Positions 1 to 64,000 of a stretch of 64,000 nucleotides of DNA are shown in pieces. The notes under the pieces were generated by a model, which worked only from the letters and a program-made list of their open reading frames with translations, made no database searches and was not told the DNA's origin. Origin of the DNA: an uncultured Pelagibacteraceae bacterium (GTDB lineage Bacteria > Pseudomonadota > Alphaproteobacteria > Pelagibacterales > Pelagibacteraceae); assembly GCA_902587755.1 (NCBI GenBank), contig CACIMN010000002.1:1-64000 (forward strand), written 5' to 3'. The stretch's first letter is position 1; each line of letters opens with the position of its first letter. The position numbers and the translations under genes were made by a program.

Positions 1-537
1 GAAGTTCCAGAAAATTTGATTGAAGAAGAAGTAAAAATTTTATCTCAAGGCATGTCAGAGGAAGAAATAAAGAAAAATAAAAAAAATTTTGAAGAAAAAG
101 CAACAACAAGAATTAAAACCGGATTAATTTTAAATGAGTTTGGTGAAAAAAATCAAATTAAAGTAACAGAGCAAGAGATTCAGGCTGAAGTACAAAAACA
201 ACTAAGAATGATGCCTGGACAAGAAAAAATGGTTATGGATTTTTATCAAAAAAACCCATCTGCAATAGCGAGTCTAAGAGGAACTGTATATGAAGAGAAA
301 ATTTTAAATTTAATTAAGGAAAAAGGTAAAGCAAATAAGAAAGAAATTACAAAAGAAGAAGCTGAAAAGATTTTAAAAGAAGCTCATAAGCATGATCATG
401 ATCATAGCCTTAGTGAAGAAAAAAAAGAAACTAAGAAAAAATCACCCATAACATCTGCTAAAGAAAAAAAACCAGCAACTAAAAAGGCAAAATCAAAGCC
501 AACAGTAAAAAAGACAAAAAAAGTTAGCAAAAAGTAA
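1..537 (+). CDS. tig: Trigger factor, C-terminal part (5' truncated by window edge)
   Basis: Open frame from base 1 to TAA at 535-537; C-terminal trigger-factor-like helical region, located directly upstream of clpP-clpX-lon as in many bacteria; unusual Lys-rich tail. Confidence 0.85.
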
Positions 538-569
538 TCTCAAGTTGTATAAATAGAACGAATCAACTT

Positions 570-1181
570 ATGACAACAAAATTATCAGATTATATGAGCA
601 ATCTTGTACCAATGGTTGTTGAACAATCTAGCAAAGGTGAAAGAGCCTATGATATTTATTCAAGACTGTTAAAAGAAAGAATTATTTTTTTAACAGGTCA
701 AATTAATGATAATGTTGCTTCTTTAGTTACCGCTCAACTATTATTTTTAGAGGCAGAAGATCCAAAAAAAGAAATTTATTTATATATAAATAGTCCTGGA
801 GGTTTGGTTACTGCTGGTCTTGGTATTTATGATACTATGCAATATGTGAAACCAGATATCTCTACTCTATGTATTGGTCAAGCAGCCTCTATGGGTTCTT
901 TTCTGCTTGCAGCAGGCACAAAAGGTAAAAGATTTTCATTACCAAATTCAAGAATAATGGTTCACCAACCATCGGCAGGTTTTCAAGGTCAGGCAACTGA
1001 TATTGAAATTCACGCTAATGAAGTTTTATCTTTAAAGAAAAGGCTTAATGAAATTTATTCAAAACACACCGGAAAAAGTGTTGATGAAATAAAATCTGCT
1101 CTTGAAAGAGATAATTTTATGACAGCGGATGTCGCACATTCTTTTGGTCTAATTGATAAAGTAGTGGAAAAAAGATCTTAA
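570..1181 (+). CDS. clpP: ATP-dependent Clp protease proteolytic subunit
   Basis: 203 aa; catalytic Ser context [11 protein letters not shown] and His context [22 protein letters not shown]. Confidence 0.98.
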
Positions 1182-1273
1182 TACACAATATATTGATCCA
1201 TTCTTATTCGAAACTTGATTAGTGTGAGTCTTCTATAATAGAATAATTAAATTGATTCGTTATAAAAATTAAA

Positions 1274-2542
1274 ATGACAACTAATAATAAAAATATTCTT
1301 TACTGTTCTTTCTGTGGAAAGAGTCAACACGAAGTAAGAAAGTTAATTGCTGGTCCTACGGTTTTCATATGTGATGAATGTGTTGAGTTATGTATGGACA
1401 TTATTAAAGAGGAGAGCAAAGATACTTTTGTAAAACATCAAGATGGTCTTCCATCTCCAAAAGAAATCTGTTCAGTATTAGACGATTATGTAATTGGTCA
1501 AGCTCATGCGAAGAAAGTGTTATCTGTTGCAGTACATAATCATTACAAAAGATTAAATTATGAGAGCAAAACAAGTAAAAATGTAGAGCTATCAAAATCT
1601 AATATACTGTTAGTGGGTCCTACTGGTTGTGGAAAAACATTGCTTGCACAAACTCTTGCTAGAATTCTGGATGTTCCATTTACAATGGCTGATGCAACTA
1701 CTCTAACAGAAGCAGGTTATGTTGGAGAGGATGTTGAAAATATTATTTTAAAATTGTTACAGGCGTCTGACTATAATGTTGAAAAAGCTCAAAGAGGCAT
1801 AGTTTATATCGACGAGGTTGATAAAATTAGTAGAAAATCTGAAAATCCATCAATCACAAGAGATGTATCAGGAGAAGGAGTTCAGCAAGCTCTTCTTAAA
1901 ATAATGGAGGGAACAGTTGCTAGTGTTCCGCCGCAAGGTGGAAGAAAACACCCACAACAAGAATTTTTACAAGTAGATACTACAAATATTTTATTTATTT
2001 GTGGCGGTGCCTTCGCAGGTCTTGATAAAATAATATCTCAAAGAGATAAAGGAACTTCAATTGGTTTTGGTGCAAATGTAAAAAATACTCAAGAGAAAAA
2101 AACTGGTGAATGGATGAAAGGATTAGAACCTGAGGATTTATTAAAATTTGGATTGATTCCAGAATTTATTGGAAGACTTCCAATGATAGCAACACTTGAA
2201 GATTTAGATGAAAAATCTTTAATAAAAATATTACAAGAACCAAAAAATTCTCTAACAAAACAATATCAAGAATTATTTAAATTGGATGGAGCAAAACTAA
2301 CTTTTAAGGAAAATGCTTTAAAAGAAATTGCACAAAAAGCAATTAGTAAAAAAACTGGAGCAAGAGGTTTGAGGTCTATTTTAGAAAATATTTTGTTGAA
2401 AACAATGTACGATCTTCCGAGTCAAGATAATATTGAAGAAGTTATTGTTGATACAGGTGCAGCAAAAGGACAGTCTCAACCAATCTTAGTTCATTCAAAA
2501 GGTGACAATAAATCTAAGTCAAATAAGACTACAGCGGCTTAA
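1274..2542 (+). CDS. clpX: ATP-dependent Clp protease ATP-binding subunit ClpX
   Basis: 422 aa; N-terminal zinc finger CSFCGK...CDECVELC, Walker A GPTGCGKT, ClpX motifs GYVGEDVE and [12 protein letters not shown]. Confidence 0.98.
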
Positions 2543-2602
2543 TATCCTTAATAAGTAATAAATATCTATTGCAATATAAAATATAATATCCATATTATTA
2601 TT

Positions 2603-4981
2603 ATGGATGTAAAAATATCATTACCGTTATTACCTTTAAGAGATATTGTAGTCTTCCCAAGTATGGTTATTCCATTATTTGTTGGGAGGGACAAGTCTAT
2701 AACAGCACTTAATGAGGTAATGAAAAAAGATAAAAAAATTATTTTAGTTACTCAAAAAAATTCAGAAATTGATGATCCAAAGAAAACAGATGTTTTTATG
2801 TATGGATGTGAGGGAAGTATTTTACAACTATTAAAATTACCAGATGGTACAGTAAAAGTTTTAGTGGAAGGTATAAAAAGAGTTAAAATCTTAGACTTTA
2901 AGGATAATGAAAAATTTATTACTTGTGATTATACACACTACCATGATGTTTTAACAAAAGATGAAGATTTATTCCCATTAGCTGCTACGGCTTTAAGAAG
3001 ATTAGAAAAACTTAACTCAATTAATAAAAAAATCTCAAGCGAAACAATTAATACAATAAAGCAATTAAAAGACCCTTCTCAAATAGCTGATAATGTTGCA
3101 TCTCATATAACAGCTACTATTTCTGAAAAACAACAAATATTTGAAACTGTTGACGTGAAGAAAAGACTAAACGCAATTATTAAAATAATGGAGAACGAGA
3201 CAAGCATTATAGGTGTAGAAAAAAGGATAAGAGGGAGAGTTAAAACTCAAATGGAAAAAACTCAAAGGGAGTATTATCTTAATGAGCAGTTAAAAGCTAT
3301 TCAAAAAGAACTTGGTGAAATTGAAGACGGTAAAGATGAAACAACAAGTCTCAATAAAGCGATAACAAAAGCAAAGATGCCAAAAGAGGTTGAAAAAAAA
3401 TGTCTTCAAGAATTAAAGAAATTAAAAAATATGAGTCCTATGTCTGCTGAAGCAACGGTTGTAAGAAATTATTTAGACTGGATGACTGAACTTCCTTGGC
3501 ATAAAAAAAGTGAGGTTGATATAAATTTAACTAAAGCTTTAAATATTCTTGATAAAGATCACTTTGGATTAGAAAAAGTTAAAGAGAGAATAATTGAATT
3601 TCTAGCTGTTCAAAAGAGAATGGAAAAAATTAAAGGACCAATTTTATGTTTAGTTGGACCTCCTGGCGTTGGCAAAACATCATTAGGAAAATCAATAGCA
3701 AAAGCTACAAATAGAGAGTTTGTTAGAATGTCTGTAGGTGGAATGAGAGATGAAGCTGAAATAAGAGGTCATAGAAGAACATACATTGGATCTTTACCTG
3801 GAAAAATTATTCAGATGATGAAAAAAGCAGGAACAAAGAATCCACTCATTTTATTAGATGAAATAGATAAAATTGGTAATGACTATAGAGGAGATCCTTC
3901 ATCAGCTTTATTAGAGGCCTTAGATCCAGAGCAAAACACCTCATTTAATGATCATTATTTAGAAGTTGATTACGATTTATCTGATGTAATGTTTGTTACA
4001 ACAGCCAATACATTAAATATTCTACCCCCATTATTAGATAGAATGGAAGTAATTAGACTAGCTGGTTATACTGAGGATGAAAAGATAAGTATCGCCAACA
4101 AATATTTACTACCGAAACAAATTAAGGATAATGGTGTTAAAGAAAAAGAAATGAAGCTAGATGATAACATTATAAAAGAAGTTATTAGAGGATACACAAA
4201 AGAGTCAGGAGTTAGAAACCTGGAGAGAGAGATTTCTAAACTTGCCAGAAAAGTTGTTAAAAAAATTGTTTCTGGAGAAGAAAAAGAGGTTGGAATAAAC
4301 AACAAAAATTTGTCTGATTTTTTAGGTGTCCCTAAATTTAAATTTGGAGAACTAGAAGCTGAGAACAGAGTAGGTATAGTTACAGGTCTCGCTTGGACAG
4401 AGTATGGTGGGGAGATTTTAAAAATTGAAACTGTAACAATGCCAGGAAAAGGCAGGATGCAAATTACTGGTAAGTTAGGCGATGTTATGCAGGAGTCAGT
4501 TAAAGCAGCTAAAAGCTTTGTAAGATCGAAATGTTTAGAATATGGAATCATACCACCTATATTTGAGAAAAAAGATTTTCATATTCACGTCCCTGAAGGT
4601 GCAACGCCTAAAGATGGTCCTTCCGCAGGTATAGGAATGGTAACTTCTATTGTATCCTCAATTACCAATATTCCTGTAAAAAAAGATGTAGCAATGACAG
4701 GAGAAGTAACTTTGACAGGTCAAGTTTTACCGATAGGTGGTTTAAAAGAAAAATTATTAGCAGCGCATAGAGCTGGAATAAAGGAAGTATTGATACCAAA
4801 AGAGAATGAAAAAGACTTAGTTGATATGCCTAAAAAAATAGTTGATGATATTAAGATCACCCCTGTTGAGTATGCTGATCAAGTTTTAAAAATAGCTCTA
4901 ACAAAAGAATTAAAACCAACCGAATGGGTTGAGGTCGAAATCTCAAAAAAAGACGATAAATCTCAAGCTAGCATCCAATAA
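2603..4981 (+). CDS. lon: ATP-dependent protease Lon
   Basis: 792 aa; GPPGVGKTSLGKSIA Walker A and PKDGPSAGIGMVTS catalytic Ser motif. Confidence 0.98.
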   Translation: MDVKISLPLLPLRDIVVFPSMVIPLFVGRDKSITALNEVMKKDKKIILVTQKNSEIDDPKKTDVFMYGCEGSILQLLKLPDGTVKVLVEGIKRVKILDFKDNEKFITCDYTHYHDVLTKDEDLFPLAATALRRLEKLNSINKKISSETINTIKQLKDPSQIADNVASHITATISEKQQIFETVDVKKRLNAIIKIMENETSIIGVEKRIRGRVKTQMEKTQREYYLNEQLKAIQKELGEIEDGKDETTSLNKAITKAKMPKEVEKKCLQELKKLKNMSPMSAEATVVRNYLDWMTELPWHKKSEVDINLTKALNILDKDHFGLEKVKERIIEFLAVQKRMEKIKGPILCLVGPPGVGKTSLGKSIAKATNREFVRMSVGGMRDEAEIRGHRRTYIGSLPGKIIQMMKKAGTKNPLILLDEIDKIGNDYRGDPSSALLEALDPEQNTSFNDHYLEVDYDLSDVMFVTTANTLNILPPLLDRMEVIRLAGYTEDEKISIANKYLLPKQIKDNGVKEKEMKLDDNIIKEVIRGYTKESGVRNLEREISKLARKVVKKIVSGEEKEVGINNKNLSDFLGVPKFKFGELEAENRVGIVTGLAWTEYGGEILKIETVTMPGKGRMQITGKLGDVMQESVKAAKSFVRSKCLEYGIIPPIFEKKDFHIHVPEGATPKDGPSAGIGMVTSIVSSITNIPVKKDVAMTGEVTLTGQVLPIGGLKEKLLAAHRAGIKEVLIPKENEKDLVDMPKKIVDDIKITPVEYADQVLKIALTKELKPTEWVEVEISKKDDKSQASIQ

Positions 4982-4993
4982 GCACTATTTTAT

Positions 4994-5113
4994 ATGGAAA
5001 TTGGATTATATTTTATATTTTTTATTTTAGTTGTATTTTACGTTTTTAAGCCGATTACTAAACAAGAGGAAGAAAACTTCAAAAATAAGAATAATTGGCG
5101 TGGAGGTTTTTAA
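4994..5113 (+). CDS. Putative 39-aa single-pass membrane micro-protein (MEIGLYFIFFILVVFYVFKPITKQEEENFKNKNNWRGGF)
   Basis: ATG 4994 to TAA 5111-5113, 12 nt after the lon stop; strongly hydrophobic N-terminus followed by a polar tail; too short for the supplied ORF track. Confidence 0.45.
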   Translation: MEIGLYFIFFILVVFYVFKPITKQEEENFKNKNNWRGGF

Positions 5114-5200
5114 GTTTTCCTAAATTAGATTGGTTTATTTTGAGAATTAAAATTCTAGAAAAATAATAGGTATTTAGGTATTTTTCATCATTAATAGAAC

Positions 5201-5228
5201 TTGACGTCAGTAAACTAAAGGATATAAA
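5201..5228 (+). promoter_or_regulatory. Putative sigma70 promoter for the tRNA-Val/tRNA-Asp unit
   Basis: TTGACG (5201-5206), 16-nt spacer, TATAAA (5223-5228), about 20 nt upstream of the tRNA-Val 5' end. Confidence 0.6.
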
Positions 5229-5247
5229 TCACTGTATTTTTGGTAAT

Positions 5248-5323
5248 GGGCGGTTAGCTCAGTTGGTAGAGCATCTCGTTTACACCGAGGGGGTCAAAGG
5301 TTCGAGTCCTTTACTGCCCACCA
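5248..5323 (+). tRNA. tRNA-Val (anticodon TAC), CCA encoded
   Basis: Cloverleaf: acceptor GGGCGGT/ACTGCCC, D-loop AGCTCAGTTGGTAGAGC, anticodon loop TTTACAC, T-arm GGTTCGAGTCC, 3' ACCA. Confidence 0.96.
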
Positions 5324-5338
5324 AAAAAACAAATAAGT

Positions 5339-5415
5339 GGGGGTGTAGCTCAGTTGGTTAGAGCGATCGCCTGTCACGCGATAGGTCGAGGGTTCGAGTC
5401 CCTTCACTCCCGCCA
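5339..5415 (+). tRNA. tRNA-Asp (anticodon GTC), CCA encoded
   Basis: Cloverleaf: acceptor GGGGGTG/CACTCCC with one G-U, anticodon loop CTGTCAC, T-arm GGTTCGAGTCC, 3' GCCA. Confidence 0.96.
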
Positions 5416-5572
5416 CTTTAAGACGATTCTACTATAAATTAGCTAAACTACTGATATTGTTAGGTTCTTCAGCTTAATAATTGTAAGTAATTGAATTTAT
5501 TGACTTTTTTTTTATTAAAAATGTGACGTATCTACCCTTCAACATAAATAAAAAACTGATATATAGACACGC

Positions 5573-5941
5573 ATGTTATCTGATTTTCTTAAAGATTACT
5601 TACCAATAATAATTTTTCTAATCATAGCTTTAGGGTTGAGTTGTGCTTTTGTGGTAATTAATTTTATTCTATCGCCAAAAAAACCTGATCCAGAAAAACT
5701 ATCAGCTTATGAATGTGGATTTGAACCTTTTGAAGACTCTAGGCTTGAGTTTGATGTTAGGTTTTATTTAGTTGCAATCTTATTTATAATATTTGATTTG
5801 GAAATAGCCTTCTTATTTCCATGGGCAATTTCATTAGGCAATATTGGATTACTTGGTTTTTCATCAATGATGATTTTTCTATTCATTCTGACGATCGGTT
5901 TTGTATATGAATGGAAAAAAGGCGCTTTAGATTGGGAATAG
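5573..5941 (+). CDS. nuoA: NADH-quinone oxidoreductase subunit A
   Basis: 122 aa; [35 protein letters not shown] signature. Confidence 0.97.
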
Positions 5942-5953
5942 AATTATAATTTA

Positions 5954-6469
5954 ATGAATAATAAAATAGATAAAGTTCCAGAGGAGTTTAAACAACTTGC
6001 TGAAGATTTTAGTAAGAACGGATTTATAACAACGTCACTTGATAATCTAATTAATTGGTCAAGATCTGGATCGCTTCATTGGATGACTTTTGGTCTTGCA
6101 TGTTGCGCTGTTGAGATGATGCAAACTTCTATGCCTAGGTATGATCTTGAAAGGTTTGGTGCAGCACCAAGAGCTTCGCCAAGACAATCTGATGTGATGA
6201 TTGTTGCTGGTACCTTGACTAATAAAATGGCACCGGCACTTAGAAAAGTTTATGACCAAATGCCTGAACCTAGATACGTAATTTCTATGGGAAGTTGCGC
6301 AAATGGTGGTGGCTATTATCATTATTCTTATTCAGTTGTAAGAGGTTGTGATCGTATTGTTCCTGTTGATGTTTATGTGCCAGGTTGTCCTCCTTCAGCT
6401 GAAGCACTATTGTACGGTATTCTTCAATTACAAAAAAAAATTAGAGATAAGGGCTCTTTTATTAGATAG
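5954..6469 (+). CDS. nuoB: NADH-quinone oxidoreductase subunit B
   Basis: 171 aa; [11 protein letters not shown] and [16 protein letters not shown] Fe-S motifs. Confidence 0.98.
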
Positions 6470-6471
6470 AT

Positions 6472-7077
6472 ATGAGAAATTTAGAAGACTTAGAAAAAAA
6501 AATAAACTCAGAGTTAAATACTAAAATTAATAAAACAGAAATTAAACATAACCAAATCTATCTTGAGACTGATAAAGAGGATTTAACAGACATATGTTTG
6601 TTTTTAAAAACTAATAATGATACTAAATTTAGACAATTAATAGATATTACTGTTGTTGATTATCCTGAAAGAACCCAAAGATTTGACATAATTTATTTAT
6701 TTTTAAGTCATGAATATAATCAAAGATTAGTTTTAAAATATTCTATCTCGGAGAATGAGGTCATTCCATCTTTAACAAGTATATTTCCTTCATCTAATTG
6801 GATGGAAAGAGAGGTATTTGATATGTATGGTGTTTCATTTAAAGATCATCCTGATCTTAGAAGAATATTAACAGATTATGGGTTTGAGGGTCACCCACTT
6901 AGAAAAGATTTTCCTCTTACTGGTCATACAGAGGTTAGATATAGCGAGGACGAAAAAAGAGTAATTAGTGAACCAGTAAAATTAGAGCAGAATTTTAGAA
7001 ATTTTGATTATGAGAGTCCATGGGAAGGAACCAAATATATAAAACAAGAAATAGATAGTAATGACAAAAAAAATTAA
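6472..7077 (+). CDS. nuoC: NADH-quinone oxidoreductase subunit C
   Basis: 201 aa; [40 protein letters not shown]. Confidence 0.97.
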
Positions 7078-8236
7078 AAATTTAAATTTAAACTTTGGAC
7101 CTCAACATCCAGCAGCACATGGGGTTTTAAGATTAATTTTAGAATTGGACGGTGAAATTGTTGAAAAAGCTGACCCACACATTGGTTTGTTGCATAGAGG
7201 AACTGAAAAATTAATTGAAAATAAAACTTATATGCAAGCAGTACCTTATTTTGATCGATTAGATTATGTGGCTCCAATGAATCAAGAACATGCATTCGCA
7301 TTAGCAGTTGAGAAAATTCTTAAAATCGATGTGCCTATTAGAGCTCAATACATAAGGGTAGTATTTTGTGAGATTGGAAGAATTTTAAGTCATATTTTAA
7401 ATGTTACAACACAAGCAATGGATGTTGGCGCTCTAACTCCAACTTTATGGGGATTTGAAGAAAGAGAAAAACTAATGGGTTTCTATGAGAGAGTTTCTGG
7501 TTCTAGACTTCATGCAAACTATTTTAGAGCAGGTGGAGTTCATCAAGATCTACCACAAGGACTTGAGGAGGATATCGCTGAGTTTTGTGAAAGCTTTCCA
7601 AAAATAATAAATGATTTAGAAAGTTTGCTTACAGATAATAGAATATTCAAACAACGTAATGTTGATATTGGTGTTGTTACAAAACAAGATGCTCTAGATT
7701 ACTCATTTTCTGGAGTAATGATTAGAGGATCAGGAGTTCCATGGGATTTAAGAAAATCTCAACCATATGATTGTTACGAAAATTTAGATTTCAAAGTACC
7801 TGTAGGAAAAAATGGAGATTGTTATGATAGGTACTTATGTCGAATTGAAGAAATGAAAGAGAGCGTGTCTATAATTAAACAATGTTTATTAAAAATGGAA
7901 AAGGGACCAGTTAAATCCTTAGATGGAAAAATAAGTCCGCCATCCAAAAAAGATATAAAACAATCAATGGAGGCACTTATTCATCATTTTAAACTTTTTA
8001 CAGAGGGTTATAGAGTTCCAAAAGATGAAATATATACATCTGTAGAGGCTCCAAAAGGAGAGTTTGGAGTTTATTTGATTTCTGATGGATCGAGTAAACC
8101 CTATAAATGCAAAATTAGAGCTCCAGGTTTTTCACACCTACAGTCTATGGATTATTTAATAAAAGGCCACATGCTAGCAGATGTTCCCGCAGTGCTTGGT
8201 TCACTTGATATTGTTTTTGGGGAGGTTGATAGATGA
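7061..8236 (+). CDS. nuoD: NADH-quinone oxidoreductase subunit D
   Basis: 391 aa; [15 protein letters not shown] start, [14 protein letters not shown] end; overlaps nuoC by 17 nt. Confidence 0.98.
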
Positions 8237-8841
8237 GTTTAAGAAGACCTGCAAAAAATCAACCAGAAAATTTTGAATTTGATAGTTCATCTTTAAACGC
8301 TGCTAACAAAATTGTATCAAAATATCCAGAGGGTAAACAGCAAAGTGCAGTAATGGCATTACTTTATATAGCTCAAAGACAGAATGATAATTGGATACCC
8401 TTAGCTGCAATGAAGTATATAGCAAAATTTTTAGGCATGCCTTACATAAAAGTTTATGAGGTAGCTACTTTTTACACTATGTATAATTTATCTCCTGTCG
8501 GAAAACATTTTATACAAGTATGTACGACAACGCCTTGCATGATTAGAGGCGCAAGTAAACTAGTTGAAGCTTGTAAAGAAAAAATATCAGAAAATGAATG
8601 CGAATTATCAAGTGATAAAAGTTGCTCATGGATGGAAGTTGAGTGTTTAGGAGCATGCGTTAATGCGCCTATGATGCAAATTAATGATGACTATTATGAA
8701 GACTTAGATAAAGAGAAAACACTAAAAATTTTAGAACAAATTTTAAAAGGTGAAACTCCAAAACCAGGTTCTTATAGAGGAAGGATAAATAATGAACCTG
8801 AAAATAACAGAAAAACATTAATGGATTATAAAAATGCTTAA
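8233..8841 (+). CDS. nuoE: NADH-quinone oxidoreductase subunit E
   Basis: 202 aa; [11 protein letters not shown]...[16 protein letters not shown] 2Fe-2S ligands. Confidence 0.97.
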
Positions 8842-10165
8842 GGATCAAGATAGAATATTCAAAAATTTGTATAACGATATGGGTTCAGATGTTGCTTCTT
8901 CTCAAAAAAGAGGTGATTGGATTAACACTAAAGAAATTACTGATAAAGGTAGAGATTGGATTATAAATGAAATTAAAGACTCTCAACTTAGAGGTAGAGG
9001 TGGCGCAGGATTTCCAACTGGTTTAAAATGGTCTTTTGCTCCTAAAGAAGTAGGTTCTAGACCACACTATTTAGTTATAAACGGCGATGAGTCAGAACCA
9101 GGCACTTGTAAAGATAGAGATATCTTAAGATTTGAGCCGCATAAATTAATTGAAGGTTGTTTGATAGCATCATACGCAGTTCAAGCACATGTTTGTTATA
9201 TTTATATAAGAGGTGAATACTTTATTGAAGGTCAAAAACTTCAAGCAGCTATTGATGAAGCCTATGAAAAAAAATTATTAGGCGAAAATGCAGCGGGCAC
9301 TGGTTGGGATTTAGATGTTTATATTCATTATGGTGCTGGAGCTTATATATGTGGTGAGGAAACAGCATTATTAGAAAGTATAGAAGGTAAAAAAGGGCAA
9401 CCCAGATTGAAACCACCATTCCCAGCTTTAATTGGTCTTTATGGATGTCCAACAATCATAAACAATGTGGAAACTATAGCTGTTGTCCCAACAATTCTTA
9501 GAAAAGGAGGAAAATGGTTTGCATCTCTTGGAAGAGAAAAAAATACTGGTACAAAAATATTTTGTATCTCAGGAAACGTAAATACACCATGTAACGTTGA
9601 GGAAGAAATGAACATTCCATTAAAAGAATTAATAGAGGTTCATGCTGGAGGTGTTATTGGTGGATGGGAAAATCTACAAGCTGTTATTCCAGGAGGTTCG
9701 TCAATGCCATTAATTCCAAAAGAAAAATGTGAGACATTAACTATGGATTTTGATTCGCTTATGGCTGAAAAAAGTGGACTAGGAACAGCAGGAATTGTTG
9801 TGATTAATAAAGATCAAGATATCATTAAATGCATGGCTAGAATTGCAAGATTTTATAAACATGAAAGTTGTGGACAATGTACACCTTGTAGAGAGGGATC
9901 AGGTTGGATGTGGAGAATGCTTGAGAGAATGGCAAGTGGAGATGCAACTAAAGATGAAGTTGATATGTTAGGTGATGTTACTAATCAAATTGCAGGACAC
10001 ACAATATGTGCTTTTGGAGAAGGTTCCTCTTGGCCTGTTCAAGGGCTTTTAAGACATTTTAAAAAAGAAATAGAGAAGCGAAATAATTTGGATCCTATTG
10101 TTCAGAAAAAAAATAATATTCCTTATTTAGTAGACCAACACTTATTGGATAAAAAAAATGCTTAA
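8834..10165 (+). CDS. nuoF: NADH-quinone oxidoreductase subunit F
   Basis: 443 aa; [15 protein letters not shown] and [12 protein letters not shown]. Confidence 0.98.
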
Positions 10166-12188
10166 ACTGAAAGTAAATGATATTGATGTTGAAGTTGAAG
10201 AGGGATTAACAGTACTTCAAGCATGTGAAAAAGCTGGAGTAGAAATTCCAAGATTTTGTTATCATGAAAAATTATCTATAGCAGGTAATTGCAGAATGTG
10301 TTTAGTGGAGATGGAAAAATCACCTAAACCAATTGCTTCATGCGCTATGCCAGCAGCTGAAGGGATGAATATAAAAACAAATACTGAATTTGTAGAAAAA
10401 GCAAGAAAAGGTGTGATGGAATTTTTATTGGCCAACCATCCTTTAGATTGTCCAGTATGTGATCAAGGTGGTGAATGTGACCTTCAAGATCAATCTATGT
10501 ATTATGGTGTAGATAAATCAAGATTTAAAGAAAACAAAAGATTAGTTCCTGAAAAAAATATGGGACCTTTAATAAAGACACAGATGACAAGATGTATACA
10601 TTGTACAAGATGTGTACGATTTGCTACTGAAGTTGCTGGCGTACCAGAGCTAGGAGCTATAGGTAGAGGTGAAGATATGCAAATTACCACTTATCTTGAA
10701 CAATCAATGCAATCAGAACTATCAGCTAACGTAGTAGATCTTTGTCCAGTAGGAGCTCTAACTTCTAAACCCTATGTATTTGAGGCTAGACCTTGGGAAT
10801 TAAAAAAAACAGAGACAATTGACGTAATGGATGCGGTCGGTTCTAATATTAGAGTTGATACTTATGATTGGGAGGTAAAAAGAATTTTACCAATCATTAA
10901 TGAGGATATAAATGAAGAGTGGATTTCTGATAAAACTAGATATGCATGTGATGGACTTCTTCATCAACGACTAGATACTCCATTTATTAAATATAACAAA
11001 AAATTTGAGAAAGCTTCTTGGAGCGAAGTATATAAAATTTTAAAATCTAAATTTGAAAATACAACAAAAGAAAAAATTTGTGGATTTGTTGGAGATTTAA
11101 CTAACATGGAAACTAGCTATATATTTAAAGAATTTTTTGAGAGAACACTTGATACAAAGAACTATGAGTCAAGAACAGATAATAGATTTGTAGATGTTTC
11201 CAAAAGAGAAAATTATATATTTAATGCCTCTATTAACGGAATAGAAGAAGCAGATTTAATATTTTTAATAGGCACTAACCCAAGATATGAAGCAACTATT
11301 TTAAACGCTAGAATTAGAAAATCTCATTTAAATAACAATACTAAAATTTTGTCTTTAAATAATAATGGTGATTTAACATATCCTTACGAGAGTCTAGATG
11401 GAAATACTCAAACATTAAAAAATATTTTTGAGGGAAAAAATGATTTATCAAAAATTATTTCAGATTCAAATAAACCTATGATTATACTTGGAGAATCATT
11501 TCTAAGATTAAATTCAGCTGAGTTTTTGTATGAAAAAATGTTAGAATTTTTAAAAATTAATAAAAAATTTTCTGAGTATTGGAATCCTATAAATATACTT
11601 TCTTGTGACGCAGCCTCAGTTGGAAATTTTGATCTTGGTTTAATTAATAATGAAAATAATTTATTAAATAATTTAAAGTCTAATAAATTTGATATTGTTT
11701 ATTTAGTTGGTCAAGATAATTTAGATTTTGTTAAAAAAGATGAGTTTGTAATTTATCAAGGTAGTCATGGGGATAAAGGAGCTGAAATTGCAGATGTAAT
11801 ATTACCAGGATCAGCTTATACAGAACAAGACGGATACTATACTAATTTAGAGGGAAAAGTTCAGAAAGCTTATAAAGCATCTTACCCACCAGGAGAAGCT
11901 AAAGAGGATTGGAAAATAATTAATGAAATTGCCGAATTTATGAACAATAGAAAATTATTTAATGACAAAGAGGAACTAGAGAGTAGCATGTTTAATTATC
12001 TAAATCTTCAAAAAGAAAAGCAAAGTAAAGAATATGAAAAAAAGATAGTTGAGGATTTTCATGCCGAAAAATTAACAATAGACTTAAAACCATATTATTT
12101 TTCAAATATCATTGCAAGATGTTCTAAGACCATGATTGAATGTAATAATTCAAAACTAAATTTTAAATCTACAGGTACAGAGGGTTAG
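10158..12188 (+). CDS. nuoG: NADH-quinone oxidoreductase subunit G
   Basis: 676 aa; N-terminal 2Fe-2[43 protein letters not shown]. Confidence 0.97.
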
Positions 12189-12189
12189 T

Positions 12190-13188
12190 ATGGAATACCT
12201 AAATATTATTTTCGATGAAGTGTATAAAATATTATTTTTACTAGTTCCAGTTTTAGTTTCTGTAGCAATGATTGTTTGGCTTGATAGGAGAATTTGGGCT
12301 TTTGTACAAAAGCGACAAGGACCAAATGTTGTTGGCCCTTTTGGATTATTTCAGTCTTTGGCTGACGCTTTAAAATATATCTTTAAGGAAATGATCATTC
12401 CTTCAAGTTCAAATAAAGTTATATTCATATTAGCCCCAATTGTAACAATGACTTTGGCCATGATAGCTTGGGCAGTAATTCCATTTAGTGCAACTCAAGT
12501 ATTATCAGATATAAATGTTGGTATACTTTATTTATTTGCAGTTTCATCATTAGGTGTATATGGAATTATAATGGGCGGTTGGGCCTCAAATTCCAAATAT
12601 CCTTTTCTGGGTGCAATTCGGTCTGCAGCTCAAATGGTATCTTATGAGGTATCTATTGGTGTAATTATAATAAACGTATTATTGTGTGTTGGTTCACTAA
12701 ACCTAAATGATATTGTTATTGCTCAGCAAAATGTATGGTTTGTAATTCCATTATTTCCAATGTTTGTAATTTTTTTTATTTCAGCTTTGGCTGAAACAAA
12801 TAGACCTCCTTTTGATTTACCAGAGGCAGAAGCAGAATTAGTTGCTGGATATCAAACTGAATATTCTGGCATGATGTATGCAATGTTTTGGTTAGGTGAA
12901 TACGCAAACATTTTATTAATGTGTGCAATGGGTGCAATATTGTTTTTAGGTGGCTGGTTATCACCTATTGAATTATATCCATTCACATTGATACCAGGAG
13001 CAATATGGTTAATTTTAAAAATATTACTTTTATTTTTCTTATTTGCTTTAGTTAAAGCAATAGTTCCAAGGTATAGATATGACCAACTTATGAGACTAGG
13101 ATGGAAAGTGTTTCTTCCTTTTTCTTTAATTTGGGTAGTACTTACTGCAAGTTATTTATTTTATTTTAATCTTTTACCTGTGAACTAA
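12190..13188 (+). CDS. nuoH: NADH-quinone oxidoreductase subunit H
   Basis: 332 aa; [56 protein letters not shown]. Confidence 0.98.
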
Positions 13189-13190
13189 TT

Positions 13191-13676
13191 ATGAATATTT
13201 CAAGATTTTTTAAAACAATATTTATGACTGATTTCCTCGGAGGTTTATTTATGGCTCTTAAAGAATTTTTTAAACCAAAAAAAACAATAAATTATCCTTT
13301 TGAAAAAGGTAAAATAAGTCCAAGATTTAGAGGTGAGCATGCTTTAAGAAGATATCCAAACGGTGAAGAAAGATGTATTGCATGCAAGTTATGCGAAGCT
13401 GTGTGTCCCGCACAAGCTATTACAATTGAGTCTGCACAAAGAGAAGACGGTAGTAGAAAAACAACCCGATATGACATAGACATGATGAAATGTATATATT
13501 GCGGCCTTTGCGAAGAGTCTTGTCCAGTAGACGCAATTGTTCAAGGTCCTAATTTTGAATTTTCTACAGAAACAAGAGAAGAGCTATATTATACAAAAGA
13601 AAAATTGTTAGATAATGGAGATAGATGGGAGAATATTTTAGACGCTAATATCAAAGCTGACAATATTCATAGATAA
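13191..13676 (+). CDS. nuoI: NADH-quinone oxidoreductase subunit I
   Basis: 161 aa; two CxxCxxCxxxCP motifs ([24 protein letters not shown]). Confidence 0.98.
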
Positions 13677-13678
13677 AA

Positions 13679-14311
13679 ATGATTGCACATGCCATTTTCT
13701 TTTATACTTTTTCTATAATTGCTGTTGTTTCCGCTATAATGGTTACTGCTTCAAAAAATACTGTTCATTCAGTATTTTTTTTAATTCTTGATTTCATAAG
13801 TATTTCTTGTCTTTTCATAATGATTGGTGCTGAATTTTTGGGGATGATAATGCTAATTGTTTATGTTGGGGCTGTGGCAGTTCTGTTTTTATTCGTTGTT
13901 ATGATGTTAAACGTAGCCCAACAAAAAAATCAATGGTTTGCTTCAAAAGATAGTTCAAAACATATTCCAATAGGTCTGGTAATTAGTACTCTAATTTTTG
14001 CTGAAATAATTATAGTAATTGGAGGTTGGAAGTATAAACCAGATTTATTTGACGTGAATAATTCTATATCCCAAACCGGTTTAAGTAACACACACACATT
14101 AGGTCAGATTTTATATACTGACTATATTCATGTGTTTCAAATAAGTGGGATGATCCTTTTAGTTGCTATGGTTGGCGCAATTGTTTTAACATTTAGACAA
14201 AGATCTGGTGTTAAAAGACAAAGCTATATAAAGCAGATATCTAGAGAAAGAGCTGAAGGTGTTGAGGTTCTAGAGGTTCAGAGTAATAAAGGGGTTAAAA
14301 TAGATGATTGA
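13679..14311 (+). CDS. nuoJ: NADH-quinone oxidoreductase subunit J
   Basis: 210 aa membrane protein in nuo position; [26 protein letters not shown]. Confidence 0.96.
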
Positions 14312-14615
14312 GGTAGGTTTAGGCCATTATTTAACTTTAGGTGCAGTGATTTTCTCAATTGGTGTTATTGGTATTTTTCTTAATAGGAAGAACATAATTG
14401 TTATATTAATGAGTATCGAATTAATATTACTCGCTGTAAATATTAATTTAGTTGCCTTCTCAATTTTTTTAGGTGATCTAGCAGGACAGGTCTTTACTTT
14501 ATTTATTCTTACAGTTGCGGCCGCAGAGGCAGCAATAGGATTAGCAATTATAGTTGTGTATTTCAGAAATTCAGGAACTATAAGAGTTGAAGAAATTGAT
14601 AAATTGAAAGGATAA
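14304..14615 (+). CDS. nuoK: NADH-quinone oxidoreductase subunit K
   Basis: 103 aa; [17 protein letters not shown] and [13 protein letters not shown]. Confidence 0.97.
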
Positions 14616-14617
14616 CA

Positions 14618-16528
14618 ATGGAATTATCAATTATATTTCTTCCACTAATTGCATCAATTATTTCAGGTTTTTTTGGAAAATATATTGGTGATAAAAATTC
14701 TGAAATAGTAACTAGCGTACTTGTTTCAATTTCTGCTCTCTTATCAATTTTTGTTCTTTATCAAGTAATCGTAAATCAGTATGAAGAAAATATTGTAATA
14801 GCTACTTGGATAAGCTCCGGGTCACTTGATGTAAATTGGTCAATGTTAATTGATCCATTATCAGCTGTAATGTTGGTAGTTGTAACTTCTGTTTCTGCTT
14901 TAGTTCACATTTATTCAATTGGTTACATGTCTCATGATCCCCATAAACCAAGATTTATGGCTTATTTATCATTGTTCACATTTGCGATGTTGATGCTTGT
15001 GACTTCAGATAATTTTATACAACTATTTTTTGGTTGGGAAGGAGTTGGTTTATGCTCCTACTTCTTAATTGGTTTTTGGTTCAAAAAGGAGAGTGCAAAT
15101 GCTGCAGCAATAAAAGCATTTGTTGTTAATAGAGTTGGTGATTTTGGTTTTGCTTTAGGAATTTTCTTAATATTTTATTTATTTGGAACTGTTAATTACT
15201 CAGAAGTTTTTCAACAAATTCCGACAGTTGTAGATAAAAATTTATCATTTTTAGGTTTTGAAGTTAAATCAATAGATTTAATTTGTTTACTTTTATTTAT
15301 TGGAGCAATGGGTAAATCCGCACAGATCCTGCTACATACTTGGCTACCTGATGCAATGGAAGGTCCAACTCCAGTTTCTGCATTAATTCATGCAGCAACG
15401 ATGGTAACAGCTGGTGTTTTCTTAGTAGTAAGGTGTTCTCCAATTTACGAATATTCACCGTTAATACTAAATTTTATAACTATTGTTGGAATGACTACTG
15501 CATTCTTTGCAGCAACCGTTGCTCTAGTTCAAACAGATATAAAAAAAATCATTGCTTACTCCACATGTAGTCAACTTGGTTATATGTTTTTTGCAGCAGG
15601 AGTAGGTGCATACAATGTTGCTATGTTTCACTTATTTACTCATGCATTTTTCAAAGCTTTATTATTTTTAGGATCTGGTTCAGTAATCCATGCATTTAAA
15701 GATGAGCAAAATATAAATAGTATGGGTGGAGTTTGGAAAAAGTTACCATACACCTATGCTTTAATGATTATTGGAACACTTGCTTTAACAGGATTTCCAT
15801 TTTTATCAGGATTTTATTCTAAAGATGCAATTATAGAATTTGCGTATTTAAAGGGTAATACTACTGGTTATTACGCAGCTGGAATTGGAATAATTACAGC
15901 ATTTTTAACATCTATTTATTCATGGAGGTTAATCTTTAAAACTTTCCATGGAGAATATAAGAATAAAGAGGTCAAGATAGAGGAAACACATGAGTCTCCT
16001 TTAGTAATGCTTGTTCCTTTATTTATTCTTTCAATAGGAGCAATTTTTGCTGGTTTTCTGTTTAAAGGACTCTTTATTGGTCACGGTGATAATTTATTTT
16101 GGGCAGAGTCTATCATGTTTTTGGAGCCTTTGAGCACAGAACATCCACCTTTATGGTTTTTGTTTTTAACACCTTGTTTGGTTTTATTGTCTATTCCAAT
16201 TGCTTATTACTTATTTGTTAAAAACAAAGAATTACCTAATTCAATAGTTTCTATGAATAAACCATTGTATAATTTTTTAGTTAATAAATGGTACTTTGAT
16301 GAGTTGTACGATGTGTTGTTTATTAAATCCTCAAAAAAATTAGGATTATTTTTATGGAAATTTTGTGATGGAACTATAATCGATGGTTTTGGTCCCGATG
16401 GAATTTCTTCTTTGATTAAAAAATGTTCAATTAAAGCAACAAAATTTCAAACTGGTTTTATTTATCAATATGCATTTGTAATGTTATTAGGTTTCTCAGC
16501 TTTACTGACTTTTTTAATTATTAAATAA
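14618..16528 (+). CDS. nuoL: NADH-quinone oxidoreductase subunit L
   Basis: 636 aa; GWEGVGLCSYFLIGFW, LLHTWLPDAMEGPTPVSALIHAATMVTAGVFL. Confidence 0.98.
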   Translation: MELSIIFLPLIASIISGFFGKYIGDKNSEIVTSVLVSISALLSIFVLYQVIVNQYEENIVIATWISSGSLDVNWSMLIDPLSAVMLVVVTSVSALVHIYSIGYMSHDPHKPRFMAYLSLFTFAMLMLVTSDNFIQLFFGWEGVGLCSYFLIGFWFKKESANAAAIKAFVVNRVGDFGFALGIFLIFYLFGTVNYSEVFQQIPTVVDKNLSFLGFEVKSIDLICLLLFIGAMGKSAQILLHTWLPDAMEGPTPVSALIHAATMVTAGVFLVVRCSPIYEYSPLILNFITIVGMTTAFFAATVALVQTDIKKIIAYSTCSQLGYMFFAAGVGAYNVAMFHLFTHAFFKALLFLGSGSVIHAFKDEQNINSMGGVWKKLPYTYALMIIGTLALTGFPFLSGFYSKDAIIEFAYLKGNTTGYYAAGIGIITAFLTSIYSWRLIFKTFHGEYKNKEVKIEETHESPLVMLVPLFILSIGAIFAGFLFKGLFIGHGDNLFWAESIMFLEPLSTEHPPLWFLFLTPCLVLLSIPIAYYLFVKNKELPNSIVSMNKPLYNFLVNKWYFDELYDVLFIKSSKKLGLFLWKFCDGTIIDGFGPDGISSLIKKCSIKATKFQTGFIYQYAFVMLLGFSALLTFLIIK

Positions 16529-18009
16529 TGAATTTTCCAATTCTTTCATCTCTAATATTATTGCCAACAATAGGAGCTTTATTTTTATTTTTTATAAAAG
16601 AAAAAGAAGGAGATAATACCACTATTAAATATGTATCGTTATTCACTACAATTGTTAATTTTTTGATTTCCATTTACTTATGGATTGGTTTTGACCAATC
16701 TACATCCAGTTTCCAATTTCTAGAAGACAGAACATGGATTGAAGGATTTATTAATTATAAAGTTGGAGTAGATGGTATTTCAATTTTATTTATTATACTA
16801 ACTACATTTATAACTCCGCTTTGTATTATATCAGTAAATAATTCTATTAAAAATAGATTAAGAGATTTTTTGATTGCAATTCTAATCATGGAAAGTTTCA
16901 TGATCGGTGTTTTCTGTGCACTTGACTTAGTGGTATTTTATTTATTTTTTGAAGCTGGATTAATCCCAATGTTTTTAATTATTGGTATATGGGGAGGAGC
17001 AAGAAGAGTTTATTCAGCATTCAAATTCTTTCTATACACATTATTAGGTTCTGTTTTGATGTTAGTTGCAATAATTTCAATTTATTGGATTACAGGAACA
17101 ACTGATGTGGTTCAACTATATGAAAGTGGTATTGATGTTAAATATCAAAATCTATTGTGGTTGGCATTTTTTAGTTCATTTGCCGTAAAAACACCTATGT
17201 GGCCAGTTCATACATGGTTACCTGATGCACACGTTGAGGCTCCTACAGCAGGATCAGTATTACTAGCCGCAATTTTACTAAAGATGGCTGGATATGGTTT
17301 TATAAGATTTTCTTTAGGACTTTTCCCGGTTGCGTCAGAGGTATTTACACCGTTAATTTACACCTTAAGTGTTATAGCAATCATATTTACTTCACTGATA
17401 GCTTTGATGCAGGAAGATATGAAAAAGTTAATTGCTTACTCATCAGTAGCGCATATGGGCTTTGTAACTTTGGGTATATTCACTTTACAACAACAAGGTA
17501 TTGAAGGAAGTATAATTCAAATGATAAGCCATGGCTTAGTTTCAGCAGCATTATTTTTAACTGTTGGCGTAATTTATGACAGAATGCATTCTAGATTGAT
17601 AAGTACTTATGGTGGACTAGTTTCTGTAATTCCAAAATATTCAATATTGTTCATGTTATTTGCTTTAGCATCTCTTGGTTTACCTGGAACCAGTGGTTTT
17701 ATTGGTGAGTTTTTAATATTAATGGGAGCTTTCAAGGATAATTTTTTAGTAGCTGTTATAGCAAGTATTGGAGTGATTTTAGGAGCTGCATACATGTTGT
17801 GGCTCTATAAAAGAGTGGTATTTGGAAAATTACTTAATGAAGATCTTAAAAAAATTTTAGATTTAAATAGATCTGAATATTTTATTTTATCTTGTTTAGC
17901 TGCACCAATATTATTTTTTGGTTTTTACCCTGATCCATTAATCAATACTATTGAAGTTTCTGTTACTGATTTAATTAATATGCATAACACAAATATAGCT
18001 AATAAATAA
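16528..18009 (+). CDS. nuoM: NADH-quinone oxidoreductase subunit M
   Basis: 493 aa; MWPVHTWLPDAHVEAPTAGSVLLAAILLKMAGYG. Confidence 0.98.
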   Translation: MNFPILSSLILLPTIGALFLFFIKEKEGDNTTIKYVSLFTTIVNFLISIYLWIGFDQSTSSFQFLEDRTWIEGFINYKVGVDGISILFIILTTFITPLCIISVNNSIKNRLRDFLIAILIMESFMIGVFCALDLVVFYLFFEAGLIPMFLIIGIWGGARRVYSAFKFFLYTLLGSVLMLVAIISIYWITGTTDVVQLYESGIDVKYQNLLWLAFFSSFAVKTPMWPVHTWLPDAHVEAPTAGSVLLAAILLKMAGYGFIRFSLGLFPVASEVFTPLIYTLSVIAIIFTSLIALMQEDMKKLIAYSSVAHMGFVTLGIFTLQQQGIEGSIIQMISHGLVSAALFLTVGVIYDRMHSRLISTYGGLVSVIPKYSILFMLFALASLGLPGTSGFIGEFLILMGAFKDNFLVAVIASIGVILGAAYMLWLYKRVVFGKLLNEDLKKILDLNRSEYFILSCLAAPILFFGFYPDPLINTIEVSVTDLINMHNTNIANK

Positions 18010-18010
18010 T

Positions 18011-19429
18011 ATGGAAAATTTAAATTTAATATTACCTGAAATTTTTATTTCATTATCAATTATGTTTTTACTTATTTTAGGTGTATTTAAAAATAACAGT
18101 TCTAAAATTACTTTTAATTTATCTTTGTTTGCAATTTTAATTACAACAATAATAACATTCAATGAAACTTTCTCTGTAACTAGAGAAACTTTGTTTAATG
18201 AAAGCGTTGTGATTGACAGCATGTCCTCTCTAATGAAAATTATAACTTTAATTGGAGGTTTTTTAGTTTTAGTTATTTCGTCAACTTATTTAAAAACATT
18301 TAAAATATATAATATAGAATACCCGGTCCTTATTTTGAGTTCAATTCTTGGAATGATGGTAATGATTAGTTCAAATGATTTAATTGTTTTTTATATGGGC
18401 TTAGAATTACAGTCATTAGCTCTATATGTTTTAGCTACATATAACAGAGATCAATTAAAATCATCAGAAGCTGGTTTGAAATATTTTGTTTTAAGTGCAT
18501 TATCATCAGGACTATTATTATATGGATGTTCTTTAGTTTATGGTTTTTCAGGTTCTACAAATTTTGATATAATATCAAATCAACTAAATTCTGAGGAATA
18601 TGTTTTAACTTTTGGGATTGTCTTCATATTAGTTGGTTTAGCATTTAAAATTTCTGCAGTTCCATTCCATATGTGGGCACCTGATGTTTACGAAGGATCT
18701 CCAACAACTGTAACTTTGTTTTTTACAATAGTACCAAAGGTGGCTGCTTTGACTGTATTTATTAGATTTTTATATGTACCTTTTTTAAATCTAATAGATC
18801 AATGGCAAATGATAATAGTTTTCTTATCTATAGCTTCTATGGTTTTTGGAGCAGTTGCTGCTATAGGGCAAACTAATATTAAAAGACTAATTGCTTACAG
18901 TTCTATAGGACACATCGGTTACACATTGGCTGGTTTGGCTACAGCGTCAAACGAGGGAATTCAAAGTTCGGTAATTTATATTTCTATTTATGTTGTTATG
19001 AATTTAGCTCTTTTTTCATGTCTATTAATGTTAAGAAGAAAAGATCAATATTATGAAGATATTGATGATCTTTCAGGGTTATCAAAAAATCATCCATTGT
19101 TGTCTTTGTGTTTGTTGTTAATACTATTTTCTTTAGCAGGCATACCACCCCTAGCAGGTTTCTTCGCAAAATTTTACGTTTTTAAAGCAGTATTGGAACA
19201 ATCAATGTATTTCTTAGCTATAGTAGGGTTATTATCAACTGTGATTGCAGCTTTTTATTATCTAAGAATTATAAAAATTATGTATTTTGATAAGGAAAAA
19301 GATAAATACGATACAGAACATAGTTTATGGTTAAAATTTTCACTGACAGTTTCGACTATATTAATTCTTGTATACTTCATATTCCCAAGTCAGTTAATAG
19401 AGGTTGTTTCAAGAATTAATATTATTTAA
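18011..19429 (+). CDS. nuoN: NADH-quinone oxidoreductase subunit N
   Basis: 472 aa; GLELQSLALYVLA, VPFHMWAPDVYEGSPTTVTLF. Confidence 0.97.
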   Translation: MENLNLILPEIFISLSIMFLLILGVFKNNSSKITFNLSLFAILITTIITFNETFSVTRETLFNESVVIDSMSSLMKIITLIGGFLVLVISSTYLKTFKIYNIEYPVLILSSILGMMVMISSNDLIVFYMGLELQSLALYVLATYNRDQLKSSEAGLKYFVLSALSSGLLLYGCSLVYGFSGSTNFDIISNQLNSEEYVLTFGIVFILVGLAFKISAVPFHMWAPDVYEGSPTTVTLFFTIVPKVAALTVFIRFLYVPFLNLIDQWQMIIVFLSIASMVFGAVAAIGQTNIKRLIAYSSIGHIGYTLAGLATASNEGIQSSVIYISIYVVMNLALFSCLLMLRRKDQYYEDIDDLSGLSKNHPLLSLCLLLILFSLAGIPPLAGFFAKFYVFKAVLEQSMYFLAIVGLLSTVIAAFYYLRIIKIMYFDKEKDKYDTEHSLWLKFSLTVSTILILVYFIFPSQLIEVVSRINII

Positions 19430-19965
19430 TGAAAATTAAAAAATTCAAATTTAAAAAAGTTAAAAGCACAAATAATACTGCGATAAGAATTGTTAAAGAA
19501 ACTAAATTCAATTTAGGTATGGTTGTTGCCGAAACTCAAGCAAATGGTAGGGGACAGTATGGAAGAAAATGGATATCATCAAAAGGAAATTTATTCGTTT
19601 CTTTTTTCAACGAACTAAATAAAAAAAAAATATCTATTAATGCTATAACAAAAATCAATTGTCTTTTAGTTAAAAAATTACTCTCATCATTTACAAATAA
19701 AAAAATTTTATTTAAAAAACCTAACGATTTATTAATTGATAAAAAAAAAATTAGTGGGATTTTACAAGAGGTCATATTTGCAAAAGATAAAAAATTTTTG
19801 ATTACTGGTATAGGTATAAATATTAAAAAAAATCCAATTATAAGGAATTATCCAGCTACGAACTTGTATGACGTAACTAAAAAAAGTATTAGTAAATTAA
19901 GTGTAGAAAATAAACTGAAACAGCTTTTTGAAAAAAATTTATCAAAACTATATAAAATTAATTAA
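19429..19965 (+). CDS. birA: Biotin--[acetyl-CoA-carboxylase] ligase, catalytic domain only
   Basis: 178 aa; ANGRGQYGRKWISSKGNLFVSF biotin ligase motif, KPNDLLID, GIGINI; no N-terminal HTH. Confidence 0.9.
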   Translation: MKIKKFKFKKVKSTNNTAIRIVKETKFNLGMVVAETQANGRGQYGRKWISSKGNLFVSFFNELNKKKISINAITKINCLLVKKLLSSFTNKKILFKKPNDLLIDKKKISGILQEVIFAKDKKFLITGIGINIKKNPIIRNYPATNLYDVTKKSISKLSVENKLKQLFEKNLSKLYKIN

Positions 19966-20711
19966 TGTATATTCTAGGTGATATTGGTAATACGGAAACA
20001 AAATTATGCGTTGTTTCTAAAAATAATAAAATTCTAAAAAAAATTATTTTTTTTTCAAAATCTGTAAACAATAATCAGCTCAATATCTTATTTAAAAAAA
20101 ATAAAATTCAATTAAATAAAATTGAAAAAATATTATTTTGCAGTGTTGTACCCAAAACATTTGATATAATTAAAAAATTTTTATCGAAAAAAGCCAAACC
20201 AAAATGCTTTGAAGTTAAAAGATTAAACTTAAAATCACTCATAAAAATTAAAGTTGATTATAAACAAGTTGGCTCAGATAGAATTACAAATGCTATAAGT
20301 TTAATGAATAATAAAAATAATTTTATAATTTTAGATTTTGGAACAGCGACAACTTTTGATGTGCTAATTAAAAATACTTATTATGGCGGAATAATTGCCC
20401 CAGGTATTAGATTATCTCTGAATACTTTGTCAGATAAAGCAACTTTAATTCCAAAAATAAATTTAAAAAAAATTAGTAAAGTTATTGGTAACAATACGAT
20501 TTCAGCTGTTAGATCAGGTTTTTTTTGGGGGTATGCAGGTTTAATTGACAATATTATTAATTTAATTAAGAAAGAAACTAGAAAATCTTTTAAAGTAATA
20601 ATTACTGGTGGATTTTCAAATTTATTTAATAACTCAATAAAAACAAAAGCAAGTTATAACCAAGATATTACAATTAAAGGCTTAATAAAAATTTCAAAAT
20701 TAATTAAATAA
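19965..20711 (+). CDS. coaX: Type III pantothenate kinase
   Basis: 248 aa; DIGNTETKLCV, DFGTATTFDVL, GGIIAPGIRLS. Confidence 0.93.
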   Translation: MYILGDIGNTETKLCVVSKNNKILKKIIFFSKSVNNNQLNILFKKNKIQLNKIEKILFCSVVPKTFDIIKKFLSKKAKPKCFEVKRLNLKSLIKIKVDYKQVGSDRITNAISLMNNKNNFIILDFGTATTFDVLIKNTYYGGIIAPGIRLSLNTLSDKATLIPKINLKKISKVIGNNTISAVRSGFFWGYAGLIDNIINLIKKETRKSFKVIITGGFSNLFNNSIKTKASYNQDITIKGLIKISKLIK

Positions 20712-20712
20712 T

Positions 20713-22371
20713 ATGAAAGACGAACTATTATTTTGTCCCCTAGGCGGATCAGGCGAAATAGGCATGAACATGAATTTGTTTGGATATGGACAGCCTAGTG
20801 ATCATAAATGGATTATGGTCGACATTGGTGTAACATTTGCAGATGATACTATTCCTGGTGTTGATTTAATTTATCCAGATCCAGGGTTTATAGTTGAAAG
20901 AAAAAATAATTTGTTAGGAATAGTTTTAACTCATGCCCATGAAGATCATATTGGCGCCATTGCACATCTATGGCCAAAATTACAATGTAAAATTTTTGCA
21001 ACTCCTTTCACAGCCTTATTAATCAGAGAAAAATTTAGAGAAAAACAAATTGATATAACCAATGATTTACAGATTGTAGAGTTAAATGGAAAGATTTCTT
21101 TGGATCCATTTGAAATTGAATACATAACTTTAACGCATTCTATATTAGAACCTAATGGACTTAGAATTAAAACACCTGCTGGGGTTATTTTGCACACTGG
21201 AGATTGGAAGGTAGATCCAAATCCATTAATTGGAGACAATATAAATGAAAAAAGATTAAAGGAAATTGGTGATGAGGGTGTACTCGCAATGATTTGCGAT
21301 TCCACGAATGTTTTTAGTGCTGGTAGATCAGGTTCAGAATTAGATGTAAGAAAAAATATGTTGAACGTTATGTCTCGATTGAAAAAAAGAATTATTATAA
21401 CATCCTTTGCTTCAAACGTAGCTAGAATGGAGACAGCCTTCTATTGTGCAGAGCAAACAGGAAGACAAATATCATTAGTTGGAAGATCAATGCATCGTAT
21501 TTATAAAGCTGCACGTCAATGTGGATATTTAAAAAATACTATTGAACCAATAGATCCAAGAGAAGCTAAAATTTTTTCAAGAGAAAAAATTGTGTACTTA
21601 TGTACTGGAAGCCAAGGTGAACCTATGGGAGCAATGATGAGAATTTCTAGCTATGTTCATCCAGATGTTTTTATTGAAAAAGGCGACGCTGTAATTTTTT
21701 CTTCAAAAATTATTCCTGGTAATGAAAAAAAACTTTATAAACTTCATAATCAACTTGTTAAGGATGGAATAGAAGTAATATCTGAAGAAACTGAATTTGT
21801 TCATGTTTCAGGACATCCAAATAGAGAAGATCTTAAAGAGATGTATCAATGGGTAAAACCTAAGTGTGTGATCCCTGTGCATGGTGAACATAGACACATG
21901 ATAGAACACATTAATTTTGCAAAAGAAATGCAAGTACCACATCCAGTTCAAGTAGAAAATGGTGATATTGTTAGGTTATATCCTGGCGAAAAACCAGAGG
22001 TATATGACAAAGCCCCAAATGGCAGACTCTATTTAGATGGTAGTGTCAGTGTCGATCCAGATTCACAATCTATAAAAGATAGAAAAAATCTTAGTGCAAA
22101 TGGATATCTTGAAGTAACAATAATGATAACACCTAAAGGAAATATACATAATAACCCTATACTCTCATTTCGAGGTTTACCAATAGATGATCGAGATGAA
22201 TTTGTGTATGGACTAGAAGAAGAAATAGAGAAAACATCTAGAACTTTTAAAGTTGGAAGCAAACAACAAGAACACAATCTTATTGATGCATTAAAAATTG
22301 CTTGTAGAAAATTTTCTAAAGATAGAACAGGAAAAAAACCTTTTACAAATATAAACTTAGTTAGAATTTAA
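20713..22371 (+). CDS. rnj: Ribonuclease J (metallo-beta-lactamase/beta-CASP)
   Basis: 552 aa; LTHAHEDHIGAI, LHTGDWKVDPNP, CTGSQGEPMGAM, HVSGHPNREDLKEM. Confidence 0.95.
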   Translation: MKDELLFCPLGGSGEIGMNMNLFGYGQPSDHKWIMVDIGVTFADDTIPGVDLIYPDPGFIVERKNNLLGIVLTHAHEDHIGAIAHLWPKLQCKIFATPFTALLIREKFREKQIDITNDLQIVELNGKISLDPFEIEYITLTHSILEPNGLRIKTPAGVILHTGDWKVDPNPLIGDNINEKRLKEIGDEGVLAMICDSTNVFSAGRSGSELDVRKNMLNVMSRLKKRIIITSFASNVARMETAFYCAEQTGRQISLVGRSMHRIYKAARQCGYLKNTIEPIDPREAKIFSREKIVYLCTGSQGEPMGAMMRISSYVHPDVFIEKGDAVIFSSKIIPGNEKKLYKLHNQLVKDGIEVISEETEFVHVSGHPNREDLKEMYQWVKPKCVIPVHGEHRHMIEHINFAKEMQVPHPVQVENGDIVRLYPGEKPEVYDKAPNGRLYLDGSVSVDPDSQSIKDRKNLSANGYLEVTIMITPKGNIHNNPILSFRGLPIDDRDEFVYGLEEEIEKTSRTFKVGSKQQEHNLIDALKIACRKFSKDRTGKKPFTNINLVRI

Positions 22372-22616
22372 TGAGTATAACTGGGTTAGCTATTATCTAT
22401 ATAATTATATGGTGGATAGTTTTCTTTGCTATTTTACCTGTTGATGTGAATCGAACGAAGACTGTAAAAATTGACGGTGAAGATCCTGGATCACCTGAAA
22501 ATCCAAAAATGTTGAAAAAATTCCTTTATTGTACAGGAATTACTACTGTTATTTTCATCATAATTTACTTATTAATTAAATTTGAATATTTAAATTTAAG
22601 AAATATGATTAATTAA
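22371..22616 (+). CDS. DUF1467 family membrane protein
   Basis: 81 aa, two TM segments, WWIVFFAILPVDVN...DPGSPENPKMLKKF; usual alphaproteobacterial position between rnj and proS. Confidence 0.85.
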   Translation: MSITGLAIIYIIIWWIVFFAILPVDVNRTKTVKIDGEDPGSPENPKMLKKFLYCTGITTVIFIIIYLLIKFEYLNLRNMIN

Positions 22617-22617
22617 G

Positions 22618-23952
22618 ATGCTTTTATCAAATTCATTTATACCAATATTAAAAAACAATCCATCAGAAGCAAAAATTAAATCTCATCAATTAATGTTGAG
22701 GGTGGGTATGATTAAGCAAGCGTCAGCAGGAATTTATTCATGGTTGCCTTTAGGTTTTAAGGTAATGAAAAAAATAGAGGATATTGTTAGACAAGAGCAA
22801 AACAAGATTGGAGCTCAAGAAATATTAATGCCAACAATTCAATCAAGTGAAATTTGGAAAGAAAGTGGCCGTTATGAAGATTATGGTGAGGAGATGTTAA
22901 GAATAACTGATCGCCAAAATAGAGAAATGTTATATGGACCAACTAATGAAGAGCAAGTTACTGAAATTTTTAGATCTTCTATAAAATCTTATAAATCACT
23001 TCCACAACTTTTGTACCACATACAATGGAAGTTCAGAGATGAAATTAGACCTAGATTTGGAATTATGCGTGGTAGAGAATTTTACATGAAAGATGCCTAT
23101 TCATTCGATGTATCTGATGAAGAAGCCTTTTATTCTTATAATAAATTTTTTCTTTCATATTTAAGAACGTTTAAAAGATTATCTCTAACAGCAATACCCA
23201 TGGCTGCTGACACAGGACCTATTGGTGGAAATTTGTCTCATGAATTTATTATTCTTGCTGACACAGGTGAAAGTAAAATTTTCACAGATAAAAGGATATT
23301 TGATCTTGATAGCGCTGATACTAAACTAGAAAAAGCATCATTGGAAAGTATGAGAAAAAAATTTGAACAATTTTATGCTGTAACTGATGAAAAGTTTAAT
23401 AAAGAAGAGTTTGAAAAAATTGTTTCTAAGGAAAATCAATTGATTACAAAAGGTATCGAAGTAGGTCATATATTTTATTTTGGTGACAAGTATTCAAAAC
23501 CAATGGGAGCCTCTGTTGATTTACCAGGAGGAAAAAAAGATTTTGTAAAAATGGGTTCTTATGGAATTGGTGTATCAAGGTTAGTAGGAGCTATAATTGA
23601 GGCTAAATATGATGATAAAAATGAAATCATGAAATGGCCATTGTCTGTTGCTCCTTATGATATTGCTTTAATACCTATGATAAATAAAAATGACACCTCA
23701 GCTTTAGATAAAGCAAATAAAATCAATATAGAATTAATCAAAAATAATATTGATTCAATCATTGATGATACAGATGAGAATTTCTCATCAAAAATTAAAA
23801 AAATGAATTTAATTGGTGCCCCATATCAAATTATTATTGGTAAGAAAAGTGAGGGTGATTTATTAGAGTTTAAGGAAACCGGTGGTGAAACTCAAAATTT
23901 ACCATTAAGTAAAATTATAGAAATTATAACTAAACAAAAAAATTCAATTTGA
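22618..23952 (+). CDS. proS: Prolyl-tRNA synthetase
   Basis: 444 aa; RVGMIKQASAGIYSWLPLG, GPTNEEQVTEIFR, QWKFRDEIRPRFGIMRGREFYMKDAYSFD. Confidence 0.97.
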   Translation: MLLSNSFIPILKNNPSEAKIKSHQLMLRVGMIKQASAGIYSWLPLGFKVMKKIEDIVRQEQNKIGAQEILMPTIQSSEIWKESGRYEDYGEEMLRITDRQNREMLYGPTNEEQVTEIFRSSIKSYKSLPQLLYHIQWKFRDEIRPRFGIMRGREFYMKDAYSFDVSDEEAFYSYNKFFLSYLRTFKRLSLTAIPMAADTGPIGGNLSHEFIILADTGESKIFTDKRIFDLDSADTKLEKASLESMRKKFEQFYAVTDEKFNKEEFEKIVSKENQLITKGIEVGHIFYFGDKYSKPMGASVDLPGGKKDFVKMGSYGIGVSRLVGAIIEAKYDDKNEIMKWPLSVAPYDIALIPMINKNDTSALDKANKINIELIKNNIDSIIDDTDENFSSKIKKMNLIGAPYQIIIGKKSEGDLLEFKETGGETQNLPLSKIIEIITKQKNSI

Positions 23953-25181
23953 TTTCTACTTTAGAAAAAGAAATTACTTTTAGATTTTTAAAAGCCAGAA
24001 AAAAAGATGGCTTTTTGAATGTTATATCTATTTTTTCTTTTATAGGAATAAGTCTTGGAGTTGCAGTTCTTATTATTGTGATGTCAGTAATGAATGGATT
24101 TAGGACTGAGCTGATTAATAAAATAGTCGGCTTTAATTCACACATAACTGTAAAAACTTATGGAAATCCAATTGATGAAAAAAAAATAAATAAAAAAAAT
24201 TTAAAATTAATTTCAGAAAATATTATTTTAAGCAACTCTGGTGAAGCTATTATACTTAAAAACGATACATCAAAAGGTATAGTATTACGAGGATATAAAA
24301 CAAATGACTTTCCAAGCTTAGAAATTGTCAAAAATGAAAATTTTAAAGGCAATAAAAATCAATTAAATAGAAACTATATTTCTATAGGCAATGAATTAAG
24401 TTTTTCTTTAGATCTAAAAATAGGTGATGAATTAACTTTACTTTCACCATCAGGAGTAGAAACAATTATTGGTAGTATGCCAAAACAAAAAACCTTTTTG
24501 GTAGCATCAATTTACAATAGTGGTTTGGCTGAGTTTGATAATAATATCGCATTTATTAACTTAAGTACTCTTGAGGATTTTTTTGACTATAAGTCAGAGG
24601 ATAGAAATTTAGAAATTTATTTAAAAAACCCAAATAAAATTGAGCAGCAAAAATTTATTGTCCAAGAAATTTTTGATGAAGAATTTGTTGTTAGTTGGGC
24701 TGATATGAATAGTTCATTATTTTCTGCCTTAAAAGTAGAAAGAAATGTAATGTTTATTATCTTATCTTTAATAATTATTGTTGCAGCCTTTAATATAATT
24801 TCTGGGTTAACAATCTTAGTTAAAAACAAAACAAGAGATATCGCAATTTTAAAGTCAATTGGTGTGTTAAATAAATCAATTGTAAAAATATTTTTTTTAG
24901 TAGGTGTAATAATAGGAACATCAGCTACTATTTTTGGAATTTTTTTAGGTGTAACGTTTTCTCTTTATATAGAGAATTTTAGACAATTTCTTAGCTCAAC
25001 ATTTAATATAAGTTTATTTCCAGAAGAAATTTATTTTTTAAGCAAGATGCCCTCAGAAATAGATCCAACATCAATTTTTTTAATATCAATTTGTTCAATA
25101 ATTATAACAATAATAGTTTCAATTTTTCCTGCCTTTAAAGCAGCGAAACTGGACCCAATTAAATCTTTAAAATATGAATAA
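23949..25181 (+). CDS. lolC: Lipoprotein-releasing ABC transporter permease (LolC/E family)
   Basis: 410 aa; FISIxxxFSFIGISLGVAVLIIVMSVMNGFR, C-terminal FtsX-like region; TTG start overlapping the proS TGA. Confidence 0.9.
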   Translation: MISTLEKEITFRFLKARKKDGFLNVISIFSFIGISLGVAVLIIVMSVMNGFRTELINKIVGFNSHITVKTYGNPIDEKKINKKNLKLISENIILSNSGEAIILKNDTSKGIVLRGYKTNDFPSLEIVKNENFKGNKNQLNRNYISIGNELSFSLDLKIGDELTLLSPSGVETIIGSMPKQKTFLVASIYNSGLAEFDNNIAFINLSTLEDFFDYKSEDRNLEIYLKNPNKIEQQKFIVQEIFDEEFVVSWADMNSSLFSALKVERNVMFIILSLIIIVAAFNIISGLTILVKNKTRDIAILKSIGVLNKSIVKIFFLVGVIIGTSATIFGIFLGVTFSLYIENFRQFLSSTFNISLFPEEIYFLSKMPSEIDPTSIFLISICSIIITIIVSIFPAFKAAKLDPIKSLKYE

Positions 25182-25872
25182 TTTTCTTGAATTAAAAAAA
25201 ATATTTAAAACCTTTAAAACCGAAAAAACAATTAAAGTATTAAAACACCTTTCTCAAAAATTTGATAAAGGTAAAAGTTATTCCATAATGGGACCCTCTG
25301 GTTCAGGTAAATCAACTCTATTAAATTTAATTTCTTTGATCGACAGACCATCATCTGGGTCAATCCATTTTGATAAAATTCCTGTAAATTTTAATGAATC
25401 TGAAAAAAATGATGTCTATAGATCCAAAAAAATAGGAATTGTTTATCAACAAAATAATCTTCTCCCAGATTTTACCGCTTTAGAAAATATCTATTTGGCC
25501 TCACTTGCAATTAATGACAATAAAGAATTAGCAATATCTAATGCAGAAAAATTACTCAAAAAAATTGGTCTTTCTAAGAGGGCAGATCACTTTCCATCTC
25601 AACTATCAGGTGGTGAGGCTCAAAGAGTTGCTATAGCAAGAGCAATTGTAAATAATCCTGAAATTATTTTAGCAGATGAGCCAACCGGAAGTTTGGATAT
25701 GGAAACTGCAAAAGAAGTTTTTGAACTTTTAAACAAACAAAAAAGGTCGGATAGACTTATTATATTTGCAACTCATAATAGATTTTTTGCTAATAAGGCA
25801 GATTGCCTATTGGAGATGATAGATGGTAGTATAAAATCATCTAATGCAAGAGTCAAATTCTCAAAATTTTAA
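25174..25872 (+). CDS. lolD: Lipoprotein-releasing ABC transporter ATP-binding protein
   Basis: 232 aa; GPSGSGKSTLL, QLSGGEAQRVAIARA, ILADEPTGSLD. Confidence 0.94.
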   Translation: MNNFLELKKIFKTFKTEKTIKVLKHLSQKFDKGKSYSIMGPSGSGKSTLLNLISLIDRPSSGSIHFDKIPVNFNESEKNDVYRSKKIGIVYQQNNLLPDFTALENIYLASLAINDNKELAISNAEKLLKKIGLSKRADHFPSQLSGGEAQRVAIARAIVNNPEIILADEPTGSLDMETAKEVFELLNKQKRSDRLIIFATHNRFFANKADCLLEMIDGSIKSSNARVKFSKF

Positions 25873-28800
25873 TCATCTCAAAATTCATACTCAATTTTCT
25901 ATTTGTGAAGGAGCAGCTAGAATTGATGATTTACAAGAATATTCTAAGAAAAATAAAATAAAATCGCTTGGTTTGTGTGACACTTCAAATTTATGTGGTG
26001 CACTTGAATTTGCTGAAAAGATCTCAAAGTCTGGAACTCAACCAATAATTGGAACACAAATTAATTTTAAAATCGGAGAAACAACAGGTTTAATCCCTTT
26101 GTTTGCTTTAAATGAAGCTGGATATAAAAATATAATAGAACTTTCATCTTTATCGTATTTGGAAAACGATGAATTGTCAGATCCACATGTAGATTTTGAA
26201 TTATTATTAAGCAATTCTAAAGGTGTAGCTGTATTTTCAGGAACTGTTTTTGGTTTATTTGGTAAATTATTTGACAAAGGAAAGTTTAGTGAAATTGATG
26301 AGCTTTATAATAAAATTAAAAATACCTTTAATGACAGATTTTACTTAGAGATTCAAAGACATAATGATCAAAATGAAATTGGATTTGAAAAATTTAATTT
26401 AAAAAAATCTTTAGACTTGGAAATACCTATTATTGCAACTAATGAAGTTTTTTATTTAGATAAAGAAATGCATGAAGCCCATGATGCCTTAATTTGTATA
26501 CGTAACAAAACGTATGTAAATGAAAAAAATAGGCTAAAATATACCGACCAACATTATTTAAAAACTAATTCAGAGATGTCTGAATTATTTGCTGACCTAC
26601 CTGAAGCTTTAGAAAACAATTATAATTTTCCATTAAGATGCAGTTATAGGCCATTATTTTCTAACCCTATTTTACCTAATATTAGTAGTGTTAAAGAAGT
26701 AAGCGCAGATGAAATTTTAAAAAAAGATTCAATAGAAGGATTAAAAGATAAATTCAATAAAATTTTTAATTTAAGCGATAATGATTTAGAAAATAACAAT
26801 TCTTATAAAGAATATAAGAACAGGCTGAATCATGAACTTTCTATTATTATAGAAATGAAATATTCTAGTTATTTTCTCATAGTTGCTGACTACATAAAAT
26901 GGGCTAAAAATAATGATATTCCCGTAGGTCCTGGAAGAGGTTCAGGCGCAGGTTCATTAGTAGCTTGGTGTTTATCTATTACAGATGTTGATCCAATTAA
27001 ATTTAATCTTATTTTTGAAAGATTTTTAAATCCAGATAGAATTTCAATGCCAGATTTTGATATAGACTTTTGTGAGGATAAAAGAGATCAAGTTTTTGAA
27101 TATCTAACAACAAAATACAAAGATAGCGTAGCTCATATTATAACATTTGGTAAATTAAAAGCCCGAATGGTAATTAGAGACGTTGGCCGAGTTTTGGGTT
27201 TAGCTTATGGATTTGTTGATAGCATATCAAAAATGATACCTTTTGATCCATCTAGACCACAAAATTTAACTCAGTGCATTGCTGGCGAACCACGATTACA
27301 AAAACTTATTAATGATGATCCAAGAGTAAAGAAACTTACTGATTTATCTTTAAAATTAGAAGGACTTAACAGAAACGTTGCTACTCACGCCGCTGGAGTA
27401 GTAATAGCAGATAAAAAACTTACTGAAGTTGTTCCTTTGTATAAAGATGTTTCTGCAGATCTATTATTACCATCCACACAATTTGATATGTACTCTGCAG
27501 AAAATGCAGGTTTAGTAAAATTCGATTTTTTGGGCTTAAAAACACTTACTGTAATTAACAATACACAAAAACTTGTAAGAAAAAAAATTAAAGATTTTGA
27601 TATAGAAAAAATTAATTATGAAGATCAAAAAGTATTTGATCTAATGTCAACAGGTAAAACGGTTGGCTTATTCCAAATTGAAAGTGCAGGTATGAGAGAA
27701 GCTTTAACCCAAATGAAACCAAATCATATTGAAGATATTATTGCATTAGTTGCTTTATACAGACCGGGACCGATGAGCAATATTCCAACATACAATGACT
27801 GTAAACATGGAAAGCAAAAACCTGATTATTTGCACCCACTTCTAGAAGATATTCTAAAACCAACTTATGGCGTAATTATTTATCAAGAACAAGTAATGCA
27901 GATTGCACAAAAATTGTCCGGATTTACAGCAGGACAAGCTGATCTTTTGAGAAGAGCAATGGGTAAAAAGAAAAGAGCAGAACTTGAAAAACAGAAACAG
28001 GGATTTATTGCTGGTGCTGTTAAAAATGGAATAGCAAAAGATATTGCTGCTGGCATTTTTTTAAAAATAGAACCTTTTGCAGAGTATGGATTTAATAAAA
28101 GTCATGCAGCTGCGTATGCAATTATTTCTTACCAAACTGCATTTTTAAAAACATATTATCCAAAAGAGTTCATTGCTGCTTCAATGACTATGGATTTATC
28201 TAATCAAAATAAATTGAGTGAGTTTTATGAAGAATTAAAAAGATTAAATATCGAAGTTGTTCGTCCTGATATAAATAAATGTTTTGCTGATTTTAGAACA
28301 ATCGATGATAAATTTTATTACGCTTTAGGTGGTATTAAAGCTGTAGGTTTTGAAGCAATATCAAATATTGTGGAGGAAAGAATTTTAAATGGAAATTTTG
28401 AATCAATTAATGATTTTATAAATAGAGTAAATCCAAAAGATATAAATAAACTTCAATTAGAAGGCTTAGTTAAAGCAGGTGCTTTTGATAAATTAAATGC
28501 AAATAGACAAGCTTTGTATAACTCTATACCAGCAATGATTGCTAAAAATAAAAATATATTTGATAATAAATCTGCTAATCAGATTGATTTATTTTCAGAA
28601 GATGAAAGTACCCAGGATGATATTATAATTAAAGTTGAAGATTGGAAATTTGAAGAAAGATTGTCTAAAGAATTTGAAGCCGTAGGTTTCTTTATTTCAG
28701 ATCATCCTTTAAATCAATTTACAGAAATTTTTAATGACTATAAAATAACAGATTATTCAAGTTTCGTTTCAAAAGAAGAATTAAAAGATTCAAACATAGC

Positions 28801-29260
28801 TGCAACATTATTAAAGGTTCAAGAGAGAAAAACTGCAAAAGGAAATTCTTATGCTGTATTAAAATTAACTGATTTATCAAGTGTATTTGAACTTTTTATT
28901 TTCTCAGATGTTTTAGAGTTAAATAGAGAAATTTTGAAAGAGGGTAGCTCTCTTATTTTAACGTTATTTAAAAATATTTCTAATGATGAAAATCGACTAA
29001 CTAGAATTAATGTTCGAAAAATTGCCTCACTTAAAGAATTATTTAAAAGCCCTATAAATGAGGTTTTATTTGATATTAAATCTAAAAAACAAATTGAGGA
29101 AATTTCTGCAATTTTGAAAGATGAGGGCAAAACAATTATAAATATCAACTTAGTTGATGGAGATAATACGCTTAAGTTTAAATTAAAAAATGCGCGTAAA
29201 TTGGACAGAAAATCCTTAAATTTATTGAGAAATAAAGATATTCAAGCAATAATTTACTAA
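25844..29260 (+). CDS. dnaE: DNA polymerase III alpha subunit
   Basis: 1138 aa; PHP domain start HLKIHTQFSICEGA, GPGRGSGAGSLVAW, PDFDIDFCEDKRD, YGVIIYQEQVMQIAQ. Confidence 0.98.
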   Translation: MQESNSQNFNHLKIHTQFSICEGAARIDDLQEYSKKNKIKSLGLCDTSNLCGALEFAEKISKSGTQPIIGTQINFKIGETTGLIPLFALNEAGYKNIIELSSLSYLENDELSDPHVDFELLLSNSKGVAVFSGTVFGLFGKLFDKGKFSEIDELYNKIKNTFNDRFYLEIQRHNDQNEIGFEKFNLKKSLDLEIPIIATNEVFYLDKEMHEAHDALICIRNKTYVNEKNRLKYTDQHYLKTNSEMSELFADLPEALENNYNFPLRCSYRPLFSNPILPNISSVKEVSADEILKKDSIEGLKDKFNKIFNLSDNDLENNNSYKEYKNRLNHELSIIIEMKYSSYFLIVADYIKWAKNNDIPVGPGRGSGAGSLVAWCLSITDVDPIKFNLIFERFLNPDRISMPDFDIDFCEDKRDQVFEYLTTKYKDSVAHIITFGKLKARMVIRDVGRVLGLAYGFVDSISKMIPFDPSRPQNLTQCIAGEPRLQKLINDDPRVKKLTDLSLKLEGLNRNVATHAAGVVIADKKLTEVVPLYKDVSADLLLPSTQFDMYSAENAGLVKFDFLGLKTLTVINNTQKLVRKKIKDFDIEKINYEDQKVFDLMSTGKTVGLFQIESAGMREALTQMKPNHIEDIIALVALYRPGPMSNIPTYNDCKHGKQKPDYLHPLLEDILKPTYGVIIYQEQVMQIAQKLSGFTAGQADLLRRAMGKKKRAELEKQKQGFIAGAVKNGIAKDIAAGIFLKIEPFAEYGFNKSHAAAYAIISYQTAFLKTYYPKEFIAASMTMDLSNQNKLSEFYEELKRLNIEVVRPDINKCFADFRTIDDKFYYALGGIKAVGFEAISNIVEERILNGNFESINDFINRVNPKDINKLQLEGLVKAGAFDKLNANRQALYNSIPAMIAKNKNIFDNKSANQIDLFSEDESTQDDIIIKVEDWKFEERLSKEFEAVGFFISDHPLNQFTEIFNDYKITDYSSFVSKEELKDSNIAATLLKVQERKTAKGNSYAVLKLTDLSSVFELFIFSDVLELNREILKEGSSLILTLFKNISNDENRLTRINVRKIASLKELFKSPINEVLFDIKSKKQIEEISAILKDEGKTIININLVDGDNTLKFKLKNARKLDRKSLNLLRNKDIQAIIY

Positions 29261-29278
29261 ATAATCACTTGTTAAATA

Positions 29279-29307
29279 TTGTAAATATTTGTAAATACTC
29301 CATAAAT
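29279..29307 (+). promoter_or_regulatory. Putative sigma70 promoter for rpsB-tsf operon
   Basis: TTGTAA (29279-29284), 17-nt spacer, ATAAAT (29302-29307). Confidence 0.4.
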
Positions 29308-29313
29308 TAAATT

Positions 29314-29390
29314 AACACGCACACAGTATTTGGTTTTATACCTCCGGTCCTTAATTGGAAATTACTGTGGTGGCTTAACCGGGAAAAAAT
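29314..29390 (+). ncRNA. rpsB (S2) mRNA leader, predicted H-type pseudoknot
   Basis: CACAGTA 29322-29328 pairs with TACTGTG 29363-29369; CCGGT 29344-29348 (inside that loop) pairs with ACCGG 29378-29382 just upstream of ATG 29391. The 5' boundary at 29314 is inferred from the putative promoter. Confidence 0.7.
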
Positions 29391-30200
29391 ATGAAAATAC
29401 CTAACGTTACAATACAACAATTATTAGAAGCAGGCGTTCATCTTGGACATAAAACATTAAGATGGAATCCAAAAATGAAAAAATATATTTTTGGAAAAAG
29501 AGATTCAATACATATTATTGATCTAACTCAAACACTTGAATTAACCAAAGTAGCCTTAGAGAAAGTTTACAACACTATATCAAATAATGGAAAAATATTA
29601 TTTGTATCAACAAAAAAACAGGCATCAGAAGCTATAGCAGAAGTAGCTAAAGAAACTGATCAATATTTTGTAAATTATAGATGGCTAGGCGGCATGCTTA
29701 CTAACTGGGGAACAATTTCCAATTCAATTAAAAAACTTAAAAAGTTAGAAATTGATTTAGCAGCAGAAAATAGAGGTTTTACAAAAAAAGAACTTTTAAA
29801 AATGAGTGTTCAAAAGGACAAGCTTCAAAGATCTTTAGGTGGAATTGCAGAAATGAAAAAAATTCCAGACTTAGTATTTGTTATTGATACAAATTATGAG
29901 TCTTTAGCGATAGCAGAGTCTTCAAAATTAGGAATACCAATTATTGCAATTTTAGATAGCAATTCCAATCCAGATAATATTGATTTTCCTATTCCAGGTA
30001 ACGATGATGCAAGAAGAGCTATTGATCTTTATTGCAATTTAATAAAAGAAACAATTAATAGTGCTAAAAGTTCAACACCAAAAGTTGATACAAAAAATGA
30101 TGAAGATAAAGGTAAAGCTAAAGCAAAGACTTTGCAGGAATTGGATAGAGAAAAATTAGAAAAAAAATTTTCAAAAGAAGATAAGGGGAAATTAAATTAA
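29391..30200 (+). CDS. rpsB: 30S ribosomal protein S2
   Basis: 269 aa; [68 protein letters not shown]. Confidence 0.98.
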
Positions 30201-31051
30201 TGAGTGACATAGAAAAAGTTAAAAAACTTAGAGAATCAACTGGAGCTGGTTTCAAAGATTGTAACCTGGCAATTAAAGAGACAAAGGGAGACTTAGAAAA
30301 GGCAATTGAAATTTTAAGAATTAAGGGAATTTCAAAAGCTTCAAAAAAGATGTCTAGAGATGCGAAAGAGGGAGTTGTTGTAGTAAGTGGAGATGATACA
30401 AAAACTTCTGTAATCGAAGTAAATTGTGAAACAGATTTTGTTGCTAAAAATGAAGATTTTATTTCTTTTGTAAAGGAGCTAAGTGAATTAAATAACGAAA
30501 ATAATTCAAACATTGAAATATTAAAAGCAGCAATAATGAAAAATGGCCAAACGGTTGATGATAATTTAGTTGCTTTGATTGCGAAAATTGGTGAAAAAAT
30601 CACAATTGGAAAGGCTAAAACCATTCAAAATTTTGATGGTATAAATAACCATTATCTTCATACAGTAGTAAAAGACAACGTTGCAAAATTAGCTGTTATG
30701 GTTTCATTAGATACTAAAGATGACTCAGAGAATGTTAAAACATTTAGTAAACAATTATCTATGCATATAGCTGCATCAAATCCACTAGCTTTAGAGTCAA
30801 GTTCTATAGATCAAGCAATAATAGATAAAGAACAAGAATTAGTTACTGAAGAATTAAAAAATTTAGGAAAACCAGAAGATATTGCAAAAAAAATTAGCTT
30901 AGGTAAAATGAACAAGTTCAAAGAGGAAAATGCTCTTTTAACACAAGCATGGGTAATGGAACCAAAGAAAAAAGTTCAAGATGTGTTAAAGGAATTATCA
31001 ATTACTGACTTAAAAATAAAAGAGTTTTACAGAATCAAGATTGGAGAATAA
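30200..31051 (+). CDS. tsf: Elongation factor Ts
   Basis: 283 aa; [31 protein letters not shown]. Confidence 0.98.
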
Positions 31052-31603
31052 ATGTTTGATGAAAAATCATACAGCCTTAAAATGGATAAAACCATTGAGG
31101 TATTTGTAAAAGAACTATCCTCATTAAGAACAGGTCGAGCTAATGCATCAATGTTAGATCTCATAAAAGTAGATGTTTATGGTCAACAAATGCCAATAAA
31201 TCAAATTGGAAGCATAACAACACCAGAACCTAGAATGATTAATATTCAAGTTTGGGACTCCAACAATGTCTCATTGATAGATGCTGCAATTAAAAAATCA
31301 GATTTAGGTTTAAATCCTCAAATTGATGGTCAATTAATTAGATTGCCTGTGCCAGAACTTAATGAAGAGAGAAGAACAGAACTTAAAAAGTTAATTAAAT
31401 CTATTGGTGAAAAATGTAAAGTTTCAATTAGAAATGTGAGAAGAGAGGCCAATGAAGATCTTAAAAAACTACTTAAATTAAAAGAAATCGGTGAAGACCA
31501 AGAAAAAATATTTGAAAAAAAGGTGCAAACAATTACAGATGATCATATTAAATCTGTTGATGATAAGGTTTCATTTAAAGAAAAAGAAATAATGACAATA
31601 TGA
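31052..31603 (+). CDS. frr: Ribosome recycling factor
   Basis: 183 aa; LRTGRANASMLD, RRTELKKLIKSIGEKCKVSIRNVRREAN. Confidence 0.98.
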   Translation: MFDEKSYSLKMDKTIEVFVKELSSLRTGRANASMLDLIKVDVYGQQMPINQIGSITTPEPRMINIQVWDSNNVSLIDAAIKKSDLGLNPQIDGQLIRLPVPELNEERRTELKKLIKSIGEKCKVSIRNVRREANEDLKKLLKLKEIGEDQEKIFEKKVQTITDDHIKSVDDKVSFKEKEIMTI

Positions 31604-32274
31604 ACCCATTAAATCATGTAGCCATTATTATGGATGGTAATGGTAGATGGGGGTTAAAGCATAAAAATTCAAGAAATGCTGGACATAAGGCAGGCCTAAT
31701 AACTGTAGAAAACATTATAAGAGAGACAATAAAAAATAAAATTAGGTATTTAACATTATATGCATTTTCTACAGAAAATTGGAGAAGACCAAAAAAAGAA
31801 ATTAATTATTTGTTTAATTTATTAGAAAATTTTTTGATAAATAGAATTGAAGACTTAAATAATCAAAACATTAAATTAAAAATAATTGGAGATAAAAATT
31901 TTTCAAAAAAATTAAATAAGTTAATATTTTTTTCAGAAAAAAAAACGTCAAAAAATAATAAACTACAGATTAATTTAGCACTTAATTATGGTTCAAAGTT
32001 TGAGTTAATTAATTCATTCAAAAAGCTTTCTAAAAATAAAGAAAGAATAAATGAAATCAATTTTGAAAAATATTTACAAACAAAAAACATTCCAGACCCA
32101 GATTTATTGATTAGAACAGGTAATACCAAGAGATTAAGTAATTTTTTGTTATGGCAATTAGCATACTCTGAAATTTATTTTGAAAAAAAATTATGGCCAG
32201 ATTTTAAAATTAAAGATTACAATAGAATATTAAAAAGCTTTAAAAAAATAAAAAGAAATTTTGGAAGTATTTAA
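31600..32274 (+). CDS. uppS: Isoprenyl (undecaprenyl) diphosphate synthase
   Basis: 224 aa; HVAIIMDGNGRWGLK, LTLYAFSTENWRRP, PDLLIRTGNTKRLSNFLLWQLAYSEIYF. Confidence 0.97.
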   Translation: MNPLNHVAIIMDGNGRWGLKHKNSRNAGHKAGLITVENIIRETIKNKIRYLTLYAFSTENWRRPKKEINYLFNLLENFLINRIEDLNNQNIKLKIIGDKNFSKKLNKLIFFSEKKTSKNNKLQINLALNYGSKFELINSFKKLSKNKERINEINFEKYLQTKNIPDPDLLIRTGNTKRLSNFLLWQLAYSEIYFEKKLWPDFKIKDYNRILKSFKKIKRNFGSI

Positions 32275-32930
32275 TGAAAATTGAGATTAAAAAAAGAATA
32301 TTAAGTTCAATAATTTTAATACCTCTTAGTTTTTTTTTTATAATTAAAAATACATTTTTATTTAATTTTTTTTTATTTTTTTGTTTTTGCCTATCAATTT
32401 ACGAATGGCATAATATGAGTAATAAAAAAAAATATTATATTTTTGGTATTATATTTTTGTGCATTTCCTTTTATTTAACTTACAGTTTTAGAAATAATCC
32501 TAACGACATAAGTCTTTCTTTTTTTATTTTTGTCATAATTATATGTATAACAACAGACATTGGTGGCTATATCTTTGGTAAAATTTTTAAAGGACCAAAA
32601 ATCACAAAAATAAGTCCTAATAAAACTTACTCTGGAATGATAGGAAGTTATCTTTTTGCAATAATTTCATCATTTCTTTTGATAAATAATTCAAATTTAA
32701 TTGAGGGAAAAACATACGAGATTACAATTGAATTATTTTTTTTAGTCATAATAATATCAACTGCAAGTCAAATAGGGGATCTAATAGTGTCATTTTTTAA
32801 AAGATTATCAAAAATAAAAGATACAGGAAAATTAATTCCTGGACATGGTGGACTACTTGATAGAATTGATGGATTATTATTTGCAATGCCGATTGCGTAT
32901 GTAATCTTAAATTTAATTATTTTAAAATGA
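32274..32930 (+). CDS. cdsA: Phosphatidate cytidylyltransferase
   Basis: 218 aa; DIGGYIFGKIFKGPKITKISPNKTYSGMIGS, SQIGDLIVSFFKRLSKIKDTGKLIPGHGGLLDRIDG. Confidence 0.96.
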   Translation: MKIEIKKRILSSIILIPLSFFFIIKNTFLFNFFLFFCFCLSIYEWHNMSNKKKYYIFGIIFLCISFYLTYSFRNNPNDISLSFFIFVIIICITTDIGGYIFGKIFKGPKITKISPNKTYSGMIGSYLFAIISSFLLINNSNLIEGKTYEITIELFFLVIIISTASQIGDLIVSFFKRLSKIKDTGKLIPGHGGLLDRIDGLLFAMPIAYVILNLIILK

Positions 32931-34105
32931 AAAAAAAAATAGCTATATTAGGATCTACAGGATCTATCGGTAAAACATTACTTGATATTGTAAATCAAAA
33001 CAAAAATTTAATTGAGGTTTCACTCTTAACCGCACATAAAGATTATCAAACATTACTTAAACAGGCTAAAAAATATAGTGTTAAAAATCTAATTATCACA
33101 GATAAGGAAAGTTTTAATAAAATTAAAAAAAAAAAAATTAACAATAAAATTAAAATTTTTAATAATTTTGATTGTTTAAATAAAATATTAAATAAAAAAA
33201 TAGATTATTCTATGAGCTCCATAGTTGGTATTAATGGTTTAGAGCCAACACTAAAAATAATTAAATATTCAAAAGTAATTGCTATAGCAAATAAAGAGTC
33301 TATTATTTGTGGGTGGAGTTTAATTTTAAAAGAATTAAACAAAAATAAAACTAAATTTATACCAGTTGATTCTGAGCATTTTTCATTATGGTATGGACTA
33401 AAAAATATTAATTTAAATAATATTGAAAAAGTATATCTGACTGCATCTGGTGGTCCATTTCATAAAACACCTCTTAACAATTTTAAAAAAATAACAATCA
33501 AAAAAGCTTTAAATCATCCAAATTGGAAAATGGGTAAAAAAATTTCGGTTGATTCTGCAACTTTGATAAACAAGATGTTTGAGGTAATTGAGGCAAAGAA
33601 TATTTTTAATATTCCTTACAATAAGATTAAAATTTTAATACATCCTAAGTCATATGTACATGCAATCATTAAAACCAATGATGGATTAATAAAAATTATT
33701 GCTCATGATACTACAATGAAAATTCCAATATATAATACGTTAATTTTTAATAATAAAAAAAAAATTATCACTAAAAAAATTAATATAAGCAAGTTAAATA
33801 ATTTAAGTTTTGAGAATGTTAATTCCAAAAGGTATCCCATAATAAATTTATTGAAATTAATTCCAAACAATCATTCTTTATACGAAACTATAATTGTATC
33901 TGCAAACGATGTTCTTGTTGATCTTTTTTTAAAAAAACAAATAAATTTTAATGAAATTGGTACCAATTTTTTTAAAGTAATTAATCAAAAAGAATTTATT
34001 AAGTATAAAAAAATACGACCAAAAAACGTTAAAGAAATAGTACATTTAAATAATTATGTTCGTTTAAAAATATTAGAAAAAGTGTATAAATCTGATTATG
34101 ATTAA
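32927..34105 (+). CDS. dxr: 1-deoxy-D-xylulose 5-phosphate reductoisomerase
   Basis: 392 aa; ILGSTGSIGKTLLDIV, ANKESIICGW, PVDSEHFSLW, TASGGPF. Confidence 0.97.
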   Translation: MKKKIAILGSTGSIGKTLLDIVNQNKNLIEVSLLTAHKDYQTLLKQAKKYSVKNLIITDKESFNKIKKKKINNKIKIFNNFDCLNKILNKKIDYSMSSIVGINGLEPTLKIIKYSKVIAIANKESIICGWSLILKELNKNKTKFIPVDSEHFSLWYGLKNINLNNIEKVYLTASGGPFHKTPLNNFKKITIKKALNHPNWKMGKKISVDSATLINKMFEVIEAKNIFNIPYNKIKILIHPKSYVHAIIKTNDGLIKIIAHDTTMKIPIYNTLIFNNKKKIITKKINISKLNNLSFENVNSKRYPIINLLKLIPNNHSLYETIIVSANDVLVDLFLKKQINFNEIGTNFFKVINQKEFIKYKKIRPKNVKEIVHLNNYVRLKILEKVYKSDYD

Positions 34106-36344
34106 AAATCGATTTAGTCTACTTTTGATTTGTTCATTAATACTAATTTTTATTAATAAACCTGTATTTTCAGAGATTGTTAAACAAATAGAAATAAATG
34201 GAAACGAAAGAGTTTCTGATGAAACTATAATTATGTTCTCAAAAGTATCAATAAATGACGATTTAAAATCTCAAGATTTAAACAATATTATTAAAAATAT
34301 ATTTAAATCAAATTTTTTTAATGATGTTTTTGTATCTTTTAAGAACAATAAGTTAATTATAACTGTTGATGAGCTTCCTATAATTGAAAATATTAATTTC
34401 GATGGAATTAAATCCAACACCCTATTAGAAAAAATTAGTGACAATTTAAAATTAATTTCTCGATCTTCATATAATGAAATACTTCTTAAAAAAGATAGAG
34501 ATAAAATTTTAATTAAACTTAAAAGTCTTGGTTATTATTTTGCTGAGGTAGATATTATAAAGACAGATCTAGAAAATAAAAAAATTAATCTAACCTATGA
34601 AATAAAATTAGGTGATAAAGCTAAAATTAATAAAATTAGCTTTTTAGGGGATAAAAAATTTAAAGATAGAAAATTAAGAAGTATAATTATCAGTGAGGAG
34701 TATAAGTTTTGGAAATTTATCTCTGGCAAAAAATATCTTAATGAAAACATTATCGCATTTGATGAAAGATTATTAAAAAATTTCTATAGAAATAAAGGCT
34801 TTTATGCAGTTAAAGTTAATTCATCTTTTGCAAAGCTTTATAATGATGATGAATTTGAATTGGTTTACAACATTGATGCAAAAGATAAATATTATTTTAA
34901 TGATCTTGTTATTCAATTACCGGATGATTTTGATGTTTCTAATTATGAGGAGTTGAAGACTTTTTTAAAAAATTTAAAGGGTCAGGTTTATTCAATTAAT
35001 ACAGTTTCCAAAATTCTTGACAAAATTGATTTAATTTCAATTAATGAACAATACGAATCTGTAAAAGCCACTGTTTCTGAGAACATTGTATCTAATAAAA
35101 TCAACCTTTCATTCAATATTGAGGAAACCGAACGTTTTTTAGTAGAGAGAATTAATATTTATGGAAATAGCATAACAAGAGAGAACGTTATCAGAAACCA
35201 ACTGATAATAGATGAAGGTGACCCTTATAACGAAATTTTAGCTAAAAAAAGTATCAATGAAATAAAATCTTTAAATTTTTTCAGTGATGTCAAAACTGAG
35301 GTTGTAGATGGTCAGGATTTAAATTCAAAAATTATTAATATTACCGTTGAAGAAAAACCAACAGGAGAAATTATGGCAGGTGCAGGGTTTGGAACCTCTG
35401 GTGAAGTGATAGAATTTTCTGTAAGAGAAAATAATTATTTGGGAAAAGGGTTAGGTGTTGATACTGCAATATCATTAAGCAGTGAAAGTATTGAAGGGAA
35501 GTTTAATGTAACAAACCCAAATTATAATAATACAGACAAATCTATCAGTTTTGGTTTGCAAGCACTTGAAACTGATAAATTAACAAACTTTGGATATAAG
35601 TCCAAAAAAATAGGTGGTTCAGTTGGAACAAAATTTGAATACCTACAGGATTTTAGTTTAGGAATATCAACATCATTATTTGTTGAGAATATTGAAACAG
35701 ATAGTTCTGCTTCTGAAAGACAAAAAAAACAAAAAGGTGATTATTTTGATAACTATTTAAATTTAAAATTTGATTACGATAAAAGAAATCAAAAATTTAA
35801 AACCACAGATGGGTTTAGAAGTTTGTATACTGTAGGTTTGCCATTAATAAGTGAAAATAATACAATAAATAATTACTATAATTATAAAATATTCTCAGAA
35901 TTATATGAAGAAAATATTACATCTGTAGCTTTAACATTGGGCTCATCCCACTCAATAACAGGAGATGATATCAAATTATCTGAAAGACTATATGTCCCTC
36001 AAAGGAAGTTAAGAGGTTTTGAAAGAGGTAAAGTAGGACCTAAAGACGGTAATGATTATATTGGTGGAAATTATTATGCAATTTTAAATTTCACCTCAAC
36101 ACTTCCTCAAGTATTTCCTAATGCACAAAATGTTGACTTTGTTACATTTTTAGATTTAGCAAATCTATGGGGAGTTGATGATAAAACTTTAGATGATGGA
36201 AGTGAATTAAGAAGTTCAATCGGTGTTGGTGTAGAATGGTTTACACCTGTCGGTCCTTTAAGTTTTTCATTAGCAGCACCTATTTCAAAAAGCTCATCAG
36301 ATAAAACGGAAACATTTAGATTTAACCTTGGTACAACTTTTTAA
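34098..36344 (+). CDS. bamA: Outer membrane protein assembly factor BamA
   Basis: 748 aa; signal peptide, POTRA repeats, beta-barrel with RLRGFERGKVGP motif and C-terminal FRFNLGTTF. Confidence 0.95.
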   Translation: MIKNRFSLLLICSLILIFINKPVFSEIVKQIEINGNERVSDETIIMFSKVSINDDLKSQDLNNIIKNIFKSNFFNDVFVSFKNNKLIITVDELPIIENINFDGIKSNTLLEKISDNLKLISRSSYNEILLKKDRDKILIKLKSLGYYFAEVDIIKTDLENKKINLTYEIKLGDKAKINKISFLGDKKFKDRKLRSIIISEEYKFWKFISGKKYLNENIIAFDERLLKNFYRNKGFYAVKVNSSFAKLYNDDEFELVYNIDAKDKYYFNDLVIQLPDDFDVSNYEELKTFLKNLKGQVYSINTVSKILDKIDLISINEQYESVKATVSENIVSNKINLSFNIEETERFLVERINIYGNSITRENVIRNQLIIDEGDPYNEILAKKSINEIKSLNFFSDVKTEVVDGQDLNSKIINITVEEKPTGEIMAGAGFGTSGEVIEFSVRENNYLGKGLGVDTAISLSSESIEGKFNVTNPNYNNTDKSISFGLQALETDKLTNFGYKSKKIGGSVGTKFEYLQDFSLGISTSLFVENIETDSSASERQKKQKGDYFDNYLNLKFDYDKRNQKFKTTDGFRSLYTVGLPLISENNTINNYYNYKIFSELYEENITSVALTLGSSHSITGDDIKLSERLYVPQRKLRGFERGKVGPKDGNDYIGGNYYAILNFTSTLPQVFPNAQNVDFVTFLDLANLWGVDDKTLDDGSELRSSIGVGVEWFTPVGPLSFSLAAPISKSSSDKTETFRFNLGTTF

Positions 36345-36865
36345 TGAAATTTAAAAAATTTATTATTTCAATTTTTTTATATTTTTTTTTTAATATCAAC
36401 GTAGCTAGTAGCAATACCTCAACTGTGTTTATTGATATAGATTTTATATTAAATAATTCTATTTTAGGAAAACAAATTTTATTAGATTTAGAAGAATTAA
36501 ATAAAAAAAATTTAGATAGAATTAAAAATAAAGAGAACGCATTAAATATTAAAAGAGACGAGATCAATAAAAAAAAAAATATTTTGTCTAAAGAGCAAAT
36601 AGAAAAAGAAATTGTTTTATTGAATGATAGCTTTAAAAAGTATAATGTAGAAAAGAATAATTTATTAAAAGATTTTAAAAATATAAAAAAACAAAAATTA
36701 GATAATTTTCTTAAACAAATTAATCCATTAATCCATGAGTATATGAAAAAAAATTCTATTGATATAATTTTAGATCAACGCCAAATTTTCATTGGAAATG
36801 TAAACAAAGATATAACTGAAAAAATTTTAACAATTGTTAACAAAAAATTCCCAAATAATGGATAA
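36344..36865 (+). CDS. skp: OmpH/Skp-family periplasmic chaperone
   Basis: 173 aa; signal peptide then coiled-coil charged region; position between bamA and fabZ/lpxD. Confidence 0.8.
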   Translation: MKFKKFIISIFLYFFFNINVASSNTSTVFIDIDFILNNSILGKQILLDLEELNKKNLDRIKNKENALNIKRDEINKKKNILSKEQIEKEIVLLNDSFKKYNVEKNNLLKDFKNIKKQKLDNFLKQINPLIHEYMKKNSIDIILDQRQIFIGNVNKDITEKILTIVNKKFPNNG

Positions 36866-37304
36866 ATTAAACAAAGATCAAATAAGAGAATTACTTCCTC
36901 ACAGGGAGCCAATGTTATTAGTAGATGAATTGTATGATATAAAAAAATTACAATCCGCCACAGCTTTGGTAAAAGTTACAAAAGACAGTTTTTTTGTCCA
37001 GGGGCACTTCCCTGATGAGCCTGTCATGCCTGGTGTATTAATAGTTGAGTCTTTTGGACAAGCTGCAGCTGCACTAACTGCAAATGGTTTAGATAAATCT
37101 ACATATGAAAATAAGTTAGTTTTTTTAATGGGCGTTGAAAAAGCAAGATTTAGAAATCCAGTGGTTCCTGATTGTGATCTAATTCTTAAAATTGAAGCAA
37201 TAAGATCTCATGGCAGAGTTTGGAAATATAAAGGCGAAGCCTTTGTAAATGAAAAAAAAATGGCAGATGCGATTTGGTCAGCTACAATTGTAGACAAGAA
37301 ATAA
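36858..37304 (+). CDS. fabZ: 3-hydroxyacyl-[acyl-carrier-protein] dehydratase FabZ
   Basis: Start taken at ATG 36858 (MDKLNKDQIRELLPHREPMLLVDE); GHFPDEPVMPGVLIVES. Confidence 0.96.
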   Translation: MDKLNKDQIRELLPHREPMLLVDELYDIKKLQSATALVKVTKDSFFVQGHFPDEPVMPGVLIVESFGQAAAALTANGLDKSTYENKLVFLMGVEKARFRNPVVPDCDLILKIEAIRSHGRVWKYKGEAFVNEKKMADAIWSATIVDKK

Positions 37305-37356
37305 ACAGCAATAATTATTGATAACCTTAATGTAAATTGCTTTGGTAAAAGCAATC

Positions 37357-38337
37357 ATGTCTAATCCTTTTTTTAAAAATTGTGGTCCGATTAAAGTCTC
37401 TGAGATTATTCGATCCCTTAATATAAATGTTAAAAACTTATCTAAAGATAAAGAAATTCACGATATTAAAGATCTGTCCTCCTCTGAAAATAATGACATA
37501 ACTTTTTTTCATTCAAAAAAATATAAAGATGTTGCAAAAAATACCAAAGCATCCCTCTGTCTAACTACTGATGCTTTAAAAATCTATTTACCTAAAAGTT
37601 GTTTGGCTTTAGTTGTAGAAAATGTTTTAGTGTCCACTTCAAAAATTACATCTATTTTTTATCCAGATTCTATAAACGATGATTTTGATGATAATATTAT
37701 GTCTATTGATGATACTAATTTTAAAGACAAAGTTATTTTTGGAAAAAATGTTTTAATAGGCCAGAACGTTACTATTGGTAACAATTGTAAAATTGGACAT
37801 AATACAATTATAGAAAAAAATGTTGTTATCGGTGATAATTGTTCTATTGGATCAAATAACATTATTAGAAACACTTTAGTCAAAAATAACGTGAAAATTT
37901 TAGATAATTGTGTAATTGGTAAACATGGTTTTGGTTTTTTTCCAATTAAGAATAAAAATTTAAGATATCCTCATATAGGAATGGTTTTGATTGAAGATAA
38001 TTGTGAAATTGGATGTGGTGCCACTATAGACAGAGGTTCAATGTCCAATACAATCATAGGAAAAAATACCTATTTAGATAACCAAATTCACATAGCTCAT
38101 AATGTAAAAATTGGTGAAAATTCTATTATAGCTGGTCAAGTGGGTATCGCTGGAAGTTCCATAATCGGTAAGAATGTTAAAATAGGTGGCCAAGCTGGAA
38201 TATCAGGACATCTTAACATTGGAAACAATGTAGAAATAGGTGGGGGTTCAGGAGTCATTAGAGATATCCCTGACAACAAAAAAGTTATGGGTTATCCAGC
38301 AAAAAATATTAGAGAATTTTTAAGAGATAATAAATGA
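37357..38337 (+). CDS. lpxD: UDP-3-O-acylglucosamine N-acyltransferase
   Basis: Start taken at ATG 37357 ([12 protein letters not shown]); hexapeptide repeats, [24 protein letters not shown]. Confidence 0.95.
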
Positions 38338-39116
38338 TAGACAAAACAGCTATAATAGACTCAAAAGCCAAGATTTCTAACAATGTAAAAATTGGTCCTT
38401 ATACAGTTATTGGTCCTAATGTTGAAATAGACGAAAAAACCGAAATACAATCTCATGTTAATATTACTGGAAACACTAAAATTGGAAAAAATAATAAGAT
38501 TTATCCATTTGCTTCAATAGGAAATGATCCTCAAGATCTGAAATTTCAGGGTGAGGAAACAAAGCTTGAAATTGGTAACAATAATAAAATAAGAGAATAT
38601 GTTACAATTAATCCAGGAACAAAAGGTGGCGGTGGATTAACAAAGGTTGGAAACAACTGTTTGTTTATGGTTTCAGCTCATATTGCCCATGATTGCTTTG
38701 TTGGAGACAATGTAATTTTAGCTAACAATGTACCATTAGGTGGACATGCACATATTGACGATAACGCTATAATTGGTGGTAATTCAGCTGTTCAGCAATT
38801 CACTAGAGTAGGTAAGTCAGCAATGATTGGAGGGATGTGTGGTGTTGTAAGAGATATAATCCCATATGGCATAGTACACGGAAATAGAAGTGTTTTACAA
38901 GGATTGAATTTAATAGGTTTAAGAAGAAACAATATCCCAAATAAAGAAATAATGATTTTAAGTGATGCTTACAAAGAAATTTTTAAAAATGAAAATTTAA
39001 CAGAGAATTTAAATAATTTATCAAAAGATTTTAAGAGCAATGAACTAGTTGCAGAAGTTATTCAATTTATAGAACAAGATAAGAAAAGACCAATTTGTAC
39101 CCCATTCTCAAAATAA
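38334..39116 (+). CDS. lpxA: UDP-N-acetylglucosamine acyltransferase
   Basis: 260 aa; [55 protein letters not shown]. Confidence 0.98.
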
Positions 39117-39117
39117 A

Positions 39118-39903
39118 ATGATAGGTTTATTTTTAGGTGACACAAATTTTTCTAAAATAGTTCTTAAAAAAATAAAAAAACAAAAAAAAAAATACTTCAT
39201 TATAGATTTTTCAAAAAATAATGAGTTTTACAGAGACAAGAATTCTTTTAGAATAAGCATTGGAAAATTTGGAACAATTATAGATTTAATAAAACAAAAG
39301 AAATGTAAAAGAGTTTTGTTTGCAGGAAAAATTTCAAAACCAAATTTTTCCTCATTAAGGTTAGATTTTAAAGGTATTTATTATATGCCGAGTGTAATTA
39401 GAGCTGCTAAAATAGGTGATGCAGCTATAATTAAATCAATAATTAAAATTTTAAATAATGAAGGAATAAAAGTCATCAGCTCAATATTTTTTAATCCAGA
39501 GCTATCTTTAAAGAAAGGAAACTACACTAAATTAAAGCCTAGTAAAAAAGATTTTAAGTCAATTAAAAAAGGGAAATCTTTTTTTAAAAAAACCAAAAAT
39601 CTAGACCACATTCAAGCTTTAGTAGTTAAGGGAGATAAAATTTTAGCTAAAGAGGGAAAAGAAGGAACAAAAAAAATGTTATCGACATTAAAGAAAAAAT
39701 CAGATGGTATTTTAATTAAATTACCAAAAAAGAAACAGGATTTGAGAATGGACTTACCAACAATTGGTTTACAAACCTTTAAGGATGCTAAAAAATATGG
39801 ATTACGCGGTGTAGTTTTACAATCTAAAAAGCATATTTTTTTAGATAAAACAGAATGCATTAAATTTGCTAATAAAAATAAGATATTTATTAATATTATA
39901 TGA
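39118..39903 (+). CDS. lpxI: UDP-2,3-diacylglucosamine pyrophosphatase LpxI (DUF1009)
   Basis: 261 aa; DHIQALVVKGDKILAKEGKEGT, DLPTIGLQT; between lpxA and lpxB. Confidence 0.9.
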   Translation: MIGLFLGDTNFSKIVLKKIKKQKKKYFIIDFSKNNEFYRDKNSFRISIGKFGTIIDLIKQKKCKRVLFAGKISKPNFSSLRLDFKGIYYMPSVIRAAKIGDAAIIKSIIKILNNEGIKVISSIFFNPELSLKKGNYTKLKPSKKDFKSIKKGKSFFKKTKNLDHIQALVVKGDKILAKEGKEGTKKMLSTLKKKSDGILIKLPKKKQDLRMDLPTIGLQTFKDAKKYGLRGVVLQSKKHIFLDKTECIKFANKNKIFINII

Positions 39904-41042
39904 AAAAAATATTCATACTTACCGGCGAGCCCTCTGGAGACAAATTAGCTTCAACTATAATTTCTAAGTTAAAATCTCAAAATCCTGATATTGAATATTT
40001 ATCTGTTGGTGGAAATCATTTAAAAAAATTAGGAATTGAAAGTATTTTTAACTTAAAGGAAATAACCTATCTAGGTTTTACGAGTATTTTATTAAATATA
40101 TTTAAAATAAGGAATAAAATTAATCATACAGTTAATGAAATAATAAAATTTAAACCTGATATATTATTTTCTGTTGATAGCCCTGATTTTACTATGAGAG
40201 TTGCTGAGAGAGTTAAAAAAATTAATACTAATATCAAAACAATTCACTATGTAGCGCCTCAAGTCTGGATATGGAGAAAAAATAGAGTTAAAAAAATAAA
40301 AAAATTTATTGATCATATTCTTTTATTATTTGATTTTGAAAAAAAATATTTTGATGAAGAAAATATTAAAAATACCTTTGTTGGACATCCATTAATTGAA
40401 AATAATGAAGATAATAAAAAAATTGTTGAAAATATAATTCCTAAAGATAAAAAAATTATATCAATTTTTGCTGGGAGCAGAAAATCTGAAATAGATGCAT
40501 TATTAAATATTTTGATTGATTTTATTAAAATAATGAACAAAAGACATAATGATTTTTATTTTTACTTTCATGCAACTGATCAAAATCAAAATTTAATTTT
40601 GTCTGAAATTCAAAAATTGAATTTTGAAAATATAGATGTGGTTTCTGATGAAAGTATTAAATCAAAAATTTTATCTAATTCTACTTTTGCTATATCTAAA
40701 TCAGGTACAGTTTCATTACAAATTTCTAGTGCAAATATACCATCTATAATTATTTATAAACTAAGTTTTATAAATTTTATGATATTTAAAATGTTAGTTA
40801 ATGTTAAGTTTGCAAATATTATTAATATAATTAATAACCGTGAAGTTATTCCAGAATTGCTTCAAAAAGAATGTAACGCTGATGAAATCTATAGATCTGT
40901 AATTTATCTTTTAAAAAACCCTGAGCTTATTAAAAAACAACTTTCTGATTGTTCAAAAACATTAGAAGGAATTAGATCTAAAACTTCTTCTTCTGAAGAG
41001 GCTTGTCTAGTTTTAAGAAATTATCTTAGCCAGCCTAATTAA
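39900..41042 (+). CDS. lpxB: Lipid-A-disaccharide synthase
   Basis: 380 aa; TGEPSGDKLAS, YVAPQVWIWRKNRVKKIKKFIDHILLLFDFEKKYF, GSRKSEI. Confidence 0.96.
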   Translation: MKKIFILTGEPSGDKLASTIISKLKSQNPDIEYLSVGGNHLKKLGIESIFNLKEITYLGFTSILLNIFKIRNKINHTVNEIIKFKPDILFSVDSPDFTMRVAERVKKINTNIKTIHYVAPQVWIWRKNRVKKIKKFIDHILLLFDFEKKYFDEENIKNTFVGHPLIENNEDNKKIVENIIPKDKKIISIFAGSRKSEIDALLNILIDFIKIMNKRHNDFYFYFHATDQNQNLILSEIQKLNFENIDVVSDESIKSKILSNSTFAISKSGTVSLQISSANIPSIIIYKLSFINFMIFKMLVNVKFANIINIINNREVIPELLQKECNADEIYRSVIYLLKNPELIKKQLSDCSKTLEGIRSKTSSSEEACLVLRNYLSQPN

Positions 41043-42413
41043 CACCTCTTCTTTGCCAAGAGCTATAACTATATCATATAAACCAGGACCAAATTTTGAT
41101 CCGGTCAAAGCAATCCGTATAGGCTGACCAACTCCTTTAAAATTTGTATCATTTGTTTTAATCAAATTATTTACTACAGGCTCTAAACTCTCCTTATTTA
41201 TATTTGATATAAGTGATAATTCTTTAATAAATTCTGAAATAATTTTTTTTGCTTTATCATCAATTAATTTTAAATCATCCTGATTGAAGCTAACTTCATC
41301 ATTGATGATGAATCTTGAATTATTGTAAATATCTTCTAAGGTTTTAGCCTTATTTTTTAAAAATGATAATGAGGATTTAACTTTTGTTTCTTTATCACTT
41401 TTAATTTCTTCTTTATAAATTTTGCAATATTCAAATAGATTTTGATAAAGATCGTTCTCATCGATTGTTTTTATATAGTGCTCATTCATTGATAATATTC
41501 TGCTCATATCTAGCTTTGATGGTGATTTGCCAATACCTTCTAAATTAAAGAATTCAATGCTCTCATCCAGAGTAAATATTTCTTTGTCTTGATATGACCA
41601 TCCAAGTCTAAGTAGATAATTTCTTAAAGCATCAGGCATTATGCCTATTTTTGAGTAATCATCTAACGTTGAGGCATTATCTCTTTTTGAAAGTTTTTTA
41701 CCTTCAATAGTATGAATTAATGGAATGTGCGCAAATTCAGGAACATCCCAACCCATTGCTTGATATATTTGTATTTGTTTAAAAGTATTTATCTTGTGAT
41801 CATCTCCTCTAATTATATGTGTCATTCCCATTTGATGATCATCAACGGTTGCAGAAAGGTTGTAAGTCGGCGTTCCATCGTTTCTTAAAATTATAAAATC
41901 TTCTATTGTATTATTTTCAATTTCAACATCTCCTTGAACTAAATCTTTAAGTTTAGAATTTCCATTTATTTTACTTTTAAATCTAATCACGGGTTTAATA
42001 TCTTTAGGAGCATCTTTTTCATCAGAATCTCTCCATTTTCTATTATAAATATATGGCATCTTTTTTTGCCTAGCTCTTTTTTTTTGTTCCTCTATCTCTT
42101 CAGCAGAGCAGTAGCATTTATATGCGTTACCTTTTTTTAATAATTCATTAGCAATTTTAATGTGATCTTCTATTTTTTGTGACTGAATATATTCTTCACC
42201 ATCATGCTCAATTCCTATCCACTTTAATGATTTAATAATTTGTATTTTGTATTCTTCTTTTGATCTTTCTTTGTCAGTATCTTCAATTCTTAGGTGAAAA
42301 GTTCCTTTTTGATTTTTAGAGAACAACCAATTAAATAAGGCAGTTCTAACCCCTCCAATATGAAGAGCTCCAGTAGGGGATGGAGCAAAACGTGTTGCTA
42401 CTTTAGACATCAA
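41013..42413 (-). CDS. gltX: Glutamyl-tRNA synthetase
   Basis: 466 aa; RFAPSPTGALHIGGVRTALFNWL and KLSKRDN. Convergent 30-nt overlap with lpxB. Confidence 0.97.
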   Translation of the reverse strand: MMSKVATRFAPSPTGALHIGGVRTALFNWLFSKNQKGTFHLRIEDTDKERSKEEYKIQIIKSLKWIGIEHDGEEYIQSQKIEDHIKIANELLKKGNAYKCYCSAEEIEEQKKRARQKKMPYIYNRKWRDSDEKDAPKDIKPVIRFKSKINGNSKLKDLVQGDVEIENNTIEDFIILRNDGTPTYNLSATVDDHQMGMTHIIRGDDHKINTFKQIQIYQAMGWDVPEFAHIPLIHTIEGKKLSKRDNASTLDDYSKIGIMPDALRNYLLRLGWSYQDKEIFTLDESIEFFNLEGIGKSPSKLDMSRILSMNEHYIKTIDENDLYQNLFEYCKIYKEEIKSDKETKVKSSLSFLKNKAKTLEDIYNNSRFIINDEVSFNQDDLKLIDDKAKKIISEFIKELSLISNINKESLEPVVNNLIKTNDTNFKGVGQPIRIALTGSKFGPGLYDIVIALGKEEVLIRLAKIIS

Positions 42414-42432
42414 TGTTGTTTAGACTATTTTT

Positions 42433-43110
42433 TTAGAAGTTTCTATATAAAGATACTAAAACTCCTTGAACTTTTACTCTATCAGGTCCAAAAATCTTAG
42501 TTTCATAGTTTCTATTAGCACTTTCAAGCGCCACAACTTTACCTTTTTTTCGAATTCTTTTTAACATCGCTTCATGCTCATCTATTAATGCAACAACAAT
42601 TTTACCATTATCAGCAGTATCTGTTCTTTTAATAATAACAGTATCACCTTCATGAATACCTGCATCTATCATGGAGTCACCTTGAACTTTTAATCCAAAG
42701 TAATCACCATTTTTTTCTAAATTATTTGGTAGTGGAATTCTAGATACTTCATTTTGTATTGCTTCAACAGGTGTTCCAGCTGCAATTTTTCCAAGCACTG
42801 GTACTTCTACTTCATCTGAATGAGTTTGTTCTTCATCTAATCCGCCTTTAATCACACTAGGTGAAAAGCTATTATAAATATCATTGGCAGAAGCTGTTTC
42901 TGGCAATTTAATTACCTCTAAAGCTCTTGCTTTGTGAGCTAATCTTTTTATAAAACCTCTTTCTTCTAAAGCACTAATCAATCTATGAATACCTGATTTA
43001 GATTTTAAATTAAGAGACTGTTTCATCTCTTCATATGAAGGAGATACGCCAGAACTTCTCAACTTCTTGTTGATAAATAAAAGTAGGTTTTTTTGTTTTT
43101 TTGTTAGCAT
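42433..43110 (-). CDS. lexA: LexA repressor
   Basis: 225 aa; N-terminal wHTH, cleavage site [13 protein letters not shown], catalytic GDSMIDAGI and AMLKRI Lys. Confidence 0.97.
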
Positions 43111-43112
43111 AA

Positions 43113-43149
43113 GAACAAATATCGTACAAACAATGTTCTATAAAAGTTC
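43113..43149 (-). promoter_or_regulatory. LexA (SOS) boxes upstream of lexA
   Basis: GTTC(43135-43138)-N7-GTTC(43146-43149), a perfect GTTC-N7-GTTC; adjacent one-mismatch copy GAAC(43113-43116)-N7-GTAC(43124-43127). Confidence 0.75.
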
Positions 43150-43199
43150 TTTTAAATTAACAATACTTAAAAAAACTAGTAAAATAGGGCTTTATTTGA

Positions 43200-43991
43200 C
43201 TATAAAACTGAAAATATAGAATTTTTATCTAAGTTTTTCAAAAGTGATTCACCAATTAAAAAAGTGTTAATTGATGTTTTGTTATTAAGCTCTAATAGCT
43301 CTTCTTTATTCTTAATTCCACTTTCAGATATTAAAGGACCTTTGTGACTTTTTACAACATTATAAATATCATAAGTTGTATTTATATCAGTTTTAAGTGT
43401 TTTTAAATTTCTATTGTTTATTCCAATTAATGCATCTTTGAAATTTAATGCTTTTTTAGCTTCTTCCACTGTATGAACTTCAACTATAACCGACATATTG
43501 TATTTTATAGCTTCATCATATAATTCAGAAGCAAGATCATCTGAAACCCCAGCTAAAATAATTAAAATAGCATCAGCGCCATAACTTTTTGCCAAAGGTA
43601 TTTGAAATTTATCGATAAAAAAATCCTTACACAATATAGGTAAATTTATTTTATCTTTTATTTTGCTTATGTGAATTAAATTTCCTAAAAAATAATCTTC
43701 TTCTGTTAAAACTGAAAGGCAAGTTGCCTTATTATTTAAATAAATCTGAGCAATATCTACAGGATTATAATCATCAATTATTATACCCGCTGAAGGACTT
43801 GCTTTTTTAATTTCAGCAATAATTGAAGTTTTATTATTTTTTATATTATTTTCTATTTTCTCTTTAAAATTAATATAGCTGTTGTTTTTATTAATTAATT
43901 CATCCAAAGTTTTAAGATCTAGAGCTTTTTTTAATTTATCAACTTTCTCAATTTTCTTTTGAATGATATTTTGAAGTATATTTTCAGACAT
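43200..43991 (-). CDS. trpC: Indole-3-glycerol phosphate synthase
   Basis: 263 aa; SIIAEIKKASPSAG, VLTEEDYFLG, LPILCKDFFID, LIGINNRNLKTL, ISESGI. Confidence 0.97.
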   Translation of the reverse strand: MSENILQNIIQKKIEKVDKLKKALDLKTLDELINKNNSYINFKEKIENNIKNNKTSIIAEIKKASPSAGIIIDDYNPVDIAQIYLNNKATCLSVLTEEDYFLGNLIHISKIKDKINLPILCKDFFIDKFQIPLAKSYGADAILIILAGVSDDLASELYDEAIKYNMSVIVEVHTVEEAKKALNFKDALIGINNRNLKTLKTDINTTYDIYNVVKSHKGPLISESGIKNKEELLELNNKTSINTFLIGESLLKNLDKNSIFSVL

Positions 43992-44976
43992 TTTGAATTT
44001 TTTCTAGATGTAAAAAAGTTTTTCCAGAAAGGATAAATTCTCTTGTGTAATTATATGCTTCAGAAAAGTCTGAAAATTTTTCTCCAACAATCAAACCTGC
44101 CGCAGCATTTAAACAAACTGCTTTTGAAAAGTCATTATCTTTACCTTTAAAAATTTCAATCATTTTATCAGCATTAAATTTTGCATCATCACCCACTAGA
44201 TTTTTAAAATTATCTGCATTAACCCCTAAAGCATTTGGATCTATTTTAATCTCAGATATTTGACCATCTTTTAATTGAATAACATTAGTGGTTGCATATG
44301 GAGATATTTCATCTAATCCATCCTCGCTATTTACTATCCAAGCAAATTTTAAATTTAAATTTTTAAGTCCCTCTGCAAAAATTTTTAATAATTTTTTATC
44401 AAAAACACCTACAACTTGTCTCTCTACAAGAGCTGGATTACTTAATGGACCAATCATATTAAAAATGGTCCTTTTTCCAATTTTCTTTCTAACAGGACCA
44501 ACAAATCTCATTGCACTATGATAATTTGGCGCGAACATAAAACCAAAATTATTGGTATTAATTTCTTTTTCAATATCCTCAGGTTCTAAATCAATTTTAA
44601 TTTTGAGAGCTTCCAAAACATCACCAGACCCACACTTTGAAGAAACAGCTTTATTTCCATGTTTAGCTACTTTAATATTCATACTAGCTAAAAGTAGTGC
44701 AGAAGCTGTAGAAATATTAAGTGTGTTCATTCCGTCACCACCTGTTCCACATGTATCAATACAATCACTTACATTCACTCTTTTTGATTTATCTCTTAAC
44801 ACAAAAACACCACCAGCTATTTCGTCTGCAACTTCACCTTTTTCAGATAACAGCGTTAAAAAGTTAAAAATTTGTTCTTCACTGGCTTTTCCTGTCATTA
44901 AAATTTCAAATGCAGACTTACTTTCTTCAAAAGTTAAGTTTTGTTTATTATTTAATTTTTCTAAAATTTGATCCAT
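43984..44976 (-). CDS. trpD: Anthranilate phosphoribosyltransferase
   Basis: 330 aa; DTCGTGGDGMNTLNIST, KHGNKAVSSKCGSGDVLEAL. Confidence 0.97.
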   Translation of the reverse strand: MDQILEKLNNKQNLTFEESKSAFEILMTGKASEEQIFNFLTLLSEKGEVADEIAGGVFVLRDKSKRVNVSDCIDTCGTGGDGMNTLNISTASALLLASMNIKVAKHGNKAVSSKCGSGDVLEALKIKIDLEPEDIEKEINTNNFGFMFAPNYHSAMRFVGPVRKKIGKRTIFNMIGPLSNPALVERQVVGVFDKKLLKIFAEGLKNLNLKFAWIVNSEDGLDEISPYATTNVIQLKDGQISEIKIDPNALGVNADNFKNLVGDDAKFNADKMIEIFKGKDNDFSKAVCLNAAAGLIVGEKFSDFSEAYNYTREFILSGKTFLHLEKIQNV

Positions 44977-44980
44977 AAAT

Positions 44981-45547
44981 TTAATAATTTATAAAGTTTT
45001 TTAGTATTTTCATCCCAAATTTAGTTTTAATACTTTCTGGATGAAATTGTACACCATGAATATTGAATTTTTTATGTTGAACACCCATTATTACTCCATC
45101 TTCTGTTTCTGCTGTGATTGTTAGCTCTTGAGAAAGTTTTTTTTTATCAATTACTAAACTATGGTATCTAGTAGCTTCAAAAGTACTTGGAAGATTTTTA
45201 AAGATACCAATTTTTTTTGATTTTATTTTACTTGTTTTTCCATGCATTAATTTCTTAGCTTGGACAATCCTTGACCCAAAAACTTGACCAATAATTTGAT
45301 GTCCTAGACAAACTCCCAAAAAAGGTATTTCCTTATGTAAAGATTTTAAAATATTAATACAGTTTCCTGATTGATTTGGATTACCAGGTCCAGGTGAAAT
45401 TACTATTTTATCATATTTCCTTTTTTTAATTTCTTTTGAATTAATTTTATTGTTTCTAACGACATCAACGGTTGAGTTTAATGAGGAAATATAGTGATAC
45501 AAATTAAAAGTAAAACTATCGTAATTATCTATTAACAATATTTTCAT
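44981..45547 (-). CDS. trpG: Anthranilate synthase glutamine amidotransferase component
   Basis: 188 aa; IDNYDSFTFNL, SPGPGNP, GVCLGHQ, GVQFHPES. Confidence 0.97.
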   Translation of the reverse strand: MKILLIDNYDSFTFNLYHYISSLNSTVDVVRNNKINSKEIKKRKYDKIVISPGPGNPNQSGNCINILKSLHKEIPFLGVCLGHQIIGQVFGSRIVQAKKLMHGKTSKIKSKKIGIFKNLPSTFEATRYHSLVIDKKKLSQELTITAETEDGVIMGVQHKKFNIHGVQFHPESIKTKFGMKILKNFINY

Positions 45548-47007
45548 TATCTTAAAGCATTAATTAAAGCTTTAGCTTTATTTACTGTTTCCTCATATTC
45601 ATTTTTAGGTTTACTATCTGCAACTATACCTGCACCTGCTTGCACATAAAATTTTTTATTTTTAGCAACAGCAGTTCTTAAGGCTATGCATGTATCAAAT
45701 TCTCCATTTGCTGAAAAATATCCAATTCCTCCTGCATATACTTTTCTTTTTGTTGTTTCTAATTCATCTATAATTTCCATAGCTCTAATTTTTGGAGCTC
45801 CAGATACCGTACCTGCTGGAAAACCAGCCAATAGCGATTTAAATTTTGAAAATTTTTTATTATATTCCCCAACTACATTTGAAACTATATGCATAACATG
45901 AGAATATCTTTCAATAATGAAGCTTTCTGTAACTTTCACTGAATTTATTTTTGAGACTTTACCAGCATCATTTCTGCCCAAATCAAGAAGCATCAAATGC
46001 TCTGAAAGTTCTTTTTTATCTCTAAGCAGGTCTCTTTCATAAAAAAGATCTTCCTTTTTAGTTTTACCCCTTGGTCTAGTTCCTGCAATTGGTCTAACAG
46101 TAATTTTATTATCCCTAAGTCTCACAAGTATTTCAGGACTTGCACCAATTATTTGAAAATCCTCAAAATTAAAGAAAAACATAAAAGGAGAAGGGTTTGT
46201 TACTCTAAGTTTTTTATAAATATCTAGCGGTTTTTTTGTTAATTTTGCCTCAAATCTTTGGCTTAATACAACCTGAAAAATATCTCCTAATTTAATATAT
46301 TTTTTTGCTTTTTTAACCATTGATAAAAATTTATTTTTTGAAGTGTTAGATTTCACTTTTATATTTTTTGATTTTGGAATTATTTTTTTATCAATATTTT
46401 TAATTGATGACTGAATGAGTAATGTAAACAAATTAGATTTAATTTCTTCATATTTATTTTTATAGTTTTTAATTTTTTCATCTTTAAAAATGTTAGATAT
46501 ATAAAATATTTCTTTTTTTAAATTGTCATGAATGACTAAGGTTCTTGGACGAAGAAGTCTCACATCGGGTAAATTGAGATCATTTTTACAATTATCCGGA
46601 ATTTTTTCTATATATCTTATTGAATCATAAGAAAAATACCCAGAGATCAATGAGCAAATGTTAGGTAAATTTTTAGGAGTTTCAAACTTGAAATCTTGAA
46701 TGATTTTTTCAATTAATTTTTCTGGTTTATCATTTAATTTTTTTTTTTTATTTTTTTGAATTAGATAAGAATTATTTTTATTAAATTCCCAAATTTTATC
46801 AGGATTTTTACCAAATATTGTATATCTACCTTTGATTTTACCTTTTTCTACAGACTCAAATATAAAACTGTTTTTTTCCTCTAGGAAATTATCGATTAGG
46901 TTTAACACTTCCTCATCATTTTTTACTTTCTTTTTAGTAAAGATGATTTGATTTTTTTTGCTTCTATGTCGAAACTTAAAATCTTTGAAGCTTCGATTAA
47001 TAATCAT
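45547..47007 (-). CDS. trpE: Anthranilate synthase component I
   Basis: 486 aa; IFQVVLSQRFEAKL, RPIAGTRPRG, LDLGRNDAG, FPAGTVSGAPKIRAMEII, QAGAGIVADSKPKNEYEE. Confidence 0.97.
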   Translation of the reverse strand: MIINRSFKDFKFRHRSKKNQIIFTKKKVKNDEEVLNLIDNFLEEKNSFIFESVEKGKIKGRYTIFGKNPDKIWEFNKNNSYLIQKNKKKKLNDKPEKLIEKIIQDFKFETPKNLPNICSLISGYFSYDSIRYIEKIPDNCKNDLNLPDVRLLRPRTLVIHDNLKKEIFYISNIFKDEKIKNYKNKYEEIKSNLFTLLIQSSIKNIDKKIIPKSKNIKVKSNTSKNKFLSMVKKAKKYIKLGDIFQVVLSQRFEAKLTKKPLDIYKKLRVTNPSPFMFFFNFEDFQIIGASPEILVRLRDNKITVRPIAGTRPRGKTKKEDLFYERDLLRDKKELSEHLMLLDLGRNDAGKVSKINSVKVTESFIIERYSHVMHIVSNVVGEYNKKFSKFKSLLAGFPAGTVSGAPKIRAMEIIDELETTKRKVYAGGIGYFSANGEFDTCIALRTAVAKNKKFYVQAGAGIVADSKPKNEYEETVNKAKALINALR

Positions 47008-48425
47008 TTGAAATAATTTTTAACTCTATCGATAGTTTTTTGGTTTAATTGTATTTTATATTTGCTAGTTAGCAATTGATCATAGGCAGCCAAAATACTT
47101 TTTCTAGTATTGGTAAACTCACTATTTACAAAATTCTTGTAATCTTCACCTTCTTTGTTTAGCAGGTTTTTATTATATCCTGTTATTTTTACTAAATAAA
47201 TTTTATTTTCACTATTGTTTACTAAAGTAAAAGAATTGACTGGCAACGAGTAAAGCATTTTTAAAGAATTTATCTCAAAAACTTTGTCGTCGTTAATAGA
47301 GCTAATTGACATGTACTCTTTGTTAAAATTACTTAACTCATCAAATCTTGTGTTATTAAATTTATTATTTTGAATTTCTTCTAATATTTTTCTGTTGTAA
47401 TCAAATTTTCCTTTTTGATAAATTAATTCAACTATTTCGCTTTTAATTATTTCATCCTCTAAATCTGGAGATAAGTCATATTCTTGATCTATATTATAAA
47501 GTAAAAAATTATCACCATTCTCAATTAAATCTAATTTCGTTTCTTTTTTTGAATAAATTAATTCTTCATTTATTTGTTCACTTGAGCTAGGTGCAAATTT
47601 AGAAATATCTATAATATTTACATTAATATTTTCCAAAATATTTTCAAAACTCGTACCTTGTGAAATTTTGTTTTCAATTTCATCAATTTCATCAAAAAAG
47701 TCTTGATTAAATTCATCGATACCAATCAAATTTTTAGGATTTAAAATAACGTATCTAAAATCAATGTATTCTTTTTTTAGTTGGTCTTTATTTTCCTCTA
47801 TAAATACTTTTATTTCATCATCAGTATAATCAGACTTAACTTTATATAGACTATCCATATCAAAGTATTCAATATCTAAAGATCTATTATTTTCTTCAAA
47901 TTTTTTATCAATTATAAATTTTGGTGTAATAGTTCCAGCACCAATAAAATCAAATAGATGTTTTTGTAATTCTCTATTTTTTAATTTTAATTCAAACATT
48001 TGTGCAGACATATTGTTTGATAATAAAAATTTTTCATACTTAACTCTTTCAAATTTACCATTTTCATCATGAAAGTTTTTATTCTCTTTAATATTTTTAA
48101 GTATTGTTTTCTCATTAATTGAAATATTAAAATCCTCAATCTCTAGATTAATAAGTGTGGTTGATATAAGTCCCGATAATAGTTCCTCTATAACATTGTT
48201 ATCTAAATTATTTCTAATTGCATCTGCTGAAATTCCACTTTGATTAACGTAATCCATAAAATCTTGAGTGGTGACATTTGTTTTATTTATTTTTGCAATA
48301 TTGTTTTGATTATTAGTACTAAATCCACCACCAAAACCACCAAAGCCAAAAGCAATAATAATTATAACAATTAAAACTAATCCACCAAATTGTTTCCAGC
48401 TTAAGTTTTTTAATTTTTCAATCAT
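47004..48425 (-). CDS. PpiD/SurA_N-like membrane-anchored periplasmic chaperone (peptidylprolyl isomerase D homolog)
   Basis: 473 aa; N-terminal TM (LVLIVIIIIAFGFGGFGGGFS) then SurA_N-like region (AKINKTNVTTQDFMDYV...); located upstream of trpE. Confidence 0.75.
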   Translation of the reverse strand: MIEKLKNLSWKQFGGLVLIVIIIIAFGFGGFGGGFSTNNQNNIAKINKTNVTTQDFMDYVNQSGISADAIRNNLDNNVIEELLSGLISTTLINLEIEDFNISINEKTILKNIKENKNFHDENGKFERVKYEKFLLSNNMSAQMFELKLKNRELQKHLFDFIGAGTITPKFIIDKKFEENNRSLDIEYFDMDSLYKVKSDYTDDEIKVFIEENKDQLKKEYIDFRYVILNPKNLIGIDEFNQDFFDEIDEIENKISQGTSFENILENINVNIIDISKFAPSSSEQINEELIYSKKETKLDLIENGDNFLLYNIDQEYDLSPDLEDEIIKSEIVELIYQKGKFDYNRKILEEIQNNKFNNTRFDELSNFNKEYMSISSINDDKVFEINSLKMLYSLPVNSFTLVNNSENKIYLVKITGYNKNLLNKEGEDYKNFVNSEFTNTRKSILAAYDQLLTSKYKIQLNQKTIDRVKNYFK

Positions 48426-48457
48426 TGCGTTATAAATTTATTGATCTGTAAAAAACA

Positions 48458-48469
48458 AATCTATAGATT
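48458..48469. promoter_or_regulatory. 12-bp perfect palindrome AATCTATAGATT in the divergent ppiD-like/tpiA intergenic region
   Basis: Directly read; the divergent genes are separated by only 56 bp. Confidence 0.4.
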
Positions 48470-48481
48470 AAAAAGTCAATT

Positions 48482-49222
48482 ATGACAAATAAATATATGT
48501 ATTTTGTAGCTAATTGGAAAATGTTTGGTGATTTAAGAACTCTAAATTCACTTGATAAAGTAATAAAGTTTTCTAAAACAAATAAGAAAAATAAGTTTAA
48601 AATAGTTTATTGTCCGCCAAATACATTAATTCGACCTTTATCGAGAAGACTTAAAAAAACAAAAATAGAGGTTGGTGCTCAAAATTGTCATCAGAGTTAT
48701 GATTACGGTGCTTACACTGGCCAAGTAAATTCTACCATGCTTAAAAATGTTGGAGCAAAGTTTGTTATTTTGGGACACTCAGAAAATAGACAACTAGGTG
48801 AGACAGATAATTTAATAAATTTAAAAATAAAAAGTGCAATTAAATCAAGTCTCAAAATTATATTTTGTATTGGCGAAACTTTGAAAGAAAGAAGACAAAA
48901 AAAAACTAATCAAATTTTAAAAAAACAAATTGAAAAAGGATTAAAATCGATAAAGAATAAATCTAAAATTATTATAGCCTATGAACCTGTATGGTCTATC
49001 GGAACGGGTGTAATTCCAAAAGAAGCTGATTTAAATAAAACTATTTTATTTATTAAAAGTAGATTTGTAAAAAAATATCCTAAAATTTTATATGGCGGAT
49101 CTGTAAATAACAATAACGTAAGTATATTAAAAAAAATTGCTAGCATTGACGGGTTTTTGATTGGAGGTGCATCGCAAAACCCAAAAAAATTTATTGATAT
49201 AATCAAAAAAACCATTAATTAG
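48482..49222 (+). CDS. tpiA: Triosephosphate isomerase
   Basis: 246 aa; VANWKMFGDL, GHSENRQ, IAYEPVWSIGTG, YGGSVNNNN, GGASQNPKKF. Confidence 0.97.
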   Translation: MTNKYMYFVANWKMFGDLRTLNSLDKVIKFSKTNKKNKFKIVYCPPNTLIRPLSRRLKKTKIEVGAQNCHQSYDYGAYTGQVNSTMLKNVGAKFVILGHSENRQLGETDNLINLKIKSAIKSSLKIIFCIGETLKERRQKKTNQILKKQIEKGLKSIKNKSKIIIAYEPVWSIGTGVIPKEADLNKTILFIKSRFVKKYPKILYGGSVNNNNVSILKKIASIDGFLIGGASQNPKKFIDIIKKTIN

Positions 49223-49228
49223 ACCCAC

Positions 49229-49528
49229 ATGGAAACTTTATTATTAGTAATCAACATCATACTTGCAGTTATTTTGGTTCTTTTGGTTTTATTGCAAAAA
49301 TCAGAAGGAGGTGCTCTTGGTATTGGAGTTTCCCAAGAAAATTTTATGCTCTCTAGATCAGCAGGGAGCTTCATGACAAAAGCCACTGCAATCGTGGCAA
49401 CACTCTTTATAATTTGTAGTTTAGCTCTAACAATTATTTCTAGAGCAGAACTTACTCCTACGGGGTCGGTATTGGATACAGTTGAGGAAAAAACTGAAGA
49501 TACACCTTCAATTCCAGAAAATAATTAA
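49229..49528 (+). CDS. secG: Preprotein translocase subunit SecG
   Basis: 99 aa; LVLLQKSEGGALGIG, two TM segments. Confidence 0.93.
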   Translation: METLLLVINIILAVILVLLVLLQKSEGGALGIGVSQENFMLSRSAGSFMTKATAIVATLFIICSLALTIISRAELTPTGSVLDTVEEKTEDTPSIPENN

Positions 49529-49572
49529 TTAAATCTTTTCAATTCATTTTTTATTCGCTATAAGATACTTCC

Positions 49573-51189
49573 ATGGCGCGATATATATTTGTCACTGGCG
49601 GCGTGGTTTCTTCTCTTGGTAAAGGTCTCTCTTCAGCATCTTTAGCATATTTATTACAATCAAGAGGTTACAAAGTTCGTTTAAGAAAATTAGATCCTTA
49701 TTTAAATGTGGATCCTGGAACAATGAGTCCGTTTCAACATGGAGAAGTTTTTGTAACCGATGATGGGGCTGAAACAGATTTAGATCTAGGTCACTATGAA
49801 AGATTTTCAGGTGTTACTGCAAAAAAAACAGATAACATTACAACTGGAAAAATTTATAGCGATGTTCTTAGAAAAGAAAGAAAAGGTCAGTATTTAGGTA
49901 AAACTGTTCAAGTTATTCCACATATTACGGATAGAATTAAAGAATTTATAAAACACGATACATCTAAAGAAGATTTTGTAATTTGTGAAATAGGAGGAAT
50001 AGTAGGGGACATAGAAAGTTTACCATTTGTAGAAGCGATAAGACAATTTTCCAATGATATTGGTAAAAAAAATGCATTATTTATTCATTTAACTTTAGTT
50101 CCTTATTTAAAAGCATCGGATGAAATAAAAACAAAACCAACCCAACATTCAGTTAAAGAATTAAGAAGCATTGGTATTCAACCTGATATTATTATTTGTA
50201 GATCAGAAAGACCTATTCCTTTAGACCATAGAAAAAAAATATCCTTGTTTTGTAATGTTGATATTAAAAATGTAATTGAAACTGTTGATGTTAAAACTAT
50301 TTATGAAGCACCGATAAGTTTTTTTAATCAAAAATTAGATATTCAAGTTTTAAATTATTTTAAATTAAAATCAAAAAAACCTGCAAATTTGAATCCTTGG
50401 AAAAAAATAACTAAAATTACTCTTAATACTAAAAGACATGTTAATATTGCAATTATTGGAAAATACGTTGAATTAAAGGATGCTTATAAATCTTTAGATG
50501 AAGCACTTACTCATGGAGGAATATCCAATAATCTTAAAGTTAATTTGGTAAGAATAGATTCTGAAAAATTAAAAGTTTCAGAAATAAAAAATAAACTTAA
50601 AAATGTTTCAGGAATTCTAATTCCAGGTGGATTTGGTAAAAGAGGAACTGAGGGTAAAATTGAAGCTATAAGGTATGCAAGAATAAATAAAATTCCATTC
50701 CTTGGAATTTGTTATGGAATGCAAATGGCAATAATTGAATTTGCTAGAAATCAATTAAAGATTAAAAAGGCAACTTCTTCTGAGTTTGATAAAGGGGGTG
50801 TTCATATTATTGGCTTGATGCATGAATGGGAGAAGAGTGGTAGAAAAGTTAAAGGAACAGATAAAAACTTGGGGGGCACCATGAGACTTGGTTCTTATGA
50901 TGCAATTTTAAAACATGAATCTAAAATTAGAGATATTTATAAATCTAGATTAATCAAAGAGAGACATAGACATAGATATGAAGTGGATATTTCATATAAA
51001 GAAAAATTTGAGAAGAAAGGATTAATATTTTCAGGTTTATCTCCAGATCATAAGCTTCCAGAGATAATAGAACTTAAAAATCATCCTTGGTTTATAGGAG
51101 TTCAGTTCCATCCTGAATTTAAATCTAGACCTTTGAACCCACATCCTTTATTCTCTTCTTTTATCAAAGCAGCAAAAAATCATAGATGA
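49573..51189 (+). CDS. pyrG: CTP synthase
   Basis: 538 aa; [54 protein letters not shown]. Confidence 0.98.
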
Positions 51190-52010
51190 GTGCGATTAAA
51201 GTAAATTGTGAAAATATAGAAATTTCAAACAACAATAAGATTTGTATTATTGCAGGTCCATGTCAGTTAGAGACGGAACAACATGCGCTCGATATGGCTG
51301 GAAAAATCAAGGAAATAACTTCGAAATTTGGCCTTGGATTTATTTACAAAACTTCATTTGATAAAGCGAACAGAACTAGTTTAAAAGGCAAAAGGGGAGC
51401 AGGGTTAGATGCATCACTTCCAGTATTTGATAAAATTAAAAAGGAATTGAATGTCCCTATTTTAACAGACATTCATAATGCTGAACAATGTGAAATTGTT
51501 TCAAAACATGTTGATGTTTTACAAATCCCAGCTTTTCTATGTCGACAAACAGACTTATTAATTGCTGCGGCTAAAACAAATAAAATTATTAATGTAAAAA
51601 AAGGTCAGTTCCTAGCACCTTGGGATATGGTGAATGTAACTAAAAAAATTTCAGACTCAGGAAATAAAAACATCCTAGTCACAGAAAGAGGTGCAAGTTT
51701 TGGATACAACACTTTAGTCTCTGACATGAGATCATTACCTATAATGGCAAAGAATGGTTATCCAGTAATTTTCGATGCAACTCATTCTGTTCAACAACCA
51801 GGTGGCCAAGGTGAATCCTCTGGTGGTCAAAGAGAATTTGTTGAATATTTAGCAAGAGCTGCAGTAGCGGTTGGAGTTGCAGGTGTATTTATTGAAACAC
51901 ATCAAGATCCTGATAATGCTCCATCAGATGGACCAAACATGGTACCATTGAATAAATTAGAGAATCTATTAAAACAATTACACGATATAGATAATCTAAT
52001 TAAAAAATAG
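51186..52010 (+). CDS. kdsA: 3-deoxy-D-manno-octulosonate 8-phosphate synthase
   Basis: 274 aa; [35 protein letters not shown]. Confidence 0.97.
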
Positions 52011-53266
52011 TGAGTAAAATTTTAAAAGTAAAAGCACGTCAAGTTTTTGACAGTCGAGGAAATCCAACAGTAGAAGCAGAGGTTTATATTAAAAATAATA
52101 GCGCATCTGCTATTTGTCCTTCAGGTGCTTCCACAGGAACTTTTGAAGCTTTTGAAAAAAGAGATAAAAATAATAAACGTTATTTAGGAAAAAGTGTTTT
52201 AAATGCAGTTAACTTAGTTAACACAAAGATTTCAAAAAAATTAAAAGGACAAAATATTCACAATCAAGAAAGAATTGATGCTTTGTTAATTAATTTAGAT
52301 GGTACAAGACAAAAAACTAACTTAGGAGCTAATGCGATGTTAGCAGTTTCTATGGCTGTTAAAAAATTGTCTGCAAAAGCAAAAAAATTACCTTTGTATA
52401 AAACTTTTTCTCAAAAAAATAACTTCCAATTACCTTATCCATTAATGAACATAATTAATGGTGGAGCACATGCAAATAATGGTCTTAGAATTCAAGAATT
52501 TATGATCAGGCCTGATCGTGCAAAAAGTTTTTCTGAGGCAATGCGGATTTGTTTTGTTGTCATTAAAAACTTAAGTAAATTAATTAAAGATAAAGGATTA
52601 TCAACTTCAGTAGGTGATGAAGGTGGGTTTGCACCCATGATCAGTAGTAATAATCAAGCTTTAGATTTAATTGTGAGTGCAATTAAAAAATCAGGATTTG
52701 TTAATGGTAAAGATGTTTCTATTTGTCTTGATGTGGCTGCTAATGAATTATATAAAAAAAACAAATACTCTATTCATTCTAAAAGTTATATTTCAGTAGA
52801 TAAATCTATTAAAGAATATCAAAAAATTATAAAAAAATATAAAATTAAATCTATTGAAGATCCATTTGCTGAAAATGATTGGTTAGCATGGAATAAATTA
52901 ATGAAATCAATAAAAAAAGTTCAGATTGTTGGAGATGATTTGTATGTAACAAATCTTGAAAGATTGAAGAAAGGTTTCTTAAATATTTCTTCAAATTCTA
53001 TCTTGATCAAGCTAAATCAAATTGGCACTGTTTCAGAAACGTTAGATGTAATTAAATTTGCTCAAACAATTGGATATAAAACAATTATATCTCATCGATC
53101 AGGTGATAGTGAGGATACGTTTATCGCTGATTTAGCAGTAGGCACTAATTCAAATCAAATTAAAACTGGATCCTTAGCTAGATCTGAAAGAGTTGCAAAA
53201 TATAATCAATTAATCCGTATTGAAGAAGAACTTGGAAAAAAAGCGAGGATGAATAAGATCAATTAA
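52010..53266 (+). CDS. eno: Enolase
   Basis: 418 aa, GTG start; ARQVFDSRGNPTVEAEV, GGAHANNGLRIQEFMIRP, SIEDPFAENDW, ISHRSGDSEDTFIADLAV. Confidence 0.98.
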   Translation: MSKILKVKARQVFDSRGNPTVEAEVYIKNNSASAICPSGASTGTFEAFEKRDKNNKRYLGKSVLNAVNLVNTKISKKLKGQNIHNQERIDALLINLDGTRQKTNLGANAMLAVSMAVKKLSAKAKKLPLYKTFSQKNNFQLPYPLMNIINGGAHANNGLRIQEFMIRPDRAKSFSEAMRICFVVIKNLSKLIKDKGLSTSVGDEGGFAPMISSNNQALDLIVSAIKKSGFVNGKDVSICLDVAANELYKKNKYSIHSKSYISVDKSIKEYQKIIKKYKIKSIEDPFAENDWLAWNKLMKSIKKVQIVGDDLYVTNLERLKKGFLNISSNSILIKLNQIGTVSETLDVIKFAQTIGYKTIISHRSGDSEDTFIADLAVGTNSNQIKTGSLARSERVAKYNQLIRIEEELGKKARMNKIN

Positions 53267-53568
53267 TGCTTCGATTAATAAAAAGAAATTATTTTTTATT
53301 AATATCTGTTTTTCTTATTTTTTATTTTGGTTTTAATTTAGTGTCTGGAGAAAGAGGCCTTTTTTCGTATATAGAAAAGAAGGAACTTTTGTCTAACTTG
53401 AAAAAAGAAGAATTAACCCTAAGTAATAAAATAGAAGATATGGATCATAAAAATTCACTTCTAAGTACTAATTTGGATCTTGATTATATTGAGACTTTAA
53501 TTAGAGAACGATTTTTATTTGGTAAAAAAAATGAGACAATTTATATAATTAAAAAAGATGAAAAGTAG
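53266..53568 (+). CDS. ftsB: Septum formation initiator FtsB/DivIC-like
   Basis: 100 aa; one TM plus short coiled coil; conserved position after eno. Confidence 0.8.
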
Positions 53569-54478
53569 ACATCCAGAAAAAGAAAACAAACCGGTTAATC
53601 CAATTAAAAAAAAACCTGAATGGATTAGATCTAAACTTACAAACAGTAAGGAATTCTTTTTAACCAAAACAATTGTAAACAATAACAAACTTGTAACTGT
53701 TTGTCAGGAGGCAAACTGCCCAAATATAACCGAATGTTGGAGTAAGCGACATGCAACTTTTATGATTATGGGAGACACCTGTACAAGAGCTTGTGCTTTT
53801 TGTGATGTTAAAACTGGTGTACCAGGAAAATTAGATCAACTTGAACCTATAAAGATTGCAGAAGCGGTAAAAAAATTAAATTTAAAACATGTTGTGATTA
53901 CTTCAGTGGATAGAGATGATTTAGATGACGGTGGATCAGAACATTTTTTTGAAGTGATTAATCAAATTAGAAAATCAAATCCAAATACTACTATTGAAGT
54001 TCTTACACCTGATTTTTTAAGAAAAGGAGATGCTTATAAAAAAGTTTTAGATGCTAAACCAGATGTTTTTAATCATAATATTGAAACTGTACCTAGTCTT
54101 TATTTAAAAGTTCGACCTGGATCTAGATATTTTGCATCTTTAGAACTTTTGAAAAATGCAAAAAAAGTTAACAAAAATATTTTTACTAAATCAGGAATAA
54201 TGGTTGGCTTAGGTGAGACAAGAGATGAAGTTTTACAAGTAATGGATGATTTAAGAGCTGCAGATGTTGATTTCATAACGATTGGTCAATATTTACAACC
54301 TTCAACTAAACATTATCCATTAGACCGATATTATACACCAAAAGAATTTAAAGATTTAGGAACAATTGCAAAAGCTAAAGGATTTTTGTTAGTATCTTCA
54401 TCCCCTTTAACTAGATCTTCATATCATGCGGATGAAGATTTTGCGAAACTTCAACAAAACAGATTAAAAAATAATTAA
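53558..54478 (+). CDS. lipA: Lipoyl synthase
   Basis: 306 aa; [29 protein letters not shown] radical SAM. Confidence 0.98.
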
Positions 54479-54933
54479 TGCCAAAAGCATCAGTTAAGAG
54501 ATTAATTGATAACAGAAAAGATAAGCTAATTGAGTTTGTTTTAGATATTGAAAAATACCCAGAATTTATTCCTTTCTGCGATAACTCAAAAGTTTATGGG
54601 AGAACTGATAACGGAGATACAATAAATATAATTGCTGATCTTACAATAGGCAAGGGGCCGTTTAAGGATACTTTTAAAAGTGACGTTAAATTAAATAAAA
54701 AAAATGATCATATTCATGTTGTTAATTTAGGTGGACCGTTAAATCACTTAGAAAATAATTGGAAATTTATTGAGGTAGGAAATGATACAGAAGGTTACAA
54801 GACAGAAGTTCTATTTGACATTGATTTTGAAATTGAAAATAAATTTTTAAATATTTTAATGACAAAATCTTTTCAATTTGGCTTGGAAAAGATAGCAGAT
54901 GCGTTTCAAAAAAGAGCTGAAAGTATTAAATAA
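54478..54933 (+). CDS. RatA/Coq10-type START-domain protein
   Basis: 151 aa; VLDIEKYPEFIPFC...; adjacent to lipA as in other alphaproteobacteria. Confidence 0.88.
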   Translation: MPKASVKRLIDNRKDKLIEFVLDIEKYPEFIPFCDNSKVYGRTDNGDTINIIADLTIGKGPFKDTFKSDVKLNKKNDHIHVVNLGGPLNHLENNWKFIEVGNDTEGYKTEVLFDIDFEIENKFLNILMTKSFQFGLEKIADAFQKRAESIK

Positions 54934-55390
54934 TTTTACTGATTATCTTAATTACGGTACGAACAGTTGATTTTTGAATTGAATTACGATTTTTTGATTT
55001 AAATTTATTTTCTCTAATAAGCAGAGCTTTACCTTTTTTGACCCCAATATAAACAAGGCCAACAGGTTTTTCTTTTGATCCACCTCCTGGTCCAGCAATT
55101 CCTGTTATTGATACATTGATTTTGCTCTTTGAAATTTTAGATAGATTTTGAACCATTGCCTTACAACACTCATGGCTTACCGCACCATATTTCCTAATGA
55201 TATTTTTATTTACCTTCAATATCTTTATTTTAGCTTGATTAGAGTAAGTGGTTAGACCCATTTGAAAATATTTTGATGAATTAGCTAATTTAGTTAAATT
55301 ATGAGCCAATAACCCACCCGTACAAGACTCAGCTACAGATATAGTTAATTTTTTTTTAATTAATTTTTTATGAATTAATTGAATACTCAT
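54926..55390 (-). CDS. pncC: CinA C-terminal domain / nicotinamide-nucleotide amidohydrolase (PncC)
   Basis: 154 aa; SVAESCTGGLLAHNLT, SITGIAGPGGGSKEKPVGLVYIG. Confidence 0.93.
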   Translation of the reverse strand: MSIQLIHKKLIKKKLTISVAESCTGGLLAHNLTKLANSSKYFQMGLTTYSNQAKIKILKVNKNIIRKYGAVSHECCKAMVQNLSKISKSKINVSITGIAGPGGGSKEKPVGLVYIGVKKGKALLIRENKFKSKNRNSIQKSTVRTVIKIISKII

Positions 55391-55881
55391 TAGAATTTTA
55401 AACTTATTAAATATATTAATATCGTTGAATATAACCCTGCCATTATATCATCCATAATTATTCCAAAATAGTTTTTATGATTTTTGTCAAAATAACTTAC
55501 TGGAAAAGGTTTTAGGATGTCAAAAAATCTAAAAAAAACAAAAGATAAAATATAATAAATTTCAATGGAAATACTTATTTGATTAGTTTGATTTAAATAA
55601 AGCAACAAAATTAAAGGCATTGATTGCCCCAAAACTTCATCGATTACTATTTGTCTTGGATCTTTATTTTTAAATTCAGATTCAGCATCTTTTACTGCAT
55701 AAAATGAATAAATGAATAGAAGTATAAAAAAAATTATTGAAAAATTAAGATCTGTGTAACCTAAAATTTCGTAAGCAATGTAAATAAAAATAGTTGTTAC
55801 AGCAGAGGTTACAGTCCCCGGGATTTTGGTTAAATAACCATAACCAAAGAATGTGGATAACAAAACATTTATTTTTTTCAT
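55390..55881 (-). CDS. pgpA: Phosphatidylglycerophosphatase A
   Basis: Start taken at internal Met (MKKINVLLSTFFGYGYLTKIPGTVTSA), giving ATGA overlap with ispDF; IVIDEVLGQSMPL, RFFDILKPFPVSYFDKN..GIIMDDIMAGLYS. Confidence 0.9.
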   Translation of the reverse strand: MKKINVLLSTFFGYGYLTKIPGTVTSAVTTIFIYIAYEILGYTDLNFSIIFFILLFIYSFYAVKDAESEFKNKDPRQIVIDEVLGQSMPLILLLYLNQTNQISISIEIYYILSFVFFRFFDILKPFPVSYFDKNHKNYFGIIMDDIMAGLYSTILIYLISLKF

Positions 55882-56978
55882 TGTGTAATTGAGCAAATAA
55901 CTTCGCAAGCTATTGCTTTTTCCTTTCCAATTAATCCAAGTTTTTCGACTGTTTTACCTTTTAAGTTAATTAATTCTTTATTAATATTTAGTAAATTGGA
56001 TAGAGATTTGATTATTTTATCACGATATTTTGAAACTTTTGGTTGTTCACATATTAAATTTATATCTAAATTATTTATATAAAAGTTATTATTATTTAAT
56101 ATTTCAATAATAGGCTTGAGCATTTTAGGCGATCTAATATTTTTATATTTTTTTTGATTATCTGGAAAAAAAGTACCAATATCTTTTTTTCTCATTGCCC
56201 CAAGGAGAGAATCAATTATTGAATGAATAATTACGTCTCCATCTGAATGACCTTTAAGCCCTGAGTGATAAGGGATTTTAATTCCACCTAAAAAAAGTTT
56301 TTTACCTATTATTAATCTATGAATATCAAAACCAACACCAAAATAAGTTTTATTAGTTTGGATATCATCTTTAAATGTAATTTTGTTGTTTAAGTTTTCT
56401 CCTTTAATAAATTTAATTTTTAAATTGTTTTCAATAAACAAAGTTGCTTCATCAGTAATTTTATTTTTCTGTTTATTTGAAAGACTATATAAATTTTTAA
56501 ATCTAAATGCTTGAGGTGTTTGAGTTAACATTGAATTTTTTCTATCTAAGTTAAAAAATTGGTTTTTTATTTTGTATTTAATTGAATCTTTTGAATGTAT
56601 GTAAGGTATTACTGCTTTATTGTTTTTAAGTGATTTAATTAGCTTTATTAAAAGTTTGATAGTGAAATTAGGTCTAGCAGCATCGTGAATTAGAACATTG
56701 TTAGGTTTAAATTTTTTTATATATTTTAATGCTATTGAAGAAGAATCGGATCTTTCTTTGCCACCTTTTATGATTAATACATTTTTAGGAAATTTTCCCT
56801 CAATATTTTTTTTATTATTCACGACCAATATAATTTTTTTAAACAGCTTTGATTTCAATGCTTTTTCTATAGAATGTTTAAAAAGAGGCTTGTTTTTATA
56901 AATAATAAATTGTTTAGGTTTATCAGAATTAAATCTTTTGCTTTGTCCTGATGCTAGTATTATAAAATAATTATCCAT
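55878..56978 (-). CDS. ispDF: Bifunctional IspD/IspF
   Basis: 366 aa; IspD-like N-terminus (LASGQSKRF, IHDAARPN, QTPQAF) fused to IspF (GVGFDIHRL, GHSDGDVIIHSIIDSLLGA, DIGTFFPD). Confidence 0.95.
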   Translation of the reverse strand: MDNYFIILASGQSKRFNSDKPKQFIIYKNKPLFKHSIEKALKSKLFKKIILVVNNKKNIEGKFPKNVLIIKGGKERSDSSSIALKYIKKFKPNNVLIHDAARPNFTIKLLIKLIKSLKNNKAVIPYIHSKDSIKYKIKNQFFNLDRKNSMLTQTPQAFRFKNLYSLSNKQKNKITDEATLFIENNLKIKFIKGENLNNKITFKDDIQTNKTYFGVGFDIHRLIIGKKLFLGGIKIPYHSGLKGHSDGDVIIHSIIDSLLGAMRKKDIGTFFPDNQKKYKNIRSPKMLKPIIEILNNNNFYINNLDINLICEQPKVSKYRDKIIKSLSNLLNINKELINLKGKTVEKLGLIGKEKAIACEVICSITQ

Positions 56979-57003
56979 TTATTTTGGTAGTTTTTATATT
57001 CAA

Positions 57004-58785
57004 ATGTACGAATTTATTAAAAAAAATATATATCTAATAATATTATTTATTATCACATTATCGATAGGTTTTTTAACCTTTTTAACTTTTATAGATAAAG
57101 GATTTATTGAATTAACTGATCAAAATTTACAAATACTACTAGTTTTAAATATCTTTCTTTTAGTAACACTTTTTATATTTATTTTTATTGAAATTAGAAG
57201 TGCTATTAAAAATGATATTGATAAAGATGGTTTAAAAGCAAATAAAAAATATATTACATATTTTGGATTGTTCACATTAATTCCCTCATTATTAATCTCA
57301 ATATTTTCATTATTTTTATTTTCTTTTGCATTAGAAAAGTATTTTGACAAAAAAGTAACAACAGTTGTTAATAATTCTTATGAATTAGCAAGAAACTACG
57401 TTGAAGAAATTAGAAATAAAATACAGTCAGATATAGTTTTAATAGCTTTCGACACAAATAAAAGTAAAAAATTTTTAAATGACAATCCTAATGAATATAG
57501 AAGGTTTTTAAATACACAAAAATTAATTAGAAAAGTAGACGAGGTACATATTATAGATATTAATAAAAAACTTTTATTTACCACTTTGAATAATGATCAA
57601 TCATATATCCCACCCGTAGATAGAGCTCTAAATTTAGTTTTAGAGGATGATCGTCCTTTAAAAATTATTAATGCACCTGAAAATATTTCAGCAGCAATAA
57701 TGAGACTTCAAAATTTTGAAGATAGATTTTTATATGTTGTAAAATATTTAGATAAAAATATTTCACGATATTTAACTGAGTCTCAGGAAGCTATTAATTT
57801 TTACTATACAGTGGAGGAAAAAAGTACTGGAATTAAAATCTCATTTGCAATTATATACATCATAGTTGTTAGCGTTTTATTGTTTGTCTCAATATCAATT
57901 GCTATAAGATTTTCATCTAGATTCTTTAGATCTATAAATAATTTAATACTTGCATCGAGCTCTATTGGAAAAGGAAACTTTGATGCAAAAGTACCTGAGG
58001 TTAAAACAGATAAAGATTTAGAAACTTTAAATAAAAATTTTAATTTAATGATTGATAGATTGAAAACTCAGCAAGAAAAATTAATTATAAATGAGAGGCA
58101 TGAAGCATGGGAGAGCCTAGCTAGAAAACTTGCACATGAAATAAAAAATCCATTAACTCCAATTCAATTAACTATAGATAGGCTAAAAAATAAATATTCA
58201 ACAAAATTAAATCAAGATAACTCTGAAAATTTTAAAGAAAACTTAAAAATTATAAATTACCAAATAAAACAAATTGAAAAATTAGTAAATGAATTTTCTG
58301 ACTTTGCAAGGATGCCAAAACCTATATTTAGACAAAATAACATTATTGATATAATGGAAGATAATATAAAATTACTCAATGAGTTAGATAAAACAATTGA
58401 AATAAATTTTGTTAAAAAATCTCAACAAATTTTATTGCAGAGTGACAAAGAGCAAATAAGTAGAGTTTTTCTAAATCTGATAAAAAATTCTATAGAAAGT
58501 ATTAACCAAAGGAGTCAAAATGATAGCAATTTCAACAAAAAAATTACTATTGAAGTTAATGAAGATAATAGCCACATCAATGTAATTATAAAAGACAATG
58601 GAGTAGGTTTTAGTAATCTTAAGGAGAGTATTAAAAATATTTTAAATCCATATTTTACAACAAAAAAAAATGGAACCGGGCTTGGATTATCAATTGTCAA
58701 TAAAATTGTAAATGACCATAATGGTAATATAGAATTTATGCCTGTTGAATATGGAGCTAAAATAAAAATTAATTTTGTAAAATAA
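57004..58785 (+). CDS. ntrY: NtrY-type sensor histidine kinase
   Basis: 593 aa; N-terminal TMs, HAMP, H-box LAHEIKNPLTPIQLTIDRLKNKY, N/G boxes LNLIKNSIESI, GTGLGLSIVNKIV; followed by ntrX. Confidence 0.92.
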   Translation: MYEFIKKNIYLIILFIITLSIGFLTFLTFIDKGFIELTDQNLQILLVLNIFLLVTLFIFIFIEIRSAIKNDIDKDGLKANKKYITYFGLFTLIPSLLISIFSLFLFSFALEKYFDKKVTTVVNNSYELARNYVEEIRNKIQSDIVLIAFDTNKSKKFLNDNPNEYRRFLNTQKLIRKVDEVHIIDINKKLLFTTLNNDQSYIPPVDRALNLVLEDDRPLKIINAPENISAAIMRLQNFEDRFLYVVKYLDKNISRYLTESQEAINFYYTVEEKSTGIKISFAIIYIIVVSVLLFVSISIAIRFSSRFFRSINNLILASSSIGKGNFDAKVPEVKTDKDLETLNKNFNLMIDRLKTQQEKLIINERHEAWESLARKLAHEIKNPLTPIQLTIDRLKNKYSTKLNQDNSENFKENLKIINYQIKQIEKLVNEFSDFARMPKPIFRQNNIIDIMEDNIKLLNELDKTIEINFVKKSQQILLQSDKEQISRVFLNLIKNSIESINQRSQNDSNFNKKITIEVNEDNSHINVIIKDNGVGFSNLKESIKNILNPYFTTKKNGTGLGLSIVNKIVNDHNGNIEFMPVEYGAKIKINFVK

Positions 58786-58786
58786 T

Positions 58787-60142
58787 ATGAATGAAGAAAT
58801 TTTAATTGTTGATGATAATGCGGATATAAGAAATATTATTAATGAATTAATATTGGATGCTGGTTATAAAACACGGTTAGCTGCAAACTATAATCAAGCA
58901 CTTGGTGAAATTGATAAAAAACTCCCAGATGTTGCAATACTCGATGTTAAGTTAGATAAAGGCGATAATGATGGCATTGAATTATTGTCACATATAAAAT
59001 CTAAAAATAAAGATATTCCTGTTATAATTATATCTGGGCATGCAAATATTGAAATGGCTGTAAAGTCTCTTCAACATGGTGCTTTTGAATTTATTGAGAA
59101 ACCCTTTGATCAAGAAAGATTATTAAATTTTATTAAAAGAGCAGTAGAAAATTTTAATTTAAAAATACAAAATAAAGAATATGAAAGTAAATTATTTTCC
59201 TCTTATGAATTAATTGGTAATAGTAAAAATATAATTAATATTAACGAGCAGATAAAAAAAATATCAATTACAGAAAGTAGAGTCTTAATTAGGGGACCTT
59301 CAGGTTCAGGAAAAGAATTAATAGCTAGAAAAATTCACAAAGCTTCAAGTAGAAATAAAAATCCATTTGTTATATTAAATGGAGCTCTTTTAGATTTTAA
59401 TAAATATGAGTTAGAATTATTTGGTGAAGAAAAAGAAAATGGTACGATTTCTTATGGAGCACTTGAAAAAGCAAATAAGGGAACACTCTTGATTGATCAG
59501 GTTTCTGAAATACCATTAGATATTCAGTCTAAAATATTAAGAGTTTTGACTGACCAAAAGTTTAAAAGAGTAAATGGAAACAATGATGTAACCGTAGATG
59601 TAAGATTAATATGTTCATCCAGTAAGGATCTAAAAAAAGAAATTGAAATTGGAAATTTTAGAGAAGATTTATTTCACAGAATAAATGTATTTGAAATTAA
59701 TATTGAGCCATTAAGCCAAAGAATTGCAGACATACCTCTTTTAATAAAATATTTTTCAAAAAAAATATCTGAAAATTACAAAATTAAAAAATTAGAAATA
59801 GATGAAAACAACACTTATATTTTGAATCATAATTGGCATGGAAATGTTAGAGAATTAAGAAATTTAATTGAGAGAATTGCTATTTTACAACCAGAGAGTA
59901 AAGATAAAGTTTCAAGTATCATTAAAGAGTCCTTGAAAAATACTAGTTATGATGATCAAATGACTGAAAAAAGTCTATCTATACCGTTAAAAGAGGCTAG
60001 AGAAAAATTTGAAAAAGAGTATTTAACTGTCCAACTAAAAAAATTTAATGGAAATATCTCAAAAACAGCAAATTTTGTAGGTATGGAAAGAAGTGCTTTG
60101 CATAGAAAATTAAAGGGTTTGGGAATAAAAGAATTTAATTAA
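58787..60142 (+). CDS. ntrX: NtrX-type response regulator (receiver + AAA+ + Fis HTH)
   Basis: 451 aa; receiver VDDNADIRN..ILDVKLDKGD..EKPF, Walker A GPSGSGKE, C-terminal HTH NGNISKTANFVGMERSALHRKLKGLG; no GAFTGA, Walker B DQ. Confidence 0.92.
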   Translation: MNEEILIVDDNADIRNIINELILDAGYKTRLAANYNQALGEIDKKLPDVAILDVKLDKGDNDGIELLSHIKSKNKDIPVIIISGHANIEMAVKSLQHGAFEFIEKPFDQERLLNFIKRAVENFNLKIQNKEYESKLFSSYELIGNSKNIININEQIKKISITESRVLIRGPSGSGKELIARKIHKASSRNKNPFVILNGALLDFNKYELELFGEEKENGTISYGALEKANKGTLLIDQVSEIPLDIQSKILRVLTDQKFKRVNGNNDVTVDVRLICSSSKDLKKEIEIGNFREDLFHRINVFEINIEPLSQRIADIPLLIKYFSKKISENYKIKKLEIDENNTYILNHNWHGNVRELRNLIERIAILQPESKDKVSSIIKESLKNTSYDDQMTEKSLSIPLKEAREKFEKEYLTVQLKKFNGNISKTANFVGMERSALHRKLKGLGIKEFN

Positions 60143-61534
60143 ATGAATATTATCATTTGTGGTGCTGGTCGGGTAGGTTTTACTATAGCCAAACAATTAA
60201 GTGACCAAGGTCATTCAATTACTGTAGTTGACCCATCAAGTGAAGATATTCAGAAAATTGATGAAACTTTAGATGTAAAAGCTATCGTTGGAAAAGGTAC
60301 ATATCCTTCGATTCTAGAAAAGGCTAACGCTGCAGAAACAGATATGATTATTGCTGTTACAAGAAATGATGAAATTAATATGCTTATATGTCAAATTGCT
60401 TTTTCCATTTTTAATATACCAAAAAAAATTGCAAGAATTAGATCTCAAGATTATTTGAATCCAAAATTTACAAGGGTGTATAATAAAGAAAATCTGCCAA
60501 TTGATGTGATTATTTCTCCTGAAATTGAAATTGCTAAATCAATTCAAAGAAAACTTGAAGCCCCGGGAGCACTAGATAGCGTTCCATTTGCAGAAAATAA
60601 AATAAGATTGATAGAAATTTTAATTAACGAAAATTGTAAATTAATTAACATTAAACTTAATGATCTAACAAAAAAATATCCAAATTTAGATGCAAATATA
60701 ATTGGAATTATAAGAGATGATAAATTTTTAATCCCAAAGAAAAATGATGATTTGAGAAAAGATGATAAAATTTATGTTCTGATCAATTCTTATCAAATGT
60801 CAGAAACATTGGAAGCTTTTGGACATAACGAAAAAATATCTAAAAATATATTAATAGTTGGTGGAGGAAATATAGGTTTTAATTTAGCTAAAAACATTGA
60901 GGAAACCTTAGACTCAGCAAGAGTTAAAATTATTGAAAAAAATAAGGAAAGAGCGGAGTTTCTTGCTAACGAACTAAACAACACAATAGTTATTAATGGA
61001 GATGCTCTAGACGAAGAGGTTTTGGTTGAGGCAAATCTAGAAGAGGCTGAAACTGTTCTTGCACTTACCAATGATGATGAAGATAATTTAATGGTAAGTG
61101 TCCTTGTAGAAAAATTTGCAAAAGATGAAAAAGAAATTGATGATAAAAGAACTATGGCATTAATTAATAAACCAAATTATTCTTTATTACAAAATTCCTT
61201 AAAAATTGACGATCTAATTGATCCTAGAATGAATACTGTATCAAGTATATTAAAACATGTTCATAAAGGTACGATCGAAACTGCATACACAATTATGAAT
61301 GGTGAATACGAGGTTATTGAGGCTGAAATAATTGAAACTTCTGAGCTAATAAATAAAGAATTAAAAAATTCAAATTTACCTGAAGAAATAAGAATTGGAG
61401 CTGTTTTAAGAGATAATAAAGTCATTATACCTCGTTCTAATTTTGTTTTTAAAAAAGATGATAAAGTTGTTTTTTTAGCTAAGAAAGATTCAATTTCAGT
61501 AGTAGAAAATATATTTAGAATCAGTTCTATTTAA
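60143..61534 (+). CDS. trkA: Trk system potassium uptake protein TrkA
   Basis: 463 aa; two KTN/RCK domains (IICGAGRVGFTIAKQL, LIVGGGNIGFNLAKNI) and TrkA-C domains. Confidence 0.95.
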   Translation: MNIIICGAGRVGFTIAKQLSDQGHSITVVDPSSEDIQKIDETLDVKAIVGKGTYPSILEKANAAETDMIIAVTRNDEINMLICQIAFSIFNIPKKIARIRSQDYLNPKFTRVYNKENLPIDVIISPEIEIAKSIQRKLEAPGALDSVPFAENKIRLIEILINENCKLINIKLNDLTKKYPNLDANIIGIIRDDKFLIPKKNDDLRKDDKIYVLINSYQMSETLEAFGHNEKISKNILIVGGGNIGFNLAKNIEETLDSARVKIIEKNKERAEFLANELNNTIVINGDALDEEVLVEANLEEAETVLALTNDDEDNLMVSVLVEKFAKDEKEIDDKRTMALINKPNYSLLQNSLKIDDLIDPRMNTVSSILKHVHKGTIETAYTIMNGEYEVIEAEIIETSELINKELKNSNLPEEIRIGAVLRDNKVIIPRSNFVFKKDDKVVFLAKKDSISVVENIFRISSI

Positions 61535-61538
61535 TTTA

Positions 61539-62945
61539 ATGTCTTTATTAAGAGTAAAATATTTAAGTTTTTTTTTTATATTAATTTCTCTATTTTCATT
61601 TTTAAATATTATTTATTCTTATTATTTTAACTTATATCTTAATCTTAATACTTACTATTTTAGCTTTGTAGTATCTATTTTGATTGGATTAATTTTCTAC
61701 AGGATTAAACCTATAGAAAAAAAACCCTCAATATTTGAAAAAATATTAACTGTTTTATTAGGCTACGTTTTAATGCCTTTAGTTTTATCAATACCTTTTT
61801 ATTTAAGTATTTATAATTTAACTTTTTTAAATGCATACTTTGAGGCTGTATCTGGTTTTACATCCACTGGTTTTACAATTTTTGAAAACATAAAACATAT
61901 TGATCAAGGATTAATATTATGGAGATCTTCTATACAGTGGATAGGAGGATTATATTTTTTATATTCAATAATTTTTTTAATTGATATTTATGATGAAAGT
62001 TTAAAAAAATCTTTAACTAACTTTATATCTTTTAATTCTTCTGAAGTGATCAAGCAATCAATAAAAATTCTATTACTTTATTCAGTTTTAACTTTATCAA
62101 TATTTATTATTTTAAACATTTTAGGCATAAGATCGTTTAATTCATTAAATTTAGCAATGACTCTTATATCATCAGGTGGGTTTCTCCCTGTGAATGATCT
62201 TTCATCAATTTTAGTAAATGATATACAAGTAATTATTTTTTCTCTTTTAATGTTAATTTCTTTTTTTAGTATTTTTTTTACCTATAATTTAATTTTTTTG
62301 AGAAACAAAAATATAAATTTTTTTTATGAGGATATTCATTTATTTTTATACTTTATTGTAGTTGTAAGTATTTTTTTTATTTTTTTTAGTTATGATGCTA
62401 ATTTTACCTACAGCTTTTTATCATTAGTAAGCAGTATTTCAAATATAGGTGTTTCTCTTGAAGTTAATCAAAGTAACTTAAACTTTATATACATTTTGCT
62501 TGTGATTGTTGGTGGATCTTTTTTTTCTACAAGTTCAGGTTTGAGATTTTTAAAAATTTATTCCTTAACAAAATATTCATTTAATCAAATACTTTCTTAT
62601 AGTAGACCAAAGAATGTTTTTATGAATAAACTTGTGTTTTCTAAAATTAATTTTGATAGTAAAGACATAAATAAATATTTTTTAACAACATTGGTATTTA
62701 TAATTTCATTTTTTTGTTTAACTATTTTATTATCGTTATCGAATATTGATTTTGAGCATTCTTTTAAGTTATCTTTATTAACCTTAATGAACACTGTTAA
62801 TTCTTCTGCTTACGGCTTATCAGATTTTGACTTCCAAAATTTGCACTTTATAACTAAATATTTTCTCATATTTTTTATGATAATCGGTAGGGTTGAACTT
62901 TTATCTTTATTATTAATAGTTAAAAAATTCTTTTTTAAAAATTAA
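61539..62945 (+). CDS. trkH: Trk system potassium uptake protein TrkH
   Basis: 468 aa membrane protein; AVSGFTSTGFTIF, WIGGLYFLYSI, IGRVELLSLLLI. Confidence 0.94.
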   Translation: MSLLRVKYLSFFFILISLFSFLNIIYSYYFNLYLNLNTYYFSFVVSILIGLIFYRIKPIEKKPSIFEKILTVLLGYVLMPLVLSIPFYLSIYNLTFLNAYFEAVSGFTSTGFTIFENIKHIDQGLILWRSSIQWIGGLYFLYSIIFLIDIYDESLKKSLTNFISFNSSEVIKQSIKILLLYSVLTLSIFIILNILGIRSFNSLNLAMTLISSGGFLPVNDLSSILVNDIQVIIFSLLMLISFFSIFFTYNLIFLRNKNINFFYEDIHLFLYFIVVVSIFFIFFSYDANFTYSFLSLVSSISNIGVSLEVNQSNLNFIYILLVIVGGSFFSTSSGLRFLKIYSLTKYSFNQILSYSRPKNVFMNKLVFSKINFDSKDINKYFLTTLVFIISFFCLTILLSLSNIDFEHSFKLSLLTLMNTVNSSAYGLSDFDFQNLHFITKYFLIFFMIIGRVELLSLLLIVKKFFFKN

Positions 62946-62971
62946 TATAGTATTATATATATTTAAATTTT

Positions 62972-63048
62972 GCGCCCTTAGCTCAGCTGGATAGAGCATC
63001 GGTTTTCTAAACCGAGGGTCGTAGGTTCGAATCCTTCAGGGCGCGCCA
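62972..63048 (+). tRNA. tRNA-Arg (anticodon TCT), CCA encoded
   Basis: Cloverleaf: acceptor GCGCCCT/AGGGCGC, anticodon loop TTTCTAA flanked by TCGGT/ACCGA, T-arm GGTTCGAATCC, 3' GCCA. Confidence 0.95.
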
Positions 63049-63185
63049 TTTCTTACATATTTGCCAATATATTTTAGCAAATTTTGCTTGACTGGAATTA
63101 TTCTAAATCATTTTTAGAAATTAATTTTTCTTGAAGAGTATTTTCTTCCATGCTTAAATTAAGAATATTCAAAAGTAATTTTGAA

Positions 63186-63203
63186 TTATTTGTTAACAAA
63201 TAA
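63186..63203. promoter_or_regulatory. 18-bp perfect palindrome TTATTTGTTAACAAATAA upstream of aapJ
   Basis: Directly read; 20 nt between its end and the aapJ ATG. Confidence 0.5.
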
Positions 63204-63223
63204 AAATAACATAAAGGAAGAAT

Positions 63224-64000
63224 AATGTTTAAATACTTAAAACAATTAACTTCTTTAGTTGCTATGGTTGCTGTGTTGTTTACATTCACAACAGAAACAA
63301 TGGCTGCTAAAAAATCTAAAACACTTAAAAACACCCAAAAGAAGGGTTTTGTAAGATGTGGGGTATCTCAAGGTCTTCCAGGATTTTCTAATGCTGATGC
63401 TGCAGGAAATTGGACTGGTGTTGATGTTGATGTATGTAGAGCTGTAGCTGCTGCAGTATTAGGTGATGCAAACAAAGTTAAGTTTACACCACTAAGTGCA
63501 AAAGAAAGATTTACTGCTCTAACTTCTAATGAGATTGATATCTTATCAAGAAACACAACTTGGACTCTTTCTAGGGATGCTGACATCGGACTTACTTTCG
63601 TTGGTGTAAACTTTTACGACGGTCAAGGTTTTATGGTTAGAAAAAATTCAGGAATATCATCTGTAAATGACTTTAAAAATGGTGTTTCTGCTTGTACTAA
63701 CCTTGGAACAACTACTGAGCTTAATATGAGAGATTTCTTTAATTCAAAAGGAATCAAATATGAGCCTGTTACTTTCGAAAAAGCTGACGAAGTTGTTGCA
63801 GCATACGATGCTGGTAGATGTGATACTTATACAACCGACAAATCTGGTTTAGCTGCTCAAAGAATTAAATTGAGTAGTCCAGACGATCATATGGTTTTAC
63901 CTGAAACTATTTCAAAAGAGCCTTTAGGCCCTGTTGTACGTCAAGGTGATTCTGTTTGGGAAGACATCGTAAGATGGTCTTTAAACACTATGATCGAAGC
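63224..64000 (+). CDS. aapJ: General L-amino acid ABC transporter substrate-binding protein (3' truncated by window edge)
   Basis: Open frame from ATG 63224 to window end, preceded by AAGGAAG; signal peptide MFKYLKQLTSLVAMVAVLFTFTTETMAA; GFVRCGVSQGLPGFSNADAAGNWTGVDVDVCRAVAAAV. Not in the ORF track because no stop lies in the window. Confidence 0.93.

Follow-up and report, generated by a model that had tools for sequence, protein, structure and literature searches.

The window, i.e., the whole 64,000-nucleotide stretch of DNA from an uncultured Pelagibacteraceae bacterium that was analysed here, carries adjacent genes for a sensor histidine kinase and a response regulator of the NtrYX type (Table 1). 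The kinase gene ends one base before the start of ntrX, and its product matches the PF19312 NtrY_N model with 72.2 bits (cut-off, 23.2). The regulator contains the Pfam domains Response_reg, Sigma54_activat, AAA_lid_14, and HTH_8 and was the sole Sigma54-activator-domain protein found in its own genome (1.29 Mb, 96% complete). Its best full-length NCBIfam model was NF051870 (NtrX) with 537.9 bits, followed by the NtrC model with 335.5 bits. The NF051870 equivalog cut-off of 600 bits was not reached; it is by synteny and by its position in the tree, and not by this cut-off, that the protein is assigned to the SAR11 branch of NtrX. The nearest solved chain was Brucella NtrX 5m7n (E=1.1e-116).

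Table 1. Features of the ntrYX locus and motifs of its response regulator; positions are those of the window.
Feature	Position	Strand	Basis
ntrY, cognate sensor histidine kinase, directly 5' of ntrX	57004..58785	+	NtrY_N, HAMP, HisKA, HATPase_c
ntrX, response regulator (receiver, AAA+, Fis-type HTH), 451 aa	58787..60142	+	Pfam, NCBIfam, 5m7n
Receiver phospho-acceptor Asp53	58943..58945	+	D in 262/262 NtrX
Walker A GPSGSGKE, residues 170-177, with Lys176	59294..59317	+	Lys in 105/105 of Gln clade
Glutamate-switch Asn198 (PspF N64)	59378..59380	+	N in 105/105 of Gln clade
Shortened L1 loop EEKENGTISYGALEKANK, at the place of GAFTGA	59426..59479	+	No GAFTGA-like hexapeptide in 262 NtrX
Walker B Asp237-Gln238 (GAT CAG), canonically Asp-Glu	59495..59500	+	Sequence, relatives
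Sensor I Ser278-Ser279 (PspF T148-N149)	59618..59623	+	Alignment
Arg-finger motif RxDxxxR, R292/D294/R298	59660..59680	+	Invariant in 105/105 of Gln clade
Sensor II Arg355	59849..59851	+	105/105 of Gln clade
Fis-type HTH DNA-binding domain	59999..60127	+	HTH_8

Upstream of the gene pair, an open reading frame that reads in translation as a fused IspD-IspF protein (366 aa, minus strand, 55878-57004) runs divergently. Its start is separated from ntrY by 25 bases, a gap that could hardly accommodate a separate ntrY promoter. On the 3' side, ntrYX-trkAH is followed by a yhdW/aapJ-like gene for the binding protein of an amino-acid ABC transporter (from 63225, plus strand). About 25 to 60 bases 5' of this gene, at 63167-63204, a perfect dyad, ATTCAAAA-GTAA-TTTTGAAT, is followed by the palindrome TTTGTTAACAAA, and a candidate promoter (TTGAAG-N17-TTAAAT) is located just 5' of this block. 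All 17 Pelagibacter genomes aligned with the window contained the block TTGAATTATTTGTTAACAAATAAA in exact or nearly exact form, with the sequence farther 5' diverging, and TTTTGAATTATTTGTTAACAAATAAA occurred as an exact single copy in 44/121 genomes. Within the own genome, a TTCAAAA-N-TTTTGAA dyad with a spacer of up to 5 bases occurred just twice. Judged from its sequence, the block may be either an operator or an mRNA leader. We do not claim it as an NtrX site, as it reads CAAN8TTG in the window, outside the published CAAN2-5TTG spacing.

Around its AAA+ motifs, the NtrX translation reads ...KYELELFGEEKENGTISYGALEKANKGTLLIDQVSEIPLD..., with LFG at residues 211 to 213 (from 59417). Inspection of these motifs bore out the initial annotation, which had reported that the sigma54 contact loop GAFTGA is missing, that the catalytic Glu of Walker B is replaced by Gln, and that Walker A, the receiver Asp, the FREDLFHR region (with RxDxxxR), and the Fis-type HTH are kept. 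The substitution lies exactly where it had been placed, with Asp237 encoded by GAT (59495-59497) and residue 238 by CAG (59498-59500), and all of the motifs named as retained are present. Sensor I is changed as well and reads Ser-Ser, a state shared with many other NtrX proteins of SAR11. Two further lines were rejected: an AlphaFold model made without an alignment was discarded (mean pLDDT, 38.5), and the PspF hydrolysis residues E118 and Y126 were dropped as additional signs of ATPase loss, since canonical NtrC differs at these positions too.

The missing loop turned out to be a trait of the family, since a GAFTGA-like hexapeptide was found in 0/262 distinct NtrX sequences from SAR11, the sister family, and other alphaproteobacteria, including genomes with rpoN. 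As a control, the NtrC paralogue adjoining NtrYX in 12 genomes showed a GAFTGA-type motif in 11/12 and an intact Walker B DE in 12/12 cases. Brucella abortus NtrX (5m7n/5m7o/5m7p) and other alphaproteobacterial NtrX proteins share the domain order of the window protein and its shortened L1 loop; Brucella NtrX, however, has DE at Walker B where the window protein has DQ. In agreement with the initial annotation, loss of GAFTGA had already been recorded for Caulobacter NtrX (PMC10274813). The missing motif is thus ordinary and, like action through sigma70, known for the wider family. What is new is that the catalytic Glu has been lost; we found no mention of this loss in the literature searched, which comprised mostly titles and abstracts and few subscription papers.

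The supposition that SAR11 lacks RpoN was also supported: a search for rpoN (PF04552) returned none in the own genome (96% complete) or in 146 sampled relatives, i.e., in any of the 147 family genomes searched, and the control search was positive in 4/14 named genomes, E. coli among them. Consistently, sigma70 and sigma32 were reported as the only sigma factors of HTCC1062 (PMC13198564). GAFTGA, the catalytic Glu, and an rpoN gene in the genome, by which a sigma54-dependent enhancer-binding protein is recognized, are all missing for the window NtrX. Loss of rpoN was rejected as the cause of the Walker B change, however; overall, the interpretation given in the initial annotation is supported in part. 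Most NtrX proteins of rpoN-less SAR11 outside the clade with Gln retain DE. Conversely, 9/68 NtrX sampled outside SAR11 are without DE (the sequences were not randomly drawn, so that this is no frequency), and rpoN was present in 5/9 of the respective genomes (G377, DH; G365, KE; G319, NE; G317, DD; and G427, SS). In G377 and G365, NtrC keeps its Walker B DE and NtrX has lost it. Loss of sigma54 is hence not required for loss of the Walker B Glu in NtrX.

Among 107 distinct relatives that share 81% identity or more with the window NtrX, site 238 was Gln in 103; the remaining four had His (3) or Asn (1), and Glu was found in none. These residues occurred in single-contig genomes, single-cell genomes, and MAGs alike. 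In the other sampled clades of the genus (about 76% identity or lower), site 238 was Glu throughout. The majority of the family's other genera likewise have Glu, as does the neighbouring family f2 (20/20 sequences). Four further SAR11 genera (g5, g7, g9, and g12) had Asn in 21/21 sequences. Six single-contig genomes across these groups are ones that we take to be HTCC1062 (DE), HTCC7211 and HIMB5 (DQ), and LSUCC0530, HIMB114, and IMCC9063 (DN). DE in all close relatives had been named beforehand as the sign of a sequence error. The close clade speaks against this, all of its members having Q, H, or N; one step out, in contrast, the sister Pelagibacter clades do have DE. That the change is a sequencing or assembly error is refuted by the same state in >100 distinct sequences, single-contig genomes included, and deserves virtually no credence. 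Six near-complete Pelagibacter genomes of the order sample (94-97%; G127, G143, G160, G170, G186, and G192) gave no ntrX match, which reflects either assembly gaps or true loss.

For phylogenetic placement, an NtrX tree was computed with the site-238 column left out and with f2 (Glu) as the outgroup. The Gln and His sequences grouped together within the genus with full support (the Gln clade), and the Asn sequences, as one group or two, branched basally in the family. With the former nested, the latter basal, and the outgroup having Glu, the catalytic residue was lost at least twice independently in SAR11 NtrX. Only positions 238 and 246 were fixed for different residues between the family-wide Glu groups and the Gln clade. 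In one member of the clade (L166) Asp237 is replaced by Glu in addition, and the sequence with Asn238 (L324) was placed outside the remaining members in the nucleotide tree.

On the nucleotide tree, codon 238 of the Gln clade underwent about 14 synonymous changes (CAA/CAG) and 1 amino-acid change (to His, CAT). With an assumed transition bias of 3, neutral evolution of CAA/CAG would be expected to produce roughly threefold more amino-acid than synonymous changes, so that the observed ratio marks strong constraint on Gln itself. Both codons are just one base from GAA or GAG, yet Glu was never present in the clade. By this codon record, Gln238 is actively maintained by purifying selection. Lys176, N198, R292, R298, R355, and D53 were invariant in 105/105 sequences of the clade and D237 in 104/105; Lys176 showed 11 synonymous and 0 amino-acid changes, and sensor II Arg355 showed 12 and 0. 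The nucleotide-binding domain diverged at 1.08 times the level of the whole protein in the Gln clade, compared with 0.94 in its Glu sisters and 0.94 to 1.02 in other groups, and the slowest-evolving domain of the clade was the Fis-type HTH. Substitution patterns thus show that the ATP-binding residues of the AAA+ domain are retained under selection.

These data bear on the view that the ATPase is decaying under relaxed selection in a streamlined genome and that Gln238 arose by drift. The absence of rpoN from SAR11 and of a second Sigma54-activator-domain protein from the own genome would fit with it, as would the broad decay of ATPase motifs in NtrX of the small-genome alphaproteobacterial sequences L274, L276, and L277. 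It is already contradicted, however, by an ATP site that is otherwise invariant in the Gln clade, a domain rate that is not raised, and the purifying selection on Gln, and we regard it as very improbable. In the decayed group, which also includes L278 (genomes G401, G427, G354, and G323 for L274, L276, L277, and L278), several members have a disrupted Walker A motif or lack its Lys, and the receiver Asp and the HTH Arg are kept; the AAA+ domain of NtrX is apparently dispensable in these genomes.

The window substitution is identical, at the homologous position, to the E108Q mutation of PspF, and both proteins have the switch Asn and RxDxxxR. This mutation abolishes ATP hydrolysis and not ATP binding (PMC4132715, PMC3419264): Vmax is 0.07 per min, compared to 39.5 for the wild type (PMC3419264), ATPase activity is <1%, affinity for ATP rises about 30-fold, the protein is hexameric whatever the nucleotide, and the Gln keeps its pairing with N64 in all nucleotide states (PMC4132715). 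Unlike the window NtrX, PspF has GAFTGA, no receiver domain, and sigma54 as its partner, and its E108Q change is artificial. NtrC of Rhodobacter capsulatus and of Caulobacter resembles the window protein in lacking the sigma54 loop and acts on sigma70 promoters; these proteins are NtrC and not NtrX, however, and their L1 deletions differ from that of the window protein. For R. capsulatus NtrC, which is without GAFTGA, sigma70 activation is described as needing ATP binding and not hydrolysis (cited in PMC10274813), and this protein serves as a precedent for the window NtrX.

Gln, Asn, and RxDxxxR of the window protein are those of PspF E108Q. The best reading is that of an ATP-binding, essentially non-hydrolysing NtrX whose assembly would depend on phosphorylation and on ATP occupancy, and since no rpoN was found in the own or the 147 family genomes, its targets are taken to be sigma70 promoters. 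We consider it probable, from sequence and from analogy with PspF, that NtrX is such a regulator, practically without hydrolysis. Its AAA+ domain would constitute a natural "Walker B trap," in which the water-activating Glu238 is replaced by Gln and the residues for ATP binding and for contact with the neighbouring subunit are all in place. NtrY would phosphorylate D53, upon which the AAA+ domain would bind ATP and, turning over little ATP or none, assemble or remain assembled on DNA. Through its Fis-type HTH the protein would be positioned at promoters of sigma70 (or sigma32) RNA polymerase, sigma54 being absent, and ATP would serve as a structural ligand or as a sensor of the energy state. 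Switching off would then occur via dephosphorylation or departure of ATP. Negligible hydrolysis, bound ATP, a stabilised oligomer, and promoters of the sigma70 type are what we infer for this protein.

Several points weigh against an ATP-trapped NtrX. Biochemical work on any SAR11 NtrX was not found in the literature searched, and the PspF E108Q work used sigma54, which is absent in SAR11. In Caulobacter NtrC, replacement of the Walker B Asp (D235A) gives no growth on ammonium (PMC10274813), and a relative without GAFTGA may therefore need hydrolysis. The base might also, in principle, be provided by a different acidic residue. Finally, constitutive assembly of NtrX might make ATP irrelevant. 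The last point is the core of another explanation, by which Gln238 would hold the AAA+ ring permanently in its oligomeric form, a nucleotide-independent scaffold that spaces the HTHs, so that phosphorylation alone would switch the protein. PspF E108Q is indeed hexameric with or without nucleotide (PMC4132715), and V. cholerae VspR, without GAFTGA, is described as not needing ATP in the citing text of PMC10274813. In addition, the Arg finger is replaced by His in the close clade L067-L069; in PspF, the R162H exchange has a Vmax of 0.08 per min, and constitutive hexamers likewise result from R162 substitutions (PMC3419264). The strong selection on Lys176 (0 amino-acid and 11 synonymous changes) and Arg355 (0 and 12), which are not obviously needed without nucleotide, makes such a scaffold rather unlikely in our estimation. 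It is less probable still that NtrX hydrolyses ATP usefully, Gln being tolerated or another base being used as a mild tuning of activity. While the residual activity of PspF E108Q is stimulated by sigma54 complexes (PMC4132715) and an ATPase assay of any NtrX from the Gln clade was not found in the literature searched, there is no carboxylate base among Q, H, and N at site 238, and PspF E108A, E108Q, and D107A are all <1% active (PMC3419264).

Other changes in the ATP site may be alternative ways of losing hydrolysis. In L067, L068, and L069 (genomes G051, G162, and G093), Walker B DE is intact and the Arg finger at residue 292 is His (CAC/CAT), which by analogy with PspF would be a possible second way in which this genus has lost ATPase activity. 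All 7/7 sequences of genus g9 (L051, L054, L055, and L057-L060) have the switch pair exchanged, with Asn198 replaced by Asp and Glu238 by Asn; this exchange, one event in one clade, hints that a contact of residues 198 and 238 may still be under selection. Tentatively, and with slightly more doubt than confidence, we propose that NtrX ATPases of SAR11 may have been switched off repeatedly by selection, by Gln, by Asn (in g9 with Asp198), and by His in the Arg finger, to yield ATP-locked sigma70 regulators, and that HTCC1062-type and HTCC7211-type NtrX form a natural matched pair. The NtrX of G026 (HTCC1062-type), from the same genus, is 76% identical to the window protein with Walker B DE kept, which makes it a natural counterpart to compare with the DQ form. 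As related strains differ at site 238, the need of NtrX for hydrolysis versus binding of ATP becomes directly testable.

SAR11 are the most abundant bacteria in the ocean. NtrYX is one of their four or five two-component systems (PMC13198564, PMC10592609), and with so few of them the way it switches is important for nitrogen regulation in an organism that dominates the ocean. If the ATP-bound, non-hydrolysing reading is true, the NtrX of these bacteria would be a natural, selectively kept counterpart of the mutation made to trap AAA+ proteins with ATP.
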